DNA of 64,000 nucleotides from Clostridium ljungdahlii (GTDB lineage: Bacteria > Bacillota > Clostridia > Clostridiales > Clostridiaceae): contig NZ_LITT01000001.1 in the NCBI RefSeq assembly GCF_001636845.1, positions 1 through 64,000 on the forward strand, read 5' to 3'. Of the stretch, positions 1 through 64,000 are shown piece by piece. Position 1 is the first letter of the stretch, and each line of letters begins with the position of its first letter. Under the pieces are notes generated by a model. It did not search any database. It saw nothing but the letters and a program-made list of their open reading frames with translations, and was not told the DNA's origin. The translations under genes were made by a program, and so were the position numbers.

Positions 1-335
1 AGTTCTTTCGATGTAAAGTTAAGACTAGTAAGAAGAAATTCAGAAGTAAAGTTAAGACAATGAAAGAATGGATTAAGAAGAATAGGATAATGCCAGTAGG
101 TGAATTGATTAAGAAAATTAATCAGAAACTAAGAGGACACTATCAGTATTATGGGGTCACTGATAATACAAGAAGTGTGAAGAGTTATCAAAATGTTGTA
201 AAATGGTTGCTCTTTAAGTGGTTAAATAGAAGGAGCCAAAAGGAGAGCTATACAGTAGAAACATTCTATAAAGGTTTACTGAGAACTTTTCCATTATTAG
301 AACCGAAAATAAGCGTAAGCTTATTCTATAGATGA
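1..335 (+). CDS. ltrA: Group II intron reverse transcriptase/maturase, C-terminal fragment (5' end outside window)
   Basis: The frame is open from base 3 to the TGA at 333-335 and continues off the left edge, so the ATG at 60 is only an internal methionine. The visible part holds the end of the RT thumb and the maturase (X) domain: a TSKKKFRSK segment, then KEWIKKNR, then KLRGHYQYYGV and FKWLNRRSQKESYT, which are typical of bacterial group II intron proteins. The product would bind its own intron RNA to help splicing and would reverse-transcribe it during retrohoming. No HNH endonuclease domain follows the X domain, because the protein stops shortly after a PLLEPKISVSLFYR tail. The intron class cannot be settled from this fragment. 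Confidence 0.9.
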   Translation, partial: FFRCKVKTSKKKFRSKVKTMKEWIKKNRIMPVGELIKKINQKLRGHYQYYGVTDNTRSVKSYQNVVKWLLFKWLNRRSQKESYTVETFYKGLLRTFPLLEPKISVSLFYR

Positions 336-348
336 TTAAATATGATGT

Positions 349-420
349 GAAAAGCCGTATGCTTTAATAGGGCACGTACGGTTTTATAGAGGAGCATGGG
401 CGGTAACGCCTATGTTTACT
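349..420 (+). ncRNA. Group II intron domains V and VI
   Basis: Bases 351-384 form the domain V hairpin: AAAGCCGTATGC pairs with GCACGTACGGTTTT, leaving the two-base CG bulge and an AGC triad at the base of the stem. Bases 390-415 form the domain VI hairpin (CATGGGCG with CGCCTATG around a GTAA loop) with an unpaired A-containing 3' strand. Domain V is the catalytic core and domain VI carries the branch-point A. The order maturase, domain V, domain VI, exon is as expected. Confidence 0.8.
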
Positions 421-421
421 C

Positions 422-1945
422 AAGAACATAGCAGAAGAAACTAGTATACCAAAAGACATTTTGGATAAAATCACAAAATGTAGAGATATGGTTATAGAAG
501 CTGTGGCAGAAACAGATGAGGAGCTTTTAGATAAATATTTTAGTGAGGGTACTTTAAGTGATGAGGACATTTACAAAGGATTAGTAAGAGGCTGTTTAAA
601 AGGTGAAATTACACCTGTGATGTGCGGATCTGCTGTAAATGGGATAGGAATAGATACTTTATTAGAAGATATAATTCAATGTTTCCCATCTCCTGAGGTT
701 TCAGAGGTAATTGATGTTAATTTAGAACAAAAATCACAAGTTGTAGTTAAAGCAGACGAAAAAAGTCCCCTTTCAGCTTTTATTTTTAAAACTATAGCTG
801 ACCCTTTTGTAGGTAAGTTATCTTTATTTAGAGTTATGACTGGTAAGCTCAAATCAGATATGACAGTATATAATGTGAAAAAAGATAAAAGTGAAAAAAT
901 AGGGACTTTATATTTTTTAAAGGGAAAACAGCAGATACCTGTATCTGAAATAGGAGCTGGAGATATGGGAGCTGTTGCTAAATTACAATTTGCGAGCACA
1001 GGGGATACTTTATGTGACCCATCGTCTTTAGTTGTGTTTAAAGATATTGAATTTCCGGAACCAGTAATTTCGATGGCTATGTTACCTAAATCTAAAAATG
1101 ATGAAGATAAAATATTTAATGGACTAAGTAAATTGTTAGAAGAAGACCCTACTTTTAAGATATCTAGAGATGTAGAAAATGCAGAGACTATAATTTCTGG
1201 ACAAGGTGAAGTTCACATTGATGTGATATCATCTAAATTAAAGTCTAAATTTGGAACTGATGTTATTCTGAGAGAACCAAAAGTACATTATAGAGAAACA
1301 ATAAGGAAAACCTCAGATGTACAGGGTAAACACAAAAAGCAATCAGGAGGACATGGACAGTATGGAGATGTAAAAATTAAGTTTGAACCAAGAAATGATA
1401 ATCAAGATGATCTAGAATTTGTGGATAAAGTAGTAGGAGGAGTAGTTCCAAGACAGTATATACCAGCAGTTGAAAAAGGATTGAGAGAATGTATTAATCA
1501 TGGGGTTTTAGCTGGATATCCTATAATAAGGATAAAAGCTACATTACATGATGGATCATATCATCCAGTAGATTCTTCAGAAATGGCTTTTAAGGTAGCT
1601 GCATCTTTAGCCTATAAGAAAGGAATTTTAGAAGCTGATCCTGTATTATTAGAACCAATTTTACATGTAGAAGTATGTGTTCCTGAAGAGTATATGGGAG
1701 ATATAATTGGGAATATAAATAAACGAAGAGGGAGAGTACTTGGAATGGAGACTTCCGGGAAAAATCAGATAATAATAGCTGAAGTACCTGAAGCAGAAAT
1801 GTTTAAGTATGCTACAGATTTAAGGTCCATGACTCAAGCTAGAGGAAGTTTCAACATGAGATTTGAAAGATATGAAGAGGTTCCAGATGTTCAAGCAAAT
1901 AAGATAATAGAAAGCAAAAATAAAATAAAAGTTAGGCAAGAATAA
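422..1945 (+). CDS. EF-G-type translational GTPase, 3' exon (5' part outside window, interrupted by intron)
   Basis: The coding frame runs from the intron boundary (KNIAEETSIPKDILDKI...) to TAA at 1943-1945, about 507 residues. It covers the end of the G domain and domains II to V of an elongation factor G-like protein. Recognisable parts are IEAVAETDEELL, MCGSAVNGIGIDTLLEDI, a domain IV block with HGQYGDVKIKF and GGVVPRQYIPAVEKG, and a domain V end with RRGRVLGM and TQARGSF. Its position just upstream of ctsR and away from the str operon suggests a second EF-G paralogue rather than the housekeeping fusA. The TTG at 461 is an internal Leu codon and not a start. Expression of the whole protein depends on splicing of the intron. 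Confidence 0.85.
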   Translation, partial: KNIAEETSIPKDILDKITKCRDMVIEAVAETDEELLDKYFSEGTLSDEDIYKGLVRGCLKGEITPVMCGSAVNGIGIDTLLEDIIQCFPSPEVSEVIDVNLEQKSQVVVKADEKSPLSAFIFKTIADPFVGKLSLFRVMTGKLKSDMTVYNVKKDKSEKIGTLYFLKGKQQIPVSEIGAGDMGAVAKLQFASTGDTLCDPSSLVVFKDIEFPEPVISMAMLPKSKNDEDKIFNGLSKLLEEDPTFKISRDVENAETIISGQGEVHIDVISSKLKSKFGTDVILREPKVHYRETIRKTSDVQGKHKKQSGGHGQYGDVKIKFEPRNDNQDDLEFVDKVVGGVVPRQYIPAVEKGLRECINHGVLAGYPIIRIKATLHDGSYHPVDSSEMAFKVAASLAYKKGILEADPVLLEPILHVEVCVPEEYMGDIIGNINKRRGRVLGMETSGKNQIIIAEVPEAEMFKYATDLRSMTQARGSFNMRFERYEEVPDVQANKIIESKNKIKVRQE

Positions 1946-1952
1946 ATTTCAG

Positions 1953-1986
1953 CCTCAATAGAATATAATTCTATTGAGGTTTTTTA
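1953..1986 (+). terminator. Rho-independent terminator after EF-G-like gene
   Basis: CCTCAATAGAAT (1953-1964) pairs perfectly with ATTCTATTGAGG (1968-1979) across a three-base loop and is followed by a run of seven T. It sits 7 bases after the stop codon. Confidence 0.92.
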
Positions 1987-2075
1987 AAATTAAATATTGT
2001 GTATATTTTAATTCACTACAATGAATAATAATTTTATTAATCATTAGATGAACTTTTCAATTAAGGAGAGATTAT

Positions 2076-2315
2076 ATGTCTGAATATAAAATGAGCATAA
2101 AAGGTAAAATTACTTTGGAAGATTATAGTAGTATATATGATTATATAGCAATAGTAAATAAAAATGATAAATTAACTATAGTTGTAGATAGTAACGAAGA
2201 TAAAAATGTAGATATAGTGTGCAATATGTTAAAAAATAAGTATTTTACTGTTAATCAAAATGAAACCTGTGATGGAGGAAAGTATTGTATAAAAGCATTT
2301 AAGAATGTGGATTAA
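2076..2315 (+). CDS. Small hypothetical protein
   Basis: The gene encodes 79 residues with a good ribosome site (AAGGAG at 2063-2068) seven bases before the ATG. I do not recognise the family. The protein is acidic to neutral, has no signal peptide or membrane segment, and reads as a compact alpha/beta fold (TIVVDSNEDKNVDIVCNMLKNKYFTVNQN) with three cysteines. It stands alone between a terminator and the phosphatase gene, 78 bases upstream of the latter's start. A role cannot be inferred. Confidence 0.6.
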   Translation: MSEYKMSIKGKITLEDYSSIYDYIAIVNKNDKLTIVVDSNEDKNVDIVCNMLKNKYFTVNQNETCDGGKYCIKAFKNVD

Positions 2316-2393
2316 ATTATATAGTTACTATATATATGTTATAATGAAAAATTATAAGATCTATATTTGTCTAATGGAAAAGGAGATAAAGAT

Positions 2394-3020
2394 ATGATCG
2401 AATTATATATAGTAAGACATGGAGAAACAGTATGGAATACGGGAAAAAGAATGCAGGGTAGAAAAGATTCACCTCTTACGGAAAAGGGGATAAAGCAAGC
2501 TAATGAACTGGCGAAAAGGATAAAAAATATAAATTTTAATGTAATATACTTCAGTCCCCTAGGTAGAGCAATGGAAACAGCAAAAATAATAAGAGCACAA
2601 AGGAATATACCAATAATAAAAGATGATAGACTTATGGAGATAGATTTAGGGGACTGGGAAGGATTGAATGAAAAAGAAATTAAGGTGAAAAACTCAAAAG
2701 AGCTTTATAATTTTGGGACAAACCCTAAAATTTATAAACCTGACAATGGTGAGAAATTTGAACAGGTTAAGGTTAGGGCAGTATCCTTAATAAAAGATAT
2801 TATAAATAACTGTGAAGGGAAGAAGGTTCTGCTTGTGACTCATACTATAACTTTAAAGACCATAATGGCATATTTTGAAAATACATCTCTGGAAAAATTT
2901 TGGAATTCACCTTATATTTATCAAGCAAGCTTAAGCCAGGTAAACATAAATAAAGGTAATGTTAAAGTTATTCTACATGGTGATTATTCTCATTTAACAC
3001 ATATAAACAGTATACAATAG
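2394..3020 (+). CDS. Histidine phosphatase family protein (phosphoglycerate mutase-like)
   Basis: The product is 208 residues long from the ATG at 2394, which is preceded by AAGGAG at 2380-2385. A TTG nine codons earlier has no ribosome site. The N-terminus carries the phosphohistidine motif (LYIVRHGETVWN, catalytic His about residue 10), followed by QGRKDSPLTEKG and FSPLGRAMETA with the usual Arg. Glu in MEIDLGDWEG and the second catalytic His in VTHTITLK complete the active site. Family members dephosphorylate small phosphometabolites, including cobalamin intermediates (CobC) and sugar phosphates; the substrate cannot be read from the sequence. No cobalamin genes lie nearby. Confidence 0.85.
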   Translation: MIELYIVRHGETVWNTGKRMQGRKDSPLTEKGIKQANELAKRIKNINFNVIYFSPLGRAMETAKIIRAQRNIPIIKDDRLMEIDLGDWEGLNEKEIKVKNSKELYNFGTNPKIYKPDNGEKFEQVKVRAVSLIKDIINNCEGKKVLLVTHTITLKTIMAYFENTSLEKFWNSPYIYQASLSQVNINKGNVKVILHGDYSHLTHINSIQ

Positions 3021-3101
3021 TATGTATTAGAAAAATGGAGAGAATAGTATTTGAATTTAGTATTTGTGTATAAAACAAATATATTTAGTCAAATATAGAA
3101 G

Positions 3102-3130
3102 TTGAATAAAACCTGAATTAATAATATTAT
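3102..3130 (+). promoter_or_regulatory. SigA-type promoter of the ctsR operon
   Basis: TTGAAT (3102-3107) and TATTAT (3125-3130) are separated by exactly 17 bases. The transcription start would fall near 3137, immediately at the CtsR operator, which fits repression by occlusion of RNA polymerase. Confidence 0.75.
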
Positions 3131-3138
3131 TAATTTAA

Positions 3139-3155
3139 AGTCAAAGAAAGTCAAA
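3139..3155 (+). promoter_or_regulatory. CtsR operator (heptad direct repeat)
   Basis: AGTCAAA-GAA-AGTCAAA matches the published CtsR consensus of two RGTCAAA heptads separated by NAN at every position. It lies between the -10 box and the ribosome site of ctsR, so the operon should be autorepressed and released on heat or protein stress. A further partial heptad (AGTCAAG) follows directly at 3155-3161. Confidence 0.9.
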
Positions 3156-3172
3156 GTCAAGAAGGTGATAAA

Positions 3173-3655
3173 TTGGCAAGATTATCAGATATAATAGAAG
3201 ACTTTATAAAAGAAATGCTTAATAATAGTGAGGAGACTAAACTTCAAATTGGCAGAAACGAACTAGCTAACTATTTTAGTTGTGCGCCTTCCCAGATAAA
3301 TTATGTATTGACTACTAGATTTACTATGGATAAAGGTTACTACATAGAAAGCAAGAGGGGCGGCGGCGGATGCATAATTATACGAAAAGTAGAATTTGAC
3401 TGTAATGAGAATTTACTTAAAAGTATAATAGAAAAAATAGGGGACACCATAACATACAATGCTGCTGCACAGCTTATAGAAACGCTACTTGAAGAGAAGG
3501 TTATAACGGAAAGAGAAAACATAATATTAAAAACTATAATAAATGATAGGACACTAAATATTGAATTGAATAATAAAAATAAATTGAGGGCAGATATATT
3601 AAAATCAATTATAGTAGTTATATTCAGGAGTCCTAAATTTGGTATGAATAGATAA
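3173..3655 (+). CDS. ctsR: Transcriptional repressor CtsR
   Basis: The protein is 160 residues long and starts at TTG 3173, with GAAGGTG about eight bases upstream. The N-terminal winged helix-turn-helix (MARLSDIIEDFIKEML to about residue 70) contains the QINYVLTTRFT recognition region and the arginine/glycine wing KRGGGGCI. That wing is the thermosensing loop described for CtsR, and the arginine here is the McsB target region in Bacillus. The C-terminal dimerisation domain follows. CtsR represses the clp genes; here it is first in ctsR-mcsA-mcsB-clpC and sits behind its own operator. Confidence 0.95.
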   Translation: MARLSDIIEDFIKEMLNNSEETKLQIGRNELANYFSCAPSQINYVLTTRFTMDKGYYIESKRGGGGCIIIRKVEFDCNENLLKSIIEKIGDTITYNAAAQLIETLLEEKVITERENIILKTIINDRTLNIELNNKNKLRADILKSIIVVIFRSPKFGMNR

Positions 3656-3724
3656 ATATATGATATAATATTTATTGTATTAAATTACATTAAATGTTAA
3701 TCATATGTGTATAGGAGTGGTGAT

Positions 3725-4273
3725 ATGATTTGTGATATATGTAAAAAAAATGAAGCTACAGTTCATATAACGAAAATAATAAATGGTTCCAAGCAGGATA
3801 TTAATTTATGTGAAAAATGTGCTATGGAAAAGGGAGAACTTAATTTTGTACCTCAAATAGACTTTGTTTCTCCATTTGGATTTCAAAATATTTTAAGTGG
3901 AATTATGGATTATATGACAAGCAGCAATAATGAAGAGCATGAGACCTTTGATATATCTTGTAAAAACTGTGGCACATCTTATAGTGAATTTAAGAAAACA
4001 GGTCTTTTAGGATGCAGTGAGTGTTATGAAAATTTTAGTAATATTTTAGGACCTGTAATTAAGAGGGTTCAAGCAAATTTAGGTCATACAGGTAAAATAC
4101 CTAAAAACCAAGGGAAAGGTATTATTGAAAGAAATAAGCTTTTGAAGTTAAAGTCAGATCTTCAAAAGGCAGTATCCTTAGAGGAGTATGAAAAAGCAGC
4201 AACTATAAGAGATGCTATAAAAGAAATTGAGAAACAAGTTCATGTGAGCAGCGAGAATAGGAAGGAGGGTTAA
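3725..4273 (+). CDS. mcsA: McsA, zinc-binding activator of the McsB arginine kinase
   Basis: The protein is 182 residues long from ATG 3725, with ATAGGAGTGG just upstream. Two pairs of CxxC motifs occur near the N-terminus (CDIC, CEKC) and two more around residues 80-105 (CKNC, CSEC), which suits two zinc sites. A C-terminal UVR/coiled-coil segment (LKLKSDLQKAVSLEEYEKAATIRD region) follows. McsA binds and stimulates McsB and modulates CtsR activity. It is the second gene of the operon and is separated from mcsB by two bases, so the two are translated together. Confidence 0.92.
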   Translation: MICDICKKNEATVHITKIINGSKQDINLCEKCAMEKGELNFVPQIDFVSPFGFQNILSGIMDYMTSSNNEEHETFDISCKNCGTSYSEFKKTGLLGCSECYENFSNILGPVIKRVQANLGHTGKIPKNQGKGIIERNKLLKLKSDLQKAVSLEEYEKAATIRDAIKEIEKQVHVSSENRKEG

Positions 4274-4275
4274 TT

Positions 4276-5316
4276 TTGAATAATTGGACGACTACTTGTG
4301 ATGATAGCAACGGAGGTTTAGTAATAAGTAGTAGGATAAGATTGGCTAGAAATTTGGCTGAAGTTCCATTTCCACATAAATTAGATGAAGAAAAAAGCAA
4401 AGAGGTAATTAAACTAGTAGAGAATGCTTTTTATACACCCTCCAGTAATAAGGACACATTTAAAACCAATTATTTGTGGGAAGAAACTGATAATGAGAAG
4501 CGAAATTATCTGGAAAAACATCTTATAAGCAAAAATTTGATAGATAACAGCCACAAATCTGCTTTTATACTAGATAATCAGCAGACTATAAGTATTATGA
4601 TAAATGAAGAAGATCATATTAGAATCCAATGTATAACAGCAGGGTTAAATTTAGAAGAAGTGTATAATGTAAGTGATAAAATAGATGATTTATTGGAAGA
4701 AAATTTAAAATATGCATTTGATGAAAATTTAGGATATCTTACGGCATGTCCTACTAATATAGGAACGGGACTTAGAGCTTCTGTTATGCTGCATTTGCCA
4801 GCACTTTCTTTAAACAATCAGATGAATGGATTTTTAAATGCACTATCTCAAGTTGGAATGACTGTTAGAGGATTGTATGGTGAAGGTTCAAAGGCTATAG
4901 GAAATATATATCAGATTTCTAATCAGGTTACTTTAGGCAGAAGCGAAGAGGAAATACTGAGCAATTTAAAAGCTGTAGTTGTTCAGGTAACAAATGAAGA
5001 AAAGACTTCTAGAGAAAATCTTATGAAAAAATTTAAATATGAGTTAGAAGATAAAATTTACAGAGCATTGGGTATATTAAAATCAGCAGTGATTTTAAAT
5101 GTAAATGAATGTTTCAAGCTTTTGTCTGATGTAAGATTAGGCGTTGAAATGGGAATAATTAAGAATATAAGCAAGGCCACCTTGAACAATCTTTTAGTAA
5201 GTACACAGCCTGCTACAATACAAGATGGAAATGAGAAAATTTTATCAGGCATTGAGATGAATCTTAATAGAGCAAAAATTGTGAAAGAAAAATTAAATAT
5301 TGATGAAGTTCAATAA
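4276..5316 (+). CDS. mcsB: Protein arginine kinase McsB
   Basis: The protein is 346 residues long, starting at TTG 4276 behind GGAGGG at 4264-4269. It belongs to the phosphagen kinase fold: [10 protein letters not shown] near residue 20, a nucleotide-binding arginine region ([13 protein letters not shown]) in the middle, and [18 protein letters not shown] around residue 155. McsB phosphorylates arginines on CtsR and on damaged proteins and so tags them for ClpC-ClpP. The gene lies between mcsA and clpC as in Bacillus and other clostridia. The length is typical of the family. Confidence 0.94.
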
Positions 5317-5336
5317 GAAGGATGGTGAAATACACT

Positions 5337-7778
5337 ATGATGTTTGGAAGATTTACGGAAAGGGCACAAAAAGTATTAGTTTATGCTCAAGAAGAAGCAC
5401 AAGCACTTCAACATGGATATGTAGGTACAGAACATATACTTTTGGGAATATTAAAAGAAGAAGGAATATCCAGAAATCTTTTAAGTGATATGAATGTAAA
5501 CATTGAAACAGTAAGAAATTTTATAGAAGAATATGAGGGTAGGGGAGAAATAAATTTGTACAATAAGGAAATCCCGCTTACTCCAAGGACGAAAAGACTT
5601 TTAGAGCTAAGTTTGTTTGAAGCCAGAAATCTAAACCATAATTATATAAGTCCAGAGCATATTCTACTTGCACTTATAAGAGAGGCAGAGGGAGTTGCAT
5701 TTACTATTTTAAACAATTTGGGAGTGGATTTTAACAAATTGAGGAAAGAACTTGTGGATTCACTTTCGGGAGAACAATCATCGATGAATTCAAGCGGTAC
5801 TAAGAAAGAAAATGGAGAGCCAACCCCAACTTTAGACCAGTTTGGAAGAGACTTAACAGACATGGCAAAAGAGGGAAAATTGGACCCTGTTATAGGAAGA
5901 GATAAGGAAACTCAGAGGGTTTTGGAAATACTAAGTAGAAGAACTAAGAATAACCCTTGTCTAATAGGAGATCCTGGTGTAGGTAAAACTGCAATTGCAG
6001 AAGGATTGGCAGAAAAGATAGTATCGTGTAATATACCTGAACTTTTAAGGGGAAAAAGAGTAGTAACATTAGATCTTTCTTCAATGATAGCGGGATCAAA
6101 ATATAGAGGAGAATTTGAAGAAAGACTTAAAAAAGTTATGGAAGAGATAAGAAAATCAGGTAATGTAATATTATTCATAGATGAAATCCATACTATAATA
6201 GGAGCAGGAGCAGCAGAAGGTGCTATAGATGCATCTAATATATTAAAACCAGCTTTAGCTAGAGGAGAAATACAATGCATAGGAGCCACCACTATAGATG
6301 AATATAGAAAATACATTGAAAAGGATGCTGCACTTGAAAGAAGATTTCAGCCTATAATAGTAGGAGAACCTACTAAAGAAGAGGCGGTTCTAATATTAAA
6401 AGGTCTTAGAGATAAATATGAGGCCCACCATAGAGTAAAAATAATAGATGAAGCTATAGATGCAGCAGTAAATTTGTCAGATAGATATATTACTGATAGA
6501 TATTTACCTGATAAGGCAATTGATCTTATAGATGAAGCAGCTGCTAAAGTTAGAATACAAAATTTAATTGCCCCACCAGATTTAAAAAATTTAGAAGAAG
6601 AATTAGAAAAGGCAACTAAGGAAAAAGAGGATTCTATTAGGGTACAGGATTTTGAAAAAGCTGCTAGTTTAAGGGATAAAGAAAAGGAATTAAAAAATAA
6701 ATTAGAAGGATTAAAAACTAACTGGAAGACTAAAAAAGAAGTATCAACACTTACGGTAGGAGAAGATCAAATTGCATCAGTAGTATCTCAGTGGACCAAT
6801 ATACCTGTAGAGAAGTTAACTGAAAAGGAATCAGAGAGATTGCTCAAATTAGAGGAAATTCTTCATAAGAGAGTAGTGGGTCAAGATGAAGCAGTTAAAT
6901 CCATTTCTAAGGCAGTAAGAAGGGCTAGAGTTGGACTTAAAGATCCAAAGAGACCTATAGGTTCATTTATATTTTTGGGGCCTACAGGTGTTGGAAAAAC
7001 TGAATTGTCAAAAGCTTTGGCAGAGGCTATGTTTGGCGACGAAAACAATATGATAAGAATTGATATGTCAGAATATATGGAAAAGCATACGGTATCTAGA
7101 CTTATAGGATCACCTCCAGGGTATGTAGGCTATGATGAAGGAGGACAGCTTACTGAAAAAGTAAGAAGAAATCCTTATTCAGTAGTACTGTTTGATGAAA
7201 TAGAAAAAGCACACCCAGAAGTATTTAATATATTGCTTCAAATACTTGAAGATGGAAGATTAACTGATGGAAAAGGAAAAACAATAAACTTTAAAAATAC
7301 CATAATAATAATGACTTCTAATGTAGGGGCGGCTACTATTAGAAAACAAAAATCTATGGGATTTACTGCTTCTAAAGGTGATGACAAGGAAAGTCAATAT
7401 GAAAAGATGAAAGATAATATAATGGAAGAACTTAAAAATTCTTTTAGGCCTGAATTCTTAAACAGAATTGATGATATTATAGTTTTTCACCAGTTAGAAA
7501 AGGAAGATTTGAAACAAATAGTAAAACTTATGTTAAAAGATGTTTCCTCAAGGCTTAAAGATCAGGAAATAGAAATTGGATTTACAGATAAAGCACAGGA
7601 GCTTTTGGCAAAAGAGGGTTTTGACTTAACTTATGGTGCAAGACCGCTTAGAAGAGCAATTACAAAAACTGTAGAAGATAGACTTTCTGAAGAAATGCTT
7701 AGAGGCAATGTTAAAAAGGGAGATAAGGTTAAAGTAGTTGTAGAAAAAGGAGAATTATTATTTAGTAAAGTCAATTAA
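5337..7778 (+). CDS. clpC: ATP-dependent Clp protease ATPase subunit ClpC
   Basis: I place the start at ATG 5337 ([14 protein letters not shown]), 20 bases after mcsB, because the ATG at 5322 touches its own ribosome site; this gives 813 residues. Domains in order: paired Clp N repeats (about 1-140), AAA+ module 1 with Walker [14 protein letters not shown] and Walker B ILFIDEIH, the UVR/M-domain coiled coil (about 400-470), and AAA+ module 2 with [13 protein letters not shown] and [13 protein letters not shown]. ClpC unfolds substrates, including arginine-phosphorylated proteins, and feeds them to ClpP. It is the last gene of the CtsR-controlled operon. Confidence 0.96.
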
Positions 7779-7795
7779 TTATTGACTCAGGTAAA

Positions 7796-7836
7796 ATTAA
7801 ACTTTATACTTTTTACAGTATAAAGTTTAATTTTTA
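7796..7836 (+). terminator. Terminator of the ctsR-clpC operon
   Basis: ATTAAACTTTATACT (7796-7810) pairs perfectly with AGTATAAAGTTTAAT (7817-7831) around a six-base loop, followed by TTTTA. It begins 18 bases after the clpC stop codon. Confidence 0.88.
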
Positions 7837-7957
7837 TCCGATGACTACCTGCTCTAATACTCCCACGCACTCCGTGAAAGCGACTGTCATCAAATGGAAG
7901 AGCTTGGGACACCTACTTTTATCCAAATGGGAGTAAAGAGCAGCTACGTCCCTGGAT
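7836..7957. ncRNA. Unassigned structured element between clpC and radA
   Basis: This roughly 120-base segment is more GC-rich than its surroundings and has no open frame. TGCTCT (7850-7855) pairs with AGAGCA (7937-7942), and ACTCCC (7859-7864) pairs with GGGAGT (7929-7934), forming one coaxial long-range stem with a small internal loop. ATCC (7836-7839) can pair with GGAT (7954-7957) outside it. Inside there is a CACG/CGTG hairpin and two copies of CAAATGG. It could be a small RNA, the 3' end or guide-RNA part of a lost IS605/TnpB-type element, or a MITE. I cannot decide the strand or assign a known RNA family. Confidence 0.45.
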
Positions 7958-7963
7958 AACGAT

Positions 7964-8007
7964 TTCTTAGCATAAAATGGAGTTAAAACTCCATTTTATG
8001 CTAAGAA
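7964..8007. repeat. Perfect 20-bp inverted repeat upstream of radA
   Basis: Bases 7964-7983 are the exact reverse complement of 7988-8007, with a four-base loop TAAA. No T-run follows on either strand, so it is a poor classical terminator. It directly abuts the structured element at 7836-7957 and may be its other end (the palindromic end of a mobile element) or a processing signal. Confidence 0.8.
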
Positions 8008-8063
8008 CTCTGTTTATATAAATTTAACTATTTTTATTGATTTATACAGGAAGAGATGATTCA

Positions 8064-9419
8064 ATGGTAAAGAAAAAAACAGTTTTTGTATGCCAAGAAT
8101 GTGGATATGAATCTCCAAAGTGGCTGGGTAAATGTCCTAACTGTAATAAATGGAACTGCATGGTAGAAGAGATTAAGTCACCTCAGGAAGTAACATTTTC
8201 TGATATGAAGTTTAGCAGCACACCAAAGAGTATAAATAATATAAAATCCGGTGAGTACGAAAGGCTAGATACTGGTATAATGGAATTGAATAGAGTTCTT
8301 GGAGGAGGAATTGTAAAAGGTTCAATAACACTTATATCCGGAGCTCCTGGTATTGGGAAATCAACTCTACTTTTACAGACGGCCAGCAATATTGCTGAAA
8401 AGTATGGAAAAGTGCTGTATGTTTCAGGAGAAGAGTCAGAAGAACAGATAAAGATGAGGGGAGATAGACTTGATTCTTTGTCTAATGATCTTTATATAGT
8501 TTCAGAAGTTAATATTGATAAAATAAAGGCTCATATAGAACAAACTAAACCCGTATTTGTAGTAGTGGATTCTATTCAGACTTTATTTAAAGAATCTATT
8601 AGCTCAGCACCGGGTAGTGTGTCTCAAGTAAGGGAAACTTCTAACGATATTATGCGTATAGGGAAGTCTAATAATATATCTTTTTTTATAGTGGCGCATG
8701 TTACAAAGCAGGGTGAGCTAGCAGGACCTAGGGTATTAGAACACATGGTGGATACTGTACTGTCTTTTGAAGGAGAAAGAACGGGAGAACTAAGAATTTT
8801 AAGAACTGTAAAAAATCGTTTTGGTACTACCAGCGAAATTGGTGTATTTGAAATGGCAGGAAGCGGGCTTAAAGAAATACTAAATCCTTCTGCAGCATTT
8901 TTAGAAGATAGAGAATTTCAAAAAGAAGGTTCTGTAATTATTGGTATAATGGAAGGAAGAAGACCTATACTGGTAGAAATACAAGCGTTGGTTAGCGAAA
9001 CTAAAGCAGTTATACCAAGAAGAACAGCCGTTGGAGTAGATGTTTCTAGATTAAATTTAATTTTAGCAGTACTTGAGAAAAAACTTAGGATTACATTTTA
9101 TAATTGCGATGTTTATGTAAATGTAGTAGGAGGACTTAAGATAGAGGGAACTTTTGGAGATTTAGGGCTTGCCCTTGCACTTATATCTAGTGCTAAATCT
9201 AGGGAAATAAAGCTAGATAATCTTTTGGCAGTAGGTGAGATTGGGCTTACAAGTGAAGTTAGACCAGTATCATTTTGTGATAGAATTGTAAATGAAGCAA
9301 AAAAAATGGGATTTAGAAATATAGTAATACCAGATAGAAATAAGGGAAAGGTAAATTCTAAAGATATAAATGTTATAGGTATATCCTCTCTGAAGGAGGC
9401 ATTAAATAAAGTTTTTTAA
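8064..9419 (+). CDS. radA: DNA repair protein RadA/Sms
   Basis: The protein is 451 residues long from ATG 8064 ([17 protein letters not shown]), with AGGAAGAG at 8049-8056; the upstream GTG/ATT codons lack a site. Features in order: an N-terminal C4 zinc finger (CQEC...CPNC), a RecA-type ATPase with Walker [10 protein letters not shown], the RadA signature KNRFG, and a C-terminal Lon-like domain without proteolytic function. RadA is a branch-migration helicase in recombination and repair. The gene lies nine codons from disA, its usual partner in Firmicutes. Confidence 0.95.
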
Positions 9420-9433
9420 TTAGGGTGATGATT

Positions 9434-10498
9434 TTGAGATTAGAAAAAGATAAAGAACTTAAAAGTATATTAAAACTTTTAGCACCAGGAACTCAACTTA
9501 GGGAAGGCCTTAGAAATATTTTGAGAGCTAAAACCGGTGGACTTGTAGTTTTAGGAGATAGTGAACAGATAATGAAGGTGGTAGATGGTGGATTTGCCAT
9601 TAATTCTGAATACAGTTCTTCTTATATATATGAGCTTGCAAAAATGGATGGTGCTATAATATTGAGTAGTGATTTAAAGAGAATATTATATGCAAATACT
9701 CAACTTATTCCAGATTCAACTATTCCAACTTTTGAAACTGGAACAAGGCATAGAACCGCAGATAGAGTGGCTAAACAAACAGGTGCAATAGTTATTGCTA
9801 TTTCTCAAAGGAGAAATGTCATAACCGTATATAAAGGATACATTAAATATGTATTACAGGACAGTAGTATTATGCTTGGAAGGGCTAATCAAGCACTGCA
9901 AACTTTGGAAAAGTATGTTTCCGTACTTGATGGGGTTGTTAACAATCTTAATATTTTAGAGTTTCAAGACATAGTAACACTATTTGATGTAATGACGGCT
10001 ATCCAAAGAACTGAAATGGTAATGAGAATAGTATCGGAGATTGAAAGATACATATGTGAACTTGGAAATGAAGGAAGATTAATTTCAATGCAATTAAACG
10101 AATTAATTAAAAGCGTTGAAAGAGACGGAATATTTATGATAAGAGACTATTGTCAAGGTGGTATGGATTATGATGAAATATATAAGCAACTTCAAGAAAT
10201 AAGTTCAAGTGAACTATTCAATCTGGATAGTATTTCTAAATCTTTGGGATATGCAGGAGCTCCTCTAGTTGATACATTGATATCGCCAAGGGGATACAGA
10301 ATGTTAAATAAAATTCCTAGGATACCAACTAATGTAATAGAAAACTTAGTGAAAAATTTTAAGGAGCTTAAAGGTGTTATGGAAGCATCCTATGAGCAGC
10401 TTGATAAAGTTGAAGGAATAGGAGAAGCTAGGGCCAGAGCTATAAAGAATGGATTGAGAAGGCTTAGAGAACAGATAATGATAGATAGTAAATTTTAA
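9434..10498 (+). CDS. disA: DNA integrity scanning diadenylate cyclase DisA
   Basis: The protein is 354 residues long if started at TTG 9434, seven bases after AGGGTGAT; the GTG at 9425 and ATG at 9428 lie inside that ribosome site. The N-terminal DAC domain has the active-site motifs [10 protein letters not shown] (about residue 74) and TRHRTADR (about residue 105). A helical linker and C-terminal helix-hairpin-helix DNA-binding domain ([19 protein letters not shown]) follow. DisA condenses two ATP to c-di-AMP and pauses at recombination intermediates. A c-di-AMP riboswitch (61545-61665) and a second cyclase, CdaA, occur in the same window. Confidence 0.95.
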
Positions 10499-10532
10499 GC
10501 ACAAAATAATATGACTGATATTATTTTGTGCT
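10498..10532. terminator. Hairpin between convergent disA and a minus-strand gene
   Basis: AGCACAAAATAATAT (10498-10512) pairs perfectly with ATATTATTTTGTGCT (10518-10532) around a five-base loop. It starts on the last base of the disA stop codon and ends six bases before the stop of the opposing gene. It lacks a clear T-run, so termination in either direction is only probable. Confidence 0.6.
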
Positions 10533-10537
10533 AGAAA

Positions 10538-10942
10538 TCATCTGAAGGAATACTTACCTAGAGTATTTATTTTGTCATATTCTTTTAAAAGTATGTCATA
10601 TAGATTTATATCCAGTGTATTACATAAGCAAGTAAGATAAAATAAATTATTTCCTATTTCGTTTTGTATTACATCTCTACAGTTGTCACATAGCTTACCT
10701 TTTACATGTGTACTTAAGCAAGATCTTAGGGATTCAATATCCAAATTATTATTTTCCGATGGAATATGTTGTTTCTTACCACAAACTTCTATACATCCGC
10801 AATTAGTAATAGATTTCGCAACAGCTCTATTTATTCTAGCATTTGATTCCTGAAGTTTCGTAATTATATCTAAAATACTCTTATGCCTTAATAGAGATTC
10901 ACTTACTGTGTTTTGAAAGTTATCAAAAATTATATCTTTCAT
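10538..10942 (-). CDS. Conserved clostridial hypothetical protein, cysteine-containing
   Basis: The protein is 134 residues long from an ATG at 10942 on the minus strand, with AGGAGT eight bases upstream. No signal peptide or membrane segment is seen. It has a CGC motif (ITNCGCIEVCGKK), a CDNC pair after a KGKL segment, and a C-terminal helix pair EIGNNLFYLTCLCNTLD...LLKEYDKINTLGK that resembles the helices of MazG-like nucleotide pyrophosphohydrolases but without a full metal-binding set. I recall similar proteins next to disA in other clostridia, some labelled DUF1573, but I cannot verify this. It is the only minus-strand gene in the first 60 kb. Confidence 0.7.
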   Translation of the reverse strand: MKDIIFDNFQNTVSESLLRHKSILDIITKLQESNARINRAVAKSITNCGCIEVCGKKQHIPSENNNLDIESLRSCLSTHVKGKLCDNCRDVIQNEIGNNLFYLTCLCNTLDINLYDILLKEYDKINTLGKYSFR

Positions 10943-11244
10943 CAAGTTCAACTCCTTATATATTTAGGATATTATTTGTAAACTTTAGTTAGTACTAAGT
11001 AAAATTGCTCTATGCATATATAATAAACCAAGAATAAATTTATGAATAGGGGGATTATCATGTGAAATAATGGACAAAAGTGTTTATAAACTTTATTTTT
11101 TGGTATAATTATCTAAAGGGGCTTGTTAAATTAAGGACGTAAAGTAAATAATTTATTAAATAAATTTGGTTTTATTGAAAAATCTAGTTTATTAATATAT
11201 AGTAAATGTAATGAAAAAATATCAATGTAAGGGAGGTGAGTCTA

Positions 11245-12372
11245 TTGTTAAAAAAAATACTGAGAGGACTTTTTACAATAATAGGCTTAATATTAGGATA
11301 TTTGCTGGGAAAGAGTGCGTTAAGTTCTAACTACTTTGTTAAAATATTTTATTTAGGAAATAGTCCAGTTAAACAATTTTTATTTTTATCTATATTAACC
11401 TTGTTTTTTGGAATCATGTTATTTTTAATATCACCATGGATTAATTCAATTATTATGAAAACTATGGATTATATCGAAAAAAGCCTTCAAAAGCTTCCTG
11501 CAGTAGAAATATTATTAGGTGTTTTGGGAGCATTAATAGGACTTCTAATATCAGCAGTATTTCTTAATTTGTTAGAAAAGATACCAGTTGTGGGAACTGT
11601 GCTTGCAGTAATAGTAGCTATACTTATGGCTGCATTAGGTACAAATATTGCTATACGAAAAAGAGAAGAATTAATGTCCATGTTTTCTAATATAGCCACT
11701 AGTGTAGCAACTAAAAGACTTCAGGGAACTAGAGAAAAAAAATCTAAAGGGGAGCACCAACATGCACATAAAGGTTATCCTAAGGTTTTAGATACTTCTG
11801 TAATAATAGATGGGAGAATATTTGATATATGCCAAACTGGATTTATAGAGGGACCACTTGTAATTCCAAACTTTGTACTAGCAGAATTAAGACATATAGC
11901 TGATTCTTCAGATGGATTGAAGAGAACTAGGGGAAGAAGAGGATTAGATATATTAAATAAGATACAGAAAGAGTTAAATATTGACGTTCAGATATATGAA
12001 AAAGATTTTCCAAACATACCAGAAGTGGATGCCAAGCTTTTAAAACTATCACAAGTTTTAGATGGAAAAGTAGTGACTAATGACTACAATTTAAATAAAG
12101 TTGCAGAGTTCCAAGGAGTACCAGTACTTAATATAAATGAACTCGCTAATGCGGTGAAACCTGTTGTACTTCCAGGAGAAGAAATGAATGTACAAATAAT
12201 TAAGGACGGAAAAGAATCAGGACAGGGTATTGCATATTTAGATGATGGAACAATGATAGTTGTAGAAGGTGGAAAAAAGTATATAGGAGATACAAAAGGT
12301 GTGGTAGTAACTTCTGTTCTGCAAACAGCAGCAGGGAGAATGATATTTGCAAGACAAAAAGGGGATCTATAG
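11245..12372 (+). CDS. PIN/TRAM domain membrane protein (YacL-like)
   Basis: The protein is 375 residues long from TTG 11245, eight bases after GGGAGG (11231-11236); the GTG at 11236 lies inside that site. It has four hydrophobic segments in the first 130 residues (about 5-25, 40-60, 80-105, 108-128). A PIN-type nuclease domain follows, with [14 protein letters not shown], an RGRRGLD region and [15 protein letters not shown], carrying the acidic metal-binding residues. A C-terminal TRAM RNA-binding domain (from about residue 310) ends the protein. It is probably a membrane-anchored RNase. The stop is three bases from ispD. Confidence 0.9.
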
Positions 12373-12375
12373 CTT

Positions 12376-13068
12376 ATGAAGGGTAATTATGCTATTATTG
12401 TAGCTGCTGGCAAGGGAAAAAGAATGGGAGCTGCTATTAATAAGCAATTTATTAAAATTAAGGGTAAGCCTATATTATATTATTCCATAAGGGCATTTTC
12501 CACAAATCCCCTTATAGATGGAATTATACTTGTATGTGCAGAAACTGAGATAGAATATTGTAAAACAGAAGTAGTAGATAAATATGAACTCCAGAAGGTA
12601 ATTAAATTAGTTGCTGGGGGTAAAGAACGTCAGGATTCGGTATTTAATGGATTAGAAGTTTTAGAAAAAGAAAACTGTAATGTTGTTCTAATTCACGATG
12701 GAGCTAGACCTTTTGTCACTAGTAAGATTATTGACGATGGAATAAAATATTCTAATAGGTATGGGGCTTGTGCTTGTGGAGTTAGGCCTAAGGACACACT
12801 AAAAGTTAGGGGGGAAAGTGGATTCTCTTCTTCTACATTAGAGAGAAAAAGTCTATTTGCAGTTCAAACTCCGCAGTGTTTTAAATATGATTTAATTTAT
12901 GGATGCCATAAAAAATTAATGAATGAAAAATTGTGTGTTACTGATGATACTATGGTAGTAGAGCATTATGGAAATAAGGTTTATTTGTATGAAGGCAACT
13001 ATGAAAATATAAAAGTGACTACACCGGAGGATTTAAATATAGCTGAAAGTATAGTTGGAAAATATTAA
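12376..13068 (+). CDS. ispD: 2-C-methyl-D-erythritol 4-phosphate cytidylyltransferase
   Basis: The protein is 230 residues long, the usual size. The N-terminal nucleotide-binding signature [13 protein letters not shown], then [40 protein letters not shown] and TDDTMVVE match the IspD family. The enzyme transfers CMP from CTP to MEP in the non-mevalonate isoprenoid pathway. The gene is translationally close to the PIN/TRAM gene (three-base gap) and is followed by a terminator. No ispF lies next to it. Confidence 0.95.
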
Positions 13069-13078
13069 ATTGAGTTAG

Positions 13079-13124
13079 AGACCTATAAGTTTCCATGATG
13101 TTATGGATACTTATAGGTCTTCCT
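13079..13124 (+). terminator. Terminator after ispD
   Basis: AGACCTATAAGT (13079-13090) pairs with ACTTATAGGTCT (13109-13120), with an inner TCCAT/ATGGA stem, and is followed by TCCTT. The T-run is weak. From here to 13363 there is no gene: the stretch is AT-rich, with a TATAAT at 13171-13176 that may belong to a cysS promoter without a good -35 box. Confidence 0.75.
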
Positions 13125-13363
13125 TATGTAAAGCAAGAGGGATAAAAATATTAATAGCACTTAAATAAGTTATAATAATGTGATAAAATATTTAGGGAAT
13201 TTAAATCGAAATTGAAGTAAGAATTTTATCCAATAGGTATCTATTACAGATGAGAAATTCTAAGGATTCTATGGATAATAATTCTATTGGTATAAAAAAC
13301 TTTATTTATATTTTTAATTTAGTTTATATAAATAGAGAAACTAAACAAGGAGGTCAAAATATC

Positions 13364-14761
13364 ATGAAAATTTTTAATACAATGACCAGGCAAAAGGAAG
13401 AATTTGTTCCATTAGATTCTAATGAAGTAAAAATGTATGTATGTGGTCCTACAGTATATAATTTTTTTCATATAGGCAATGCAAGAACTTTTGTTGTGTT
13501 TGACACTGTTAGACGATATTTAGAGTACAAGGGATATAAAGTAAGATTCATACAAAATTTTACGGATATTGATGATAAGATGATAAAAAGAGCACAAGAT
13601 GAACATATAACTGTAAAAGAACTAGGAGATAAGTTTATAAAAGAATATTATAAGGATGCAGATGCCTTGTACATAAAAAGGGCTACTGTAAATCCTAGAG
13701 CTACTTTATACATAACAAAAATAATTGAATTTATAGGAGATTTAATAGATAGAGGCTATGCCTATGAGATAGATGGGGATGTCTATTTTAGTACAAAAAA
13801 ATTCAGCAATTATGGAAAACTTTCTGGACAAAATATAGATGATCTTAGGGCAGGAGCTAGAATAGATGTTGATGAGAGAAAAAAAGATCCTATGGATTTC
13901 GCAGTTTGGAAAGGGCAAAAACCTGGTGAACCTGCATGGGAAAGCCCTTGGGGAATGGGAAGGCCAGGATGGCATATAGAATGCTCTTGTATGGCACATG
14001 ATTTACTAGGAGAAACTATAGACATACATGCAGGAGGGTCTGATTTAATGTTCCCCCATCATGAGAATGAAATAGCTCAAAGTGAAGGTAGAACCGGTAA
14101 AACATTTGCTAGGTATTGGATGCATTCTGCTTTTGTAAATGTGAATAACCAAAAAATGTCAAAATCATTAAACAACTTTTTTACTGTAAGGGAAATTTTG
14201 GAAAAGTACGAATCGGACGTAATAAGAATGTTTATGCTATCAGGTCATTATAGAACTCAAATAAATTTTAGTATAGAACTTTTAGATTCTACAAAATCAG
14301 CGTTAGATAGATTGTACAATTCAATAACAAATTTAGAAAGTCTTTTAGATAATAAAAAAAATATATCAATTTCAGAAAATGAAAAAGAATATAGAAATAA
14401 ATTAGATAAATATAAGCAAAGATACATTGAAAAGATGGACGATGACTTTAATACAGCAGATGCTATTTCTGTAATTTTTGACTTGGTAAAGGATATAAAT
14501 GTAAGCATAAATAAGGATTCCTCTGTGGAAGTGATTAGAGATTCGCTCAATTTAATAAGGGAACTGGGAGCTCCACTTGGAATACTACAGCAATCTAAGC
14601 GAGGAAGCATTGAAAAAGAAATTGAAGCTTTAATAGAGAAGAGACAAATAGCTAGAAGTGAAAAAAACTGGGCACTTTCCGATAAAATAAGGGATGATTT
14701 GAAGGCACAGGGAATAGTATTAGAAGATACACCAGAAGGAGTAAGATGGAAAAGAGTATAG
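13364..14761 (+). CDS. cysS: Cysteinyl-tRNA synthetase
   Basis: The protein is 465 residues long from ATG 13364 ([14 protein letters not shown]), nine bases after AAGGAGG; the frame is open 38 codons further upstream but without a ribosome site. Class I signatures are HIGN in [12 protein letters not shown] and KMSKS in [13 protein letters not shown]. The zinc ligands are the early Cys in VCGPTVYN, the Cys in WHIECSCMA and the [10 protein letters not shown] block. The enzyme charges tRNA-Cys. It heads the run cysS-mrnC-(thyX remnant)-rlmB-yacP-sigH, the standard clostridial order. I see no T-box leader upstream. Confidence 0.96.
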
Positions 14762-14787
14762 AGATTATAATTTAACGGGGGATAAAG

Positions 14788-15213
14788 ATGGAAAATGATT
14801 TGTTAGAGATAAGAATGAGTGAAACAGAGGTAAGACAGATGAGTCCCCTTGCACTTGCGTTTATTGGAGATGCTGTATATGAGGTGTTTGTAAGAACTTA
14901 CTTAGCCAGTAAAAACAGAAATATGTCTGTACATAATTTGCATGTGGAAGCTATAAAATTTGTAAAGGCCCATTCTCAGAGTGAAATTATAAAAAAATTG
15001 GAACAAGAGTTATCTGATAGGGAAATGTATTTTTTTAAAAAAGGACGAAATGCTAAGTCAGGGACAGTTCCTAAAAACGCAGATGTACAGGAGTATAGAT
15101 TTGCAACTGGATTTGAAACATTAATTGGCTTTTTATATTTAATAGGTAACCGAGATAGATTAAATTATTTATTTAGGTTTATAATAAACTTGAAGAATAA
15201 AGGGGAATTTTAA
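14788..15213 (+). CDS. mrnC: Mini-ribonuclease III
   Basis: The protein is 141 residues long. It is a stand-alone RNase III catalytic domain without a dsRNA-binding domain: LAFIGDAVYEVFVRTYL near residue 27 contains the catalytic GDA(V/I)YE signature, and YRFATGFETLIGFLYL near the end holds the second acidic residue. MrnC matures 23S rRNA 3' and 5' ends in Firmicutes. The gene follows cysS by 26 bases and in most clostridia precedes thyX and rlmB. Confidence 0.93.
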   Translation: MENDLLEIRMSETEVRQMSPLALAFIGDAVYEVFVRTYLASKNRNMSVHNLHVEAIKFVKAHSQSEIIKKLEQELSDREMYFFKKGRNAKSGTVPKNADVQEYRFATGFETLIGFLYLIGNRDRLNYLFRFIINLKNKGEF

Positions 15214-15336
15214 TTGGCATTAAAGGTTAAGTTAATTGAATATATGCCTAATTTGTTTGTGAACTGTGGACCTTCCTGTGTAAATGGATCTTGTTCGGAA
15301 GGAAAAATGACTTGTGGAAAATTACAAGAGATATGA
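15214..15336 (+). pseudogene. thyX: Internally deleted remnant of FAD-dependent thymidylate synthase thyX
   Basis: A 40-codon frame starts at TTG 15214 right after the mrnC stop, with AAAGGGGA at 15200-15207. Its first 13 residues ([13 protein letters not shown]) look like a ThyX N-terminus, and its last 27 (including [20 protein letters not shown]) look like a ThyX C-terminus. Everything between, including the FAD- and dUMP-binding RHRxxS motif, is gone. ThyX is usually 220-250 residues and lies exactly here, between mrnC and rlmB, in related clostridia. The frame stays open, so a 40-residue peptide could still be made, but it cannot be an enzyme. Confidence 0.75.
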
Positions 15337-15395
15337 AAGTAATATAAGGTAGACGAAAAAAGTAAATAAGAAATTGAGGTATAAAGGGTAGGATT

Positions 15396-16196
15396 ATGAA
15401 AAATAAGTATAAAAAGTCAACGAACTTGACAGATAAAACTGAGTTTAGAGAGGATTTAATTGAAGGCAGAAATGCAGTTATTGAAGCTTTAAAGTCAAGT
15501 AATACAACTATAGAACAGATTTTTCTTGCAGAGGGAAATATGTCAGGTTCTATAAATATAATACTTGCTAAAGCTAAAGAGAAGCATATAGTTGTAAAAC
15601 AGGTGGATAGAAAAAAGTTAGATAAAATTTCCCAGACAGGAGCACATCAAGGGGTAATTGCACAAATAACTCCTTATAAATACTGTGAAGTAGAGGATAT
15701 ATTAGGATACGCTAGAGAAAAAAAAGAAGCTCCTTTTATAATTGTATTAGATGAAATAGAAGATCCTCATAACTTTGGTGCAATAATAAGAACTGCTGAA
15801 ATATGCGGTGCTCATGGAATTATAATACCTAAAAGAAGAAATGTGGGAATTACGCCTGTAGTATATAAATCTTCTGTAGGAGCAGCAGAGTATATGAAAA
15901 TATGTAAAGTTACAAATTTAAATACTACAATAGAAAAATTAAAGAAAGATGGTATATGGGTATATGGGGCTGATATGAGTGGAGAAAATTATTGCTTTGA
16001 TGTTGATTTTAAGGGACCTGCGGCTTTAATAATAGGAAGTGAAGGAAGAGGAATAGCTAAACTGACTAAAGAAAAATGTGATGTGCTGGTAAAGATACCT
16101 ATGGTAGGAAGAGTATCATCCTTAAATGCTTCTGTGGCAGGTGGCATATTGATGTATGAAATATTAAAGCAAAGAATAAAATGTGGTAGAAATTGA
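15396..16196 (+). CDS. rlmB: 23S rRNA (guanosine-2'-O-)-methyltransferase RlmB (SpoU family)
   Basis: The protein is 266 residues long from ATG 15396. The N-terminal substrate-binding domain (EGRNAVIEALKS) is followed by the SPOUT knot with LDEIEDPHNFGAIIRTAE (motif 1), a GSEGRGIAKLT loop (motif 2) and VSSLNASVAGGILMYE (motif 3), which bind S-adenosylmethionine in the trefoil. It methylates a guanosine in the 23S peptidyl-transferase region. The stop overlaps the TTG start of the next gene by four bases. Confidence 0.94.
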   Translation: MKNKYKKSTNLTDKTEFREDLIEGRNAVIEALKSSNTTIEQIFLAEGNMSGSINIILAKAKEKHIVVKQVDRKKLDKISQTGAHQGVIAQITPYKYCEVEDILGYAREKKEAPFIIVLDEIEDPHNFGAIIRTAEICGAHGIIIPKRRNVGITPVVYKSSVGAAEYMKICKVTNLNTTIEKLKKDGIWVYGADMSGENYCFDVDFKGPAALIIGSEGRGIAKLTKEKCDVLVKIPMVGRVSSLNASVAGGILMYEILKQRIKCGRN

Positions 16197-16705
16197 GAAA
16201 TATTTTTGTAGATGGATATAATGTTATAAATAGTTGGCCTAAGTTAAATAATATAAAGAATTATAGCCTTGAAACCGCAAGACAGTCGCTTATAGAAACT
16301 TTAAGCAATTACTCGGTATATAAGGGCTATAAAGTTTTTATAGTATTTGATGCCCATATGGTATCGGGAAGCTTAGAAAAAAAAGAAAAAATTAATAAAA
16401 ATGTTGTAGTAGTATTTACTAAAGAAAATGAGACGGCAGATAGTTTTATAGAAAGAACTGTAAATAATATAGGACGTAAAAATGAAGTGTTTGTAGTAAC
16501 TTCTGATTCGCTGGAACAGCAAGTAACATTTCAGAGAGGTGCTGTTAGGATGTCCTCTATTGAATTTTATCATGAAGTTAATAATGTGGAGAATCATATA
16601 AAAAGTAAAATTGAAAAGAAATATTACGAGCAAAGAGATACTTTGGAAGATAGGATAAAAGAGGATATATTGGAAATACTTGAAAAGATTCGTAAAAGTG
16701 ACTAA
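16193..16705 (+). CDS. yacP: NYN-domain RNase YacP/Rae1
   Basis: The protein is 170 residues long, starting at TTG 16193, which overlaps the rlmB stop. It is an NYN (PIN-like) nuclease fold: FVDGYNVINSWP at the N-terminus, FIVFDAHMV-type strand near residue 50, and ADSFIERTV with a further acidic cluster. The Bacillus homologue (YacP, renamed Rae1) is a ribosome-associated endoribonuclease that cleaves mRNA in the A site. The order rlmB-yacP-sigH is the same as in Bacillus. Confidence 0.9.
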   Translation: MRNIFVDGYNVINSWPKLNNIKNYSLETARQSLIETLSNYSVYKGYKVFIVFDAHMVSGSLEKKEKINKNVVVVFTKENETADSFIERTVNNIGRKNEVFVVTSDSLEQQVTFQRGAVRMSSIEFYHEVNNVENHIKSKIEKKYYEQRDTLEDRIKEDILEILEKIRKSD

Positions 16706-16778
16706 AATGTATTGACTATAAATTTACTTTTAATGTATAATTGTAGCAGTGGTTTATAATTGTGTTGGAGGGGATATC

Positions 16779-17420
16779 TTGGATAATAGGAGTTATAATG
16801 CTAGGAAAGTTTCCCCCTTTGAAGAGAAATTAGATGAAGAAATAGTTATTGAAGCAAAAAAAGGGGATGTAAGTGCTCAAGAGTACCTGATAAATAAATA
16901 TGGAAATTTTGTTAAATCAAAATCAAAGTCATATTTTTTAATCGGTGCGGATAAGGAGGATATATACCAGGAAGGTATGATAGGTTTATATAAGGCTATA
17001 AGGGATTTTAAACCAGATAAGCTATCATCTTTTAAAGCTTTTGCAGAACTTTGCGTGACCCGTCAAATAATAACTGCTATAAAAACTGCTACTAGACAGA
17101 AGCATATTCCATTAAATACATATATATCTTTAAATAAGCCTATATATGATGAAGAATCAGATAGAACTTTATTGGATGTTTTATCTGAAACTAAGGTGGC
17201 AGATCCCGAAGAACTTGTAATTGGAAGGGAAGAGCTAAATCATATACAAAGTGAAATAGGAGAAGTGTTGTCAAATTTAGAAATGGAAGTACTTATGTCT
17301 TATGTAGATGGGAAGTCATATCAAGAAATTGCATGTGATTTAGATAGACATGCCAAGTCTATAGATAATGCTTTACAGAGAGTTAAAAGAAAACTGGAAA
17401 AATGTTTAATTCATAAATAA
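16779..17420 (+). CDS. sigH: RNA polymerase sporulation sigma factor SigH
   Basis: The protein is 213 residues long from TTG 16779, seven bases after GGAGGGG (16767-16773); earlier in-frame starts have no site. Region 2 is visible as QEYLINKYGNFVKSKSKSYFL and EDIYQEGMIGLYKAIRDF, and region 4 as YQEIACDLDRHAKSIDNALQRVKRKLE. SigH directs the transition to stationary phase and the start of sporulation. In Bacillus and clostridia it follows yacP and precedes the ribosomal/RNA polymerase gene clusters. Confidence 0.95.
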   Translation: MDNRSYNARKVSPFEEKLDEEIVIEAKKGDVSAQEYLINKYGNFVKSKSKSYFLIGADKEDIYQEGMIGLYKAIRDFKPDKLSSFKAFAELCVTRQIITAIKTATRQKHIPLNTYISLNKPIYDEESDRTLLDVLSETKVADPEELVIGREELNHIQSEIGEVLSNLEMEVLMSYVDGKSYQEIACDLDRHAKSIDNALQRVKRKLEKCLIHK

Positions 17421-17431
17421 AAAATAGTATA

Positions 17432-17460
17432 TTGACAAAAAAATATACTTGTATTAGAAT
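17432..17460 (+). promoter_or_regulatory. Promoter of the tRNA pair (and probably tuf)
   Basis: TTGACA (17432-17437) and TAGAAT (17455-17460) are separated by 17 bases, 11 bases after the sigH stop codon. No terminator separates the tRNAs from tuf, so the transcript may include it. Confidence 0.75.
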
Positions 17461-17504
17461 TAATAACTGATATGTTACTTTTGATATTTAATTGAAGTTT
17501 ATTG

Positions 17505-17579
17505 GCGGGAGTAGTTCAGTGGTAGAACACCAGCTTCCCAAGTTGGCCGTCGCGGGTTCGAGTCCCGTTTCCCGCTCCA
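17505..17579 (+). tRNA. tRNA-Gly (anticodon CCC)
   Basis: A full cloverleaf is present: acceptor GCGGGAG with TTCCCGC, the D arm with GTTCAGTGGTAGAAC, anticodon stem CCAGC/GTTGG around loop TTCCCAA (anticodon CCC), and T arm GCGGGTTCGAGTCCCGT. The CCA end is encoded (17577-17579). Confidence 0.93.
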
Positions 17580-17588
17580 AGAGAAATT

Positions 17589-17664
17589 GCCCATGTAGCT
17601 CAGTAGGCAGAGCGTCACCTTGGTAAGGTGGAGGTCACCAGTTCAATCCTGGTCATGGGCTCCA
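17589..17664 (+). tRNA. tRNA-Thr (anticodon GGT)
   Basis: Acceptor GCCCATG pairs with CATGGGC, the anticodon stem TCACC/GGTGG encloses loop TTGGTAA (anticodon GGT), and the T arm is CCAGTTCAATCCTGG. CCA is encoded. It lies nine bases after tRNA-Gly and 82 bases before tuf. Confidence 0.95.
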
Positions 17665-17746
17665 ATAATGATGTATAAAGTTTTTACAACACACCAGGAT
17701 GAGTTTACTTAAATAAGATGTGTATAACCAACAAGGAGGAAGAGTA

Positions 17747-18940
17747 ATGTCAAAAGAAAAGTATGAAAGAACAAAACCACATGTAAACATAGGAACAATA
17801 GGACACGTAGATCACGGTAAGACAACATTAACAGCAGCAATAACAATGGTATTGTCAAAAGAGGGAAAAGCAGCAGCAACAAAATATGATGAAATAGATA
17901 AAGCACCAGAAGAAAAAGAAAGAGGAATAACAATAAATACAGCGCATGTAGAGTATGAGACAGATAAGAGACACTATGCTCACGTAGACTGTCCAGGACA
18001 TGCAGATTATGTAAAGAACATGATAACAGGAGCAGCACAGATGGATGGAGCAATCCTAGTAGTAAGTGCAGCAGATGGTCCAATGCCACAGACAAGAGAA
18101 CATATATTGTTAGCAAGCAGAGTAGGAGTACAGTATATAGTAGTATTCTTAAATAAGTCAGACCAGGTAGACGATCCAGAATTACTAGAATTAGTAGAGA
18201 TGGAAGTAAGAGAGTTATTAAGTGAGTATGGATTCCCAGGAGACGATGTTCCAATAATAGTAGGAAGTGCATTAAAGGTATTAGAGAACCCAGATGATCC
18301 AGAAACAACAAAATGCATACATGAATTAATGGATGCAGTAGATGAGTATATACCAACACCAGAAAGACCAACAGATAAAGACTTCTTAATGCCAATAGAA
18401 GATGTATTCACAATAACAGGAAGAGGAACAGTAGCAACAGGAAGAGTAGAAAGTGGAGTATTAAAAATCGGAGACGAATTAGAAATAGTAGGATTAAAAG
18501 AAGAAAAGAAGAAGACAACATGTACAGGAGTAGAGATGTTTAGAAAACTTCTAGACCAGGCAATGGCAGGAGATAACATCGGAGTACTATTAAGAGGAAT
18601 ACAGAGAGAAGAAGTAGAAAGAGGTCAAGTACTAGCAAAACCAGGAACAGTACATCCTCATAAGAAATTTGTAGGTCAGGTATATGTACTTAAGAAAGAA
18701 GAAGGCGGAAGACATACACCATTCTTCAATGGATACAGACCACAATTTTACTTCAGAACAACAGATGTAACAGGATCAATCGCACTAACAGAAGGAGTAG
18801 AAATGGTAATGCCAGGAGATCATATAGATATGAACGTAGAACTTATAACACCAGTAGCAATGCATGAAGGACTAAGATTTGCAATAAGAGAAGGCGGAAG
18901 AACAGTTGGTTCAGGTGTTGTTACTACAATAACTGAGTAA
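17747..18940 (+). CDS. tuf: Elongation factor Tu
   Basis: The protein is 397 residues long from ATG 17747, behind AAGGAGGAAG. G-domain motifs: GHVDHGKT (P loop), the [12 protein letters not shown] block, and NKSDQVDD for guanine recognition (NKxD). Domains II and III follow with the usual [13 protein letters not shown] and [12 protein letters not shown]-Tu brings aminoacyl-tRNA to the ribosome. Codon use is extreme, almost all A-ending (GTA, ACA, CCA, GGA) up to about base 18905, then T-ending codons for the last 12. The single gene here directly links sigH-tRNA to rpsJ, which is an unusual junction (see findings). Confidence 0.98.
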
Positions 18941-18989
18941 TTAAACTAGAAATATATTACTTGTAAAACTTACTAAATATATTGTATTA

Positions 18990-19019
18990 AAAAAGGAAAG
19001 AGTGCACTCTTTCCTTTTT
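18990..19019 (+). terminator. Terminator after tuf
   Basis: AAAAAGGAAAGAG and CTCTTTCCTTTTT form a perfect 13-bp stem around TGCA, ending in a T-run. It separates tuf from the S10 operon promoter. Confidence 0.93.
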
Positions 19020-19044
19020 AATAAGTAGAAATATAAATTTTTAC

Positions 19045-19073
19045 TTGTCATGTATATAAATTTATTGTATAAT
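19045..19073 (+). promoter_or_regulatory. Promoter of the S10 operon
   Basis: TTGTCA (19045-19050) and TATAAT (19068-19073) lie 17 bases apart, giving a transcript start near 19080 and a leader of about 210 bases before rpsJ. Confidence 0.85.
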
Positions 19074-19079
19074 TAAGAA

Positions 19080-19280
19080 GTTGTGATGTTATAACAGCGA
19101 TGAGGCAAGAGGTTGCCGGGCTTCCGGGTAATTCTTGGCTGAGTATGCTTAAGTCTTGAACTTAGGCGACGGTGATTTTGTAAAGGCAGTGCTTTCATAA
19201 AATAAAAGAAACGCCTGGAACAGTTTACAGAATATATCCGCTGTTGTACGTAAGAAGCATAGCGTGCATGAAAAGGAGGG
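19080..19280 (+). promoter_or_regulatory. Structured 5' leader of the S10 operon (candidate L4-responsive leader)
   Basis: The leader has no gene and is closed by a long-range stem, AACAGCG (19093-19099) with CGCTGTT (19239-19245). Inside are local hairpins, CCGG-GCTT-CCGG near 19117-19128 and TTAAGT/ACTTAG-type pairing near 19150-19165. Autogenous control of the S10 operon by ribosomal protein L4 through the leader is known in Bacillus and enteric bacteria. That this leader binds L4 is an inference from position and structure; rplD is the third gene of the operon. Confidence 0.5.
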
Positions 19281-19288
19281 AAATAACA

Positions 19289-19597
19289 ATGGCAAAACAA
19301 AAAATTAGAATAAGATTAAAGGCTTTTGATCATACAATATTAGATCAATCATCTGAAAAGATAGTAGAAACTGCTAAGTCCACAGGGGCAAAAGTAGCAG
19401 GACCAGTACCACTGCCTACAGAAAAAGATGTGGTTACAATTTTGAGAGCCCCACATAAATATAAAGATTCAAGAGAACAATTTGAAATAAGAACTCATAA
19501 AAGATTGATAGATATAATAAGCCCATCACCAAAAACTGTTGATGCGTTAATGAGACTTGACTTACCAGCAGGCGTTGATATTGAAATAAAATTGTAG
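19289..19597 (+). CDS. rpsJ: 30S ribosomal protein S10
   Basis: The protein is 102 residues long from ATG 19289 ([15 protein letters not shown]), behind AAAAGGAGGG. The S10 signature VAGPVPLPT and a [12 protein letters not shown] block are present. S10 (NusE) sits in the small-subunit head and also acts in antitermination. It is the first gene of the S10 operon, after a long structured leader. Confidence 0.98.
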
Positions 19598-19666
19598 TAA
19601 GTGGTTTATTACTAACTATTATGACCGTTTTGGCGATCCGCTAATATGTTTAGGAGGTGTATGTAA

Positions 19667-20296
19667 ATGAAAAAAGCTATATTAGGTAGAAAGCTTGGTA
19701 TGACTCAAATATTTAATGAAAATGGAAAGGTAATTCCTGTTACAGTAATTGAAGCAGGACCTTGTGCTGTTATACAGAAGAAAACTGTAGAAAAAGATGG
19801 GTATGAGGCTGTACAGGTTGGTTTTAGCGATATAAGAGAAAAGTTGGTAAACAAACCAATGAAGGGACATTTTGAAAAAGCAGGAGTTACATTAAAGAGA
19901 TTTATAAAGGAATTCAAACTTGAAAATGTTAGTGAATACAAGGAAGGCCAGGAAATAAAGGCAGATGTTTTCGCAGCAGGAGATAAAGTTGATGTGTCTG
20001 GAGTTTCTAAAGGTAAGGGGTTCCAGGGTACAATAAAAAGATGGAATGCTCAAAGAGGACCAATGTCCCATGGTTCTAAATTCCACAGAGCACCAGGTTC
20101 AATGGGAGCTTGCTCAGATCCATCCAGAACATTCAAGAATATGAAAATGGCAGGACATATGGGAAATAGAAACACAACAGTGTTAAATTTGGAAGTTGCA
20201 AAAGTTATTCCTGAGAAAAACATTATTTTAATAAAAGGTGGAGTACCAGGACCTAACAAAGGACTTGTAGCAATAAGAAATACAGTTAAGGCTTAG
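19667..20296 (+). CDS. rplC: 50S ribosomal protein L3
   Basis: The protein is 209 residues long, starting [16 protein letters not shown] behind TTTAGGAGGTGTATG. The [12 protein letters not shown] and [15 protein letters not shown] blocks are the L3 core that reaches the peptidyl-transferase centre. It is an early-assembly protein. It is the second gene of the S10 operon, 69 bases after rpsJ. Confidence 0.98.
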
Positions 20297-20320
20297 TCTT
20301 AGTAGAAAGGAGGATGCAGA

Positions 20321-20941
20321 ATGCCTAAATTAGGATTATTTAATAAAGAAGGTCAAAAAGTTGGAGATTTTGAAGTATCAGATAGAGTATTTGGAGTTGA
20401 AGTAAACGAAAATGCTGTTCACCAAGTAGTTGTAGCATTACTTGCTAACAAGAGACAGGGAACTCAGTCAGCAAAGACTAGATCTGAGGTTTCTGGAGGT
20501 GGAATTAAACCATGGAGACAAAAGGGAACAGGTAGAGCAAGACAAGGATCTATAAGAGCACCACAATGGATTCATGGTGGTATAGTTTTTGCTGTAAAAC
20601 CTAGAGATTATAGAATCTCACTTACAAAATCAGTTAAAAGAGTAGCCATGAAATCAGCATTGTCAAGCAAAGTAGCAGATAATGAAATGGTTGTTTTGGA
20701 AAACTTAGAATTAGAAGCTCCAAAGACAAAAGAAATAGTAAAGATGTTAGGTGCATTTAATGCAAAGAAGGCATTAATTGTTACAGCTGAATCAAATAAA
20801 AATGTATATGTATCAGGTAGAAATATACAGGGCGTATCAGTTATACCTGTTAACAATTTAAATGTTTATGATTTGTTAAAATATGAAAAACTTATAATAA
20901 CAAAGGACGCTGTATCAAAAATTGAGGAGGTGTATGCATAA
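20321..20941 (+). CDS. rplD: 50S ribosomal protein L4
   Basis: The protein is 206 residues long. The exit-tunnel loop lies around [19 protein letters not shown], followed by [15 protein letters not shown]4 is an early-assembly protein and, in several bacteria, the translational or transcriptional repressor of its own operon. The stop codon shares one base with the rplW start at 20941. Confidence 0.98.
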
Positions 20942-21240
20942 TGAAATATACTAATTATGATATCATAAGAAGGCCTGTTGTAACAGAAAAGAGCATGGCT
21001 GGTATGAATGAGAAGAAATACACCTTTATAGTTGACATACATGCAAACAAATCAATGATAAAGAAAGCTGTAGAAGATGTTTTCGGAGTAAGCGTTGAAA
21101 ATGTAACAACAGCAAGATATATAGGAAAGAAAAAAAGAGTTGGCGTTCATATTGGAAAAAGAGCGGATTTCAAAAAAGCTATTGTAAAACTTAAAGAAGA
21201 CAGTAAGACAATAGAGTTTTTTGATGGAATGGAACAATAA
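20941..21240 (+). CDS. rplW: 50S ribosomal protein L23
   Basis: The protein is 99 residues long, beginning [18 protein letters not shown], with the conserved [14 protein letters not shown] core. L23 surrounds the exit-tunnel opening and docks trigger factor and SRP. Its ATG overlaps the rplD stop by one base, with GGAGGTG inside the rplD end as ribosome site, so the two are coupled. Confidence 0.98.
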
Positions 21241-21294
21241 TTAAAGCAGTTATTGGAGAAATCCAGATAAGCGAAAAAAGGAGGGAATACCGTT

Positions 21295-22128
21295 ATGGCA
21301 GTTAAAGGATTTAAACCTACTACACCTTCAAGAAGGAATATGACTGTAAGTACATTTGAAGAAATAACTACAGATGTACCAGAAAAATCACTTCTTGCAG
21401 CTTTAAAAAGAAGTGGTGGTAGAAATGCTCACGGTAAAATAACAGTTCGTCATATAGGTGGCGGAGCAAAACAAAAGTATAGATTAATAGATTTTAAGAG
21501 AAATAAAGATGGCATACCAGCAAAGGTTGCTACTATAGAATATGATCCTAATAGATCAGCATATATAGCTTTGGTAGTTTATGCAGATGGAGAAAAGAGA
21601 TATATAATAGCTCCAGTTGGATTAAAAGTTGGAGATGCTGTAGTCTCAGGAGCAGATTCAGATATAAAAGTTGGAAATTGTTTGCCACTAGTAAATATAC
21701 CTGTTGGTACTATAATTCATAATGTAGAATTACAAGCAGGAAAGGGAGCACAACTTGTAAGATCTGCAGGAGCTTCAGCTCAGCTTATGGCTAAAGAAGG
21801 AAACTATGCAACATTAAGACTTCCAAGTGGTGAGATGAGACATGTAAGAATAGCATGTAGAGCTACAATTGGAACAGTTTCAAACTTAACTCATGAGATA
21901 GTTAACATAGGTAAGGCAGGAAGAAAGAGACACTTAGGAGTAAGACCTACAGTTAGAGGTTCTGTTATGAACCCTAATGATCATCCACATGGTGGTGGTG
22001 AAGGTAAGGCTCCAGTAGGTCATCCAGGACCACTTACTCCGTGGGGCAAACCTGCATTAGGATATAAGACTAGAAAACATAATAAGTATTCAGACAGATT
22101 TATAGTTAAGAGAAGAAATAGTAAATAG
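21295..22128 (+). CDS. rplB: 50S ribosomal protein L2
   Basis: The protein is 277 residues long. It has [18 protein letters not shown] in the N-terminal OB fold and the C-terminal [17 protein letters not shown] segment whose histidine lies near the peptidyl-transferase centre. L2 is needed for subunit association. It is followed by an unusual 110-base gap carrying a hairpin before rpsS. Confidence 0.98.
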
Positions 22129-22130
22129 TT

Positions 22131-22154
22131 TGAAGAGAATATACGTTCTCTTCA
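22131..22154 (+). other. Hairpin in the rplB-rpsS gap
   Basis: TGAAGAGAA (22131-22139) pairs perfectly with TTCTCTTCA (22146-22154) around TATACG, three bases after the rplB stop codon. There is no T-run, so it is more likely an RNA processing, stability or attenuation element than a terminator. The rest of the 110-base gap shows nothing else. Confidence 0.6.
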
Positions 22155-22238
22155 CTGACTTCTATTTAACGAACCAGTTGCTTTTAGCTATAAACAAAAA
22201 GTTATATCATGCAAATTGTATGAAGGGAGGCAAAATGA

Positions 22239-22535
22239 ATGAGCAGATCAGTTAAAAAGGGACCTTATGTCCAAGAAGCACTTTTAAAGAAAATAAATGA
22301 ATTAAATAAAAATGGTGAAAAGAAAGTTATAAAAACTTGGTCAAGAAGTTCAACGATATTTCCTCAGATGATAGGTCACACTATAGCAGTTCATGATGGA
22401 AGAAAGCATGTTCCTGTATATATATCAGAGGATATGGTAGGACACAAATTAGGAGAATTTGCACTAACTAGAACATACAGGGGACACGCCGCAGACAAAA
22501 CTGAAAAAACAACTCGTGTTGCTCCTCAAAAGTAG
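22239..22535 (+). CDS. rpsS: 30S ribosomal protein S19
   Basis: The protein is 98 residues long, beginning [16 protein letters not shown], with the [20 protein letters not shown] core and the [13 protein letters not shown] end. S19 binds 16S rRNA in the subunit head with S13. AAGGGAGG precedes the ATG by seven bases. Confidence 0.98.
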
Positions 22536-22556
22536 TTAGGAAGGGAGGTAGAATAA

Positions 22557-22892
22557 ATGGAAGCTAAGGCTATAGCTAGATATGTTAGAATGTCTTCAAT
22601 GAAAGTAGGAGTTGTACTTAATTTAGTTAGAGGTAAAAATGTAAATGAAGCTTTTGCTATATTAAAATATACTCCAAGAGATGCAGCTGTAGTGGTTAAT
22701 AAAGTTCTTAAATCAGCAGTTGCTAATGCAGAGAATAATTTGGATTTAGATAAGGATAATCTATATGTTTCAGAAGCTTATGCTTGTGAAGGTCCGACAT
22801 TAAAGAGATTTCAACCACATGCTCAAGGTAGAGCATTTAGAATAAATAAGAGAAGTAGTCACATAACTTTGGTAGTTAAGGAAAGAGAGTAA
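22557..22892 (+). CDS. rplV: 50S ribosomal protein L22
   Basis: The protein is 111 residues long with the [20 protein letters not shown] start. The long beta hairpin ([15 protein letters not shown]) lines the exit tunnel and is a known site of macrolide resistance mutations; it looks wild type in length. It lies in the S10 operon between rpsS and rpsC. Confidence 0.98.
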
Positions 22893-22910
22893 TAAGAAGG
22901 AGGGAAACAG

Positions 22911-23582
22911 ATGGGACAGAAAGTACATCCACATGGCCTAAGAGTTGGTGTTATTAAAGAATGGGATGCTAAATGGTATGCAAATAAGAAAAATTTTGCA
23001 GACAATATAGTTGAAGATAATAAAATTAGAAAATTTGTAAAAGCAAAAACTGCTATTGCTGGAGTTTCAAAGATTCAAATTGAAAGAGCAGCAAAAAGAG
23101 TTAAGTTAAATGTATTTACAGCAAAACCTGGAATGATAATAGGAAAAGGCGGCCAAGGAATTAATGCTTTAAAAGCTGAAATTCAAAAAATGGTTACTGA
23201 AAAAACTGTGCTTATAAACATTGTTGAAGTAAAGCAGGCAGAGGCTGATGCCCAGCTTATGGCAGAAAATGTAGCTTTGCAATTGGAAAAGAGAATTTCC
23301 TTTAGAAGAGCTATGAAACAAACAATACAAAGAGCTATGAAGTCTGGTGTTAAGGGTGTTAAGACTACATGTTCAGGAAGACTTGGTGGCGCAGAAATTG
23401 CAAGAGCTGAGTCATACCATGAAGGTACAATTCCACTCCAGACATTAAGAGCCGACATAGATTATGGATTTGCAGAAGCAAATACCACATATGGTAAAAT
23501 AGGTGTAAAAGTATGGGTATATAGAGGAGAAGTGCTCCCTGCTAAAAAGCCTGTTGAAAACAAGGAAGAAGTTAAAGCATAG
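22911..23582 (+). CDS. rpsC: 30S ribosomal protein S3
   Basis: The protein is 223 residues long, starting [14 protein letters not shown]. The KH domain carries the [15 protein letters not shown] motif, and the C-terminal domain has [15 protein letters not shown]3 forms part of the mRNA entry channel. It lies 18 bases after rplV and 17 before rplP. Confidence 0.98.
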
Positions 23583-23599
23583 GGAAGGAGGAATAGCAT

Positions 23600-24043
23600 A
23601 TGTTAATGCCTAAGAGAGTTAAGCATCGTAAGGTACAACGTGGTAGAATGAAAGGCAAAGCTACAAGAGGTAATTTTATAGCATATGGAGATTACGCTAT
23701 ACAGGCTACAGAATGTGCATGGATAACAGCAAATCAGATAGAAGCAGCCAGAATAGCTATAAATAGATATATCAAAAGGGGAGGAAAACTTTGGATAAAG
23801 ATTTTCCCAGATAAACCAATTACAGAAAAACCTGCTGAAACACGTATGGGATCAGGTAAAGGATCACCAGAATATTGGGTAGCAGTTGTTAAACCAGGTA
23901 GGGTATTATTTGAACTATCAGGTGTTCCTGAACCAGTAGCAAGAGAAGCAATGAGGCTTGCATCACATAAATTGCCTATAAAGACTAAGTTCGTTACAAG
24001 AAAAGATTTTGAAGAAGTGGGTGGTGAAAGCAATGAAGGCTAG
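23600..24043 (+). CDS. rplP: 50S ribosomal protein L16
   Basis: The protein is 147 residues long from ATG 23600 ([13 protein letters not shown]), eight bases after GGAGG; the ATG two codons later is possible but less well spaced. [20 protein letters not shown] is the conserved loop near the A-site tRNA. The 3' end overlaps the rpmC start by 11 bases. Confidence 0.98.
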
Positions 24044-24245
24044 AGAATTGCAAGAGTTAAGACAAAGCAGCACTCAAGATTTACAGGCAAAAGTACAAGA
24101 TCTTAAGTCAGAATTGTTTAATTTGAGATTTCAATTGGCTACAGGTCAATTAGAAAATCCAATGAGAATAAAGGAAGTCAAAAAATCTATAGCCCAAATT
24201 AAAACCATCCTTAGGGAAGAAGAGCTAAGATCATTTGAACAATAG
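24033..24245 (+). CDS. rpmC: 50S ribosomal protein L29
   Basis: The protein is 70 residues long from ATG 24033 ([13 protein letters not shown]), with GGGTGGTG inside the end of rplP as ribosome site. It is the usual two-helix L29 with an [14 protein letters not shown] core. A GTG-started extension of eight residues (from 24009) is possible in frame but atypical. Confidence 0.96.
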
Positions 24246-24265
24246 TTTGAAAGGAGGTTTATTCT

Positions 24266-24520
24266 GTGGAAAGAGGATACAGAAAGACAAGAACAGGAAG
24301 AGTTATCTCAGATAAAATGGATAAAACTATAGTAGTTGCAGTTGAAACTAAAGTACGTCATCCACTGTACGGAAAAACAGTTAACAGAACTACTAAATTT
24401 AAAGCTCATGATGAAAACAATGAAGCAAGGAATAATGATAGAGTATTAATAATGGAAACGAGACCTTTATCGAAGGATAAGAGATGGAGACTTGTGGAAA
24501 TAGTAGAAAAGGCTAAATAG
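24266..24520 (+). CDS. rpsQ: 30S ribosomal protein S17
   Basis: The protein is 84 residues long, starting at GTG 24266 behind [28 protein letters not shown] and [15 protein letters not shown] match the OB-fold S17 family. It binds the lower body of 16S rRNA. Confidence 0.97.
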
Positions 24521-24548
24521 TATAATAGCTGAAAGGAGGGTATTTTCA

Positions 24549-24917
24549 ATGATTCAGCAACAGACATTATTGAAAGTTGCAGATAATTCCGGAGCTAAGG
24601 AAATTATGTGTATAAGAGTTTTAGGTGGATCCAAGAGAAAATGGGGAAACATCGGTGATACAATAGTTGCTAGCGTTAAAAGTGCAACACCAGGCGGTGT
24701 TGTTAAAAAAGGAGAAGTTGTAAAGGCTGTTATCGTCAGATCTGTAAGAGGACTTAGAAGAGCAGACGGTTCATATATAAAGTTTGATGAGAATGCTGCT
24801 GTTATAATAAAAGATGATAAGCAACCAAAGGGAACTCGTATCTTCGGACCAGTTGCGAGAGAGCTAAGAGATAAAGATTATACAAAAATATTATCACTAG
24901 CGCCTGAAGTTCTATAA
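24549..24917 (+). CDS. rplN: 50S ribosomal protein L14
   Basis: The protein is 122 residues long, the family's exact usual size, with [21 protein letters not shown] and the [21 protein letters not shown] end. L14 sits at the subunit interface and is the binding site of the silencing factor RsfS. It is the first gene of the spc part of the cluster; no terminator or promoter separates it from S10 genes. Confidence 0.98.
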
Positions 24918-24935
24918 GATAAGGAGGTGGCTATA

Positions 24936-25253
24936 ATGGCAAAGATACATGTTAGAAAAAAGGATACAGTCATGGTTATATCCGGTAAAGATAAAGGAAA
25001 AACAGGAGAAGTTTTAAAGGCTATGCCTAAAACAGGTAAAGTCATTGTTAAAGATGTTAATGTAGTTTCAAAACATCAGAAACCAAATAAGCAAAATATG
25101 CAGGGTGGCATAATTAAAAAAGAAGCTCCTATATATAGTTCAAAAGTAATGTTATATTGTGACAAATGTAAAAGTGTAACTAGAATAAGTCACAAGATAT
25201 TAGATGATGGAACAAAAGTAAGAGTATGTAAAAAGTGCGGAGAAACATTTTAA
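24936..25253 (+). CDS. rplX: 50S ribosomal protein L24
   Basis: The protein is 105 residues long from ATG 24936; the GTG at 24927 lies in the AAGGAGGTGG ribosome site. The KOW motif (KKDTVMVISGKDKGKTGEVL) is followed by a C-terminal zinc-ribbon-like set, CDKC and CKKCGETF, present in many Firmicute L24 proteins. L24 starts large-subunit assembly. Confidence 0.97.
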   Translation: MAKIHVRKKDTVMVISGKDKGKTGEVLKAMPKTGKVIVKDVNVVSKHQKPNKQNMQGGIIKKEAPIYSSKVMLYCDKCKSVTRISHKILDDGTKVRVCKKCGETF

Positions 25254-25275
25254 TCTTTGAAAGGAGGGCAAAAAT

Positions 25276-25821
25276 ATGAGTTCAAGGTTACAAGAGAAAT
25301 ATGAAAAGGAAGTTATTCCTGCTTTAATGGATAAGTTTAAATATAAGAACATAATGCAGGCACCAAAACTTGATAAGATAGTTATAAACATGGGTGTAGG
25401 AGAAGCTAAGGACAATCCAAAGGTTTTAGAATCAGCAGTTAGCGACTTAACTTTAATTACAGGACAAAAACCAGTTTTAACTAGAGCAAAAAAATCTATA
25501 GCAAACTTTAAAATAAGAGAAAATATGGCTATAGGATGTAAAGTTACTTTAAGAAAACAATATATGTATGAATTTGCAGATAAATTAATTAATATAGCAC
25601 TACCAAGAGTTAGAGATTTCTCAGGAGTTCCAGATAAATCTTTTGATGGTAGAGGAAATTATTCCATAGGAATTAAAGAGCAATTAATATTCCCTGAAAT
25701 AGAATATGATAAAATAGATAAAGTCAGAGGTATGGATGTTATCTTTGTCACTACTGCAAATACTGATGAAGAAGCAAGAGAGTTGCTTAAACTTCTTGGA
25801 ATGCCATTTGCTCAAAAATAA
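25276..25821 (+). CDS. rplE: 50S ribosomal protein L5
   Basis: The protein is 181 residues long with [17 protein letters not shown], the [14 protein letters not shown] block and the [21 protein letters not shown] end. L5 binds 5S rRNA and forms the central protuberance. AAAGGAGGG precedes the ATG. Confidence 0.98.
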
Positions 25822-25833
25822 GGAGGGAAAAAC

Positions 25834-26019
25834 GTGGCACGTAAAGCTTTGATAGAAAAGTGGAAAAAGGAACCTAAATATCCAACAAGGGCTTACACAA
25901 GATGTAGAATATGTGGAAGACCTCATGCTGTATTAAAAAAATATGGTATATGTCGTATATGCTTTAGAGAACTTGCGTATAAGGGTGAAATACCTGGCTG
26001 CAGAAAAGCAAGTTGGTAA
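25834..26019 (+). CDS. rpsN: 30S ribosomal protein S14, zinc-binding type
   Basis: The protein is 61 residues long and starts at GTG 25834 behind AAGGAGGG. The four zinc ligands are visible as CRICGRP and CRICF. This is the short C+ (rpsZ-type) S14 rather than the longer zinc-free form. It lies in the normal place between rplE and rpsH. Confidence 0.97.
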
Positions 26020-26051
26020 ATGTTAGTTATTGATGAAAGGAGGCACAATAA

Positions 26052-26450
26052 ATGGTAATGACTGATCCTATAGCAGATTTGCTTACTCGTATAAGAAATG
26101 CAAATATTGTTAGACACGAAATAGTAGAAGTACCTTCTTCAACTATTAAGAAGGCACTATTAAATATAATGCTTCAAGAAGGATATATAAAAAATGTAGA
26201 GGAATATACAGATGGTTCTGTAAACATGATAAGACTTTCAATGAAGTATGGTAAAGATAAAGAAAGGGTTATAACAGGACTCAAGAGAATATCTAAACCT
26301 GGATTAAGAGTTTATTGTAGAAAAGAAGAAATTCCTAAAGTTTTAAATGGACTTGGAGTTGCAGTAATATCAACTTCTAAAGGAATTGTTACAGATAGAG
26401 ACGCAAGAAAATTAGGAGTAGGTGGAGAAGTACTTTGCTACATATGGTAG
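26052..26450 (+). CDS. rpsH: 30S ribosomal protein S8
   Basis: The protein is 132 residues long, beginning [18 protein letters not shown] as in Bacillus. The C-terminal block [23 protein letters not shown] is conserved. S8 binds 16S helix 21 and in enteric bacteria regulates the spc operon by binding its mRNA at rplE; I see no such site that I can identify here. Confidence 0.98.
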
Positions 26451-26523
26451 TTTTAGAAATAAGCTAAGATTAGTAGTAAATGATATTTATTATGAACCTA
26501 TTAGGAATACAGGAGGTGTAATG

Positions 26524-27066
26524 ATGTCAAGAATAGGAAAGCTTCCAATAGCTATTCCAAGTGGTGTCACCTTTGCAGTAACACCAGACAACGTTGTTAC
26601 TGTAAAAGGACCTAAAGGCCAACTTGTAAAGGCTATGAGAAAAGATATGAATATTGCTGTTGAGGATAACTCAATAGTAGTTAAAAGAAATAATGATGAA
26701 AAAGAATCTAGAGCTCTTCATGGATTGACTAGAGCATTGATAAATAATATGGTTATTGGTGTAACTGAAGGATATGCAAAGACATTAGAATTAGTAGGTG
26801 TTGGTTACAGAGCTCAGTTACAAGGAAAAAAGTTAGTTTTAAACTTAGGATTTTCACATCCAATTGAAGTAGAGGCAGTTGAAGGAATATCTTTTGAAAC
26901 ACCTGCACCTACAAAAGTTGTAGTAAAAGGTATCGACAAAGAATTAGTAGGCGATGTCTCAGCAGATATAAGAAATTGGAGAAGACCTGAACCTTACAAG
27001 GGAAAAGGAATTAAATATGAAAATGAAGTTATAAGACGTAAAGAAGGAAAAACAGGTAAGAAGTAG
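26524..27066 (+). CDS. rplF: 50S ribosomal protein L6
   Basis: The protein is 180 residues long from ATG 26524 ([15 protein letters not shown]), seven bases after AGGAGG; an ATG directly before it and a longer open frame back to 26422 inside rpsH are less likely. [23 protein letters not shown] and [14 protein letters not shown] are typical. L6 lies near the factor-binding site. Confidence 0.98.
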
Positions 27067-27084
27067 TAGAAAGGAGTGAACCTT

Positions 27085-27444
27085 ATGTTTAAAAAAGATG
27101 ATAAGAAAAAACTAAGATCAAAGCGTCATCTTAGAGTTCGTAGAAAAATTTCTGGAACAAATGAAAGACCAAGACTTGCAGTATATAGAAGTGCAAAAAA
27201 TATATATGCTCAAATAATAGATGACGTAAAGGGAACAACTCTAGTTTCTGCTTCAAGTGTAGATAAAGATTTTCAAGGAGTTGGAAGTAATAAAGAAGCA
27301 GCAAAAGTTGTTGGTCAGACAATAGCTAAGAAAGCTATTGAAAAAGGAATCAAAGAAGTAATTTTTGATAGAGGCGGATATATATATCATGGAAGAGTAC
27401 AGAATCTTGCTGAAGGTGCAAGAGAAGCTGGCTTAGAATTCTAA
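27085..27444 (+). CDS. rplR: 50S ribosomal protein L18
   Basis: The protein is 119 residues long from ATG 27085, with AAAGGAGTGAA upstream; the GTG at 27076 is part of that site. The [20 protein letters not shown] start and [20 protein letters not shown] end are conserved. L18 binds 5S rRNA together with L5. Confidence 0.97.
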
Positions 27445-27459
27445 TAAGGAGGGAAATAA

Positions 27460-27957
27460 ATGAGAATCGATCCTAGCGCTTTAAATCTTAAAGAGAAGGT
27501 TGTATTCATAAATAGAGTTGCTAAGGTTGTTAAAGGTGGTAGAAATTTTAGATTTAGTGCCCTAGTTGTAGTGGGAGATGAAAATGGCCACGTAGGCGTA
27601 GGAACTGGAAAATCTATAGAAATACCTGAAGCAATCAGAAAAGGAATAGAAGATGCTAAGAAGAATTTAATCGAAGTTCCAATTATAGGTACAACAGTAC
27701 CTCATAGTATAGCTGGTCAATTTGGAACAGGAAGAGTACTTATAATGACAGCTCCTGAAGGTACTGGAATTATAGCCGGTGGACCTTCTAGAGCAGTTCT
27801 TGAACTTGCAGGATTAAAGGATGTTAGAGCAAAATCAGTTGGTTCTAATAATCCAAGAAATATGGTAAATGCTACTATTGACGGTTTATCAAGACTAAAG
27901 ACAGCAGAACATATAGCTAGTCTTAGAGGAAAAACTGTCGAAGAGATTTTAGGTTAG
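27460..27957 (+). CDS. rpsE: 30S ribosomal protein S5
   Basis: The protein is 165 residues long, with [20 protein letters not shown], the [17 protein letters not shown] loop and GVKDV-type [19 protein letters not shown] end. S5 helps set decoding accuracy and mRNA entry. AAGGAGGG lies eight bases before the ATG. Confidence 0.98.
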
Positions 27958-27969
27958 GAGTGAATGACC

Positions 27970-28149
27970 TTGGCTAAACTTAAAATAACTCTAGAAAAGA
28001 GTTTAATAGGAAGAAAAAAAGATCATATAGCAACTGTAAATGCTCTTGGATTAAGAAAAATAGGAAAAGTTGTAGAGCAAGAGGATAATCCTCAGATCAG
28101 AGGAATGATCCAAAAAGTTAGCTATCTTTTAAAGGTAGAAGAGGCATAA
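27970..28149 (+). CDS. rpmD: 50S ribosomal protein L30
   Basis: The protein is 59 residues long from TTG 27970 ([15 protein letters not shown]), which matches the usual N-terminus; the ATG at 27964 is only four bases from the AGGAGTG ribosome site. The [15 protein letters not shown] end is typical. It lies between rpsE and rplO as expected. Confidence 0.93.
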
Positions 28150-28171
28150 TACGAAGGAGGTGTAAGTACGA

Positions 28172-28612
28172 ATGAAACTTCATGAATTAAAACCAGCAGA
28201 AGGATCAAGAAAATCACCAAAAAGAGTTGGAAGAGGTACTGGTTCTGGTTTTGGAAGAAATGCTGGAAAAGGTGAAAATGGACAGAAAGCTAGATCCGGT
28301 GGTGGAGTAAGAATAGGATTTGAAGGCGGACAGATGCCATTGTATAGAAGACTTCCTAAAAGAGGCTTCACTAATATATTTGCAAAACAATATTATGAAT
28401 TAAATGTTGAAAGACTAAACGCATTTGAAGATGGAACAGAAATTACTCCAGAATTACTTTTAGAGAAAAAGGTAATTAAAAAGTCCAAAGATGGTTTAAA
28501 AATACTTGGAAATGGTGAATTGCAAAAGAAACTCACAGTAAAAGCAGCTAAATTTACTAAAACTGCAGTGGAAAAGATAGAGGCAGCTGGAGGAAAAGTA
28601 GAGGTGATATAA
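28172..28612 (+). CDS. rplO: 50S ribosomal protein L15
   Basis: The protein is 146 residues long with the basic glycine-rich N-terminus ([20 protein letters not shown]) and the [17 protein letters not shown] block. L15 is a late-assembly protein reaching into the subunit core. Its stop codon lies one base before the secY start. Confidence 0.98.
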
Positions 28613-28613
28613 A

Positions 28614-29894
28614 GTGCTATCAACCTTGCGTAATGCTTGGAAAGTTCCTGAACTAAGGAAAAGATTGCTATTTACTTTATTTATGATAATAGTTTTTAGA
28701 ATGGGAAATTTTATTCCTGTTCCAGGAATTGATACTACAAAGTTAAGTAGTTTAACTAGCAATGGCTCGTTGTTTGGCTTTTATGATCTTCTAGCAGGAG
28801 GAGCATTTAGCAGATTTAGTATATTTGCTATGGGAGTTATTCCATTTATCAATTCCTCCATCATATTCCAACTTCTTACAGTTGCTTTGCCTCGTTTAGA
28901 GCAATTATCTAAAGAAGGAGAAGAAGGTAGAAAGAAGATACAGGAATATACTAGATATGCTTCAGTACCACTAGGTATAATTCAAGGAATAACCATATAT
29001 GTTATTATAAATAGAGCAGGTGCGCTTTCAAATCCATCTGATAAGTTCAATATATTTATGATAATATTTACTGTGACTGTAGCGTCAACTTTTCTCATGT
29101 GGCTTGGTGACCAGATTACTGAGCATGGTATTGGAAATGGAATATCTCTTATAATATTTATAAACATTATTTCGAGATTTCCTTCTGCAGTATCTGGAAT
29201 TTTAAAAATGCAGCAGGTTGAAACAGTTAACTTTGTGGAAGTAATAGGACTTGCAGCAGTTATATTCTTGCTATTTTTAGGAGTTGTAATTTCAAGTTTA
29301 TCTGAGAGAAGGATTCCTATACAGTATGCAGGAAAAACAAATGCAGGAAGAATGTATAAAGGTCAGTCCACTAATATTCCAATCAATGTAAATGGAGCAG
29401 CTGTTATTGGAATCATATTTGCTATATCAGTTATGCAGTTTCCAATGACTATAGGGCAATTTTGGCCGGACTCAGCTTTTAACAAGTTTATAACAGGAAG
29501 TGTGTATAGTCCGTTTAAAGAAAGTAATTGGTTATATTTAGTGCTTTATTTCTTGCTTACAATTTTCTTTACATGGTTTTATACTGAAGTTACTATGAAG
29601 CCAGAGGAAATGGCCGAAAATATGAATAAGTCCTCAGGATTTATACCTGGCATAAGGCCAGGAGAGCCTACGGCTATATTTATTGAAAGAGTTTTAGCCA
29701 GAGTGTCAGTATTAGGAGGAGCTTTTGCAGGTATAATAGCAATATCTCCTATAGTAGCAGAAACTTATACTAGTTTTAAAGGCATATATTTTGGTGGAAC
29801 AGGGCTATTAATTATAGTAAATGTAGCTATTGAGACCATAAGACAATTAGAATCGCAACTAGTAATGCGTCATTATCATGGATTTTTGAATTGA
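28614..29894 (+). CDS. secY: Preprotein translocase subunit SecY
   Basis: The protein is 426 residues long, starting at GTG 28614 with AGGTGAT inside rplO. Ten hydrophobic segments can be traced. [10 protein letters not shown] at the first, [21 protein letters not shown] at the second, GNGISLIIF, and the C5 loop [14 protein letters not shown] identify it. SecY forms the protein-conducting channel with SecE and SecG in the membrane. secE, normally in the nusG cluster, is not in this window. Confidence 0.98.
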
Positions 29895-29919
29895 TAAAAT
29901 ATTTTTGGAGATGGTGCTG

Positions 29920-30573
29920 TTGAAAATAATTTTATTAGGTCCTCCAGGAGCTGGAAAAGGGACTCAAGCTAAATTTATTAGTGAAGAATATTCCATACCT
30001 CATATATCCACTGGGGATATTTTTAGAAAGAATATTTCAGAGAAGACTCCACTTGGAGTTGAGGCAAAAAAGTATTTAGATAACGGACAATTAGTACCAG
30101 ATGAGGTTACTATAAATATAGTTAAAGATAGATTAGGCAAGGATGATTGCAAAAACGGATTTTTGTTAGATGGATTTCCTAGAACCGTAAATCAAGCTGA
30201 AGCTCTAGACTTATTTTTAAATAATAAAGGGCAAAAGATAGATACAGCTCTCCTTATAGATGTTCCTAAAGAATTAATTCTTGAAAGAATGACAGGTAGA
30301 AGAGTTTGTCCATCTTGCGGCGCAAGTTATCATATAAAATTTAATCCTACTAAAGTTAAAGGCAAGTGTGATGTGTGTCATAGTGATGTTATACAAAGAA
30401 AAGATGATACTGAGTCAACTGTTAAGGATAGGTTAGATGTATATGATAAGCAAACTCAACCTCTGATTGGGTACTATAAAAAGCAGAAAGCACTTTCTAT
30501 AGCAGACGGAACTGGAGAAATAAATGAGGTTTTTCAAAGAGTAAAAGAAAATTTAAAATCTATTTGCAAATAA
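29920..30573 (+). CDS. adk: Adenylate kinase
   Basis: The protein is 217 residues long from TTG 29920 ([16 protein letters not shown]), nine bases after GGAG; the in-frame ATG codons upstream are badly placed. Walker A is GPPGAGKGT, the AMP site includes STGDIFRK and DGFPRT. The lid holds a C4 zinc site (CPSCGASYH and CDVCHSD), the Gram-positive type. It interconverts ATP, ADP and AMP. In related clostridia map follows; here only a remnant does. Confidence 0.97.
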
Positions 30574-30589
30574 TTTAACACAAATAGAG

Positions 30590-30707
30590 ATAGATATGCT
30601 GGAACCTGTAAGTTGAAAACCAAGCAAAAGCTGATGATACAGTAAAATCTAGAATAACTACTGAATAATTGGATAGAATTTCAGAGGAGTATATATTAAG
30701 ACGATAG
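30590..30707 (+). pseudogene. map: Eroded N-terminal remnant of methionine aminopeptidase (map)
   Basis: Between adk and infA, where map normally lies, the frame 30612-30707 reads VENQAKADDTVKSRITTE-stop-LDRISEEYILRR-stop. This resembles the Map N-terminal stretch with (P)GITTxELDxIAEEYI. An upstream AG motif is in another frame. The metal-binding Asp/His/Glu region is absent. At least one stop codon and one frameshift disrupt it. A functional copy must exist elsewhere if methionine excision is to work. The rest of 30574-30882 holds the promoter below and no gene. Confidence 0.65.
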
Positions 30708-30732
30708 TGTTTTAGAAAATACTCCAGAAATA

Positions 30733-30761
30733 TTGACTTTAATTTAAAGTGTTAGTATTAT
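30733..30761 (+). promoter_or_regulatory. Promoter of the infA-alpha operon
   Basis: TTGACT (30733-30738) and TATTAT (30756-30761) are 17 bases apart. It lies downstream of the map remnant and about 120 bases before infA, so infA-rpmJ-rpsM and following genes can be transcribed independently of the spc genes. Confidence 0.72.
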
Positions 30762-30882
30762 GGATTAATATGGACTGTAAGTATATGAAGCATAATTTAC
30801 TGGTACGTTGAAAGTGATTATAAGCTCGGTGCTAAACAGATTTTTTGCAGTCAGCAATAACAAGGAGGTTTGATTATACCTT

Positions 30883-31101
30883 ATGTCAAAAGATGATGTT
30901 ATTGAAATTCAGGGTACTGTTTTAGAAGCTTTACCAAATGCTATGTTTCAGGTAGAATTAGAAAGCGGACATAAGATATTAGCACATATATCTGGTAAAT
31001 TAAGAATGAATTTTATAAGAATATTACCAGGTGATAAAGTTACAGTAGAGCTTTCTCCTTACGATTTGACTCGTGGGAGAATAACTTGGAGAGCGAAGTA
31101 A
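30883..31101 (+). CDS. infA: Translation initiation factor IF-1
   Basis: The protein is 72 residues long, the normal size, starting [13 protein letters not shown], with the OB-fold core [25 protein letters not shown]-1 blocks the A site during initiation. The ribosome site AAGGAGG (30862-30868) lies 14 bases from the ATG, longer than usual for this genome, with no alternative start codon between. Confidence 0.97.
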
Positions 31102-31116
31102 TAAGGAGGGTTAGCT

Positions 31117-31230
31117 ATGAAAGTAAGGCCATCAGTTAAGCCTATGTGTGAAAAGTGTAAGATCATAAAGCGAAAAGGAAGAGTAATGGTTATCTGTGAA
31201 AATCCTAAGCACAAACAAAAACAAGGCTAA
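31117..31230 (+). CDS. rpmJ: 50S ribosomal protein L36
   Basis: The protein is 37 residues long: [20 protein letters not shown] followed by a short basic end with [11 protein letters not shown]. Cys11, Cys14, Cys27 and His32 form the zinc site of the C+ form. AAGGAGGG lies nine bases before the ATG. It sits in its usual place between infA and rpsM. Confidence 0.97.
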
Positions 31231-31252
31231 ACTAATAAAAAGTAAGTATTAG

Positions 31253-31343
31253 TAAAACACGTTATTAATACTTAATGTATGATTTATGAGTTAATAACGT
31301 TTTAAGGTGCGGCTGCAGCAATGTAAAGTTATTTACTTTGCTG
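31253..31343 (+). promoter_or_regulatory. Two hairpins in the rpmJ-rpsM gap
   Basis: The 187-base gap holds GTTATTAA (31261-31268) paired with TTAATAAC (31291-31298), flanked by AAAAC and GTTTT, which looks like a terminator or attenuator. A second stem, CAGC...AAAGT with ACTTTGCTG, follows at about 31315-31343. A TATAAT-like box near 31357 could restart transcription. The function is not clear from sequence. Confidence 0.45.
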
Positions 31344-31417
31344 GCTTTAAAGCTTAATATAATATAAATAAAGTAAATTAATCCTTACCAATCAGATTTT
31401 AGGAGGTGTAAATTTTA

Positions 31418-31795
31418 ATGGCAAGAATAGCAGGTATTGACCTACCAAAGGAAAAAAGAGTTGAAATAGGTCTAACTTATATATATGGCATAGGGTTATC
31501 AACTTCTCAAAAAATTCTAAAAGAAGCTGGAGTAAATCCAGACACTAGAGTTAAAGACCTAACAGAAGAAGAAGTTAACTCTTTGAGAAATTACGTAAAG
31601 AATGTAACAATCGAGGGTGACTTGAGAAGAGAGATTGCTCTTAATATAAAAAGATTGATAGAGATAGGTTCATATAGAGGAATAAGGCATAGAAGAGGTC
31701 TGCCAGTCAGAGGACAGAAAACGAAGACAAATGCAAGAACAAGAAAAGGACCTAAGAAAATGGTAGCAGGCAAGAAGAAAGTAGTAGGAAAATAA
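31418..31795 (+). CDS. rpsM: 30S ribosomal protein S13
   Basis: The protein is 125 residues long, starting [21 protein letters not shown], with [20 protein letters not shown] near the C-terminus. S13 contacts P-site tRNA and the large subunit from the head. TTTAGGAGGTG precedes the ATG. Confidence 0.98.
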
Positions 31796-31812
31796 TATAA
31801 GGAGGTAAAAAG

Positions 31813-32211
31813 ATGGCAGCTGGAAAAGTTAGAAAGACAACTAAGAGAAAAAAAGAAAGAAAAAATGTTGAGCATGGTTGTGCACATATAAGATCAACTT
31901 TTAATAATTCTATAGTTACAATTACCGATGCTGCGGGAAATACTTTATCCTGGGCTAGTGCAGGTGGTTTAGGATTTAGAGGCTCTAGAAAGAGCACCCC
32001 ATTTGCTGCACAAATGGCAGCTGAAACATCAGCTAAAGCAGCTATGGAACATGGATTAAAAAGCATCGAAGTATATGTTAAGGGACCTGGTGCTGGTAGA
32101 GAAGCCGCAATAAGGTCATTACAGGCAGCAGGACTTGAAGTTACATTGATAAAAGATGTTACTCCAATTCCACATAATGGATGCAGACCACCAAAAAGAA
32201 GAAGAGTTTAG
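31813..32211 (+). CDS. rpsK: 30S ribosomal protein S11
   Basis: The protein is 132 residues long with [19 protein letters not shown], the [21 protein letters not shown] block and the [14 protein letters not shown] end. S11 lines the platform near the E site. AAGGAGG lies in the 17-base gap after rpsM. Confidence 0.98.
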
Positions 32212-32232
32212 TAACGGGAGGTGTAAGTTTTA

Positions 32233-32853
32233 ATGGCAAGATATACTGGATCAGTATGCAGACTTTGCAGAAGAGAAGGCTTAAAATTATTCCTTAAAGG
32301 GGATAGATGTTATACAGATAAATGTGCATTTTCAAGAAGAGGATATGCACCAGGACAACATGGTCAAAGAAGAAAAAAAGTATCAAACTATGGTTTACAA
32401 TTGAGAGAAAAGCAGAAGGCTAAGAGAATATATGGACTATTAGAAGGACAATTTAGAAAATACTATGAAACAGCTGATAGGAAAAAGGGAATAACAGGTG
32501 AAAATTTGTTAGTTCTACTTGAAACAAGACTTGACAATGTAATTTATAGATTAGGATATGGACAGTCAAGAGCAGAAGCTAGACAATTGGTAACTCATGG
32601 CCATTTTTTAGTTAATGGAAGAAAAGTGGATATACCTTCTTTTAAGGTATCAATTAATGATAATATAACTGTAAGTGATAAGAGCAAATCATCAGAGAAA
32701 TTTAAAACTTTTGCAGAAAACCCAAAAACTTTACCAACTTGGTTAGAAGGAAATGTAGAAAATTTCCAAGCAAAAGTTCTTAGACAGCCAACAAGAGAGG
32801 ATATAGATGTTCCTGTTAACGAAACATTAATCGTAGAGTTATACAGCAAGTAG
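32233..32853 (+). CDS. rpsD: 30S ribosomal protein S4
   Basis: The protein is 206 residues long. The N-terminus has a C4 zinc motif (CRLCRREG and CYTDKC), and the S4 RNA-binding domain includes [20 protein letters not shown] and [13 protein letters not shown]4 starts 30S assembly and in Bacillus represses its own gene. It lies in the alpha operon here, unlike in Bacillus subtilis. Confidence 0.98.
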
Positions 32854-32915
32854 TTAATATAGAATCAGTTGCCCTCAGAATACATTATTAGATAAATAGA
32901 AGGAGGGTTATATTC

Positions 32916-33863
32916 ATGTTAGAAATAGAAAAACCCAAAATAGAATGTGTTGAAACTAGTGAAGATGGTAACTATGGAAAGTTTGTAGTGGAGCCCCTTG
33001 AAAGAGGCTATGGTATTACTCTTGGTAATGCACTTAGAAGGATTCTTCTTTCTTCCCTTCCAGGAGTTGCTGCTAATCATATAAAAATAGATGGTGTACT
33101 TCATGAATTTTCAACTATTCGTGGAGTAAAAGAGGATGTTGCAGAGCTAATTCTAAATATAAAAGAATTAGCTTTAAAGATGAATGGAGAAGGTCCTAAA
33201 ACTATATATATAGATGCACAAGGACCAGGAGAAGTTGTTGCAGGAGACATAAAAACAGATGGTGATGTTGAAATAATTAATAAAGACTTACATATAGCTA
33301 CCTTAGATGATGATGGCAAACTCTATATGGAGATTGCTGTCAACGGAGGAAGAGGATATGTTTCTCAAAGAAAGAATAAGTCTGAAGACATGCCAATAGG
33401 TACTATTCCTGTAGATTCAATATACACTCCTATTAAAAGAGTTAATTTTGCTGTAGAAAATACAAGAGTTGGTCAAATAACTGATTATGATAAATTATCA
33501 TTGGAAGTATGGACTAATGGAACTATATTACCAGATGAAGCTGTAAGTTTATCAGCTAAAATTCTCATAGAACATTTCAAACTATTTATGACTCTTACTG
33601 ATCATGCTAATAATGTAGAAATAATGGTTGAAAAGGAAGAGGATAAGAAGGAAAAGGTTCTTGAGATGACAATAGAAGAATTAGACCTTTCAGTGAGAAG
33701 TTATAATTGTCTAAAGAGGGCTGGAATAAATACAGTTCAAGAGTTAACAGAAAGAACAATGGATGATATGATGAAGGTAAGGAATTTAGGTAAAAAATCC
33801 TTAGAAGAAGTTGAGCAAAAGCTTGATGCCTTAGGATTATCATTAAAGCAAAGTGAAGACTAA
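32916..33863 (+). CDS. rpoA: DNA-directed RNA polymerase subunit alpha
   Basis: The protein is 315 residues long. The N-terminal assembly domain has [20 protein letters not shown] and [13 protein letters not shown], and the C-terminal domain has [16 protein letters not shown] and [14 protein letters not shown], which binds UP elements and activators. It is the only RNA polymerase core gene in the window; rpoB and rpoC are missing from their expected place between tuf and rpsJ (see findings). Confidence 0.98.
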
Positions 33864-33919
33864 AATTTGTTAAAATAACGAACGGATAAACTTATTACCT
33901 ACAGTAAGGAGGGATATAA

Positions 33920-34261
33920 ATGGCACAGTATCGTAAATTAGGACGTCCATCTGACCAAAGAAGAGCAATGCTTAGAAGTCTTGTTACTAACTTTTTAAAG
34001 CATGGTAAAATACAGACAACTGTAACTAGAGCAAAGGAAACAAGAAGTTTAGCAGAAAAGATGATTACTCTTGCAAAAAGAGGAGATCTTCATGCTAGAA
34101 GACAGGTACTTTCTTTTGTAACTGAAGAAGAAGTTGTAAAAAATTTATTTACAGATATAGCTCCTAAATATGCTGAAAGAAATGGTGGATACACTAGAAT
34201 GTATAAAATGGGTCCAAGAAGAGGCGACGGAGCCGAATTAGTTATACTAGAGTTAGTATAA
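33920..34261 (+). CDS. rplQ: 50S ribosomal protein L17
   Basis: The protein is 113 residues long, starting [21 protein letters not shown], with [22 protein letters not shown] at the end. It is the short Firmicute form and the last gene of the alpha operon, followed by a terminator. Confidence 0.98.
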
Positions 34262-34268
34262 AATTAAA

Positions 34269-34304
34269 GGGATTAAGTAAAGACTAGCTTAATCCCTGTT
34301 TTTC
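34269..34304 (+). terminator. Terminator after rplQ
   Basis: GGGATTAAG (34269-34277) pairs with CTTAATCCC (34288-34296) and is followed by TGTTTTTC. It closes the long ribosomal block. Confidence 0.9.
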
Positions 34305-34355
34305 TATAAAATGCTGTTTCAATTTTGTTGCTCATCAAATTAGTGAGGTGTTTCT

Positions 34356-35201
34356 ATGGAAAAAAATATAATAGTATGTGATAATGTAAGCTATAAATAT
34401 AAGGACAATGATAATGAAAATGTAAAATTAGCTGTAGATCATGTGAATTTTCAAGTAAAAAAGGGAGAATTCCTTGTAGTGCTTGGAAGAAATGGATCTG
34501 GAAAATCTACTATGGCTAAACATATAAATGCTCTTTTAGTTCCAACTGATGGAAAAGTATATGTAGAAGATATAGATACTTCAGATGAAAAAAATACCTG
34601 GAAGATAAGAAATAAGGCAGGAATGGTTTTTCAAAATCCAGATAACCAAATAGTTGCTACTATAGTAGAAGAAGATGTTGCTTTTGGACCAGAAAACCTA
34701 GGAGTTCCATCAGCGGAAATAAGAGCAAGAGTTGATGAGTGTTTAAAAAGAGTAAATATGTATGAATATAGGAGACATGCACCTCATTTACTTTCAGGTG
34801 GACAAAAGCAAAGGGTAGCTATAGCAGGAGTGCTTGCTATGAGACCAGATTGTATAATATTTGATGAATCAACTGCAATGCTTGATCCGTCTGGTAGGCG
34901 TGAAGTAATGAGTACAATAAAAGATATAAACAGCAAGTACAATATGACAGTAATTCTAATTACACATTATATGGAAGAAGCAGTAGAAGCAGATAGAATA
35001 ATTGTTATGGATGAAGGTAAAATTATAATGGAAGGATCTCCTAGAAATATATTTAGTCAGGTATCCAAAATGAAAAAAATAGGACTTGATGTACCTCAAA
35101 TGACAGAATTAGCCTATGAGCTTAGGAATAGTGGTGTAGATATTAAACCTGATATATTAACTATAGATGAGATGGTGAGTGAATTATGCCGATTAAAATA
35201 G
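34356..35201 (+). CDS. ecfA1: Energy-coupling factor transporter ATPase EcfA1
   Basis: The protein is 281 residues long, an ABC ATPase with Walker [15 protein letters not shown] loop FQNPDNQIV, signature [14 protein letters not shown], Walker [14 protein letters not shown] and H-loop THYMEEA. DES in place of the usual DEP/DE(P) is normal for EcfA1. It pairs with EcfA2 to power import of vitamins (riboflavin, folate, biotin and others) by S components encoded elsewhere. Its 3' end overlaps ecfA2 by 16 bases. Confidence 0.95.
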
Positions 35202-36040
35202 AAAATTTAACTCATATATATATGAAAGGTTCACCTTTTGAAAAAAAAGCACTAGATGACATAAATATTGAAGTAGAAGATGGAGAATGTGTTGCTTTGA
35301 TAGGACACACGGGTTCGGGAAAATCAACACTTATTCAACATATAAATGGACTCTTAAAACCAAGTTCAGGCAAGATAATAGTAGATGGAGTAGATATTAC
35401 TGATAAAAAGATAAATTTGAATTTTATAAGAAAAAAAGTAGGACTTGTATTTCAGTATCCTGAATATCAGTTATTTGAGGAAACTATAGAAAAAGACATT
35501 GCTTTTGGTCCTAAAAATTTGGGATTGAGTGATGATGATATAAATAAAAGAGTGAAGAGAGCCATGAACATGGTGGGATTAAAATATGAAGATTACAAGG
35601 ATAAATCTCCTTTTGAATTAAGCGGAGGGCAAAAGAGGAGAGTTGCTATAGCAGGAGTAGTTGCTATGGAGCCTAAAGTACTCATATTAGATGAACCAAC
35701 AGCAGGTCTTGATCCCAAGGGAAGAGATGACATCTTTTCAGAGATAAAAAATTTACATAGTGAATACAATATGACCATAATATTTGTATCTCACAGCATG
35801 GAAGATGTAGCTAAGCTGGCTGGTAGAATAATTGTAATGCATCAGGGAAAATGTATACTTGATGGCCCTCCTGAAAAAGTTTTTAATGAGGTTGACACTT
35901 TGGAAAGTGTAGGACTTGCAGTACCTCAAGTAACATATATGGTAAAAAAGCTTAGGGAAAAGGGCATAAATATATCAAAAGATGTATTTACAGTAAAGCA
36001 GGCAAAAGAAGAAATACTCAAAATATTAAGTAAAAGTTAG
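35186..36040 (+). CDS. ecfA2: Energy-coupling factor transporter ATPase EcfA2
   Basis: The protein is 284 residues long with Walker [15 protein letters not shown] loop [12 protein letters not shown] (typical of EcfA2), signature [14 protein letters not shown], Walker [14 protein letters not shown] and H-loop SHSMEDV. It forms a heterodimer with EcfA1. It overlaps ecfA1 and is followed by ecfT after 12 bases. Confidence 0.95.
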
Positions 36041-36052
36041 GAGAGCTAGTAA

Positions 36053-36862
36053 ATGATTAAAGATATTACAATAGGTCAATATGTACCTGGGAATTCTTTT
36101 GTTCATAAGTTGGATCCAAGAGTTAAGATATTGATATCTTTAATATATATTGTAGATTTATTTATAGTAAACAGCTTTAAAGGCTATATATTTATAGTAT
36201 TATTCACTATAATTTCAATACTTATATCTAAGATACAGTTTTCATACATTTATAAAGGACTTAAGCCAATATTCATATTAGTTATTATAACTGCAGTGCT
36301 GAATATATTTATGACAACGGGAATTAATCCACCTTTATTTAAGTGGAAGTTTTTAGTTGTGTATAAAGAAGGATTAGTTATGGCTGCATTTATGGCAGTT
36401 AGACTTGTATTCTTAATTATAGGAACCTCACTACTAACTTTAACTACATCTCCTATTGAACTCACAGATGCAATAGAAAAACTTTTAAGTCCAATGAAAA
36501 AAATAGGAGTGCCTGCTCATGAGTTAGCTATGATGATGACCATAGCACTTAGATTTATACCGACACTGATGGATGAAACAGATAAAATAATGAAAGCTCA
36601 AATGGCAAGAGGAGCGGATTTTCAATCTGGAAACATAATTCAGAGAGCTAAGAATCTTATCCCAATCCTAGTTCCACTTTTTATAAGTTCTTTTAGGCGT
36701 GCAGATGAACTGGCAATGGCAATGGAAGCTAGATGTTACACAGGTGGAGAAGGCAGGACTAGGATGAAACAGCTTAAGTTAACTAATAAGGACTTTACGG
36801 CATCAGTGTGTGTTTTTGCATTGGTGTGTGTGTCTATATTCAGTAGAGTATGGTGGCATTAA
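36053..36862 (+). CDS. ecfT: Energy-coupling factor transporter transmembrane protein EcfT
   Basis: The protein is 269 residues long, with five or six hydrophobic segments (about 28-60, 70-90, 105-125, 245-265). The cytosolic coupling helices end in AQMARGADF and AMAMEARCY; these two Ala-Arg-Gly/Ala-Arg-Cys motifs dock into EcfA1/A2. It completes the shared ECF module. Its stop overlaps the truA start by one base. Confidence 0.95.
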   Translation: MIKDITIGQYVPGNSFVHKLDPRVKILISLIYIVDLFIVNSFKGYIFIVLFTIISILISKIQFSYIYKGLKPIFILVIITAVLNIFMTTGINPPLFKWKFLVVYKEGLVMAAFMAVRLVFLIIGTSLLTLTTSPIELTDAIEKLLSPMKKIGVPAHELAMMMTIALRFIPTLMDETDKIMKAQMARGADFQSGNIIQRAKNLIPILVPLFISSFRRADELAMAMEARCYTGGEGRTRMKQLKLTNKDFTASVCVFALVCVSIFSRVWWH

Positions 36863-37596
36863 TGAAGAATGTAATGCTTACAATAGAATATGATGGTACA
36901 AATTATTCTGGATGGCAGAGACAAGATAATGCTATGACAATTCAGCAAAGATTAGAGGAAGCTATTAAAAAAATTACAGGGAGTTTTTCTGAAGTTATAG
37001 GTGCAAGCAGAACTGATGCAGGAGTTCATGCAAGAGGATTTGTGTGCAACTTTTTTACTAATAGTAAAATACCAAGTTCTAATTTTAAAATGGCGCTAAA
37101 TGGAGTATTACCTAAAGATATAGTTGTATTAAACGCCAGAGAAGTGGATGATAGTTTTCATTCTAGGTATCACAGCTTAGGTAAAAAATATGTTTATACA
37201 ATAGTAACGGGAAATAATAGGCCTGTTATTGGAAGACAATATGTTTATTACTTTAGGAGAAAATTGGATATTGGTAAAATGAAAAATGCATGTAAGTACT
37301 TTATAGGTACTCATGATTTTTCTGCTTTTAAGAAAAAGGGAAGTTCTGTTAAATCTTCTGTTAGAACAGTGAGAGAGTTAACTATTGTACAAGAAGACAA
37401 TTTGATTAAGTTTAGTATAGTTGGAGATGGATTCTTGTACAATATGGTAAGGATAATAGTAGGTACTTTATTAGAAGTAGGGTTAGGAAGGTTTACGCCA
37501 GAATATGTGAAAGATATTTTAGAGTCTAAGGATAGGTCAAAAGCCGGGAAGCCTGTACCAGCCTTAGGCCTTTGTTTGGAAAAAATATTTTACTAG
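36862..37596 (+). CDS. truA: tRNA pseudouridine synthase A
   Basis: The protein is 244 residues long from ATG 36862, which shares a base with the ecfT stop; GGTGG lies nine bases upstream. Core motifs are LTIEYDGTNYSGWQRQ, GASRTDAGVHARG with the catalytic Asp, SFHSRYHSLGKKYVYTI and FLYNMVRIIVGTLLEVG. TruA modifies positions 38-40 of tRNA anticodon arms. The ecfA1-ecfA2-ecfT-truA-rplM-rpsI order is standard in Firmicutes. Confidence 0.96.
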   Translation: MKNVMLTIEYDGTNYSGWQRQDNAMTIQQRLEEAIKKITGSFSEVIGASRTDAGVHARGFVCNFFTNSKIPSSNFKMALNGVLPKDIVVLNAREVDDSFHSRYHSLGKKYVYTIVTGNNRPVIGRQYVYYFRRKLDIGKMKNACKYFIGTHDFSAFKKKGSSVKSSVRTVRELTIVQEDNLIKFSIVGDGFLYNMVRIIVGTLLEVGLGRFTPEYVKDILESKDRSKAGKPVPALGLCLEKIFY

Positions 37597-37597
37597 A

Positions 37598-37626
37598 TTG
37601 ACACACCAGGCACATTGTATTATAAT
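37598..37626 (+). promoter_or_regulatory. Promoter of rplM-rpsI
   Basis: TTGACA (37598-37603) and TATAAT (37621-37626) are both perfect consensus boxes at 17 bases spacing, overlapping the last base pairs after the truA stop codon. This is the best promoter match in the window. Confidence 0.93.
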
Positions 37627-37644
37627 ATAAATTGTTTGTATTTT

Positions 37645-37682
37645 GGATATAAAGGATCCACCAGCCCCGGGTCTTTATATAG
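37645..37682 (+). promoter_or_regulatory. Leader hairpin upstream of rplM (candidate L13 leader)
   Basis: ATATAAAG (37647-37654) pairs with CTTTATAT (37673-37680) around a GC-rich internal region ending CCCCGGGTC. An autoregulatory L13 leader is described upstream of rplM in Firmicutes. Position, size and the AT-stem/GC-core layout fit, but I have not aligned it to the family model. Confidence 0.5.
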
Positions 37683-37739
37683 AGAATCGTTTATGAAAAT
37701 TTAGAAGTTTTTTTTAGAGATTAAAAGAAACTAGAATAA

Positions 37740-37779
37740 GAGAGGAGTTGAAAACCGTTAATTGTATAACGGGAAAGCC
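37740..37779 (+). promoter_or_regulatory. Shine-Dalgarno-hairpin-start module before rplM
   Basis: The ribosome site GAGAGGAG begins at 37740, but the ATG is at 37780. Between them lies GTTGAAAA and a hairpin CCGTTA-ATTGTA-TAACGG (37755-37772), then seven bases. Folding the hairpin brings the ribosome site to a normal distance from the ATG. The same 15-base sequence and an equivalent hairpin occur at 48936-48974 before the mesaconase beta gene. Confidence 0.7.
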
Positions 37780-38214
37780 ATGAAATCATATATAGCAAAA
37801 CCTGAACAAATTGAAAGAAAATGGTACATTGTTGATGCTGCAGGAAAGCCCCTTGGAAGAGTAGCAAGTCAAATTGCTTCAATATTAAGAGGTAAAAATA
37901 AACCAATATATACACCACATGTTGATACAGGAGATTTTGTAATAGTAATAAATGCAGAAAAAGTAGTTTTAACTGGTAAAAAATTAGATCAAAAGATGTT
38001 GAGACATCATTCCTTATATCCAGGTGGATTAAAGGAAATTTCTTATAGAGATGCTTTAGCAAAGAAACCAGAATTTGTATTCCAGGAAGCTGTAAGAAGA
38101 ATGCTTCCAGATGGTCCACTAGGAAGACAAATGTTTAAAAAATTAAAAGTATACAGAGGTGCTGAGCACAATCATGAAGCTCAAAAGCCAGAAGTATTAG
38201 AATTAAAATATTAG
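37780..38214 (+). CDS. rplM: 50S ribosomal protein L13
   Basis: The protein is 144 residues long from ATG 37780 ([20 protein letters not shown]). A TTG at 37762 is open in frame but would lie inside the hairpin of the upstream translation module. [19 protein letters not shown] and [20 protein letters not shown] identify L13, an early-assembly protein. It forms a two-gene operon with rpsI. Confidence 0.97.
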
Positions 38215-38239
38215 GTTAGAGCTGGAGGGAGGATAAAAA

Positions 38240-38632
38240 ATGGCTAAGGTTCAGTATTTTGGAACAGGAAGAAGAAAAAAGTCAATAGCAAGAGTTAGAC
38301 TTGTACCTGGAGAAGGTAAAGTAACTATAAATAAGAGAGATATGGATGATTACTTTGGATTGGATACTTTAAAGGTTATAGTTAACCAACCATTGGAATT
38401 GACTTCAACTAAAGGAAAGTTTAATGTACTTGTAAATGTTCATGGAGGAGGATTTACAGGTCAGGCTGGAGCTATAAGACATGGAATATCAAGAGCTCTC
38501 TTAAAAGCAGATGAGAATTTAAGACCGGAACTTAAAAAGGCTGGTTTCTTAACAAGAGACCCAAGAATGAAAGAAAGAAAGAAATATGGTCTTAAGAAAG
38601 CAAGAAGAGCTCCACAATTTTCAAAGAGATAA
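38240..38632 (+). CDS. rpsI: 30S ribosomal protein S9
   Basis: The protein is 130 residues long, with [18 protein letters not shown] at the start, [17 protein letters not shown] in the middle and the [12 protein letters not shown] tail that reaches P-site tRNA. It lies 25 bases after rplM behind GGAGGGAGG and before a terminator. Confidence 0.98.
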
Positions 38633-38645
38633 TATCAGAATTCAA

Positions 38646-38691
38646 AATAGTTTATACATACAAAATTTGTGTGTGTATAAGCTATTTTTTA
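38646..38691 (+). terminator. Terminator after rpsI
   Basis: AATAGTTTATACA pairs with TGTATAAGCTATT (one T-G wobble) and runs into TTTTT. Confidence 0.85.
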
Positions 38692-38771
38692 TTGAAAATA
38701 ATTTAATAACTTTTTATGTTTTGGGTAAATATATATTAAGGCTCTAAATAATTATAAGGAGTGGGTGTATA

Positions 38772-39464
38772 TTGAACATAAAAAAAGCAAGAGTTATATT
38801 GTTGATATTGATAATATGCAGCATAAATATGGTATGTCCATCTTTAGTATTAGGTAATGAAAATGTTACTAAAGAAAGTAGCACTATACTTATAGATCCT
38901 GGGCATGGAGGGATAGATAGTGGAGCGATATCAAAAGATGGAATAATGGAAAAGGAAATAAATTTAAAAATAAGTAATAAACTTAAGGACAAGTTACTAA
39001 AAGAGAAGTTCAAAGTTGTTATGACTAGAGAAAAAGACGAGGGTCTGTATACAGATGATGGTAGAATAAGAAAAAAGAAGGTTGAAGATTTAAATAATAG
39101 GTGTGAATTGAAAAAAAGTACAAATTGTAATATGTTTATAAGTATACACTTAAATATGTTCCCTCAGGCTAAATACTATGGAGCCCAAGTGTGGTATTCT
39201 AAAAATGAGAATAGTAAAAAGTTAGCTTATATTCTTCAAAAAAATTTGGTAAATGATCTTGACAAGAACAATAATAGAAAGGAAAAAGCAGCAAAAAACT
39301 GTTATAAGGTACTTAGATGTGAAGATACTAGACCTTCTGTACTTGTAGAATGTGGATTCCTATCTAATGCTCAGGAAAAAAGTAAATTGATTACAGATGA
39401 ATATCAAAATAGAATAGCAGATTCTATAGCTAGGTCAGTGAAAGAATATTATTCTTCTAATTAA
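38772..39464 (+). CDS. cwlD: N-acetylmuramoyl-L-alanine amidase CwlD (germination/spore cortex)
   Basis: The protein is 230 residues long from TTG 38772, behind AAGGAGTGGG. A signal peptide or membrane anchor covers about residues 5-28 (ARVILLILIICSINMVCPSL). The Amidase_3 zinc site is seen as ILIDPGHGGIDSGA, Glu in MEKEINLKIS, His in FISIHLNMF and the catalytic Glu in VLVECGFLSN. CwlD works with PdaA to make muramic-delta-lactam in the spore cortex. In clostridia and Bacillus it commonly follows the rplM-rpsI-truA block, as here. Confidence 0.92.
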   Translation: MNIKKARVILLILIICSINMVCPSLVLGNENVTKESSTILIDPGHGGIDSGAISKDGIMEKEINLKISNKLKDKLLKEKFKVVMTREKDEGLYTDDGRIRKKKVEDLNNRCELKKSTNCNMFISIHLNMFPQAKYYGAQVWYSKNENSKKLAYILQKNLVNDLDKNNNRKEKAAKNCYKVLRCEDTRPSVLVECGFLSNAQEKSKLITDEYQNRIADSIARSVKEYYSSN

Positions 39465-39473
39465 ATATCAACT

Positions 39474-39519
39474 AAAATAAAGTGGATTTTGTGATAGGAG
39501 CAAAGTCTACTTTATTTTT
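39474..39519 (+). terminator. Terminator after cwlD
   Basis: AAAATAAAGTGGA (39474-39486) pairs with TCTACTTTATTTT (39506-39518) and ends in T residues. Confidence 0.85.
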
Positions 39520-39539
39520 GCCCAATTAGAAGTGATTTT

Positions 39540-39566
39540 CATTTTGACAAATGTACTGTCAAAATG
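39540..39566. repeat. Inverted repeat (possible operator)
   Basis: CATTTTGACA and TGTCAAAATG form a perfect 10-bp inverted repeat around AATGTAC. No T-run follows. It lies just before the amidotransferase remnant and could be an operator or part of the decay/insertion scar. Confidence 0.55.
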
Positions 39567-39586
39567 AGTTTTATTTCTAAAATAAA

Positions 39587-39768
39587 AGTGAACAGTGTAC
39601 TGTAGAGGCTATAGAAATGAAAGAAGATAGATTTTTATATTAGGGACGCAGTGGCATCCTGAAATGTTAGAAGAAAAACATGGTGAACAACTCTTTATTT
39701 TTAGGGCATTTATAGAGGCATGTAGAGAAAACAAGATGTCTAGAAAAAGTAAGGTTACTATGGCTTAA
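39587..39768 (+). pseudogene. C-terminal remnant of a class I glutamine amidotransferase-like hydrolase (PuuD/peptidase C26 type)
   Basis: One frame reads SEQCTVEAIEMKEDRF and, after a one-base frameshift near 39640, another reads LGTQWHPEMLEEKHGEQL followed by FIFRAFIEACRENK to TAA at 39766-39768. This is the end of a class I amidotransferase with the catalytic His and Glu (QWHPE); the wording is closest to gamma-glutamyl-GABA hydrolases. The nucleophile half is absent, so only about 60 codons remain. The stretch from 39769 to 39947 contains no gene, only AT-rich DNA with a 15-base direct repeat. Confidence 0.75.
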
Positions 39769-39789
39769 TTGTATATTTTATGTATAAAG

Positions 39790-39834
39790 TATATTTAAGT
39801 ATAATTATGTAGTTTTAGATATATTTAAGTATAA
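39790..39834. repeat. Two 15-base direct repeats spaced 30 bp
   Basis: TATATTTAAGTATAA occurs at 39790-39804 and again, identically, at 39820-39834. Start-to-start distance is 30 bp, close to three helical turns, which puts both on the same DNA face. They lie 114 bp upstream of the regulator remnant and may be activator sites. Confidence 0.7.
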
Positions 39835-39947
39835 AATGTAAATATGTCATATTGTCAAGCAGTATGGCAGGAAATATTTACTCATTATTATGTTATGCTA
39901 ATTAATATAAAGTAGCATACAGGTTTTAGGCAGGATAGTGGAATAAT

Positions 39948-40259
39948 ATGTATAGTTCAATGTATGAGATAAGAGAATTTATATAAAATTTAATAGAGAC
40001 GACAAGTTCGGTTATTGAATTTGATATTTATATTGTAGATAGCCATTTAGTAAGGGTTGCAGCAAGTGGATTATTCAAAAAATCAATTGGGCAAGCTCTT
40101 CCTAAGGGATGTGCCAATGACTATGTTATTAAAAATGGTAAGCCTTTAATCATTGACAGTCCCAATGGTAATACTTTTTTAGCAAAACAGAGGATTGCAA
40201 AAGAGTTAGGAATAAGTGTGTCTACGTTATATAGAGATATAAGGAGATATGACTTATAA
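39948..40259 (+). pseudogene. Internally deleted sigma-54-type (NtrC-like) transcriptional regulator
   Basis: From ATG 39948 the frame hits a TAA at 39984 but otherwise stays open to TAA at 40257-40259 (104 codons). The first part resembles the N-terminal sensory domain of clostridial sigma-54-dependent regulators (SSVIEFDIYIVDSHLVRVA, then KNGKPLIIDSP). The last 30 codons resemble a Fis-type helix-turn-helix (AKQRIAKELGISVSTLYRDI). The AAA+ domain that contacts sigma-54 is entirely missing. The next gene, 26 bases on, is an amino acid permease that this regulator probably once controlled. Confidence 0.6.
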
Positions 40260-40285
40260 ATATAAAAATAAAGGGAGGATTTTAC

Positions 40286-41698
40286 ATGGGCAATGAAAAT
40301 TCTGGTTTACATGAAGATCTCAATCGTGGATTGGAAGAAAGGCATATTCAGTTAATAGCACTGGGTGGTGCTATTGGAGTTGGATTATTTTTAGGATCTG
40401 CAACTACTATTAATATGGCAGGACCTTCAATTCTACTGGATTATGCCATAGGTGGAATGATTTTATTTTTTATCATGCGAGCACTTGGTGAAATGTCAGT
40501 GGAACAGCCGCTTGCAGGCTCTTTTAGTGCTTATGCTAATGAGTATATAGGACCACTTGCGGGTTATTTAACAGGATGGACTTATTGGTTAAATTGGATT
40601 TCATGTTGTATGGCAGAAATTACGGCTATTGGTATTTACATAAATTTTTGGTTTCCATCAGTTCCAAGGTGGATATCTGCTTTTGTAGCACTTGCTTTAA
40701 TGATAACTGTAAACTTAACTAATGTAAAAGCTTATGGAGAATTTGAATTTTGGTTTGCAATTATAAAAGTTGTTGCTATTATTGCCATGATAATTTTAGG
40801 CTTAATTGTGGTATTTACTGGAATAGGAAATGGAGGAAAGATAGTAGGATTTAGAAACTTATGGAGTAATGGAGGATTTTTCCCCAATGGAATAAAAGGT
40901 TTACTAAAGGCACTTCCACTAGTTACTTTTGCTTTTTTCGCAACTGAACTTATAGGAATTACGGCAGGAGAAGCAAAAAATCCTGAAAAAACCATACCAT
41001 CAGCCATTAATAAGGTTTTTTGGAGAATTTGCATATTTTATATTGGATCATTAACAGTAATTATGTCACTTTATCCTTGGAATAAAATAGGAACAATAGG
41101 AAGTCCTTTTGTTTTAACATTTAATAAAATAGGAATTAAAGCTGCAGCTGGAATTATAAATTTTGTTGTACTTACTGCAGCACTGTCTTCATGCAATAGT
41201 GGTATTTATACCACAGGACGTATGGTATATAATTTATCTCTTCAAGGAGGAGCCCCTAAAATATTTAACAAGCTTAGTAGTACAAAAGTACCTAAGAATG
41301 CAATATTAGGTTCTGCAGCATGTATGCTTATAGGTGTTATACTTAATTATTTTCTTCCAGCACAAGTATTTACATATATTGCATCTGTTGCAACTTTTGC
41401 AGGGCTTTTTGCCTGGTTTATGATTGTACTTGGACAAATGAAATTTAGAAAAACTCTCACACAAGAACAAATAAAAAAATTGAAGTTCCCAGCTAAAGGA
41501 TATCCTTATGTAAGTTATATTAGTTTGGCATATCTAGTATTTGTATTTATAATGATGGCATTTAATCCAGATACTTTAATAGCAGTTGTATTAGGACCTA
41601 TTTGGATAGCAGGTTTAATTATATGTTATTATGCATTTGGGATTAATAAAAATGTAACTAAAAAAAAGGATGATGTTTTTCAGGGAAATAATAATTAA
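40286..41698 (+). CDS. Amino acid permease (APC superfamily, AAT family)
   Basis: The protein is 470 residues long from ATG 40286 behind AAAGGGAGG, with about twelve hydrophobic segments. The AAT-family start is plain: LNRGLEERHIQLIALGGAIG and VGLFLGSATTI (helix 1). FATELIGITAGEAKNPEKTIP near residue 230 is the conserved consensus amphipathic region. Family members import amino acids by proton symport; the substrate cannot be read, but GABA, proline and aromatic permeases are close types. The neighbours are a PuuD-like remnant upstream and the glutamate mutase cluster downstream. Confidence 0.9.
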   Translation: MGNENSGLHEDLNRGLEERHIQLIALGGAIGVGLFLGSATTINMAGPSILLDYAIGGMILFFIMRALGEMSVEQPLAGSFSAYANEYIGPLAGYLTGWTYWLNWISCCMAEITAIGIYINFWFPSVPRWISAFVALALMITVNLTNVKAYGEFEFWFAIIKVVAIIAMIILGLIVVFTGIGNGGKIVGFRNLWSNGGFFPNGIKGLLKALPLVTFAFFATELIGITAGEAKNPEKTIPSAINKVFWRICIFYIGSLTVIMSLYPWNKIGTIGSPFVLTFNKIGIKAAAGIINFVVLTAALSSCNSGIYTTGRMVYNLSLQGGAPKIFNKLSSTKVPKNAILGSAACMLIGVILNYFLPAQVFTYIASVATFAGLFAWFMIVLGQMKFRKTLTQEQIKKLKFPAKGYPYVSYISLAYLVFVFIMMAFNPDTLIAVVLGPIWIAGLIICYYAFGINKNVTKKKDDVFQGNNN

Positions 41699-42060
41699 AT
41701 AAAAAATCTAACATATCTACACTGAAAATCTATACTGAAAAAATTATATTCCCCAATATTTACAGTAAAATAGCCTTTATAGAGGGATAATTTTAAGAAT
41801 TGCATATGGATATGCAATTCTTAAGGGGGAATTGTTCAAATCTTTTATTTCAGGAGACATTTCTCAAAATTGGACTTTATGTTCGCGTTAAGTAAAATTG
41901 GACTAATTAATGGCAGCCATCCTTAAATTTAGACTAATTGAAGAAGCATTTTATTTAGTCTCTAATCCTCTAAAAACACATTCTGAAAACAATTTCATAA
42001 GAATTTTCTGAAAATTGAAAGTTAACAAAAAGCTATTGATTTTAATCTTGCATTATGGTA
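41699..42060. other. Gene-free region with palindrome and IS-end-like repeats
   Basis: No coding sequence is seen. TTAAGAATTGCATAT (41793-41807) and its exact complement (41810-41824) form a 15-bp palindrome with a two-base centre. AAAATTGGACT occurs at 41866-41876 and 41894-41904, with a variant AAATTTAGACT at 41925-41935; the last two are followed by AATT(A/G)A. Such spaced repeats near GACATTTCTC look like the end of an IS21-type element, but no transposase is left. Confidence 0.5.
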
Positions 42061-42076
42061 CCCTTTAGGTAAAGTA

Positions 42077-42090
42077 ATGGATTAATCCAT
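42077..42090. promoter_or_regulatory. Perfect palindrome upstream of the GntR gene (candidate autoregulatory operator)
   Basis: ATGGATTAATCCAT is a perfect 14-bp palindrome extended by a further TAATCCA copy to 42097. It ends 20 bp before the regulator's coding region. GntR-family dimers bind such short palindromes; the assignment is by position. A weaker resemblance (ATGATTAATG at 43151-43160) lies upstream of glmS. Confidence 0.5.
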
Positions 42091-42107
42091 TAATCCAATA
42101 ATTTGAG

Positions 42108-43085
42108 GTGATTGCCATAAACATTAAAATAAATAAAGATAGTGGAGTACCATTATATTTACAAGTAAAAAGCCAAATAATGGATTTAGTTAAAGGTAAC
42201 CTCATTAAGGTAGGCGAAAAAATGCCTACAGAAAGAGAATTATCTGAAAAACTTAATGTAAGTAGAAATACTATAAGCACAGCTTATAATGAATTAGAAC
42301 AGGATGGCGTTTTAAAATCTTACCAGGGACGAGGAACTTTTGTAGCAGAAGAAGCGAATCCTTGGAAAGTTCAAAATACAAAGGAAAAAATAACAAAGTT
42401 TATAGATCTTGCGTTTGAAGAAGCTATTGAATCGGGTATAGATCCAGATGTATTTTTAGAAGTTGTCACTCAAAGAATAAGGGAAAAGAAAGAACTTATA
42501 AGTAAAATTAGTGCAGTATATGTGGAATGTAATATAGAGCAATCTAGAATGTTTAGTAAACAGCTTATGGAAAGCACGGACATGAATATAGTACCTTTTA
42601 CTCTTGATGACATAAGGAATATAAGCAGCGAAACTAGGGAGATTATAGAAAAAAGCCAAGTTATAATAGCAACTTTTAACCATGTGAATGAAGTAATTAA
42701 ACTAACGGAAGGATTACACAAAGAAGTAATAGGTGTAGCCATAAATGTAGATTTGGCAACAATAGTTAAGATTGCTAGGTATCCTAGTAATACTAGATTT
42801 GCGTTTGTATGTATTTCTAAGGAGTTTATGTTTAAAGCAAGAGGAGCACTTGAAAGAGCAGGGCTTGGAGATATTGATATTCAATTTACTAATACTTTTA
42901 ATGATCAGGAACTTGAAAAAGTTATAAATAATGTAGATATATTGATAGTTTCACCAGGAAGATATAAAGATGTTGAGTCGCATAATGTGGACAAGAAGCA
43001 TATAATGAGATTTTTATATAATCTCGATGATAATTCAATTAAAGATCTAAAATCAAAAATAGTTGAACTCAACCAAAATAATTAA
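42108..43085 (+). CDS. GntR-family transcriptional regulator of the glutamate mutase cluster (inferred)
   Basis: The protein is about 325 residues long. The winged helix has the GntR signature (SGVPLYLQVKSQIMDLV, KMPTERELSEKLNVSRN and TISTAYNELEQDGVL with YQGRGTFV). The C-terminal part (from about 90) is not an aminotransferase and resembles a periplasmic-binding-protein-like effector domain. The start is odd: GAGGTG at 42105-42110 is a good ribosome site, the GTG inside it (42108) has no site of its own, and the codon at the right distance is ATA (42117), where relatives would have Met-Asn-Ile-Lys. It lies 131 bases upstream of glmS. Confidence 0.85.
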   Translation: MIAINIKINKDSGVPLYLQVKSQIMDLVKGNLIKVGEKMPTERELSEKLNVSRNTISTAYNELEQDGVLKSYQGRGTFVAEEANPWKVQNTKEKITKFIDLAFEEAIESGIDPDVFLEVVTQRIREKKELISKISAVYVECNIEQSRMFSKQLMESTDMNIVPFTLDDIRNISSETREIIEKSQVIIATFNHVNEVIKLTEGLHKEVIGVAINVDLATIVKIARYPSNTRFAFVCISKEFMFKARGALERAGLGDIDIQFTNTFNDQELEKVINNVDILIVSPGRYKDVESHNVDKKHIMRFLYNLDDNSIKDLKSKIVELNQNN

Positions 43086-43100
43086 GCTAAAGTATGCAAA

Positions 43101-43142
43101 TTGACATTTAATAAGATTGAAAATAAATAATATTATTTATTT
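43101..43142 (+). promoter_or_regulatory. Promoter and 22-bp palindrome upstream of glmS
   Basis: TTGACA (43101-43106) and TAAATA (43124-43129) are 17 bases apart. A perfect 22-bp AT palindrome (43121-43142, centre AATATT) overlaps the -10 box and runs into TTTTT. It can be an operator, a weak terminator of the regulator gene, or both. No cobalamin riboswitch is present in this gap although the product is a B12 enzyme. Confidence 0.55.
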
Positions 43143-43216
43143 TTTAATATATGATTAATGTATGTTAATAAAGATTTTAACTAATTGGTATTTATGCAAT
43201 TTGGAGGTGTTTTATA

Positions 43217-43621
43217 ATGAAAACCATAGTTTTAGGAGTAATTGGCTCTGATTGTCATGCAGTTGGAAATAAAATATTAGATCATGCCATTACGGAAGCT
43301 GGATTTAACGTAATAAATATAGGAGTTCTTTCACCACAAGAAGATTTTATAAATGCTGCAATTGAAACGAAAGCAGATGCTATTTTAGTATCATCACTTT
43401 ATGGACATGGAGAAATGGATTGCAGGGGACTTAGAGAAAAATGTGATGAATCAGGTCTTAAAGGTATACTGATTTATGCAGGTGGAAATTTAGTGGTTGG
43501 AAAACAAAAGTGGGAAGATGTATATAATAAATTTAAGAGTATGGGATTTGATAGAATATATCCACCAGGAACGTTACCTGAAATTACAATTGATGATTTG
43601 AAAAAAGATTTAAATGTATAA
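43217..43621 (+). CDS. glmS: Glutamate mutase sigma (S) subunit, cobalamin-binding
   Basis: The protein is 134 residues long. The B12-binding motif is [18 protein letters not shown], where the His displaces the lower axial base of cobalamin; later [19 protein letters not shown] and GGNLVVGKQ complete the fold. It is close in length to the 137-residue clostridial protein. With GlmE it interconverts L-glutamate and (2S,3S)-3-methylaspartate by a radical mechanism. GGAGGTG lies nine bases upstream. It is the first gene of glmS-glmL-glmE-mal. Confidence 0.96.
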
Positions 43622-43681
43622 AAGTAATATAAAAATAATCTAATTATTGAATCCTCTTTATGAGAACAGAGGTGGTTAATT

Positions 43682-45094
43682 ATGAAAGGATATTTGCTTA
43701 TAGATTTTGGAAGTACCTATACAAAGCTGACAGCTGTAGATATAGAAAACGAAGTGATTTTGGGTACAGCTAAAGCTATAACTACAGTGGAAGATGACAT
43801 AATGATAGGTTTTAATAGGGCCTATACAGAATTACAAAGTAAATTAAAAGATAAAAAAGTTGATTTTGTAAAGAAACTAGCATGTTCGTCTGCTGCAGGT
43901 GGACTAAAAATGGTTGCTATAGGACTTGTACCAGAGCTTACTGCTGAAGCTGCTAAAAGGGCAGCACTTGGTGCTGGAGCAAGAGTTATGCATGTTTATA
44001 GTTATGATTTGAGTTCAAAAGAGATGGAAGAGATAAAAAATTCAAAGCCAGACATGATACTTTTAGCCGGTGGAACAGATGGAGGAAATAAAGAGTGTAT
44101 AATTGGCAATGCTAAATTGCTAGCTAAAAGTGGAATGGATATTCCAATAGTTGTAGCAGGAAATAAAGTAGCAGAAGATGAAATATCAAAAATATTAGAA
44201 GATGCAGGAATGTTTTATAAAGTAGCTGAAAATGTGATGCCTAAGCTAAATACTTTGAATGTTGAACCAGCCAGAGAAGAAATAAGAAAAATATTCATGG
44301 AAAAAATAGTTGAAGCTAAAGGTATGAAAAATGCTGAAAAATATATAAATGGTATCTTTATGCCTACACCAGCTGCTGTATTAAAAGCTGCCAGAACTTT
44401 GAGTCTTGGAAGTGATAAAGAAGAGGGCATAGGTGATTTAGTAGTAGTAGATATAGGTGGAGCTACTACGGATGTACACTCTTTGGCTGACGGAGAACCT
44501 ACAAAACCAGCAGTAACTTTAAGAGGATTACAGGAGCCTTTTGCAAAGAGAACTGTAGAAGGAGACTTGGGAATGAGATATTCCGCAGTGTCCTTGTGGG
44601 AAGCTGCCAGTACTAAAAGGGTACTCAAATATTTAGATGATAAAAGCATAGATATAGAGGCTGGCTGTAAATATAGAAGTGAAAATATAAAAATGATTCC
44701 TGATAATGAAAGGGATATAAAATTTGATGAAGCAATGGCAAAGGTAGCTACAGAAATGGCTATGGAAAGACACGTTGGAGTTTTAACTAGTGTGTATACC
44801 CCTTGTGGAGTTGTGTATTCTCAGATAGGAAAAGACCTTTTGAATACTAAATATCTCATAGGAACAGGTGGAGTATTGGTTCACAGTGAGAATCCTGAAG
44901 AAATATTGAAAGCAGGAATTTTTACGACAGAAGATCCTATGCATTTGAAACCAAAGAATCCAGAGTATTTAATAGATAGAAGTTATATATTATCTGCTAT
45001 GGGACTGCTTTCAGAAGAGTATCCGGATATAGCAGTTAGAATAATGAAAAAATATTTAGTTAACACTAAAAAGATATGTTGTATAACAAAATAG
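43682..45094 (+). CDS. glmL: Glutamate mutase accessory protein MutL/GlmL
   Basis: The protein is 470 residues long. It has the ASKHA ATPase fold: LLIDFGSTYTKLTAVD at the N-terminus, LLAGGTDGG near residue 130 and VVDIGGATTDVHSL around 255. Proteins of this family are thought to reactivate adenosylcobalamin enzymes by exchanging damaged cofactor. The gene always lies between glmS and glmE in clostridia. It ends 21 bases before glmE. Confidence 0.93.
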   Translation: MKGYLLIDFGSTYTKLTAVDIENEVILGTAKAITTVEDDIMIGFNRAYTELQSKLKDKKVDFVKKLACSSAAGGLKMVAIGLVPELTAEAAKRAALGAGARVMHVYSYDLSSKEMEEIKNSKPDMILLAGGTDGGNKECIIGNAKLLAKSGMDIPIVVAGNKVAEDEISKILEDAGMFYKVAENVMPKLNTLNVEPAREEIRKIFMEKIVEAKGMKNAEKYINGIFMPTPAAVLKAARTLSLGSDKEEGIGDLVVVDIGGATTDVHSLADGEPTKPAVTLRGLQEPFAKRTVEGDLGMRYSAVSLWEAASTKRVLKYLDDKSIDIEAGCKYRSENIKMIPDNERDIKFDEAMAKVATEMAMERHVGVLTSVYTPCGVVYSQIGKDLLNTKYLIGTGGVLVHSENPEEILKAGIFTTEDPMHLKPKNPEYLIDRSYILSAMGLLSEEYPDIAVRIMKKYLVNTKKICCITK

Positions 45095-45115
45095 AAAATA
45101 TAAGGGGGTAAAGAT

Positions 45116-46573
45116 ATGGAACTTAAAAATAAAAAATGGTCAGAAGAACAATTTTTTAAAGTTAGAGAAGAAGTTTTAAGTCAATGGCCAACAGGTAAGG
45201 AAGTTGATCTTAAGGAAGCAGTAGATTATTTAAAGAAATTACCTGAGCATAAAAGCTTCTCTAAAAAGTTAATAAAGGCAAAAGAACAGGGAATTACTTT
45301 AGCCCAACCAAGAGCTGGAGTTGCACTTATAGATGATCATATTAAATTATTAAAACATTTACAAGATGAAGGAGGAGCTGATCTCCTTCCAACAACTATA
45401 GATAGTTATACGAGACAAAATAGATATGATGAATGTGAAGTAGGTATAAAAGAAAGTAAAGCTCAGGGAAGGTCACTTTTAAATGGATTCCCAGGAGTAA
45501 ATCATGGAGTTAAGGGATGTAGGCAAGTAGTAGAAGCATTGGATTTACCAGTACAGGCTAGACATGGTACTCCAGATTCAAGACTTTTAGCAGAAATAAT
45601 TCATGCAGGTGGATTTACTTCAAATGAAGGAGGATGTATATCCTATAATGTGCCTTATGCAAAGAATGTTTCAATAGCTAAGTCACTTGTAGATTGGCAG
45701 TATTGCGATAGATTAGTTGGGTTTTATGAAGAAAATGGAGTATCTATAAATAGGGAACCGTTTGGACCGCTTACAGGAACATTAGTACCACCAAGTACTT
45801 CAAATGCAGTAGCTATAATAGAGGGGTTACTTGCAGCAGAACAGGGTGTTAAAAATATAACTGTAGGATATGGCGAGTGTGGTAATTTAATTCAGGATGT
45901 AGCAGCTATGAAAGCATTAGAACAGCAGATAGATGAATATTTGAAAAAGTATGGATACAATGATGTTTATATAACTACAGTATTTCATCAGTGGATGGGA
46001 GGATTCCCTGCAGATGAAGCAAAAGCTTTTGGAGTTATATCTACAGGAGCAGCTACAGCAGCCCTTGCAGGAGCAACAAAAGTTATAGTTAAGACACCTC
46101 ATGAAGCTATAGGAATCCCTACTAAAGAAGCTAATGCAGCAGGAATAAAAGCTACAAAAATGGCTTTAAATATGTTAAGTGGACAAAGACTTCCTATGTC
46201 AAAAGATCTGGAAGATGAAATATCAGTAATTAAAGCAGAAGTAAAATGCATATTGGATAAGGTATTTGAACTTGGAAAGGGAGATTTAGCTGTAGGAACA
46301 GTAAAGGCATTTGAAACTGGAGTTATAGATGTACCGTTTGCACCAAGTAAATATAATGCAGGCAAGATGATGCCAGCAAGAGATAATACAGGAGCAGTTA
46401 GATATTTGCACTTTGGAAATGTTCCTTTTAATCAGGAATTAAAAGACTTTAATCAGAGAAAGTTACAGGAAAGAGGAAAATTTGAAAATAGAGAAGTAAG
46501 CTTTCAAATGACTATAGATGATATATTTGCAGTTGGACAGGGAGTGCTTATAGGAAGACCAAAAGAAAAATAA
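45116..46573 (+). CDS. glmE: Glutamate mutase epsilon (E) subunit
   Basis: The protein is 485 residues long, near the 483 of characterised clostridial enzymes. Recognisable blocks are [40 protein letters not shown] with arginines that hold the substrate carboxylates ([11 protein letters not shown]), [16 protein letters not shown] and [14 protein letters not shown]. The TIM barrel binds adenosylcobalamin with GlmS. It follows glmL behind AAGGGGG. Confidence 0.96.
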
Positions 46574-46609
46574 TTAAAAAAACAGTTTAATTTTCAAGGA
46601 GGACTTAAA

Positions 46610-47851
46610 ATGAAAATAGTTGATGTAATTTGCTCAGAAGGAAAAACAGGATTTTATTTTGATGATCAGAGAGCTATAAAAAAAGGAGCTAAACATAATG
46701 GATTTACTTATGTAGGCGAACCTGTAACAGATGGATTTGCTAAAGTTAGACAGGCAGGAGAAGCTATATCTGTAATGCTAGTACTAGAAGATGGACAGGT
46801 AGCTTATGGTGATTGTGCTGCTGTTCAATATTCAGGTGCAGGTGGAAGAGACCCATTATTTTTAGCTAAAGATTTTATACCAGTTATAGAAAAGGAAATA
46901 GCTCCAAAACTAATAGGAAGAGAATTAGATGAGTTTAAGTCACTAGCAGAAGAATTTGATAGTATGAAGGTAAATGGTAAGAGACTTCATACAGCTATAA
47001 GATATGGTATAACACAAGCTATATTAGATGCTGTAGCAAAATCAAAAAAAATAACAATGGCAGAAGTTATAAGAGATGAATATAATCCAAAGGGTGAAAT
47101 AAAGAGAGTCCCAATATTTACACAATCCGGCGATGACAGATATGATAACGTAGATAAGATGATAATAAAAGGTGCAGATGTTATGCCACATGCCCTTATA
47201 AACAATGTAGAAGAAAAGCTTGGAATGCATGGAGAAAAACTTTTAGAATATGTTAAGTGGCTTAGAAATAGAGTAATAGAGCTTAGAACTTCTGAAGATT
47301 ACAACCCAATATTCCACATTGATGTATACGGAACTATAGGTATAGCCTTTAAATATAATACAAAAGCTATGGCTGATTATATAGCTTCACTTGCAGAAAC
47401 AGCAAAACCATTTCATTTGAGAATTGAAGGACCAATGGATGTAGAAGATAGACAAAAACAGATGGAAGCTCTGAGGGATTTAACAGCAGAAATAGATAGA
47501 AGAAAAATAGATGTAGAATTAGTAGCAGATGAATGGTGTAATACAGTAGATGATGTTAAATTCTTTACAGACAATAAAGCAGGTCATATGGTTCAAATAA
47601 AAACTCCAGATTTAGGTGGAGTTAACAATATAGCTGATGCCATCATGTATTGTAAAGATCATGGTATGGGAGCTTATTGTGGAGGAACTTGTAATGAAAC
47701 AAACAGATCCGCAGAAGTTACAACCAACATAGGAATGGCCTGCGGTGCAAAACAAGTTATTGCAAAACCAGGTATGGGTGTAGATGAAGGATATATGATA
47801 GTTAATAATGAAATGAATAGAGTAGTTGCATTAGTAAATAGAAGAAAATAG
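46610..47851 (+). CDS. mal: Methylaspartate ammonia-lyase
   Basis: The protein is 413 residues long, the exact length of the characterised clostridial enzyme. It is an enolase-superfamily barrel: the metal ligands are Asp in FHIDVYGT, Glu in LRIEGPMD and Asp in LVADEWC, and the catalytic Lys is in MVQIKTPDLGG; GGTCNETNRSAEV follows. It removes ammonia from 3-methylaspartate to give mesaconate. It is the last gene before a terminator. Confidence 0.97.
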   Translation: MKIVDVICSEGKTGFYFDDQRAIKKGAKHNGFTYVGEPVTDGFAKVRQAGEAISVMLVLEDGQVAYGDCAAVQYSGAGGRDPLFLAKDFIPVIEKEIAPKLIGRELDEFKSLAEEFDSMKVNGKRLHTAIRYGITQAILDAVAKSKKITMAEVIRDEYNPKGEIKRVPIFTQSGDDRYDNVDKMIIKGADVMPHALINNVEEKLGMHGEKLLEYVKWLRNRVIELRTSEDYNPIFHIDVYGTIGIAFKYNTKAMADYIASLAETAKPFHLRIEGPMDVEDRQKQMEALRDLTAEIDRRKIDVELVADEWCNTVDDVKFFTDNKAGHMVQIKTPDLGGVNNIADAIMYCKDHGMGAYCGGTCNETNRSAEVTTNIGMACGAKQVIAKPGMGVDEGYMIVNNEMNRVVALVNRRK

Positions 47852-47871
47852 AAAATATATGAAAATAGAAA

Positions 47872-47912
47872 ATATATGAAAAGGCGGTTTTTTAAACTGC
47901 CTTTTCATATAT
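47872..47912 (+). terminator. Terminator after mal
   Basis: ATATATGAAAAGGC pairs with GCCTTTTCATATAT with a GTTT/AAAC inner stem around TTT. The preceding DNA contains a short direct repeat GAAAATATATGAAAA. It divides the mutase genes from the mesaconase-lyase genes. Confidence 0.82.
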
Positions 47913-47990
47913 ACTTTATTGGATCTAAAATATATTTTATTAATTTTTAGATGTATTTTAGTAATTAAAAATTAGTATACGTAAAACGAG

Positions 47991-48020
47991 TTGATTTTTC
48001 GCTTTGAAACCTTATATAAT
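47991..48020 (+). promoter_or_regulatory. Probable promoter of the mesaconase-citramalate lyase genes
   Basis: TTGATT (47991-47996) and TATAAT (48015-48020) are 18 bases apart, 49 bases before the start codon of the next gene. Confidence 0.6.
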
Positions 48021-48068
48021 GAGCTTGTTATACATTAAAAATACAATTAAGGAGAATGGTGTTAAATT

Positions 48069-48911
48069 ATGAGAGAAGTAGATGTATCCACTATAACAAA
48101 AGCTGTTAGAAATCTCTGTATAGATGCCAATTATTATCTTTCGGAGGATGTTAAGAAAAAGATAAAAGAATGTGAAGAGGAAGAAAAATGGCCTACTGCA
48201 AAAGACATTTTAGGTAAAATACTTGAAAATATAGATATATCTAAAAATGAAGATGTGCCTATGTGTCAGGATACAGGAATGGCTTGTGTATTTGTAACAA
48301 TTGGCCAGGATGTTCATATAGTAGGAGGAAGTTTAGAAGACGCAATAAATAAGGGAGTAGGCCAGGGATATGTAGAAGGGTATTTAAGAAAATCTGTAGT
48401 CTCCGATCCTATAAATAGAGTTAATACTAAGGATAATACTCCTGCAGTGATATATTATGAAATAGTTCCAGGAGATAAACTTAACATAAAAGTGGCGCCT
48501 AAGGGATTTGGATCAGAAAATATGAGCCAGATAAAAATGCTTAAACCAGCAGATGGACTTAAGGGTGTTAAAGATTTTGTAATAAAGGTAGTAAAGGACG
48601 CAGGACCAAATCCATGTCCTCCTATGGTTGTAGGAGTGGGTATAGGAGGAACTTTTGACAAGGCTGCAAATCTTGCAAAAAAAGCTCTTGTAAGACCATT
48701 ATCTGAAAGAAATGAAAACAAGTTTTATTCAGATTTAGAAAATGAACTTTTAGACAAAATAAATTCTATTGGTATAGGACCTCAAGGGCTAGGAGGAAAG
48801 ACTACAGCTCTTGCAGTAAATATAGAAACTTATCCTACGCATATAGCAGGATTACCTGTAGCCGTAAATATAAATTGCCACGTTACAAGACATAAGGAAA
48901 TAGAGTTGTAA
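48069..48911 (+). CDS. Mesaconase (class I fumarase-like hydro-lyase), alpha subunit
   Basis: The protein is 280 residues long and matches the N-terminal half of class I fumarases and the TtdA tartrate dehydratase subunit. Iron-sulfur cluster cysteines are in PMCQDTGMACVF, PNPCPPMVVGVGIGG and INCHVTRHKEI. The two-subunit form plus the position between mal and the lyase genes points to mesaconate hydration to (S)-citramalate, as in the methylaspartate pathway; the fold alone would also allow fumarate or tartrate. AAGGAGAATGG precedes the ATG. Confidence 0.85.
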   Translation: MREVDVSTITKAVRNLCIDANYYLSEDVKKKIKECEEEEKWPTAKDILGKILENIDISKNEDVPMCQDTGMACVFVTIGQDVHIVGGSLEDAINKGVGQGYVEGYLRKSVVSDPINRVNTKDNTPAVIYYEIVPGDKLNIKVAPKGFGSENMSQIKMLKPADGLKGVKDFVIKVVKDAGPNPCPPMVVGVGIGGTFDKAANLAKKALVRPLSERNENKFYSDLENELLDKINSIGIGPQGLGGKTTALAVNIETYPTHIAGLPVAVNINCHVTRHKEIEL

Positions 48912-48935
48912 TATTAAATTTTAGTTTGAAATTCA

Positions 48936-48974
48936 GAGAGGAGTTGAAAAGCCGTTTTATTTAACGGCATATAT
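48936..48974 (+). promoter_or_regulatory. Shine-Dalgarno-hairpin-start module before mesaconase beta
   Basis: GAGAGGAGTTGAAAA (48936-48950) is identical to the sequence before rplM. It is followed by hairpin GCCGTT-TTATTT-AACGGC (48951-48968) and then six bases to the ATG at 48975. Without the hairpin the ribosome site would be more than 30 bases away from the start. Confidence 0.7.
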
Positions 48975-49541
48975 ATGGAAAAAAAGATAACTACTCCGTT
49001 AACGGAAGAAAAGGTTAAAACTTTAAAAGCAGGGGATAGTGTTTTAATATCAGGGACAATATATACTGCTAGAGATGCTGCTCATAAGAGATTGGTTGAG
49101 TTATTAGATGAAGGTAAATCCCTTCCTATAAATATAAAAGATGAAATAATATATTACGCAGGACCAAGTCCTGCAAAACCAGGGCATGTAATAGGTTCAG
49201 CAGGACCAACAAGTAGTTATAGAATGGACCCATTTGCACCAAGATTGCTTGATATAGGGTTAAAGGGAATGATAGGAAAAGGCCTTCGTTCAAAAGAAGT
49301 TATAGAATCCATGAAGAAAAATAAGGCTGTTTACTTTGCAGCAATAGGCGGGGCTGCAGCACTTGTAGCAAAATCCATAAAGAAAGCAGAAGTAGTAGCT
49401 TATGAAGATTTGGATTCTGAAGCTATAAGAAAATTAGAAGTAAAAGACCTACCTGTAATTGTAGTAATAGATTCAGAGGGCAATAATTTATATGAATCAG
49501 GACGAAAAGAGTACTTGGACTCTGTGGGCCAGTCTAAGTAA
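48975..49541 (+). CDS. Mesaconase (class I fumarase-like hydro-lyase), beta subunit
   Basis: The protein is 188 residues long, matching the C-terminal domain of class I fumarases and TtdB: GDSVLISGTIYTARDAAHKR, YAGPSPAKPG, GPTSSYRMDPFAP and the KNKAVYFAAIGGAAALVAKS block, whose residues bind the substrate carboxylates. It pairs with the alpha subunit 63 bases upstream. Translation appears to depend on the unusual hairpin module before the start. Confidence 0.88.
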   Translation: MEKKITTPLTEEKVKTLKAGDSVLISGTIYTARDAAHKRLVELLDEGKSLPINIKDEIIYYAGPSPAKPGHVIGSAGPTSSYRMDPFAPRLLDIGLKGMIGKGLRSKEVIESMKKNKAVYFAAIGGAAALVAKSIKKAEVVAYEDLDSEAIRKLEVKDLPVIVVIDSEGNNLYESGRKEYLDSVGQSK

Positions 49542-49577
49542 GATTCATTGATAGATTTTAGAAGCAAACAATTGATG

Positions 49578-49609
49578 TGGATTATGCTGCCATTATGCAG
49601 GATAATCCA
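49578..49609 (+). other. Hairpin upstream of the acyl carrier protein gene
   Basis: TGGATTAT pairs with ATAATCCA and CTGC pairs with GCAG across one G-G mismatch, with loop CATTAT. It lies in the 90-base gap before citD and eight bases before its ribosome site. There is no T-run, so mRNA processing or stabilisation is more likely than termination. Confidence 0.55.
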
Positions 49610-49631
49610 TATTTTAAGGAGGTAACATTTT

Positions 49632-49895
49632 ATGAAAATAAATAAACCAGCAAAGGCAGGTACTCTTGAGTCAAATGATATACTCATCATGGTAATGCCA
49701 AATGACAAGGATGGTATAGAACTTGAACTTGAGAGTGTAGTTATGAAACAATTTGGGAAACAAATAAAAAAGACCATATTAGATAAAGTAAATGAGCTGG
49801 GAGTAAAAAGTGCGGTGATAAAAGCTCAGGATAAGGGAGCACTGGACTATACTATTAAAGCAAGAGTTGAAACAGCTTTGAGAAGAGCATTATAG
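49632..49895 (+). CDS. citD: Citrate/citramalate lyase acyl carrier protein (gamma subunit)
   Basis: The protein is 87 residues long. The CitD signature PAKAGTLESNDILIMV has Ser14, the attachment site of the 2'-(5''-phosphoribosyl)-3'-dephospho-CoA prosthetic group. AAGGAGG lies eight bases upstream. In this setting the holoenzyme probably cleaves (S)-citramalate. The genes for making and attaching the prosthetic group (citX, citG) are not in the window. Confidence 0.92.
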   Translation: MKINKPAKAGTLESNDILIMVMPNDKDGIELELESVVMKQFGKQIKKTILDKVNELGVKSAVIKAQDKGALDYTIKARVETALRRAL

Positions 49896-49908
49896 AGAGG
49901 TGATTGTA

Positions 49909-50781
49909 ATGAAAAAATTGAGAAGAACAATGCTTTTTATGCCGGGAAACAATCCAGGTATGCTTCAAAATGCACCTATACTTGGAGCAGATTCTGTCAT
50001 ACTTGATTTGGAAGATGCAGTAAGTCTTACAGAAAAAGATAGTGCAAGATTACTTGTAAAAGAAGCTATTTGTAATATAGATTATTCTAAGGTAGAACTT
50101 GTAGTCAGGGTAAATCCTTTGGATACAGAATATGGACCAAAGGATATAGACACTATAGCTAGAGTTAAACCTGATTCATTAATGATTCCAAAGGCAACAG
50201 AGAAACAATTAGAGGAAATAGATAAAATATTAACTGGCATAGAGGAAGAAGAATCATTTGAAAAAGGTTCAATAAAGTTAATACCTATAGTTGAAACTGC
50301 CTATGGACTTGAAAACGTATATAACATAATAAACTCATCAAAAAGAGTGGCAGCTGTACTGTTAGGAGCAGAAGATTTGACTTCTGACTTTGGAATAAAG
50401 AGAACAAAGGAAGGTCAGGAAATATTCTATGCAAGAAATAGGGTTTCTACAGCTTGTAGGGCAGCTAGGGTAGATGCTATAGACACACCATTTACAGATA
50501 CAAATGATTATGAAGGATTGAAAAAAGATACAACAACAGCGAAAAAGTTAGGATTTACAGGAAAGGCAGCTATAAATCCAAGACAAATTGACAGCATACA
50601 TGAAGTATTTGCACCTGCAAAAGAAGAAATAGACCATGCTGTTAGAGTACTAAAAGCAAGAGATGAAGCACAACAAAAAGGACTTGGGGTATTTTCATTA
50701 GATGGGAAAATGGTAGATGCTCCAGTAATAAGCAGGGCAGTAACTACTGTAGAACTAGCAAAATTACTTGGATTTATTTGA
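49909..50781 (+). CDS. citE: Citrate/citramalate lyase beta subunit
   Basis: The protein is 290 residues long from ATG 49909, nine bases after GAGAGGTG; a GTG at 49900 is within that site. It is a HpcH/HpaI-type TIM barrel: RRTMLFMPGNNPGM, DSVILDLEDAVSL with the metal-binding acid, VVRVNPLDTEYG, LGAEDLTSDFGI and FTGKAAINPRQI. It performs the retro-aldol cleavage of the lyase-bound thioester, here expected to give pyruvate and acetyl-carrier protein. It starts 13 bases after citD. Confidence 0.93.
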   Translation: MKKLRRTMLFMPGNNPGMLQNAPILGADSVILDLEDAVSLTEKDSARLLVKEAICNIDYSKVELVVRVNPLDTEYGPKDIDTIARVKPDSLMIPKATEKQLEEIDKILTGIEEEESFEKGSIKLIPIVETAYGLENVYNIINSSKRVAAVLLGAEDLTSDFGIKRTKEGQEIFYARNRVSTACRAARVDAIDTPFTDTNDYEGLKKDTTTAKKLGFTGKAAINPRQIDSIHEVFAPAKEEIDHAVRVLKARDEAQQKGLGVFSLDGKMVDAPVISRAVTTVELAKLLGFI

Positions 50782-50845
50782 TGCCAAGAATTCTGTTTAT
50801 CTGATTGGATAAATTAAGAATAATAAGTAGAAATGAGGGATTACA

Positions 50846-52387
50846 GTGAGAAATTCAGTCGGAAGAGAAGTTCCTGATTACATAGAAGGTTATGGAAAGG
50901 TAAAGCCTTTTGAAGGTGCCTTTGCAAACTATGGAATAAGGGAAAAAGCAGGAGTAAAAATAAAAAGTGTAAAACCTGGAGAAAATAAGGTATTAAATAG
51001 TATAGATGAAGTACTAGATAAGATAGAATTAAAAGATGGAATGACTGTATCATTTCACCACCATTTGAGAAATGGAGATTTTGTACTTAACAATGTAATA
51101 TATGCACTTGCCAAAAGAGGAATAAAGGATATAACTGTAGCAGCAAGTAGTATATTTCCAATACATGAGCCGCTGGTAGAGCATATGAAAAATGGAGTAG
51201 TTACCCAGATTATAGCGGATTATATATCAGGACCAGTAGCAGAAGCAATATCAAAGGGATATTCAAAGAAACCTTCAATCATGATGACCCATGGTGGAAG
51301 ACCAAGGGCAATTGAAAGTGGTGATCTTCATATAGATGTGGCATTTATTGGTGCCCCTACAGCAGATACTTATGGAAATGTAAATGGAGTGTATGGTAAA
51401 TCTGCTTGTGGATCTCTCGGATATGCAATAGCAGATGCCCAGTATGCAGATACAGTTGTGGCAGTTACAGATAACTTAGTACCTTATCCTGCATGTCCAA
51501 TAGAAATAAGTCAGGAATATGTAGATTATGTAGTAAAAATGGATTCCATAGGAAACCCTGAAGGAATAGTATCAGGAACTACCAGGATAACAAAAGATCC
51601 TGTAGGACTTAAAATAGCAAAGATGGCTTCAAAGGTAATAGAAGCATCAGGGCTTGTAAAAGAAGGAATGTCTTTTCAGACAGGAGCAGGAGGAACTTCT
51701 CTTGCAGTAGCTATGGAATTAAAAGATATAATGAAGAAAAAAGAAGTTACAGGCAGTTTTGCAGCAGGAGGAATAACAGGATATATAGTTGATATGCTTC
51801 AAGAAGGACTGTTTAGAAACATTTTTGATGTACAGTGTTTTGACTTAAAAGCAGTGGAATCTTATAGAGACAATCCAAAACATCAGACAATGTCAGGTTC
51901 TATGTATGGCAATCCACATAACAGAGGATCAGTAGTAAATAATCTAGATGTGATGATATTAGGAGCTACAGAAATAGATACAGATTTTAATGTAAATGTA
52001 ACAACAGGATCAGATGGTATGATAATGGGAGGCTCAGGTGGGCACAGCGATACTGCAGCAGGAGCAAAGCTTGCCATAGTTGTTACAAATCTTATAAAGG
52101 GCAGACTGCCAATAATAAAGGACAAGGTAACTACAGTAACCACACCAGGAGAAAGTATAGATGTGGTCGTAACAGATAGAGGAATAGCAGTAAATCCAAA
52201 AAGAGAAGATTTAATAGAAAAATTAGAGAAAGCTAATTTGCCAGTTATGACTATAGAAGAATTAAAGGAAACAGCTGAGAAGATGACAGGAAAACCAGAA
52301 GATATAAAAACTTCTGATGAAATAGTAGCAGTAGTTGAGTATAGAGATGGAACTGTAATTGATGTAGTTAGAAAAGTTATATCTTAA
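50846..52387 (+). CDS. citF: Citrate/citramalate lyase alpha subunit (acyl transferase)
   Basis: The protein is 513 residues long, starting at GTG 50846 with GAGGGATTACA upstream. It belongs to the CoA-transferase superfamily; FHHHLRNGDFVLNNVI, MMTHGGRPRAIESGDLHIDV and AFIGAPTADTYGNVNG are CitF hallmarks. It exchanges the acetyl group on the carrier protein for the substrate acyl group, releasing acetate. It forms the lyase with CitD and CitE. Confidence 0.94.
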   Translation: MRNSVGREVPDYIEGYGKVKPFEGAFANYGIREKAGVKIKSVKPGENKVLNSIDEVLDKIELKDGMTVSFHHHLRNGDFVLNNVIYALAKRGIKDITVAASSIFPIHEPLVEHMKNGVVTQIIADYISGPVAEAISKGYSKKPSIMMTHGGRPRAIESGDLHIDVAFIGAPTADTYGNVNGVYGKSACGSLGYAIADAQYADTVVAVTDNLVPYPACPIEISQEYVDYVVKMDSIGNPEGIVSGTTRITKDPVGLKIAKMASKVIEASGLVKEGMSFQTGAGGTSLAVAMELKDIMKKKEVTGSFAAGGITGYIVDMLQEGLFRNIFDVQCFDLKAVESYRDNPKHQTMSGSMYGNPHNRGSVVNNLDVMILGATEIDTDFNVNVTTGSDGMIMGGSGGHSDTAAGAKLAIVVTNLIKGRLPIIKDKVTTVTTPGESIDVVVTDRGIAVNPKREDLIEKLEKANLPVMTIEELKETAEKMTGKPEDIKTSDEIVAVVEYRDGTVIDVVRKVIS

Positions 52388-52420
52388 TTTTATAAAAAGA
52401 TGGGAAGGAAGGATGAGGTT

Positions 52421-53461
52421 ATGTACGATTTATCCCTTGAAAGTATAGATTTGAGTTCGGAGCAGGAAAAAGATGAGGTAATTTGCTTTTTACAAAAGTT
52501 TAATTTGACGCTGGACGAAGATGTAGACTACACTGTAGCACTTAGAGACAATAATAGAAATATAAAGGCAACTTGCTCCAAGGCAGGAAACATATTCAAA
52601 TGTTTTGCAGTGTCAGAAGACATGAGAGGGGAAAACTTAACTTCATCACTTATATCCCATTTAATTGACAAGAGTTTTAATGAGGGAATATTTCATAATT
52701 TTATATTTACAAAACCAGATAGAATCAATGTATTTACTTCTTTAAATTTTAAACTTTTATATAGGGCAGAAAAAGCTGCCCTTTTAGAATATGGTATATA
52801 TAATATAAATAAATTTTTAGATAGTATAGGTAAAAAATATTCTATAGACAATAGTATAGAAAGTACTGCTTTAGTGATGAATTGCAATCCTTTTACAAAA
52901 GGACACAGGTATTTGATAGAGGAAGCTGCTAAAAACTGTAATCAGGTTTTATTGTTTTTGGTGGAGGAGGATAGATCTGACTTCCCATTTTCTGATAGAT
53001 ATACTATGGTAAAAACAGGAACACAAGATTTAAAAAATGTTAAAGTAATTCCAGCAGGAGAATATATTATATCTGAGGCTACATTCCCCAACTATTTCAT
53101 AAAAAAAGCAGATGAAAGATTACAGGCTTATGAAGAAATAGACAGCGGCATATTTGGGAAGTATATTTGTAAGAGGTTTAATATAAAAAAAAGATTTGTA
53201 GGAAAGGAACCTTATTGTGAGGTTACTAGCACTTACAATGAAGCCTTGAAAAAAATTATGCCTACCTATAATGTAGAGGTTGTAGAAATTGAAAGAGAAA
53301 AGTATAATGGAGAATATATAAGTGCTTCTAAGGTAAGGGAGCTTTTATGTGCAGGTAGAATGGATGTAATAGAGAAAATTGTTCCACAATCTACCTGGAA
53401 ATTTTTAAATTCTGATAGAGGAAGAGACATTATAGAGAATAGGCTTCATAAGCTTTTTTAG
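52421..53461 (+). CDS. citC: [Citrate (pro-3S)-lyase] ligase
   Basis: The protein is 346 residues long from ATG 52421, after AAGGAAGGATGAGG. The N-terminal acetyltransferase-like domain (about 1-130, with AVSEDMRGENLTSSLISHL) is followed by a nucleotidyltransferase domain with NCNPFTKGHRYLIEEAA and an ISASKVRELLCAG end. CitC acetylates the prosthetic group with ATP and acetate and so activates the lyase. It is the last gene of the pathway set and lies 12 bases before a TPR gene. Confidence 0.92.
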   Translation: MYDLSLESIDLSSEQEKDEVICFLQKFNLTLDEDVDYTVALRDNNRNIKATCSKAGNIFKCFAVSEDMRGENLTSSLISHLIDKSFNEGIFHNFIFTKPDRINVFTSLNFKLLYRAEKAALLEYGIYNINKFLDSIGKKYSIDNSIESTALVMNCNPFTKGHRYLIEEAAKNCNQVLLFLVEEDRSDFPFSDRYTMVKTGTQDLKNVKVIPAGEYIISEATFPNYFIKKADERLQAYEEIDSGIFGKYICKRFNIKKRFVGKEPYCEVTSTYNEALKKIMPTYNVEVVEIEREKYNGEYISASKVRELLCAGRMDVIEKIVPQSTWKFLNSDRGRDIIENRLHKLF

Positions 53462-53473
53462 GGGGAGAAGTAG

Positions 53474-54166
53474 ATGGCTCTTAAAAATAGAAAAAGAATG
53501 GGTTCCAGATTATTCGGAAAGTTTTCTTTAAAGACTAAAGTGATAATATTTTGTGTTCTTTGTATCATTTCCATAGCCTTTATAGGAAAAGACATCTATG
53601 TGAATAAAAAAAATGAAAACGTTATACAAAAATCTAATAATATAACAGAAAATTCAGTTATAAAACCTGCAGATGGGAAAAAAGATGAAGAGAAAAAATA
53701 TGATGAAGCACAAAATTTTTTTAGCAATAAAAAGTACTCTGATGCTATTGCCAAAGCAGATGAAATTATAAATGAGGATAAGGAATTTTATAAAGCCTAT
53801 AATATAAAGGGTATAGCATTATGTTACAGTAATAATTATGAAGAAGGTATGAAAAATATAGATAAAGCACTTGAAATCAACTCTAATTTTGGATACGCCA
53901 GGTTCAATAAAGCTCTGGCTTATGAACTTTATGGCAAATACGATGATGCACTTAATTGGTATGATAAAGATTTGGAGATAGAAAAGTATATTTGGAGTTA
54001 TTATGGAAAGGCTAGCATATATGGCAGACGGGGAGATGTTGAAAATACAGTTAAATTTTTAAAAATAGCCGTAGATATGTCACCAGATATTAAGTCTATT
54101 GCTAGAGAAGAGAAGGATTTTGATCCTGTAAAAGATTCAAGTCAATTTCAAGATTTAATTAGATAG
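53474..54166 (+). CDS. Membrane-anchored tetratricopeptide repeat protein
   Basis: The protein is 230 residues long from ATG 53474, behind GGGGGAGAAG. One membrane helix lies at about 22-40 (KVIIFCVLCIISIAFIGK), with a short basic cytosolic start, so the body is probably outside. TPR-like helix pairs follow from about 80 (YDEAQNFFSNKKYSDAIAKA; AYNIKGIALCYSNNYEEGM; ARFNKALAYELYGKYDDAL; SYYGKASIYGRRGDVENTV). No enzyme function is suggested. It may be cotranscribed with citC. Confidence 0.8.
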   Translation: MALKNRKRMGSRLFGKFSLKTKVIIFCVLCIISIAFIGKDIYVNKKNENVIQKSNNITENSVIKPADGKKDEEKKYDEAQNFFSNKKYSDAIAKADEIINEDKEFYKAYNIKGIALCYSNNYEEGMKNIDKALEINSNFGYARFNKALAYELYGKYDDALNWYDKDLEIEKYIWSYYGKASIYGRRGDVENTVKFLKIAVDMSPDIKSIAREEKDFDPVKDSSQFQDLIR

Positions 54167-54230
54167 ATACTATTTATGCATAACTTAGACAGCTATTTTC
54201 CAAATTGTAATATTTTGTATTAAAATGGTT

Positions 54231-55664
54231 AATTTATAGTACATATATTTAAAAATTTTTAAATATGAGGTATAATTATGTATAAAAATAAATGTTTAAA
54301 TCAAGATTAACATAGATTTATATACAACTTTGTATAAATACACAATTTTAGGAGGAAAATAAATGAAAAAAGGTATATCGGCTTCTAAAGGTTATGCAAT
54401 AGGAAAGGTAGTTGTAAAAAGGAAAACTAAAATAAATATAGAGAAAAGGCATATAGATGATGTGATACAAGAAAAGGAAAGATTTCAAAAAGCCCTTGAA
54501 TTATCAAAAAGTCAATTGGAAAAAATTAAAGCAAAGGCTGAAAAAGAGGTAGGCAAAGATAAGGCGGAAGTATTTGAAAGTCATATCATGCTTTTAGATG
54601 ATGTAGAATTTGCAGGTGCAGTAACAGTAAAGATAGAAAATGATCATGTGAATGCAGAGAGTGCACTTTATGATATAGTAGATTTATATATGAAAACCTT
54701 TCAGGCTATGGAAGACGAGTATATGAGAGAACGTGGAGCAGATATAAAAGATGTAGGTAGTAGAATACTTGCAAACCTTACAGGTAACAACTCTTCCATA
54801 ATTGACATGGAAAATAATACGGTAGTTGTAGCTCATGACTTAACTCCTTCAGATACAGCACAGCTGGATAAGAGTAAAGTAATAGCCTTTGTTACAGACA
54901 TTGGAGGAAGAACTTCTCACAGTGCAATTATGGCTAGAACCCTTGAAATACCAGCAGTAGTTGGCTTAAACGATATAACAGATTTAGTCAAAGATGGAGA
55001 TATTATTATAGTAGATGGAGTAGAGGGTGAAGTTATAATAAACCCAGATAAAGATACTTTAGATACTTATAAGATAAAAAAAGAAAATTATAAAAAAGAA
55101 AAAGAAAAACTTAAAGCTTTAATAGATGTAGAAGTATTCACAAAATATGGAAAGAAAGTAGAGGTTTTTGGAAACATAGGTAAGCCAGAGGATGTAGATC
55201 AGGTGCTAAAAAATGGCGGCGAGGGCATAGGACTTTTTAGAACCGAATTTTTATATATGGATAGGGACAGTATGCCTGGAGAAGAGGAGCAATTTAATGC
55301 TTATAAAACTGTAGTGGAGAAAATGGGTAAAAGACCTGTAATTATAAGAACATTAGATATAGGAGGAGATAAAAAGCTTTCCTATTTACCTGTACCAGAG
55401 GAAATGAATCCTTTCTTAGGGTATAGGGCCATAAGGCTTTGTCTGGACAGAACGGATATATTTAAAGTCCAGCTAAGAGCTCTTTTGAGAGCATCTGTTT
55501 TTGGAAATTTAAGAATAATGTTTCCAATGATAAGTTCTTTGGAAGAAGTTCTAAAGGCCAAGGAAATATTAAAAGAGTGTATGGATGAACTTACTAAAGA
55601 GGGAAAGAGTTTTAATAAGGATTTACAAACAGGAATAATGGTAGAAATACCTGCAGCGGCAGTA
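54231..55664 (+). repeat. 1,434-bp tandem duplication, copy 1
   Basis: This unit holds the ptsI promoter region, leader and first 434 codons. It is followed directly by copy 2 (55665-57098). The offset is constant at 1,434 bp (ATG 54363 and 55797) and I saw no mismatch between the copies. The join uses the four-base microhomology AATT, shared by the end of the unit (AGTAAATTCAG in the intact gene) and its start (GTTAATTTATAG). Confidence 0.93.
54245..54276 (+). promoter_or_regulatory. ptsI promoter region, copy 1: 22-bp palindrome and TATAAT
   Basis: A perfect 22-bp AT palindrome (54245-54266, ATATTTAAAA... with its complement) sits five bases upstream of TATAAT (54271-54276). The palindrome would cover the -35 region and may be an operator. 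The identical arrangement recurs at 55679-55710 before the intact gene. Confidence 0.55.
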
Positions 55665-55673
55665 AATTTATAG
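54363..55673 (+). pseudogene. ptsI: Truncated copy of ptsI (enzyme I), lacking the C-terminal end
   Basis: The frame codes for 436 residues, identical to the intact copy through the codon at the duplication join, then one foreign residue and TAG. It keeps the HPr-binding helical domain and the phosphohistidine segment (GGRTSHSAIMA, His186), and most of the barrel. It has lost the last 101 residues with the catalytic Cys (KICGMCGEMAG) and part of the PEP site. It has its own promoter and ribosome site, so the fragment is probably expressed and may be inactive or interfere with dimerisation. Confidence 0.9.
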
Positions 55674-57098
55674 TACATATATTTAAAAATTTTTAAATAT
55701 GAGGTATAATTATGTATAAAAATAAATGTTTAAATCAAGATTAACATAGATTTATATACAACTTTGTATAAATACACAATTTTAGGAGGAAAATAAATGA
55801 AAAAAGGTATATCGGCTTCTAAAGGTTATGCAATAGGAAAGGTAGTTGTAAAAAGGAAAACTAAAATAAATATAGAGAAAAGGCATATAGATGATGTGAT
55901 ACAAGAAAAGGAAAGATTTCAAAAAGCCCTTGAATTATCAAAAAGTCAATTGGAAAAAATTAAAGCAAAGGCTGAAAAAGAGGTAGGCAAAGATAAGGCG
56001 GAAGTATTTGAAAGTCATATCATGCTTTTAGATGATGTAGAATTTGCAGGTGCAGTAACAGTAAAGATAGAAAATGATCATGTGAATGCAGAGAGTGCAC
56101 TTTATGATATAGTAGATTTATATATGAAAACCTTTCAGGCTATGGAAGACGAGTATATGAGAGAACGTGGAGCAGATATAAAAGATGTAGGTAGTAGAAT
56201 ACTTGCAAACCTTACAGGTAACAACTCTTCCATAATTGACATGGAAAATAATACGGTAGTTGTAGCTCATGACTTAACTCCTTCAGATACAGCACAGCTG
56301 GATAAGAGTAAAGTAATAGCCTTTGTTACAGACATTGGAGGAAGAACTTCTCACAGTGCAATTATGGCTAGAACCCTTGAAATACCAGCAGTAGTTGGCT
56401 TAAACGATATAACAGATTTAGTCAAAGATGGAGATATTATTATAGTAGATGGAGTAGAGGGTGAAGTTATAATAAACCCAGATAAAGATACTTTAGATAC
56501 TTATAAGATAAAAAAAGAAAATTATAAAAAAGAAAAAGAAAAACTTAAAGCTTTAATAGATGTAGAAGTATTCACAAAATATGGAAAGAAAGTAGAGGTT
56601 TTTGGAAACATAGGTAAGCCAGAGGATGTAGATCAGGTGCTAAAAAATGGCGGCGAGGGCATAGGACTTTTTAGAACCGAATTTTTATATATGGATAGGG
56701 ACAGTATGCCTGGAGAAGAGGAGCAATTTAATGCTTATAAAACTGTAGTGGAGAAAATGGGTAAAAGACCTGTAATTATAAGAACATTAGATATAGGAGG
56801 AGATAAAAAGCTTTCCTATTTACCTGTACCAGAGGAAATGAATCCTTTCTTAGGGTATAGGGCCATAAGGCTTTGTCTGGACAGAACGGATATATTTAAA
56901 GTCCAGCTAAGAGCTCTTTTGAGAGCATCTGTTTTTGGAAATTTAAGAATAATGTTTCCAATGATAAGTTCTTTGGAAGAAGTTCTAAAGGCCAAGGAAA
57001 TATTAAAAGAGTGTATGGATGAACTTACTAAAGAGGGAAAGAGTTTTAATAAGGATTTACAAACAGGAATAATGGTAGAAATACCTGCAGCGGCAGTA
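55665..57098 (+). repeat. 1,434-bp tandem duplication, copy 2
   Basis: This is the second unit, running on into the unique 3' end of the intact ptsI. It carries its own copy of the promoter palindrome and TATAAT, so the full-length gene kept a complete control region after the duplication. Confidence 0.93.
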
Positions 57099-57410
57099 AA
57101 TTCAGATGAACTTGCAAAGTATGTGGACTTTTTCAGTATTGGAACTAATGATTTAATACAATATACTTTAGCGGCAGATAGGATGAATGAAAAAGTAGCT
57201 TATCTCTACAATCCAATGCATCCAGCAGTTTTGAAACTTATAAAGATGACCATAGAGGCTGCACATAAACAGGGAAAAATATGTGGAATGTGTGGAGAAA
57301 TGGCTGGAGATGAAAATGCCGTTGAAACTTTAGTAGAATACGGATTAGATGAATTCTCCATGAGTGCTTCCTCTATATTAAAGGCAAAAGAACTTATAAT
57401 GAAAAAGTAA
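55797..57410 (+). CDS. ptsI: Phosphoenolpyruvate-protein phosphotransferase (PTS enzyme I)
   Basis: The protein is 537 residues long from ATG 55797, behind TTTTAGGAGG. Domains in order: N-terminal HPr-binding and swivel domain with phosphohistidine 186 (GGRTSHSAIMA), a linker, and the PEP-binding barrel with RTEFLYMDR, FGNLRIMFPMIS, NDLIQYTLAADR and the catalytic Cys in GMCGEMAGDE. It passes phosphate from PEP to HPr for sugar uptake. HPr is not encoded next to it. It is slightly shorter than the 570 residues common elsewhere. A terminator follows. Confidence 0.96.
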   Translation: MKKGISASKGYAIGKVVVKRKTKINIEKRHIDDVIQEKERFQKALELSKSQLEKIKAKAEKEVGKDKAEVFESHIMLLDDVEFAGAVTVKIENDHVNAESALYDIVDLYMKTFQAMEDEYMRERGADIKDVGSRILANLTGNNSSIIDMENNTVVVAHDLTPSDTAQLDKSKVIAFVTDIGGRTSHSAIMARTLEIPAVVGLNDITDLVKDGDIIIVDGVEGEVIINPDKDTLDTYKIKKENYKKEKEKLKALIDVEVFTKYGKKVEVFGNIGKPEDVDQVLKNGGEGIGLFRTEFLYMDRDSMPGEEEQFNAYKTVVEKMGKRPVIIRTLDIGGDKKLSYLPVPEEMNPFLGYRAIRLCLDRTDIFKVQLRALLRASVFGNLRIMFPMISSLEEVLKAKEILKECMDELTKEGKSFNKDLQTGIMVEIPAAAVNSDELAKYVDFFSIGTNDLIQYTLAADRMNEKVAYLYNPMHPAVLKLIKMTIEAAHKQGKICGMCGEMAGDENAVETLVEYGLDEFSMSASSILKAKELIMKK

Positions 57411-57414
57411 TATT

Positions 57415-57450
57415 AAAAACTACTGGTAGAATAGCATACCAGTAGTTTTT
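57415..57450 (+). terminator. Terminator after ptsI
   Basis: AAAAACTACTGGTA and TACCAGTAGTTTTT form a perfect 14-bp stem around an eight-base loop, ending in a T-run. Confidence 0.93.
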
Positions 57451-57604
57451 AGCATAGAATTATTATGGTATAATTTAATTAAATATTAAGTCAGTATGAT
57501 AAAAAATAATCTAGCATACTGACTGGTTATTAATTTGAAAATGCCTAAGACTGCACAGCCCGAAAAATAACAATATAATTTTATATAGGGAGGATATATT
57601 ATAT

Positions 57605-58363
57605 ATGAAAAATAATAGATTGAATTTTATAATGTGTTCATTATTAGTTATTTTTACTTTAGGACTTACAGCCTGTTTTAACAGCAAAGGCAATTCTACT
57701 TCCACTCAAAGCAGCGGTAGTATTAATAGTAAAAAAATAGACTCCAGCAAGGTATCTAACAATAAAGAAACTCAAAAGCCAAAGGAGGAAACGAAAACTT
57801 CTTCTACTGCTGTTAAAAATTCAAGTGAAATAAAATTTATAAAGCAAGAAATGGATAATAATTCTACAGTTAGTTTTAACACTACCTGGAAAAGTAACAA
57901 AAATGGAAGTTATAATGCTTGTATAGAAGGAAAAGGCAGTGAGGCACTAGAAGAGGGTACAGGGAAAATAATCGTAAAAGATCCCCAGAAAGTTTATAGT
58001 TTCCAAATTGAAAACAATGCTAAATTATCTCCGAAATACTTGGAATGGGCTGATGATAAAAATTTATTGGTGGTTATAGGATATTCAAATGGATCCATTT
58101 CAAAAGGCGGAGACCTTTATATGCTAAATGTAGATACGGAGGATAATGAAATCTTAATAAAGATGCCAAGTAAAAAACAACAGATAATGTCTGCAGAGAA
58201 AAATGGAGATATTGTAAATCTAAAAGTCAATGTATATGACGATGATGTGTATAATAAATGTCATGTAGAGAATTGGACTATAAATTCTTTTAGCACAAAT
58301 TTAAATAATAAGATGGAAGTTAAAAATTCTAATGGGAAAGTGGTATATACGATAAATGGATAA
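57605..58363 (+). CDS. Lipoprotein, DUF4652-like
   Basis: The protein is 252 residues long from ATG 57605, behind AGGGAGG. A type II signal peptide ends in a lipobox (LGLTAC, Cys about 23), followed by a Ser/Thr/Lys-rich linker to about residue 80. The C-terminal half (KYLEWADDKNLLVVIGYS, KGGDLYMLNVDT) resembles the domain called DUF4652 in Firmicutes, from memory. The function is unknown; it should be attached to the outer face of the membrane. Its 3' end overlaps the next gene by eight bases. Confidence 0.8.
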   Translation: MKNNRLNFIMCSLLVIFTLGLTACFNSKGNSTSTQSSGSINSKKIDSSKVSNNKETQKPKEETKTSSTAVKNSSEIKFIKQEMDNNSTVSFNTTWKSNKNGSYNACIEGKGSEALEEGTGKIIVKDPQKVYSFQIENNAKLSPKYLEWADDKNLLVVIGYSNGSISKGGDLYMLNVDTEDNEILIKMPSKKQQIMSAEKNGDIVNLKVNVYDDDVYNKCHVENWTINSFSTNLNNKMEVKNSNGKVVYTING

Positions 58364-59588
58364 GTCTCAGAAAATATATAATAAGGCTCTAAAAAAATAT
58401 AATGATGGGTATATAGATAAGGCAATAGAACTTTGTGAAGAAAGTATATCTTTAAATATAAAAAATAGGGCATCTATTAATCTTAAGGGACTTTTATTTT
58501 ATCTTAAAGGTGATTTAGATAAAGCTCAAAAACTTTGGAAGATGAACCATCAAGTTAATGGAGATGGAGTTTCAGAAAAATATCTCGGTTCTTTAAAGGA
58601 AGATGATGTTCGATTCAGTTTGTATGTAAAGGCTTTAAGGTTAATTAGAGAATTAAAAATAAATGAAGCACTTAAGTTACTTGAACAGTGCTCTGAAAGT
58701 GATTTTAATTATATTAAAGTAAATAATTATAGTGCCCTTTGTTATATAAAAAAGGGAGAGTATAAAAATGCACTGGAAAAATTAAACAATGTGTTAAAAG
58801 TTGATATAAAAAATGATGAAGCTAAAAAGACCATGAAGCTGCTTGAAGATTTAAATGTAGTAAAGAAAAAGTTTCCACTTAGAAAGGTAGTTTGTATTTC
58901 AGCAAGTATAATATGTTCGGTAGTTTTAATTGTATTAATTTTTAATGGTGTCAAAAACAAAAATTTGTTTAATAAAAATGTTGCAAAAGTAAAAACTTCT
59001 GCTATTAAGAATAGTGGACAAAAGGCTTCAGGTATAAGTAATAAGACCAAACCAAAAGCTGAAACCACTAAAGAAGTTTTTCCACAGGAAAAATTTAAAG
59101 GTTATTTGCAAAATAAAGATTATGATTCTATATATATAGAGGTTAAAAAGTGGAAAGATAAACAATTAAGTACTGATGAAGGAGCACTTCTTTCAGAAGG
59201 TTCCAATCTTTTAAAGCAAGACGGATCTGCTTATTTTTATAAATTGGGCACCAATTATTTAAATAGTAAAGATTATAATAATGCCAAAGCTTATCTCACA
59301 AAAGCTTATGAGTTTGGAAGTGAAAATTATCTTTATGCTGACATAGTATATATGCTTGCTACAACTTTAGATTCCTCAGGAGATACCAAAAATGCTATAA
59401 ATTATTATATTCAATATGATAAAAGCTTTTCTGATGGAGATTATGAAGAAACCGTATTGTACAGGCTCGCCGTTATATATAAAGATACGGATAAGTCACA
59501 AGCAAAAAAATATGCTCAAGGTTTGGTAGATAAATATCCTAATTCAATTTACAATAATTCTATAATAAGTAATTTGATAAATGACTAA
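58356..59588 (+). CDS. TPR protein with central membrane segment
   Basis: The protein is 410 residues long. The cytosolic N-terminal half holds TPR-like repeats (KALKKYNDGYIDKAIELCEE; SALCYIKKGEYKNALEKL). A membrane helix lies at about 176-198 (VVCISASIICSVVLIVLIF), then a Lys/Thr-rich linker and an outer domain with more repeats (YLNSKDYNNAKAYLTKAYEF; LATTLDSSGDTKNAINYY). The overlap with the lipoprotein gene suggests the two products act together at the membrane. No known family could be named. Confidence 0.75.
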   Translation: MDKSQKIYNKALKKYNDGYIDKAIELCEESISLNIKNRASINLKGLLFYLKGDLDKAQKLWKMNHQVNGDGVSEKYLGSLKEDDVRFSLYVKALRLIRELKINEALKLLEQCSESDFNYIKVNNYSALCYIKKGEYKNALEKLNNVLKVDIKNDEAKKTMKLLEDLNVVKKKFPLRKVVCISASIICSVVLIVLIFNGVKNKNLFNKNVAKVKTSAIKNSGQKASGISNKTKPKAETTKEVFPQEKFKGYLQNKDYDSIYIEVKKWKDKQLSTDEGALLSEGSNLLKQDGSAYFYKLGTNYLNSKDYNNAKAYLTKAYEFGSENYLYADIVYMLATTLDSSGDTKNAINYYIQYDKSFSDGDYEETVLYRLAVIYKDTDKSQAKKYAQGLVDKYPNSIYNNSIISNLIND

Positions 59589-59626
59589 AATTTTTATTTT
59601 TTCATTAAATTTATAGACTAAAAACG

Positions 59627-59655
59627 TTGACCTAGTAGATAATATATTATAAAAT
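59627..59655 (+). promoter_or_regulatory. Promoter of the thioredoxin genes
   Basis: TTGACC (59627-59632) and TAAAAT (59650-59655) are 17 bases apart. The start of transcription would fall near 59662, right at the palindrome described next. Confidence 0.75.
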
Positions 59656-59668
59656 ATAATTAAAGATA

Positions 59669-59685
59669 ATACCCCTACGGGGTAT
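59669..59685. promoter_or_regulatory. GC-tract palindrome, CsoR/CstR-type operator candidate
   Basis: ATACCCC-TAC-GGGGTAT is a perfect 7-bp inverted repeat in otherwise very AT-rich DNA, between the promoter and the ribosome site of trxA. It has the TACCCC...GGGGTA form recognised by the CsoR/CstR/FrmR repressor family (copper or persulfide sensors). No regulator of this family is encoded in the window. Confidence 0.5.
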
Positions 59686-59699
59686 AAGGAGGGCAAATA

Positions 59700-60017
59700 A
59701 TGGTAGAGGAAATAAAAGATCAAAATTTTTCACAATCAATTGAAAATGCACCTACTCCTGTAGTTGTAGATTTCTGGGCTTCATGGTGTGGACCATGTAA
59801 AATGCTTTCTCCTGTAATAGAAGAAGTTTCAGATGAGTTGGGGGAAAAGGCAAAATTCTTTAAGTTAAATGTAGATGAGAATCCTGTTACAGCAGCACAA
59901 TTTAAAATTGCAAGTATTCCAACTGTAATGGTATTTAAAAACGGAAATATGGTAGATAAATTTGTTGGATTCAGACCAAAGGATGCAATAAAAGATGCTT
60001 TAAAAAAACATATATAG
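59700..60017 (+). CDS. trxA: Thioredoxin
   Basis: The protein is 105 residues long from ATG 59700, behind AAGGAGGG. The active site FWASWCGPCKML and the cis-Pro loop IASIPTVMVFKNG are canonical. It is a cytosolic dithiol reductant. It is followed by a hairpin and then the reductase gene, so the pair is a thioredoxin system probably expressed from the promoter at 59627. Confidence 0.96.
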   Translation: MVEEIKDQNFSQSIENAPTPVVVDFWASWCGPCKMLSPVIEEVSDELGEKAKFFKLNVDENPVTAAQFKIASIPTVMVFKNGNMVDKFVGFRPKDAIKDALKKHI

Positions 60018-60038
60018 TTTAAACTCTGTTTACCCGAT

Positions 60039-60076
60039 AAAATGACAAATTGACAATTTAGTTAATTTGTCATTTT
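60039..60076. terminator. Hairpin between trxA and the reductase gene
   Basis: AAAATGACAAATT (60039-60051) pairs perfectly with AATTTGTCATTTT (60064-60076). The T-run is the stem end itself, so it may act as a partial terminator that lowers reductase relative to thioredoxin expression. Confidence 0.6.
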
Positions 60077-60114
60077 AACTATTGAATTAGAAAACAAAAA
60101 CTGGAGGTGGTAGT

Positions 60115-60972
60115 ATGGGCACTAGATATGATATTGCTATAGTGGGCAGCGGTCCTGCGGGACTGTCAGCAGCAATTAATGCAAAAATAAGAAATAAGAA
60201 TATAATTATTTTTGGAAGCAGCGAGCTCAGTGGTAAATTGATAAAAGCACCTAAAATAGATAATTACCTGGGACTTCCTGGTATAACAGGAATGCAATTA
60301 AAAGATAGATTTCAGCAGCACGTGGCAAACATGGAGATAAATATAACTTATGAAAGAATAAATACCATATATGCTATGGGGCAATATTTTGGTGTTGCAG
60401 TAAATGAAAAAATGTATGAAGCAAGTGCAGTTATATTGGCAACTGGCATTGAATATACAAAAGCATTAAAAGGAGAAGAAGAATTCCTTGGCAGGGGAGT
60501 TGGATATTGTGCTACCTGTGATGCACCACTTTATAAAGGAAAAGTTGTTACTATAATAGGGTATAATAAAGAAGCTGAAGTAGAAGCCAACTATGTAAAT
60601 GAACTGGCTAAAAAGACATACTATATACCAATGTATAGAGAAAGCTTAAATTTAAATGAAAATATAGAAATAGTAAGAGATAAGGTTGTAGAGATATCTG
60701 GAGGAAATAAAGTAGAAAAGGTAATTTTGAAAAGCAAGGAAATAGTTACAGATGGAGTGTTTGTTTTAAAAGATAGCATAGCACCAGATAAATTGGTACC
60801 GGGACTTATTATGGAAAATGGACACATAAAAGTAGATATGGATATGCAGACTAATATTGAAGGTTGTTTTGCAGCAGGAGATTGTGTGGGAAGACCGTAT
60901 CAGTATATGAAAGCCGCAGGACAGGGACAGGTAGCATCACTAAATGCTGTCTTTTACATTGACAAAAATTAA
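60115..60972 (+). CDS. Thioredoxin reductase-like flavoprotein, probably ferredoxin-dependent (FFTR type)
   Basis: The protein is 285 residues long from ATG 60115, behind GGAGGTGG. FAD motifs are IAIVGSGPAGLSAA and GCFAAGDCVGRPYQY; the redox pair is in YCATCDAP. The place of the NADPH-binding GxGxxA/S motif is taken by IIGYNKEAEVEANYV, and the HRR motif that holds the NADPH phosphate is missing (YYIPMYRES instead). Clostridial ferredoxin-dependent flavin thioredoxin reductases show this loss. I therefore infer reduced ferredoxin as electron donor. The partner is trxA just upstream. Confidence 0.85.
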   Translation: MGTRYDIAIVGSGPAGLSAAINAKIRNKNIIIFGSSELSGKLIKAPKIDNYLGLPGITGMQLKDRFQQHVANMEINITYERINTIYAMGQYFGVAVNEKMYEASAVILATGIEYTKALKGEEEFLGRGVGYCATCDAPLYKGKVVTIIGYNKEAEVEANYVNELAKKTYYIPMYRESLNLNENIEIVRDKVVEISGGNKVEKVILKSKEIVTDGVFVLKDSIAPDKLVPGLIMENGHIKVDMDMQTNIEGCFAAGDCVGRPYQYMKAAGQGQVASLNAVFYIDKN

Positions 60973-60974
60973 TT

Positions 60975-61018
60975 AAAAAAGCCCTTCATCTTTAAAAAAG
61001 ATGAAGGGGCTTTTTTTA
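60975..61018. terminator. Bidirectional terminator between convergent genes
   Basis: A-rich start, GCCC-TTCATCTTT, loop, AAAGATGAA-GGGGC and a seven-T run form a strong hairpin (one bulged G) that serves both strands. It overlaps the stop codon of the minus-strand hydrolase. Confidence 0.9.
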
Positions 61019-61540
61019 ATTAGCTACAAAAAATACATGATGCCCTATGGTTCTCATATTTCTTTTATCTATGTTTTTCATCCATTGAGATGTGGCTATT
61101 TGGGGATTATAAAAGAAAATAGATTTACCTGAAGGATCTATACCCTTTAGAGCCTGAGAAACTGCACTATAACTGCTTTCATTTGGAGATGCATTTATAG
61201 TACCATTTTTGACACAGGAAAAAGCACCCTTTTGTTTTATAACACCTTCTACTGTCTTTGGAAACTCAGGGTATTTTAATCTGTTTAGTATTACGGAAGC
61301 TACTGCTACCTGGCCTTCAAAGGGTTCTGAATTGCTTTCAGCATAAACAACTTTGGCCATTAAATCAACATCATTCTGAGTTATATATATCTTTTGATCA
61401 GAGTAATTAAACACTTGCACGACTTCTTCCTGGCCATTAAATAAATTGGAACTGGTACTGTCGAAATTCTTTGCAGTTACTTTAGAAAAAGGAATAAGTA
61501 ACAGTAAAGAAAAAAGTATTAAACAAAAAATTTTTTTCAA
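61016..61540 (-). CDS. Cell wall hydrolase (SleB/CwlJ-like, Hydrolase_2)
   Basis: The protein is 174 residues long from a TTG at 61540 on the minus strand (MKKIFCLILFSLLLL), six bases after AAGGAGAGG; a longer frame to 61594 would run into the riboswitch. A signal peptide covers about residues 1-24. The domain has DLMAKVVYAESNSEPFEGQ with the catalytic Glu, VASVILNRLKYPEFP, KGAFSC and a C-terminal GHHVFFVAN. Such enzymes cleave spore cortex or vegetative peptidoglycan. It lies under a c-di-AMP riboswitch, a common arrangement for cell wall hydrolases. Confidence 0.9.
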   Translation of the reverse strand: MKKIFCLILFSLLLLIPFSKVTAKNFDSTSSNLFNGQEEVVQVFNYSDQKIYITQNDVDLMAKVVYAESNSEPFEGQVAVASVILNRLKYPEFPKTVEGVIKQKGAFSCVKNGTINASPNESSYSAVSQALKGIDPSGKSIFFYNPQIATSQWMKNIDKRNMRTIGHHVFFVAN

Positions 61541-61544
61541 TCTA

Positions 61545-61665
61545 ATCCTCTCCTTATTACCGACGGGGTTAGCTGACGGGTTCGGTAAAGGCATAACCTA
61601 CGTAAATACGATTCACCCCAATGTTACTGGTTTCCCCGTGTTTTTAGTAAAACTTAGGCTAATGA
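61545..61665 (-). promoter_or_regulatory. c-di-AMP riboswitch (ydaO/yuaA type)
   Basis: Read on the minus strand, this region has the ydaO hallmarks in order: ACACGGGGAAACCA, then TTGGGGTGAATCG, then a TTACCGAACCCGTCAGCTAA stretch, CCCCGTCGGTAA, and the ribosome site AAGGAG. The CCGAACCCG and GGGGTGAATC blocks are the conserved c-di-AMP contacts. ydaO riboswitches turn gene expression off when c-di-AMP is high; the target is the hydrolase gene whose start is within ten bases of the aptamer end. The ligand's cyclases, DisA and CdaA, are both encoded in this window. Confidence 0.9.
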
Positions 61666-61805
61666 TATTGTACCCATATAAAAAAATAAAATACGATAAA
61701 AATGTATTTTATTAAAATTTTATAAAATAATTTATTACGTGATATAAACAATATCAAATAGTGTATAATTTAAATATATATTTTATTGACAGGGTGGTGA
61801 GATGG

Positions 61806-62657
61806 GTGGAATTATTGCAAATGGCAGCTAATTCAATAAGGAATATAAGTATATCTTCTGTTATGGATATACTAGTAGTATCATATATACTCTATAAAGG
61901 ATACATGCTTATAAAAGAAACTAGAGCTGAACAGCTTTTAAAGGGAATTGTACTCATAATATTTCTTATACCAATAAGCAGCTTTTTTAATTTAACTATG
62001 CTCAACTGGATACTTACCAAGACTTTGACTATAGGCGTCCTTTCTATTGTTATTATATTTCAACCGGAAATTCGTCGGGCACTAGAACAGTTAGGAAGAA
62101 CTGCTTTTAATGATAAGCATATTTTAGAGGACGAAGAGACTATGGAAAAGGTTATAACAGAGATTGCAAATTCAGTAGGCAATTTATCTGAAAGCAAAAC
62201 AGGGGCACTTATTGTGATAGAACAAGTTACTGGACTTGGAGATATAATAAATACCGGTACTAAGATAGATGCTTTGGTATCGTCTGCACTTCTAGAAAAC
62301 ATATTTGTTGTAAATACTCCACTGCATGATGGGGCAACTGTAATAAGAAATAATAGAATAGTTTCAGCAGGATGTTTTTTGCCGCTTACTAGTAATAACG
62401 ATTTAAATAAAAAGTTAGGCACGAGACATAGGGCTGCAATTGGTATATCAGAGAATTCCGATGCACTTATCATAGTGGTTTCAGAAGAGACTGGTACTAT
62501 TTCTCTTGCCATGAATGGAAAGATTATAAGGAATTATACAAAGGATAGGCTGAAAAAAGTTCTTATAAATATAATGAAAAATAGATTTCAGAAAAAGAGT
62601 ACATGGAGAGAGAGGGTGATTGGGTGGAAAGAAAAAATAAAAGGGACCAAATCCTAA
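61806..62657 (+). CDS. cdaA: Membrane diadenylate cyclase CdaA
   Basis: The protein is 283 residues long if started at GTG 61806, eight bases after AGGGTGG (61791-61797); an ATG at 61821 and earlier starts are possible. Three membrane helices lie in the first 85 residues (MDILVVSYILYKG; IVLIIFLIPISSF; IGVLSIVIIF). The DAC domain has PLHDGATVIR and GTRHRAAIGISE, the c-di-AMP-forming motifs. CdaA is the housekeeping cyclase linked to cell wall and potassium homeostasis. A TATAAT at 61764 may be its promoter. It overlaps cdaR by 34 bases. Confidence 0.93.
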   Translation: MELLQMAANSIRNISISSVMDILVVSYILYKGYMLIKETRAEQLLKGIVLIIFLIPISSFFNLTMLNWILTKTLTIGVLSIVIIFQPEIRRALEQLGRTAFNDKHILEDEETMEKVITEIANSVGNLSESKTGALIVIEQVTGLGDIINTGTKIDALVSSALLENIFVVNTPLHDGATVIRNNRIVSAGCFLPLTSNNDLNKKLGTRHRAAIGISENSDALIIVVSEETGTISLAMNGKIIRNYTKDRLKKVLINIMKNRFQKKSTWRERVIGWKEKIKGTKS

Positions 62658-63880
62658 TAAAAATATGCTGTGTAATAGCGTCATTTATTCTATGGCTGTA
62701 CATATTCAACATAGAAGATCCTATGAGGGAAAGAAAGATTGTGGTACCTGTTACCATAGTGAATAAAGACGCACTTGCTCAATCGAAACTTGTACAAATA
62801 GATAATCAATCTGCTACTATATCTCTTTTAATAAAAGGTAATGCTTCCAATGTATACTCAGTAAAACCATCAGATTTTAAATTACAATCAGATTTAAGTG
62901 CCTATGTTATGAAAAAAGGGGGAAATAATATACCTGTAGAAGTAAAAAAAAGCCCTGATAACGTAAGTATATTAAACAATGAAAATTTGTGGATAAAGGT
63001 ACAACTTGATGAATTAAAACAGAAAAGTGTGCCTGTAAGAATAGGAGTAGTGGGTAAACCAAAAGAAGGATACTATGCATTAGATCCTGTCTTAAATACA
63101 GACAAAGTGGAAATAAGCGGAGCAGCAGATGCGGTAAATAGTGTAAAGTATGCTGCAGCGGCATGTGATGTAAAATATGCTGGAAGTGATGTAAATACAT
63201 CTGTTAAGCTTCAGGCTCAGGACTCATTTGGAAATGTGGTAAAGGATGTTACTATAAATCCATCCCCCATTAAAGTTACTGTACCCATAGGAAAAGTAAA
63301 GACTGTACCTGTAAACGTAAAAATTCAAGGAAATACAGCAAATGGAGTAGTTCCTAATTCAATAGTAAGTAATCCAGATAAAGTAGATGTGTCCGGGGAT
63401 GAAAATGTAATAAAGAGCATAAGTAGTTTAGATACAGAGCCGGTTGATTTAAGTAAAATTGGTAGTTCAGGTAGCATAGAAGTTAAGCTAGTAGTACCTA
63501 AAGGGGTAAAATTAGTTAATAACTCAGGTAAGGTAGAATTAAATGTAAATATAAATAATCAGGCTGCAGCTTCTTCCGATAAAAGTGGCCAAAAGACAAT
63601 GAACCTTAATATACAGGTTAGAAATTTAAATGCTGGGTATACGGCTAGCTTAGGCAGTAACAGTGTATCTGCAGTATTTAATGGATCTACTAATAATATA
63701 GATAGTCTAAATGAAAATAATATAAGTTGTTTTGTGGATGCAAGTTCTCTATCAGAAGGCACTCATACGGTAAATGTAGTTGTATCTATGCCTCAGGGAG
63801 TGTCTTTAGTATCACAAGACCCACAAAAAATTAGTATAGAAATTAAGAAAAAAACGTCGGAGGGACAAAATGGCAATTAG
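62624..63880 (+). CDS. cdaR: CdaA regulator CdaR (YbbR-domain protein)
   Basis: The protein is 418 residues long from GTG 62624 (MERKNKRDQILIKICC), six bases after GAGGGTG inside cdaA; a start at 62603 is less well placed. One membrane helix at about 10-30 anchors it, and four YbbR repeats follow outside the membrane (each with a VPV(R/N)(I/V) strand and a DKVE(I/V)SG(A/D) turn, such as PVLNTDKVEISGAAD and NPDKVDVSGDEN). It ends in a polar tail. CdaR modulates CdaA activity. Gene order cdaA-cdaR is universal in Firmicutes. Confidence 0.93.
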   Translation: MERKNKRDQILIKICCVIASFILWLYIFNIEDPMRERKIVVPVTIVNKDALAQSKLVQIDNQSATISLLIKGNASNVYSVKPSDFKLQSDLSAYVMKKGGNNIPVEVKKSPDNVSILNNENLWIKVQLDELKQKSVPVRIGVVGKPKEGYYALDPVLNTDKVEISGAADAVNSVKYAAAACDVKYAGSDVNTSVKLQAQDSFGNVVKDVTINPSPIKVTVPIGKVKTVPVNVKIQGNTANGVVPNSIVSNPDKVDVSGDENVIKSISSLDTEPVDLSKIGSSGSIEVKLVVPKGVKLVNNSGKVELNVNINNQAAASSDKSGQKTMNLNIQVRNLNAGYTASLGSNSVSAVFNGSTNNIDSLNENNISCFVDASSLSEGTHTVNVVVSMPQGVSLVSQDPQKISIEIKKKTSEGQNGN

Positions 63881-64000
63881 AATAAATAATTTAAGCATAA
63901 ACATAGATGAAAGCATAGATGAATTAAAAAATAAAGCTGCAAAAAAGCTTAAGATAGGTGAGAAGGATATTAAGAAGTTTAAAATACTTCGAGAGTCTCT
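63870..64000 (+). CDS. FAD-dependent dehydrogenase, N-terminal fragment (3' end outside window)
   Basis: From ATG 63870, which overlaps the cdaR stop by 11 bases behind GGAGGGAC, 43 codons are visible before the window ends. The start (MAIRINNLSINIDESIDELK and LKIGEKDIKKFKILRES) matches the N-terminal domain of the uncharacterised NAD(FAD)-dependent dehydrogenases that lie between cdaR and glmM in many clostridia. The flavin-binding part is outside the window, so the call rests on this short stretch and on gene order. Confidence 0.65.
   Translation, partial: MAIRINNLSINIDESIDELKNKAAKKLKIGEKDIKKFKILRES

Follow-up and report, generated by a model that had tools for sequence, protein, structure and literature searches.

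Assembly collapse of duplicate tuf genes as the very probable cause of an apparent loss of the rpoBC-fusA block between sigH and rpsJ in a Clostridium ljungdahlii draft genome

Introduction

Duplicate tuf genes are described as undergoing gene conversion in the parts of PMC8046335 that deal with this gene cluster, where the tuf duplication is thought to predate the Firmicutes and where cysS-rnc-rlmB-orf1-sigH are given as the genes preceding the cluster in Bacilli. Recurrent concerted evolution of tuf is reported in PMC6053082 as well, and the phyla listed in the relevant portion of that paper do not name the Firmicutes. In the genus considered here, the relatives G001 to G011 carry a sigH-tuf-secE-rpoBC-str-tuf-S10 cluster. 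For duplicate tuf genes, concerted evolution through gene conversion was reportedly described by Lathe and Bork in 2001 and by Abdulkarim and Hughes in 1996, as cited in PMC8046335 and PMC6053082. Such evolution likewise leaves near-identical tuf copies within each genome, which is the very condition for an assembly collapse, and the near-identity of the copies is known biology, nothing new.

The stretch of DNA analyzed here, referred to as the window, comprises 64,000 nucleotides of Clostridium ljungdahlii (positions 1 to 64,000 of contig NZ_LITT01000001.1, assembly GCF_001636845.1). Upstream of the cluster, the window has the same genes, cysS-rnc-rlmB-orf1-sigH, as the Bacilli in the portion of PMC8046335 concerned. 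Taken together, the window and a second contig of the same assembly (C32) hold the same genes as the cluster of G001 to G011, in the same order and orientation; in this assembly, however, unlike in these relatives, the rpoBC-fusA block lies on that second contig, and a single full tuf remains.

Results

The window carries sigH, encoding RNA polymerase sigma-H (16749-17420), tRNA-Gly(ccc) (17505-17579), tRNA-Thr(ggt) (17589-17664), a single tuf encoding an EF-Tu of 397 amino acids (17747-18940), and rpsJ, the first gene of the S10 operon (19289-19597), all on the plus strand, with rplC following at 19667-20296. Both tRNA genes were called by ARAGORN and by Rfam, and protein genes were named by recognition of their translations, except where a family search is given. 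No open reading frame (ORF) of the rpoBC/fusA block was found between sigH and rpsJ in the window. The ORFs and the ARAGORN calls therefore bear out the order sigH, tRNA-Gly, tRNA-Thr, single tuf, and rpsJ that had been read from the letters alone in the original prediction. In the relatives, sigH is the left flank of tuf1 and rpsJ is the right flank of tuf2, and the DNA from sigH to tuf1 shows 98% identity to that of G006. Comparison with C32 and with the relatives revealed that the single tuf in the window joins the outer edges of two copies, the left edge of tuf1 and the right edge of tuf2, just as had been proposed. A terminator after tuf had been predicted too; a palindrome with a T-run is indeed present at about 18990-19020, but a terminator scan called none.

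Ahead of rpsJ lies a leader of about 210 bases (approximately 19075-19288 of the window), which is strongly conserved in 12 same-genus relatives and much less conserved in G033, a genome of the family survey described below. No Rfam family matched this leader at the gathering score, and it is perhaps a structured S10-operon leader. Elsewhere in the window, a c-di-AMP riboswitch (RF00379) was found by Rfam at 61543-61670 on the minus strand, with a score of 89.7 bits.

The window's own assembly (G000) consists of 65 contigs and 4,363,917 bases. Using tuf DNA as the query against this assembly, we found that, besides the window, both ends of contig C32 (15,937 bp) were matched with 100% identity. 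On its minus strand, C32 reads as the last 152 bases of tuf, rpmG, secE, nusG, rplK, and rplA, then the L10 leader (RF00557), rplJ, rplL, rpoB, and rpoC (the last also supported by PF04997), and finally an L7Ae-like gene, rpsL, rpsG, fusA, and the first 1,041 bases of tuf. ARAGORN called no tRNA gene on C32, none of the 13 genes recognized on it is a replication gene, and no end overlap was present between its first and last bases. All other tuf-like protein matches in the assembly (E values up to 1e-12) were at most 36% identical, a level to be expected for other translational GTPases. Thus, the missing segment is found in the same assembly with the repeat, tuf, on both of its sides, as a collapse would leave it. 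The rpoBC/fusA block had been expected from the start to lie elsewhere in the genome, with the question whether it would be flanked by tuf, and the complete list of its genes is on C32, bounded by tuf at either end. Moreover, the observation named in advance as speaking against a true rearrangement was a second contig ending in tuf and bearing rpmG and fusA, and C32 is such a contig.

At the 3′ end of tuf, C32 is identical to the window over 153 bases (18789-18941), after which C32 continues into rpmG and the window towards rpsJ. At the 5′ end of tuf, the identity extends over 1054 bases (17734-18787); upstream of 17734, C32 has the fusA side and the window the tRNA-Thr side. The putatively collapsed repeat therefore spans 17734-18941 on the plus strand, that is, 1,208 bases, including the tuf ribosome-binding site, which are common to the window and the C32 ends except at 18788; this near-identical repeat is longer than a short read, as expected for a collapse. 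The ends of C32 complement each other and together make up one tuf, from which the single base 18788 is missing.

On the plus strand of the window, base 18788 is an A, yielding Thr348, whereas a C, yielding Pro348, occupies this position in all 22 tuf copies of 11 same-genus relatives. Pro was likewise found at site 348 in 16 of the 16 tblastn matches that cover the site (E ≤1e-20) among the 80 named loci described below. Of 817 tuf positions that are invariant in the 22 relative copies, the window departs at two, positions 237 and 1042 (the latter being 18788), and while the departure at 237 is silent, that at 1042 changes the protein. Since the C32 cut falls on one of these two departing bases, the data suggest that 18788 is the point where the assembly was joined; the other possibility is that tuf1 and tuf2 truly differ at this base.

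A 2.85-kb sigH-tuf-rpsJ query was then compared with 13 genomes of the genus, including the window's own, and the region was taken as one stretch from 11 of the 12 relatives and as two stretches from G012. In these 11 relatives, which include the single-contig genomes G006, G010, and G011, the left part of the window, the C32 block, and the right part of the window follow one another on one contig, with tuf at both joints; the segment that the join skips is thereby present between the repeats, in order. The twelfth relative, G012, is broken at tuf, with sigH and rpsJ on two contigs and with query matches that end before tuf and begin after it. C32 aligned with G006 in one piece (15,933 bases, 97.9%) and with some other relatives in two or three pieces. 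The relatives carry tuf as two direct repeats some 16 kb apart, and tuf1 equals tuf2 exactly in 8 of the 11 genomes, the differences amounting to 3 bases in G006, 2 bases in G001, and 1 base in G002.

For the family survey, 116 genomes, including the window's own, were searched with limits of E ≤1e-25 for RpsJ and E ≤1e-50 for SigH. The two genes lay on one contig in 64 genomes and on different contigs in 41, and one or both were lacking at these limits in the other 11. When on the same contig, sigH and rpsJ were 17.1 to 22.9 kb apart in 59 of the 64 genomes and fused, at a distance of 2.4 to 2.5 kb, in four (G000, G033, G064, and G034), with the remaining genome, G112, showing a distance of 1.07 Mb. 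The fusion occurred in 4 of 29 genomes with more than 10 contigs versus 0 of 35 with 10 or fewer (contig numbers being rounded; Fisher P = 0.037), a small contrast between drafts and near-complete genomes. A true deletion should be seen in a near-complete genome, and the 35 genomes with 10 or fewer contigs gave no such case, 34 being normal and 1 showing another arrangement.

Contig C5 of G112 bears rpoC at 7.9-8.8 kb and a 3′ piece of tuf at 16.4 kb, and a full tuf is on contig C4. With these positions, a real rearrangement is an unlikely reading, and G112 probably represents one more assembly break connected with tuf.

A second collection, consisting of 80 named loci (the best 80 of 588 by SigH), was tallied by eye. 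Among these best 80 of 588 loci, the fusion was seen in one, L026 (Clostridium tepidiprofundi DSM 19306), and in 13 a complete or almost complete tuf preceded rpmG; in the other 66, the sequence broke off upstream of tuf, within it, or shortly after it, or no full tuf was found next to sigH. In its contig numbers and positions, G013, the genome of L026, matches G033, and the two are for this reason counted as what is probably one case, not two.

As in the window, a single tuf lies between sigH and rpsJ in C. tepidiprofundi DSM 19306 (G013, apparently G033), in G064, and in G034. In G064, the block occupies contig C15 (19,738 bp), which has a piece of tuf at either end; the first and last 126 bases of this contig are identical, forming an exact end overlap inside tuf. 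Linear write-out of a closed de Bruijn graph loop gives such an end overlap. Compared with the tuf on contig C43, the two pieces of this gene on C15 show identities of 98.9% and 99.3%, and since these values fall short of 100%, the tuf copies of G064 are, as judged by the identities, not fully merged. In comparison with C15, C32 is without an end overlap and one base short, which is not the plain signature of a loop, and its write-out therefore differs in detail from that of G064. In G013 (apparently G033), the block occupies contig C48 (15,028 bp), starting with 119 tuf bases and ending beyond rpmG in a short tandem repeat without tuf; this contig has tuf at one end only, whereas C32 has it at both. 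No match to rpoC was found in G034 (80% complete), and this genome hence shows only the fusion and not the displaced block.

The last dozen codons of tuf in the window (18902-18937) favor T at the third base, and the rest of the gene has mostly A. Considering the last 13 sense codons as the tail, T is the third base in 7 of 10 four-fold codons, versus 10 of 160 in the body of the gene. The abrupt change of codon style noted in the original prediction is thus real, but its interpretation as the mark of a chimera did not hold up: in 9 of the 11 relatives, including the two nearest ones, T accounts for the majority of the four-fold third bases of the tail in both tuf copies, the exceptions being G010, with T at 4 of 9, and G005, with a C-rich tail. 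Since both native copies have this tail style, it is no mark of a join and is, as far as these copies tell, a trait of the gene in most members of the genus examined.

A perfect tandem duplication is present at 54231-57098, as had been claimed, with a unit of 1,434 bp. It covers the first four fifths of a gene which we take to be ptsI-like (enzyme I of the phosphotransferase system), and a truncated ORF of 436 amino acids (54363-55673) precedes the full ORF of 537 amino acids (55797-57410). The segment is single copy in the two nearest relatives, G006 and G008, both of which were looked at, and the duplication could be real or could be an assembly duplication. That this repeat was resolved had been taken to argue against a collapse at tuf. 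The argument fails, as the fusion recurs in three further drafts of the family, and keeping a tandem repeat would not protect a dispersed 1.2-kb repeat, with copies 16 kb apart, from being collapsed; the tandem repeat shows only that the assembler kept, or made, a tandem copy.

Discussion

The arrangement in the window almost certainly reflects an assembly collapse of two tuf genes. This is supported by the content of C32, its tuf ends and their complementarity, the gene order in the relatives, and the fusions in other drafts. In the chromosome, the order on the left would be sigH, tRNA-Gly, tRNA-Thr, tuf1, and rpmG-secE-nusG-rplKA-rplJL-rpoBC, continuing on the right with L7Ae-rpsL-rpsG-fusA, tuf2, and rpsJ onward. 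The near-identical tuf copies, with their 1,208-bp stretch including the ribosome-binding site, would have been taken as one by the assembler, whose path would lead from sigH into tuf and from there straight to rpsJ, and the block between the copies would have been left as a loop and written out as C32, cut inside tuf at 18788. We infer that the merging took place in the assembler. The gene order of the window is no chance pattern and very probably stems from the assembly rather than from the chromosome; likewise, the loss of rpoBC/fusA is very probably not a real feature of the chromosome, which would be an ordinary one. Of the two origins considered in the original prediction, recombination or assembly collapse, C32 and the relatives favor the latter, and a true recombination is rated low.

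The geometry needed for a true excision does exist, since the relatives have direct tuf repeats about 16 kb apart, and the ends of C32 would close into a one-tuf circle but for one base. In such an event, recombination between the tuf copies would release the block, which would persist as a 16-kb circle in the strain or in a subpopulation, and the assembly would then show a genuine structural variant. Yet the block holds rpoB, rpoC, fusA, nusG, and rpsL, and no replication gene is found among its 13 recognized genes; one would therefore expect such a circle to disappear and the cell not to survive. Nor does the fusion occur in any of the 35 same-contig genomes with 10 or fewer contigs, and we consider an excision exceedingly improbable. 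Hardly any credence can be given to a true translocation either, in which the block would reside at another chromosomal site, leaving a single tuf between sigH and rpsJ. All that speaks for it is the location of the block and the window on different contigs, whereas a moved block would have unique flanks and C32 has none, ending in tuf on both sides, and the other tuf-like matches of the assembly do not exceed 36% identity.

Tandem amplification of the block in culture would add a fusA-tuf-rpmG junction and favor a circular contig, and this junction is the same as that of C32 closed on itself. Amplification would, however, leave unaccounted for how sigH-tuf runs into rpsJ without the block, and nothing in the data calls for more than a plain collapse; we consider this explanation very unlikely.

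A collapse of the two tuf genes is of no consequence as biology and of slight value as a caution. In the merged tuf, Thr348, the residue at the likely join, is suspect. Completeness scores give no warning of a tuf collapse, the present genome being rated at 99.99%. Where tuf pairs are near-identical, drafts of this family can seem to have lost or moved rpoBC-fusA, an appearance seen in 4 of the 64 same-contig genomes.
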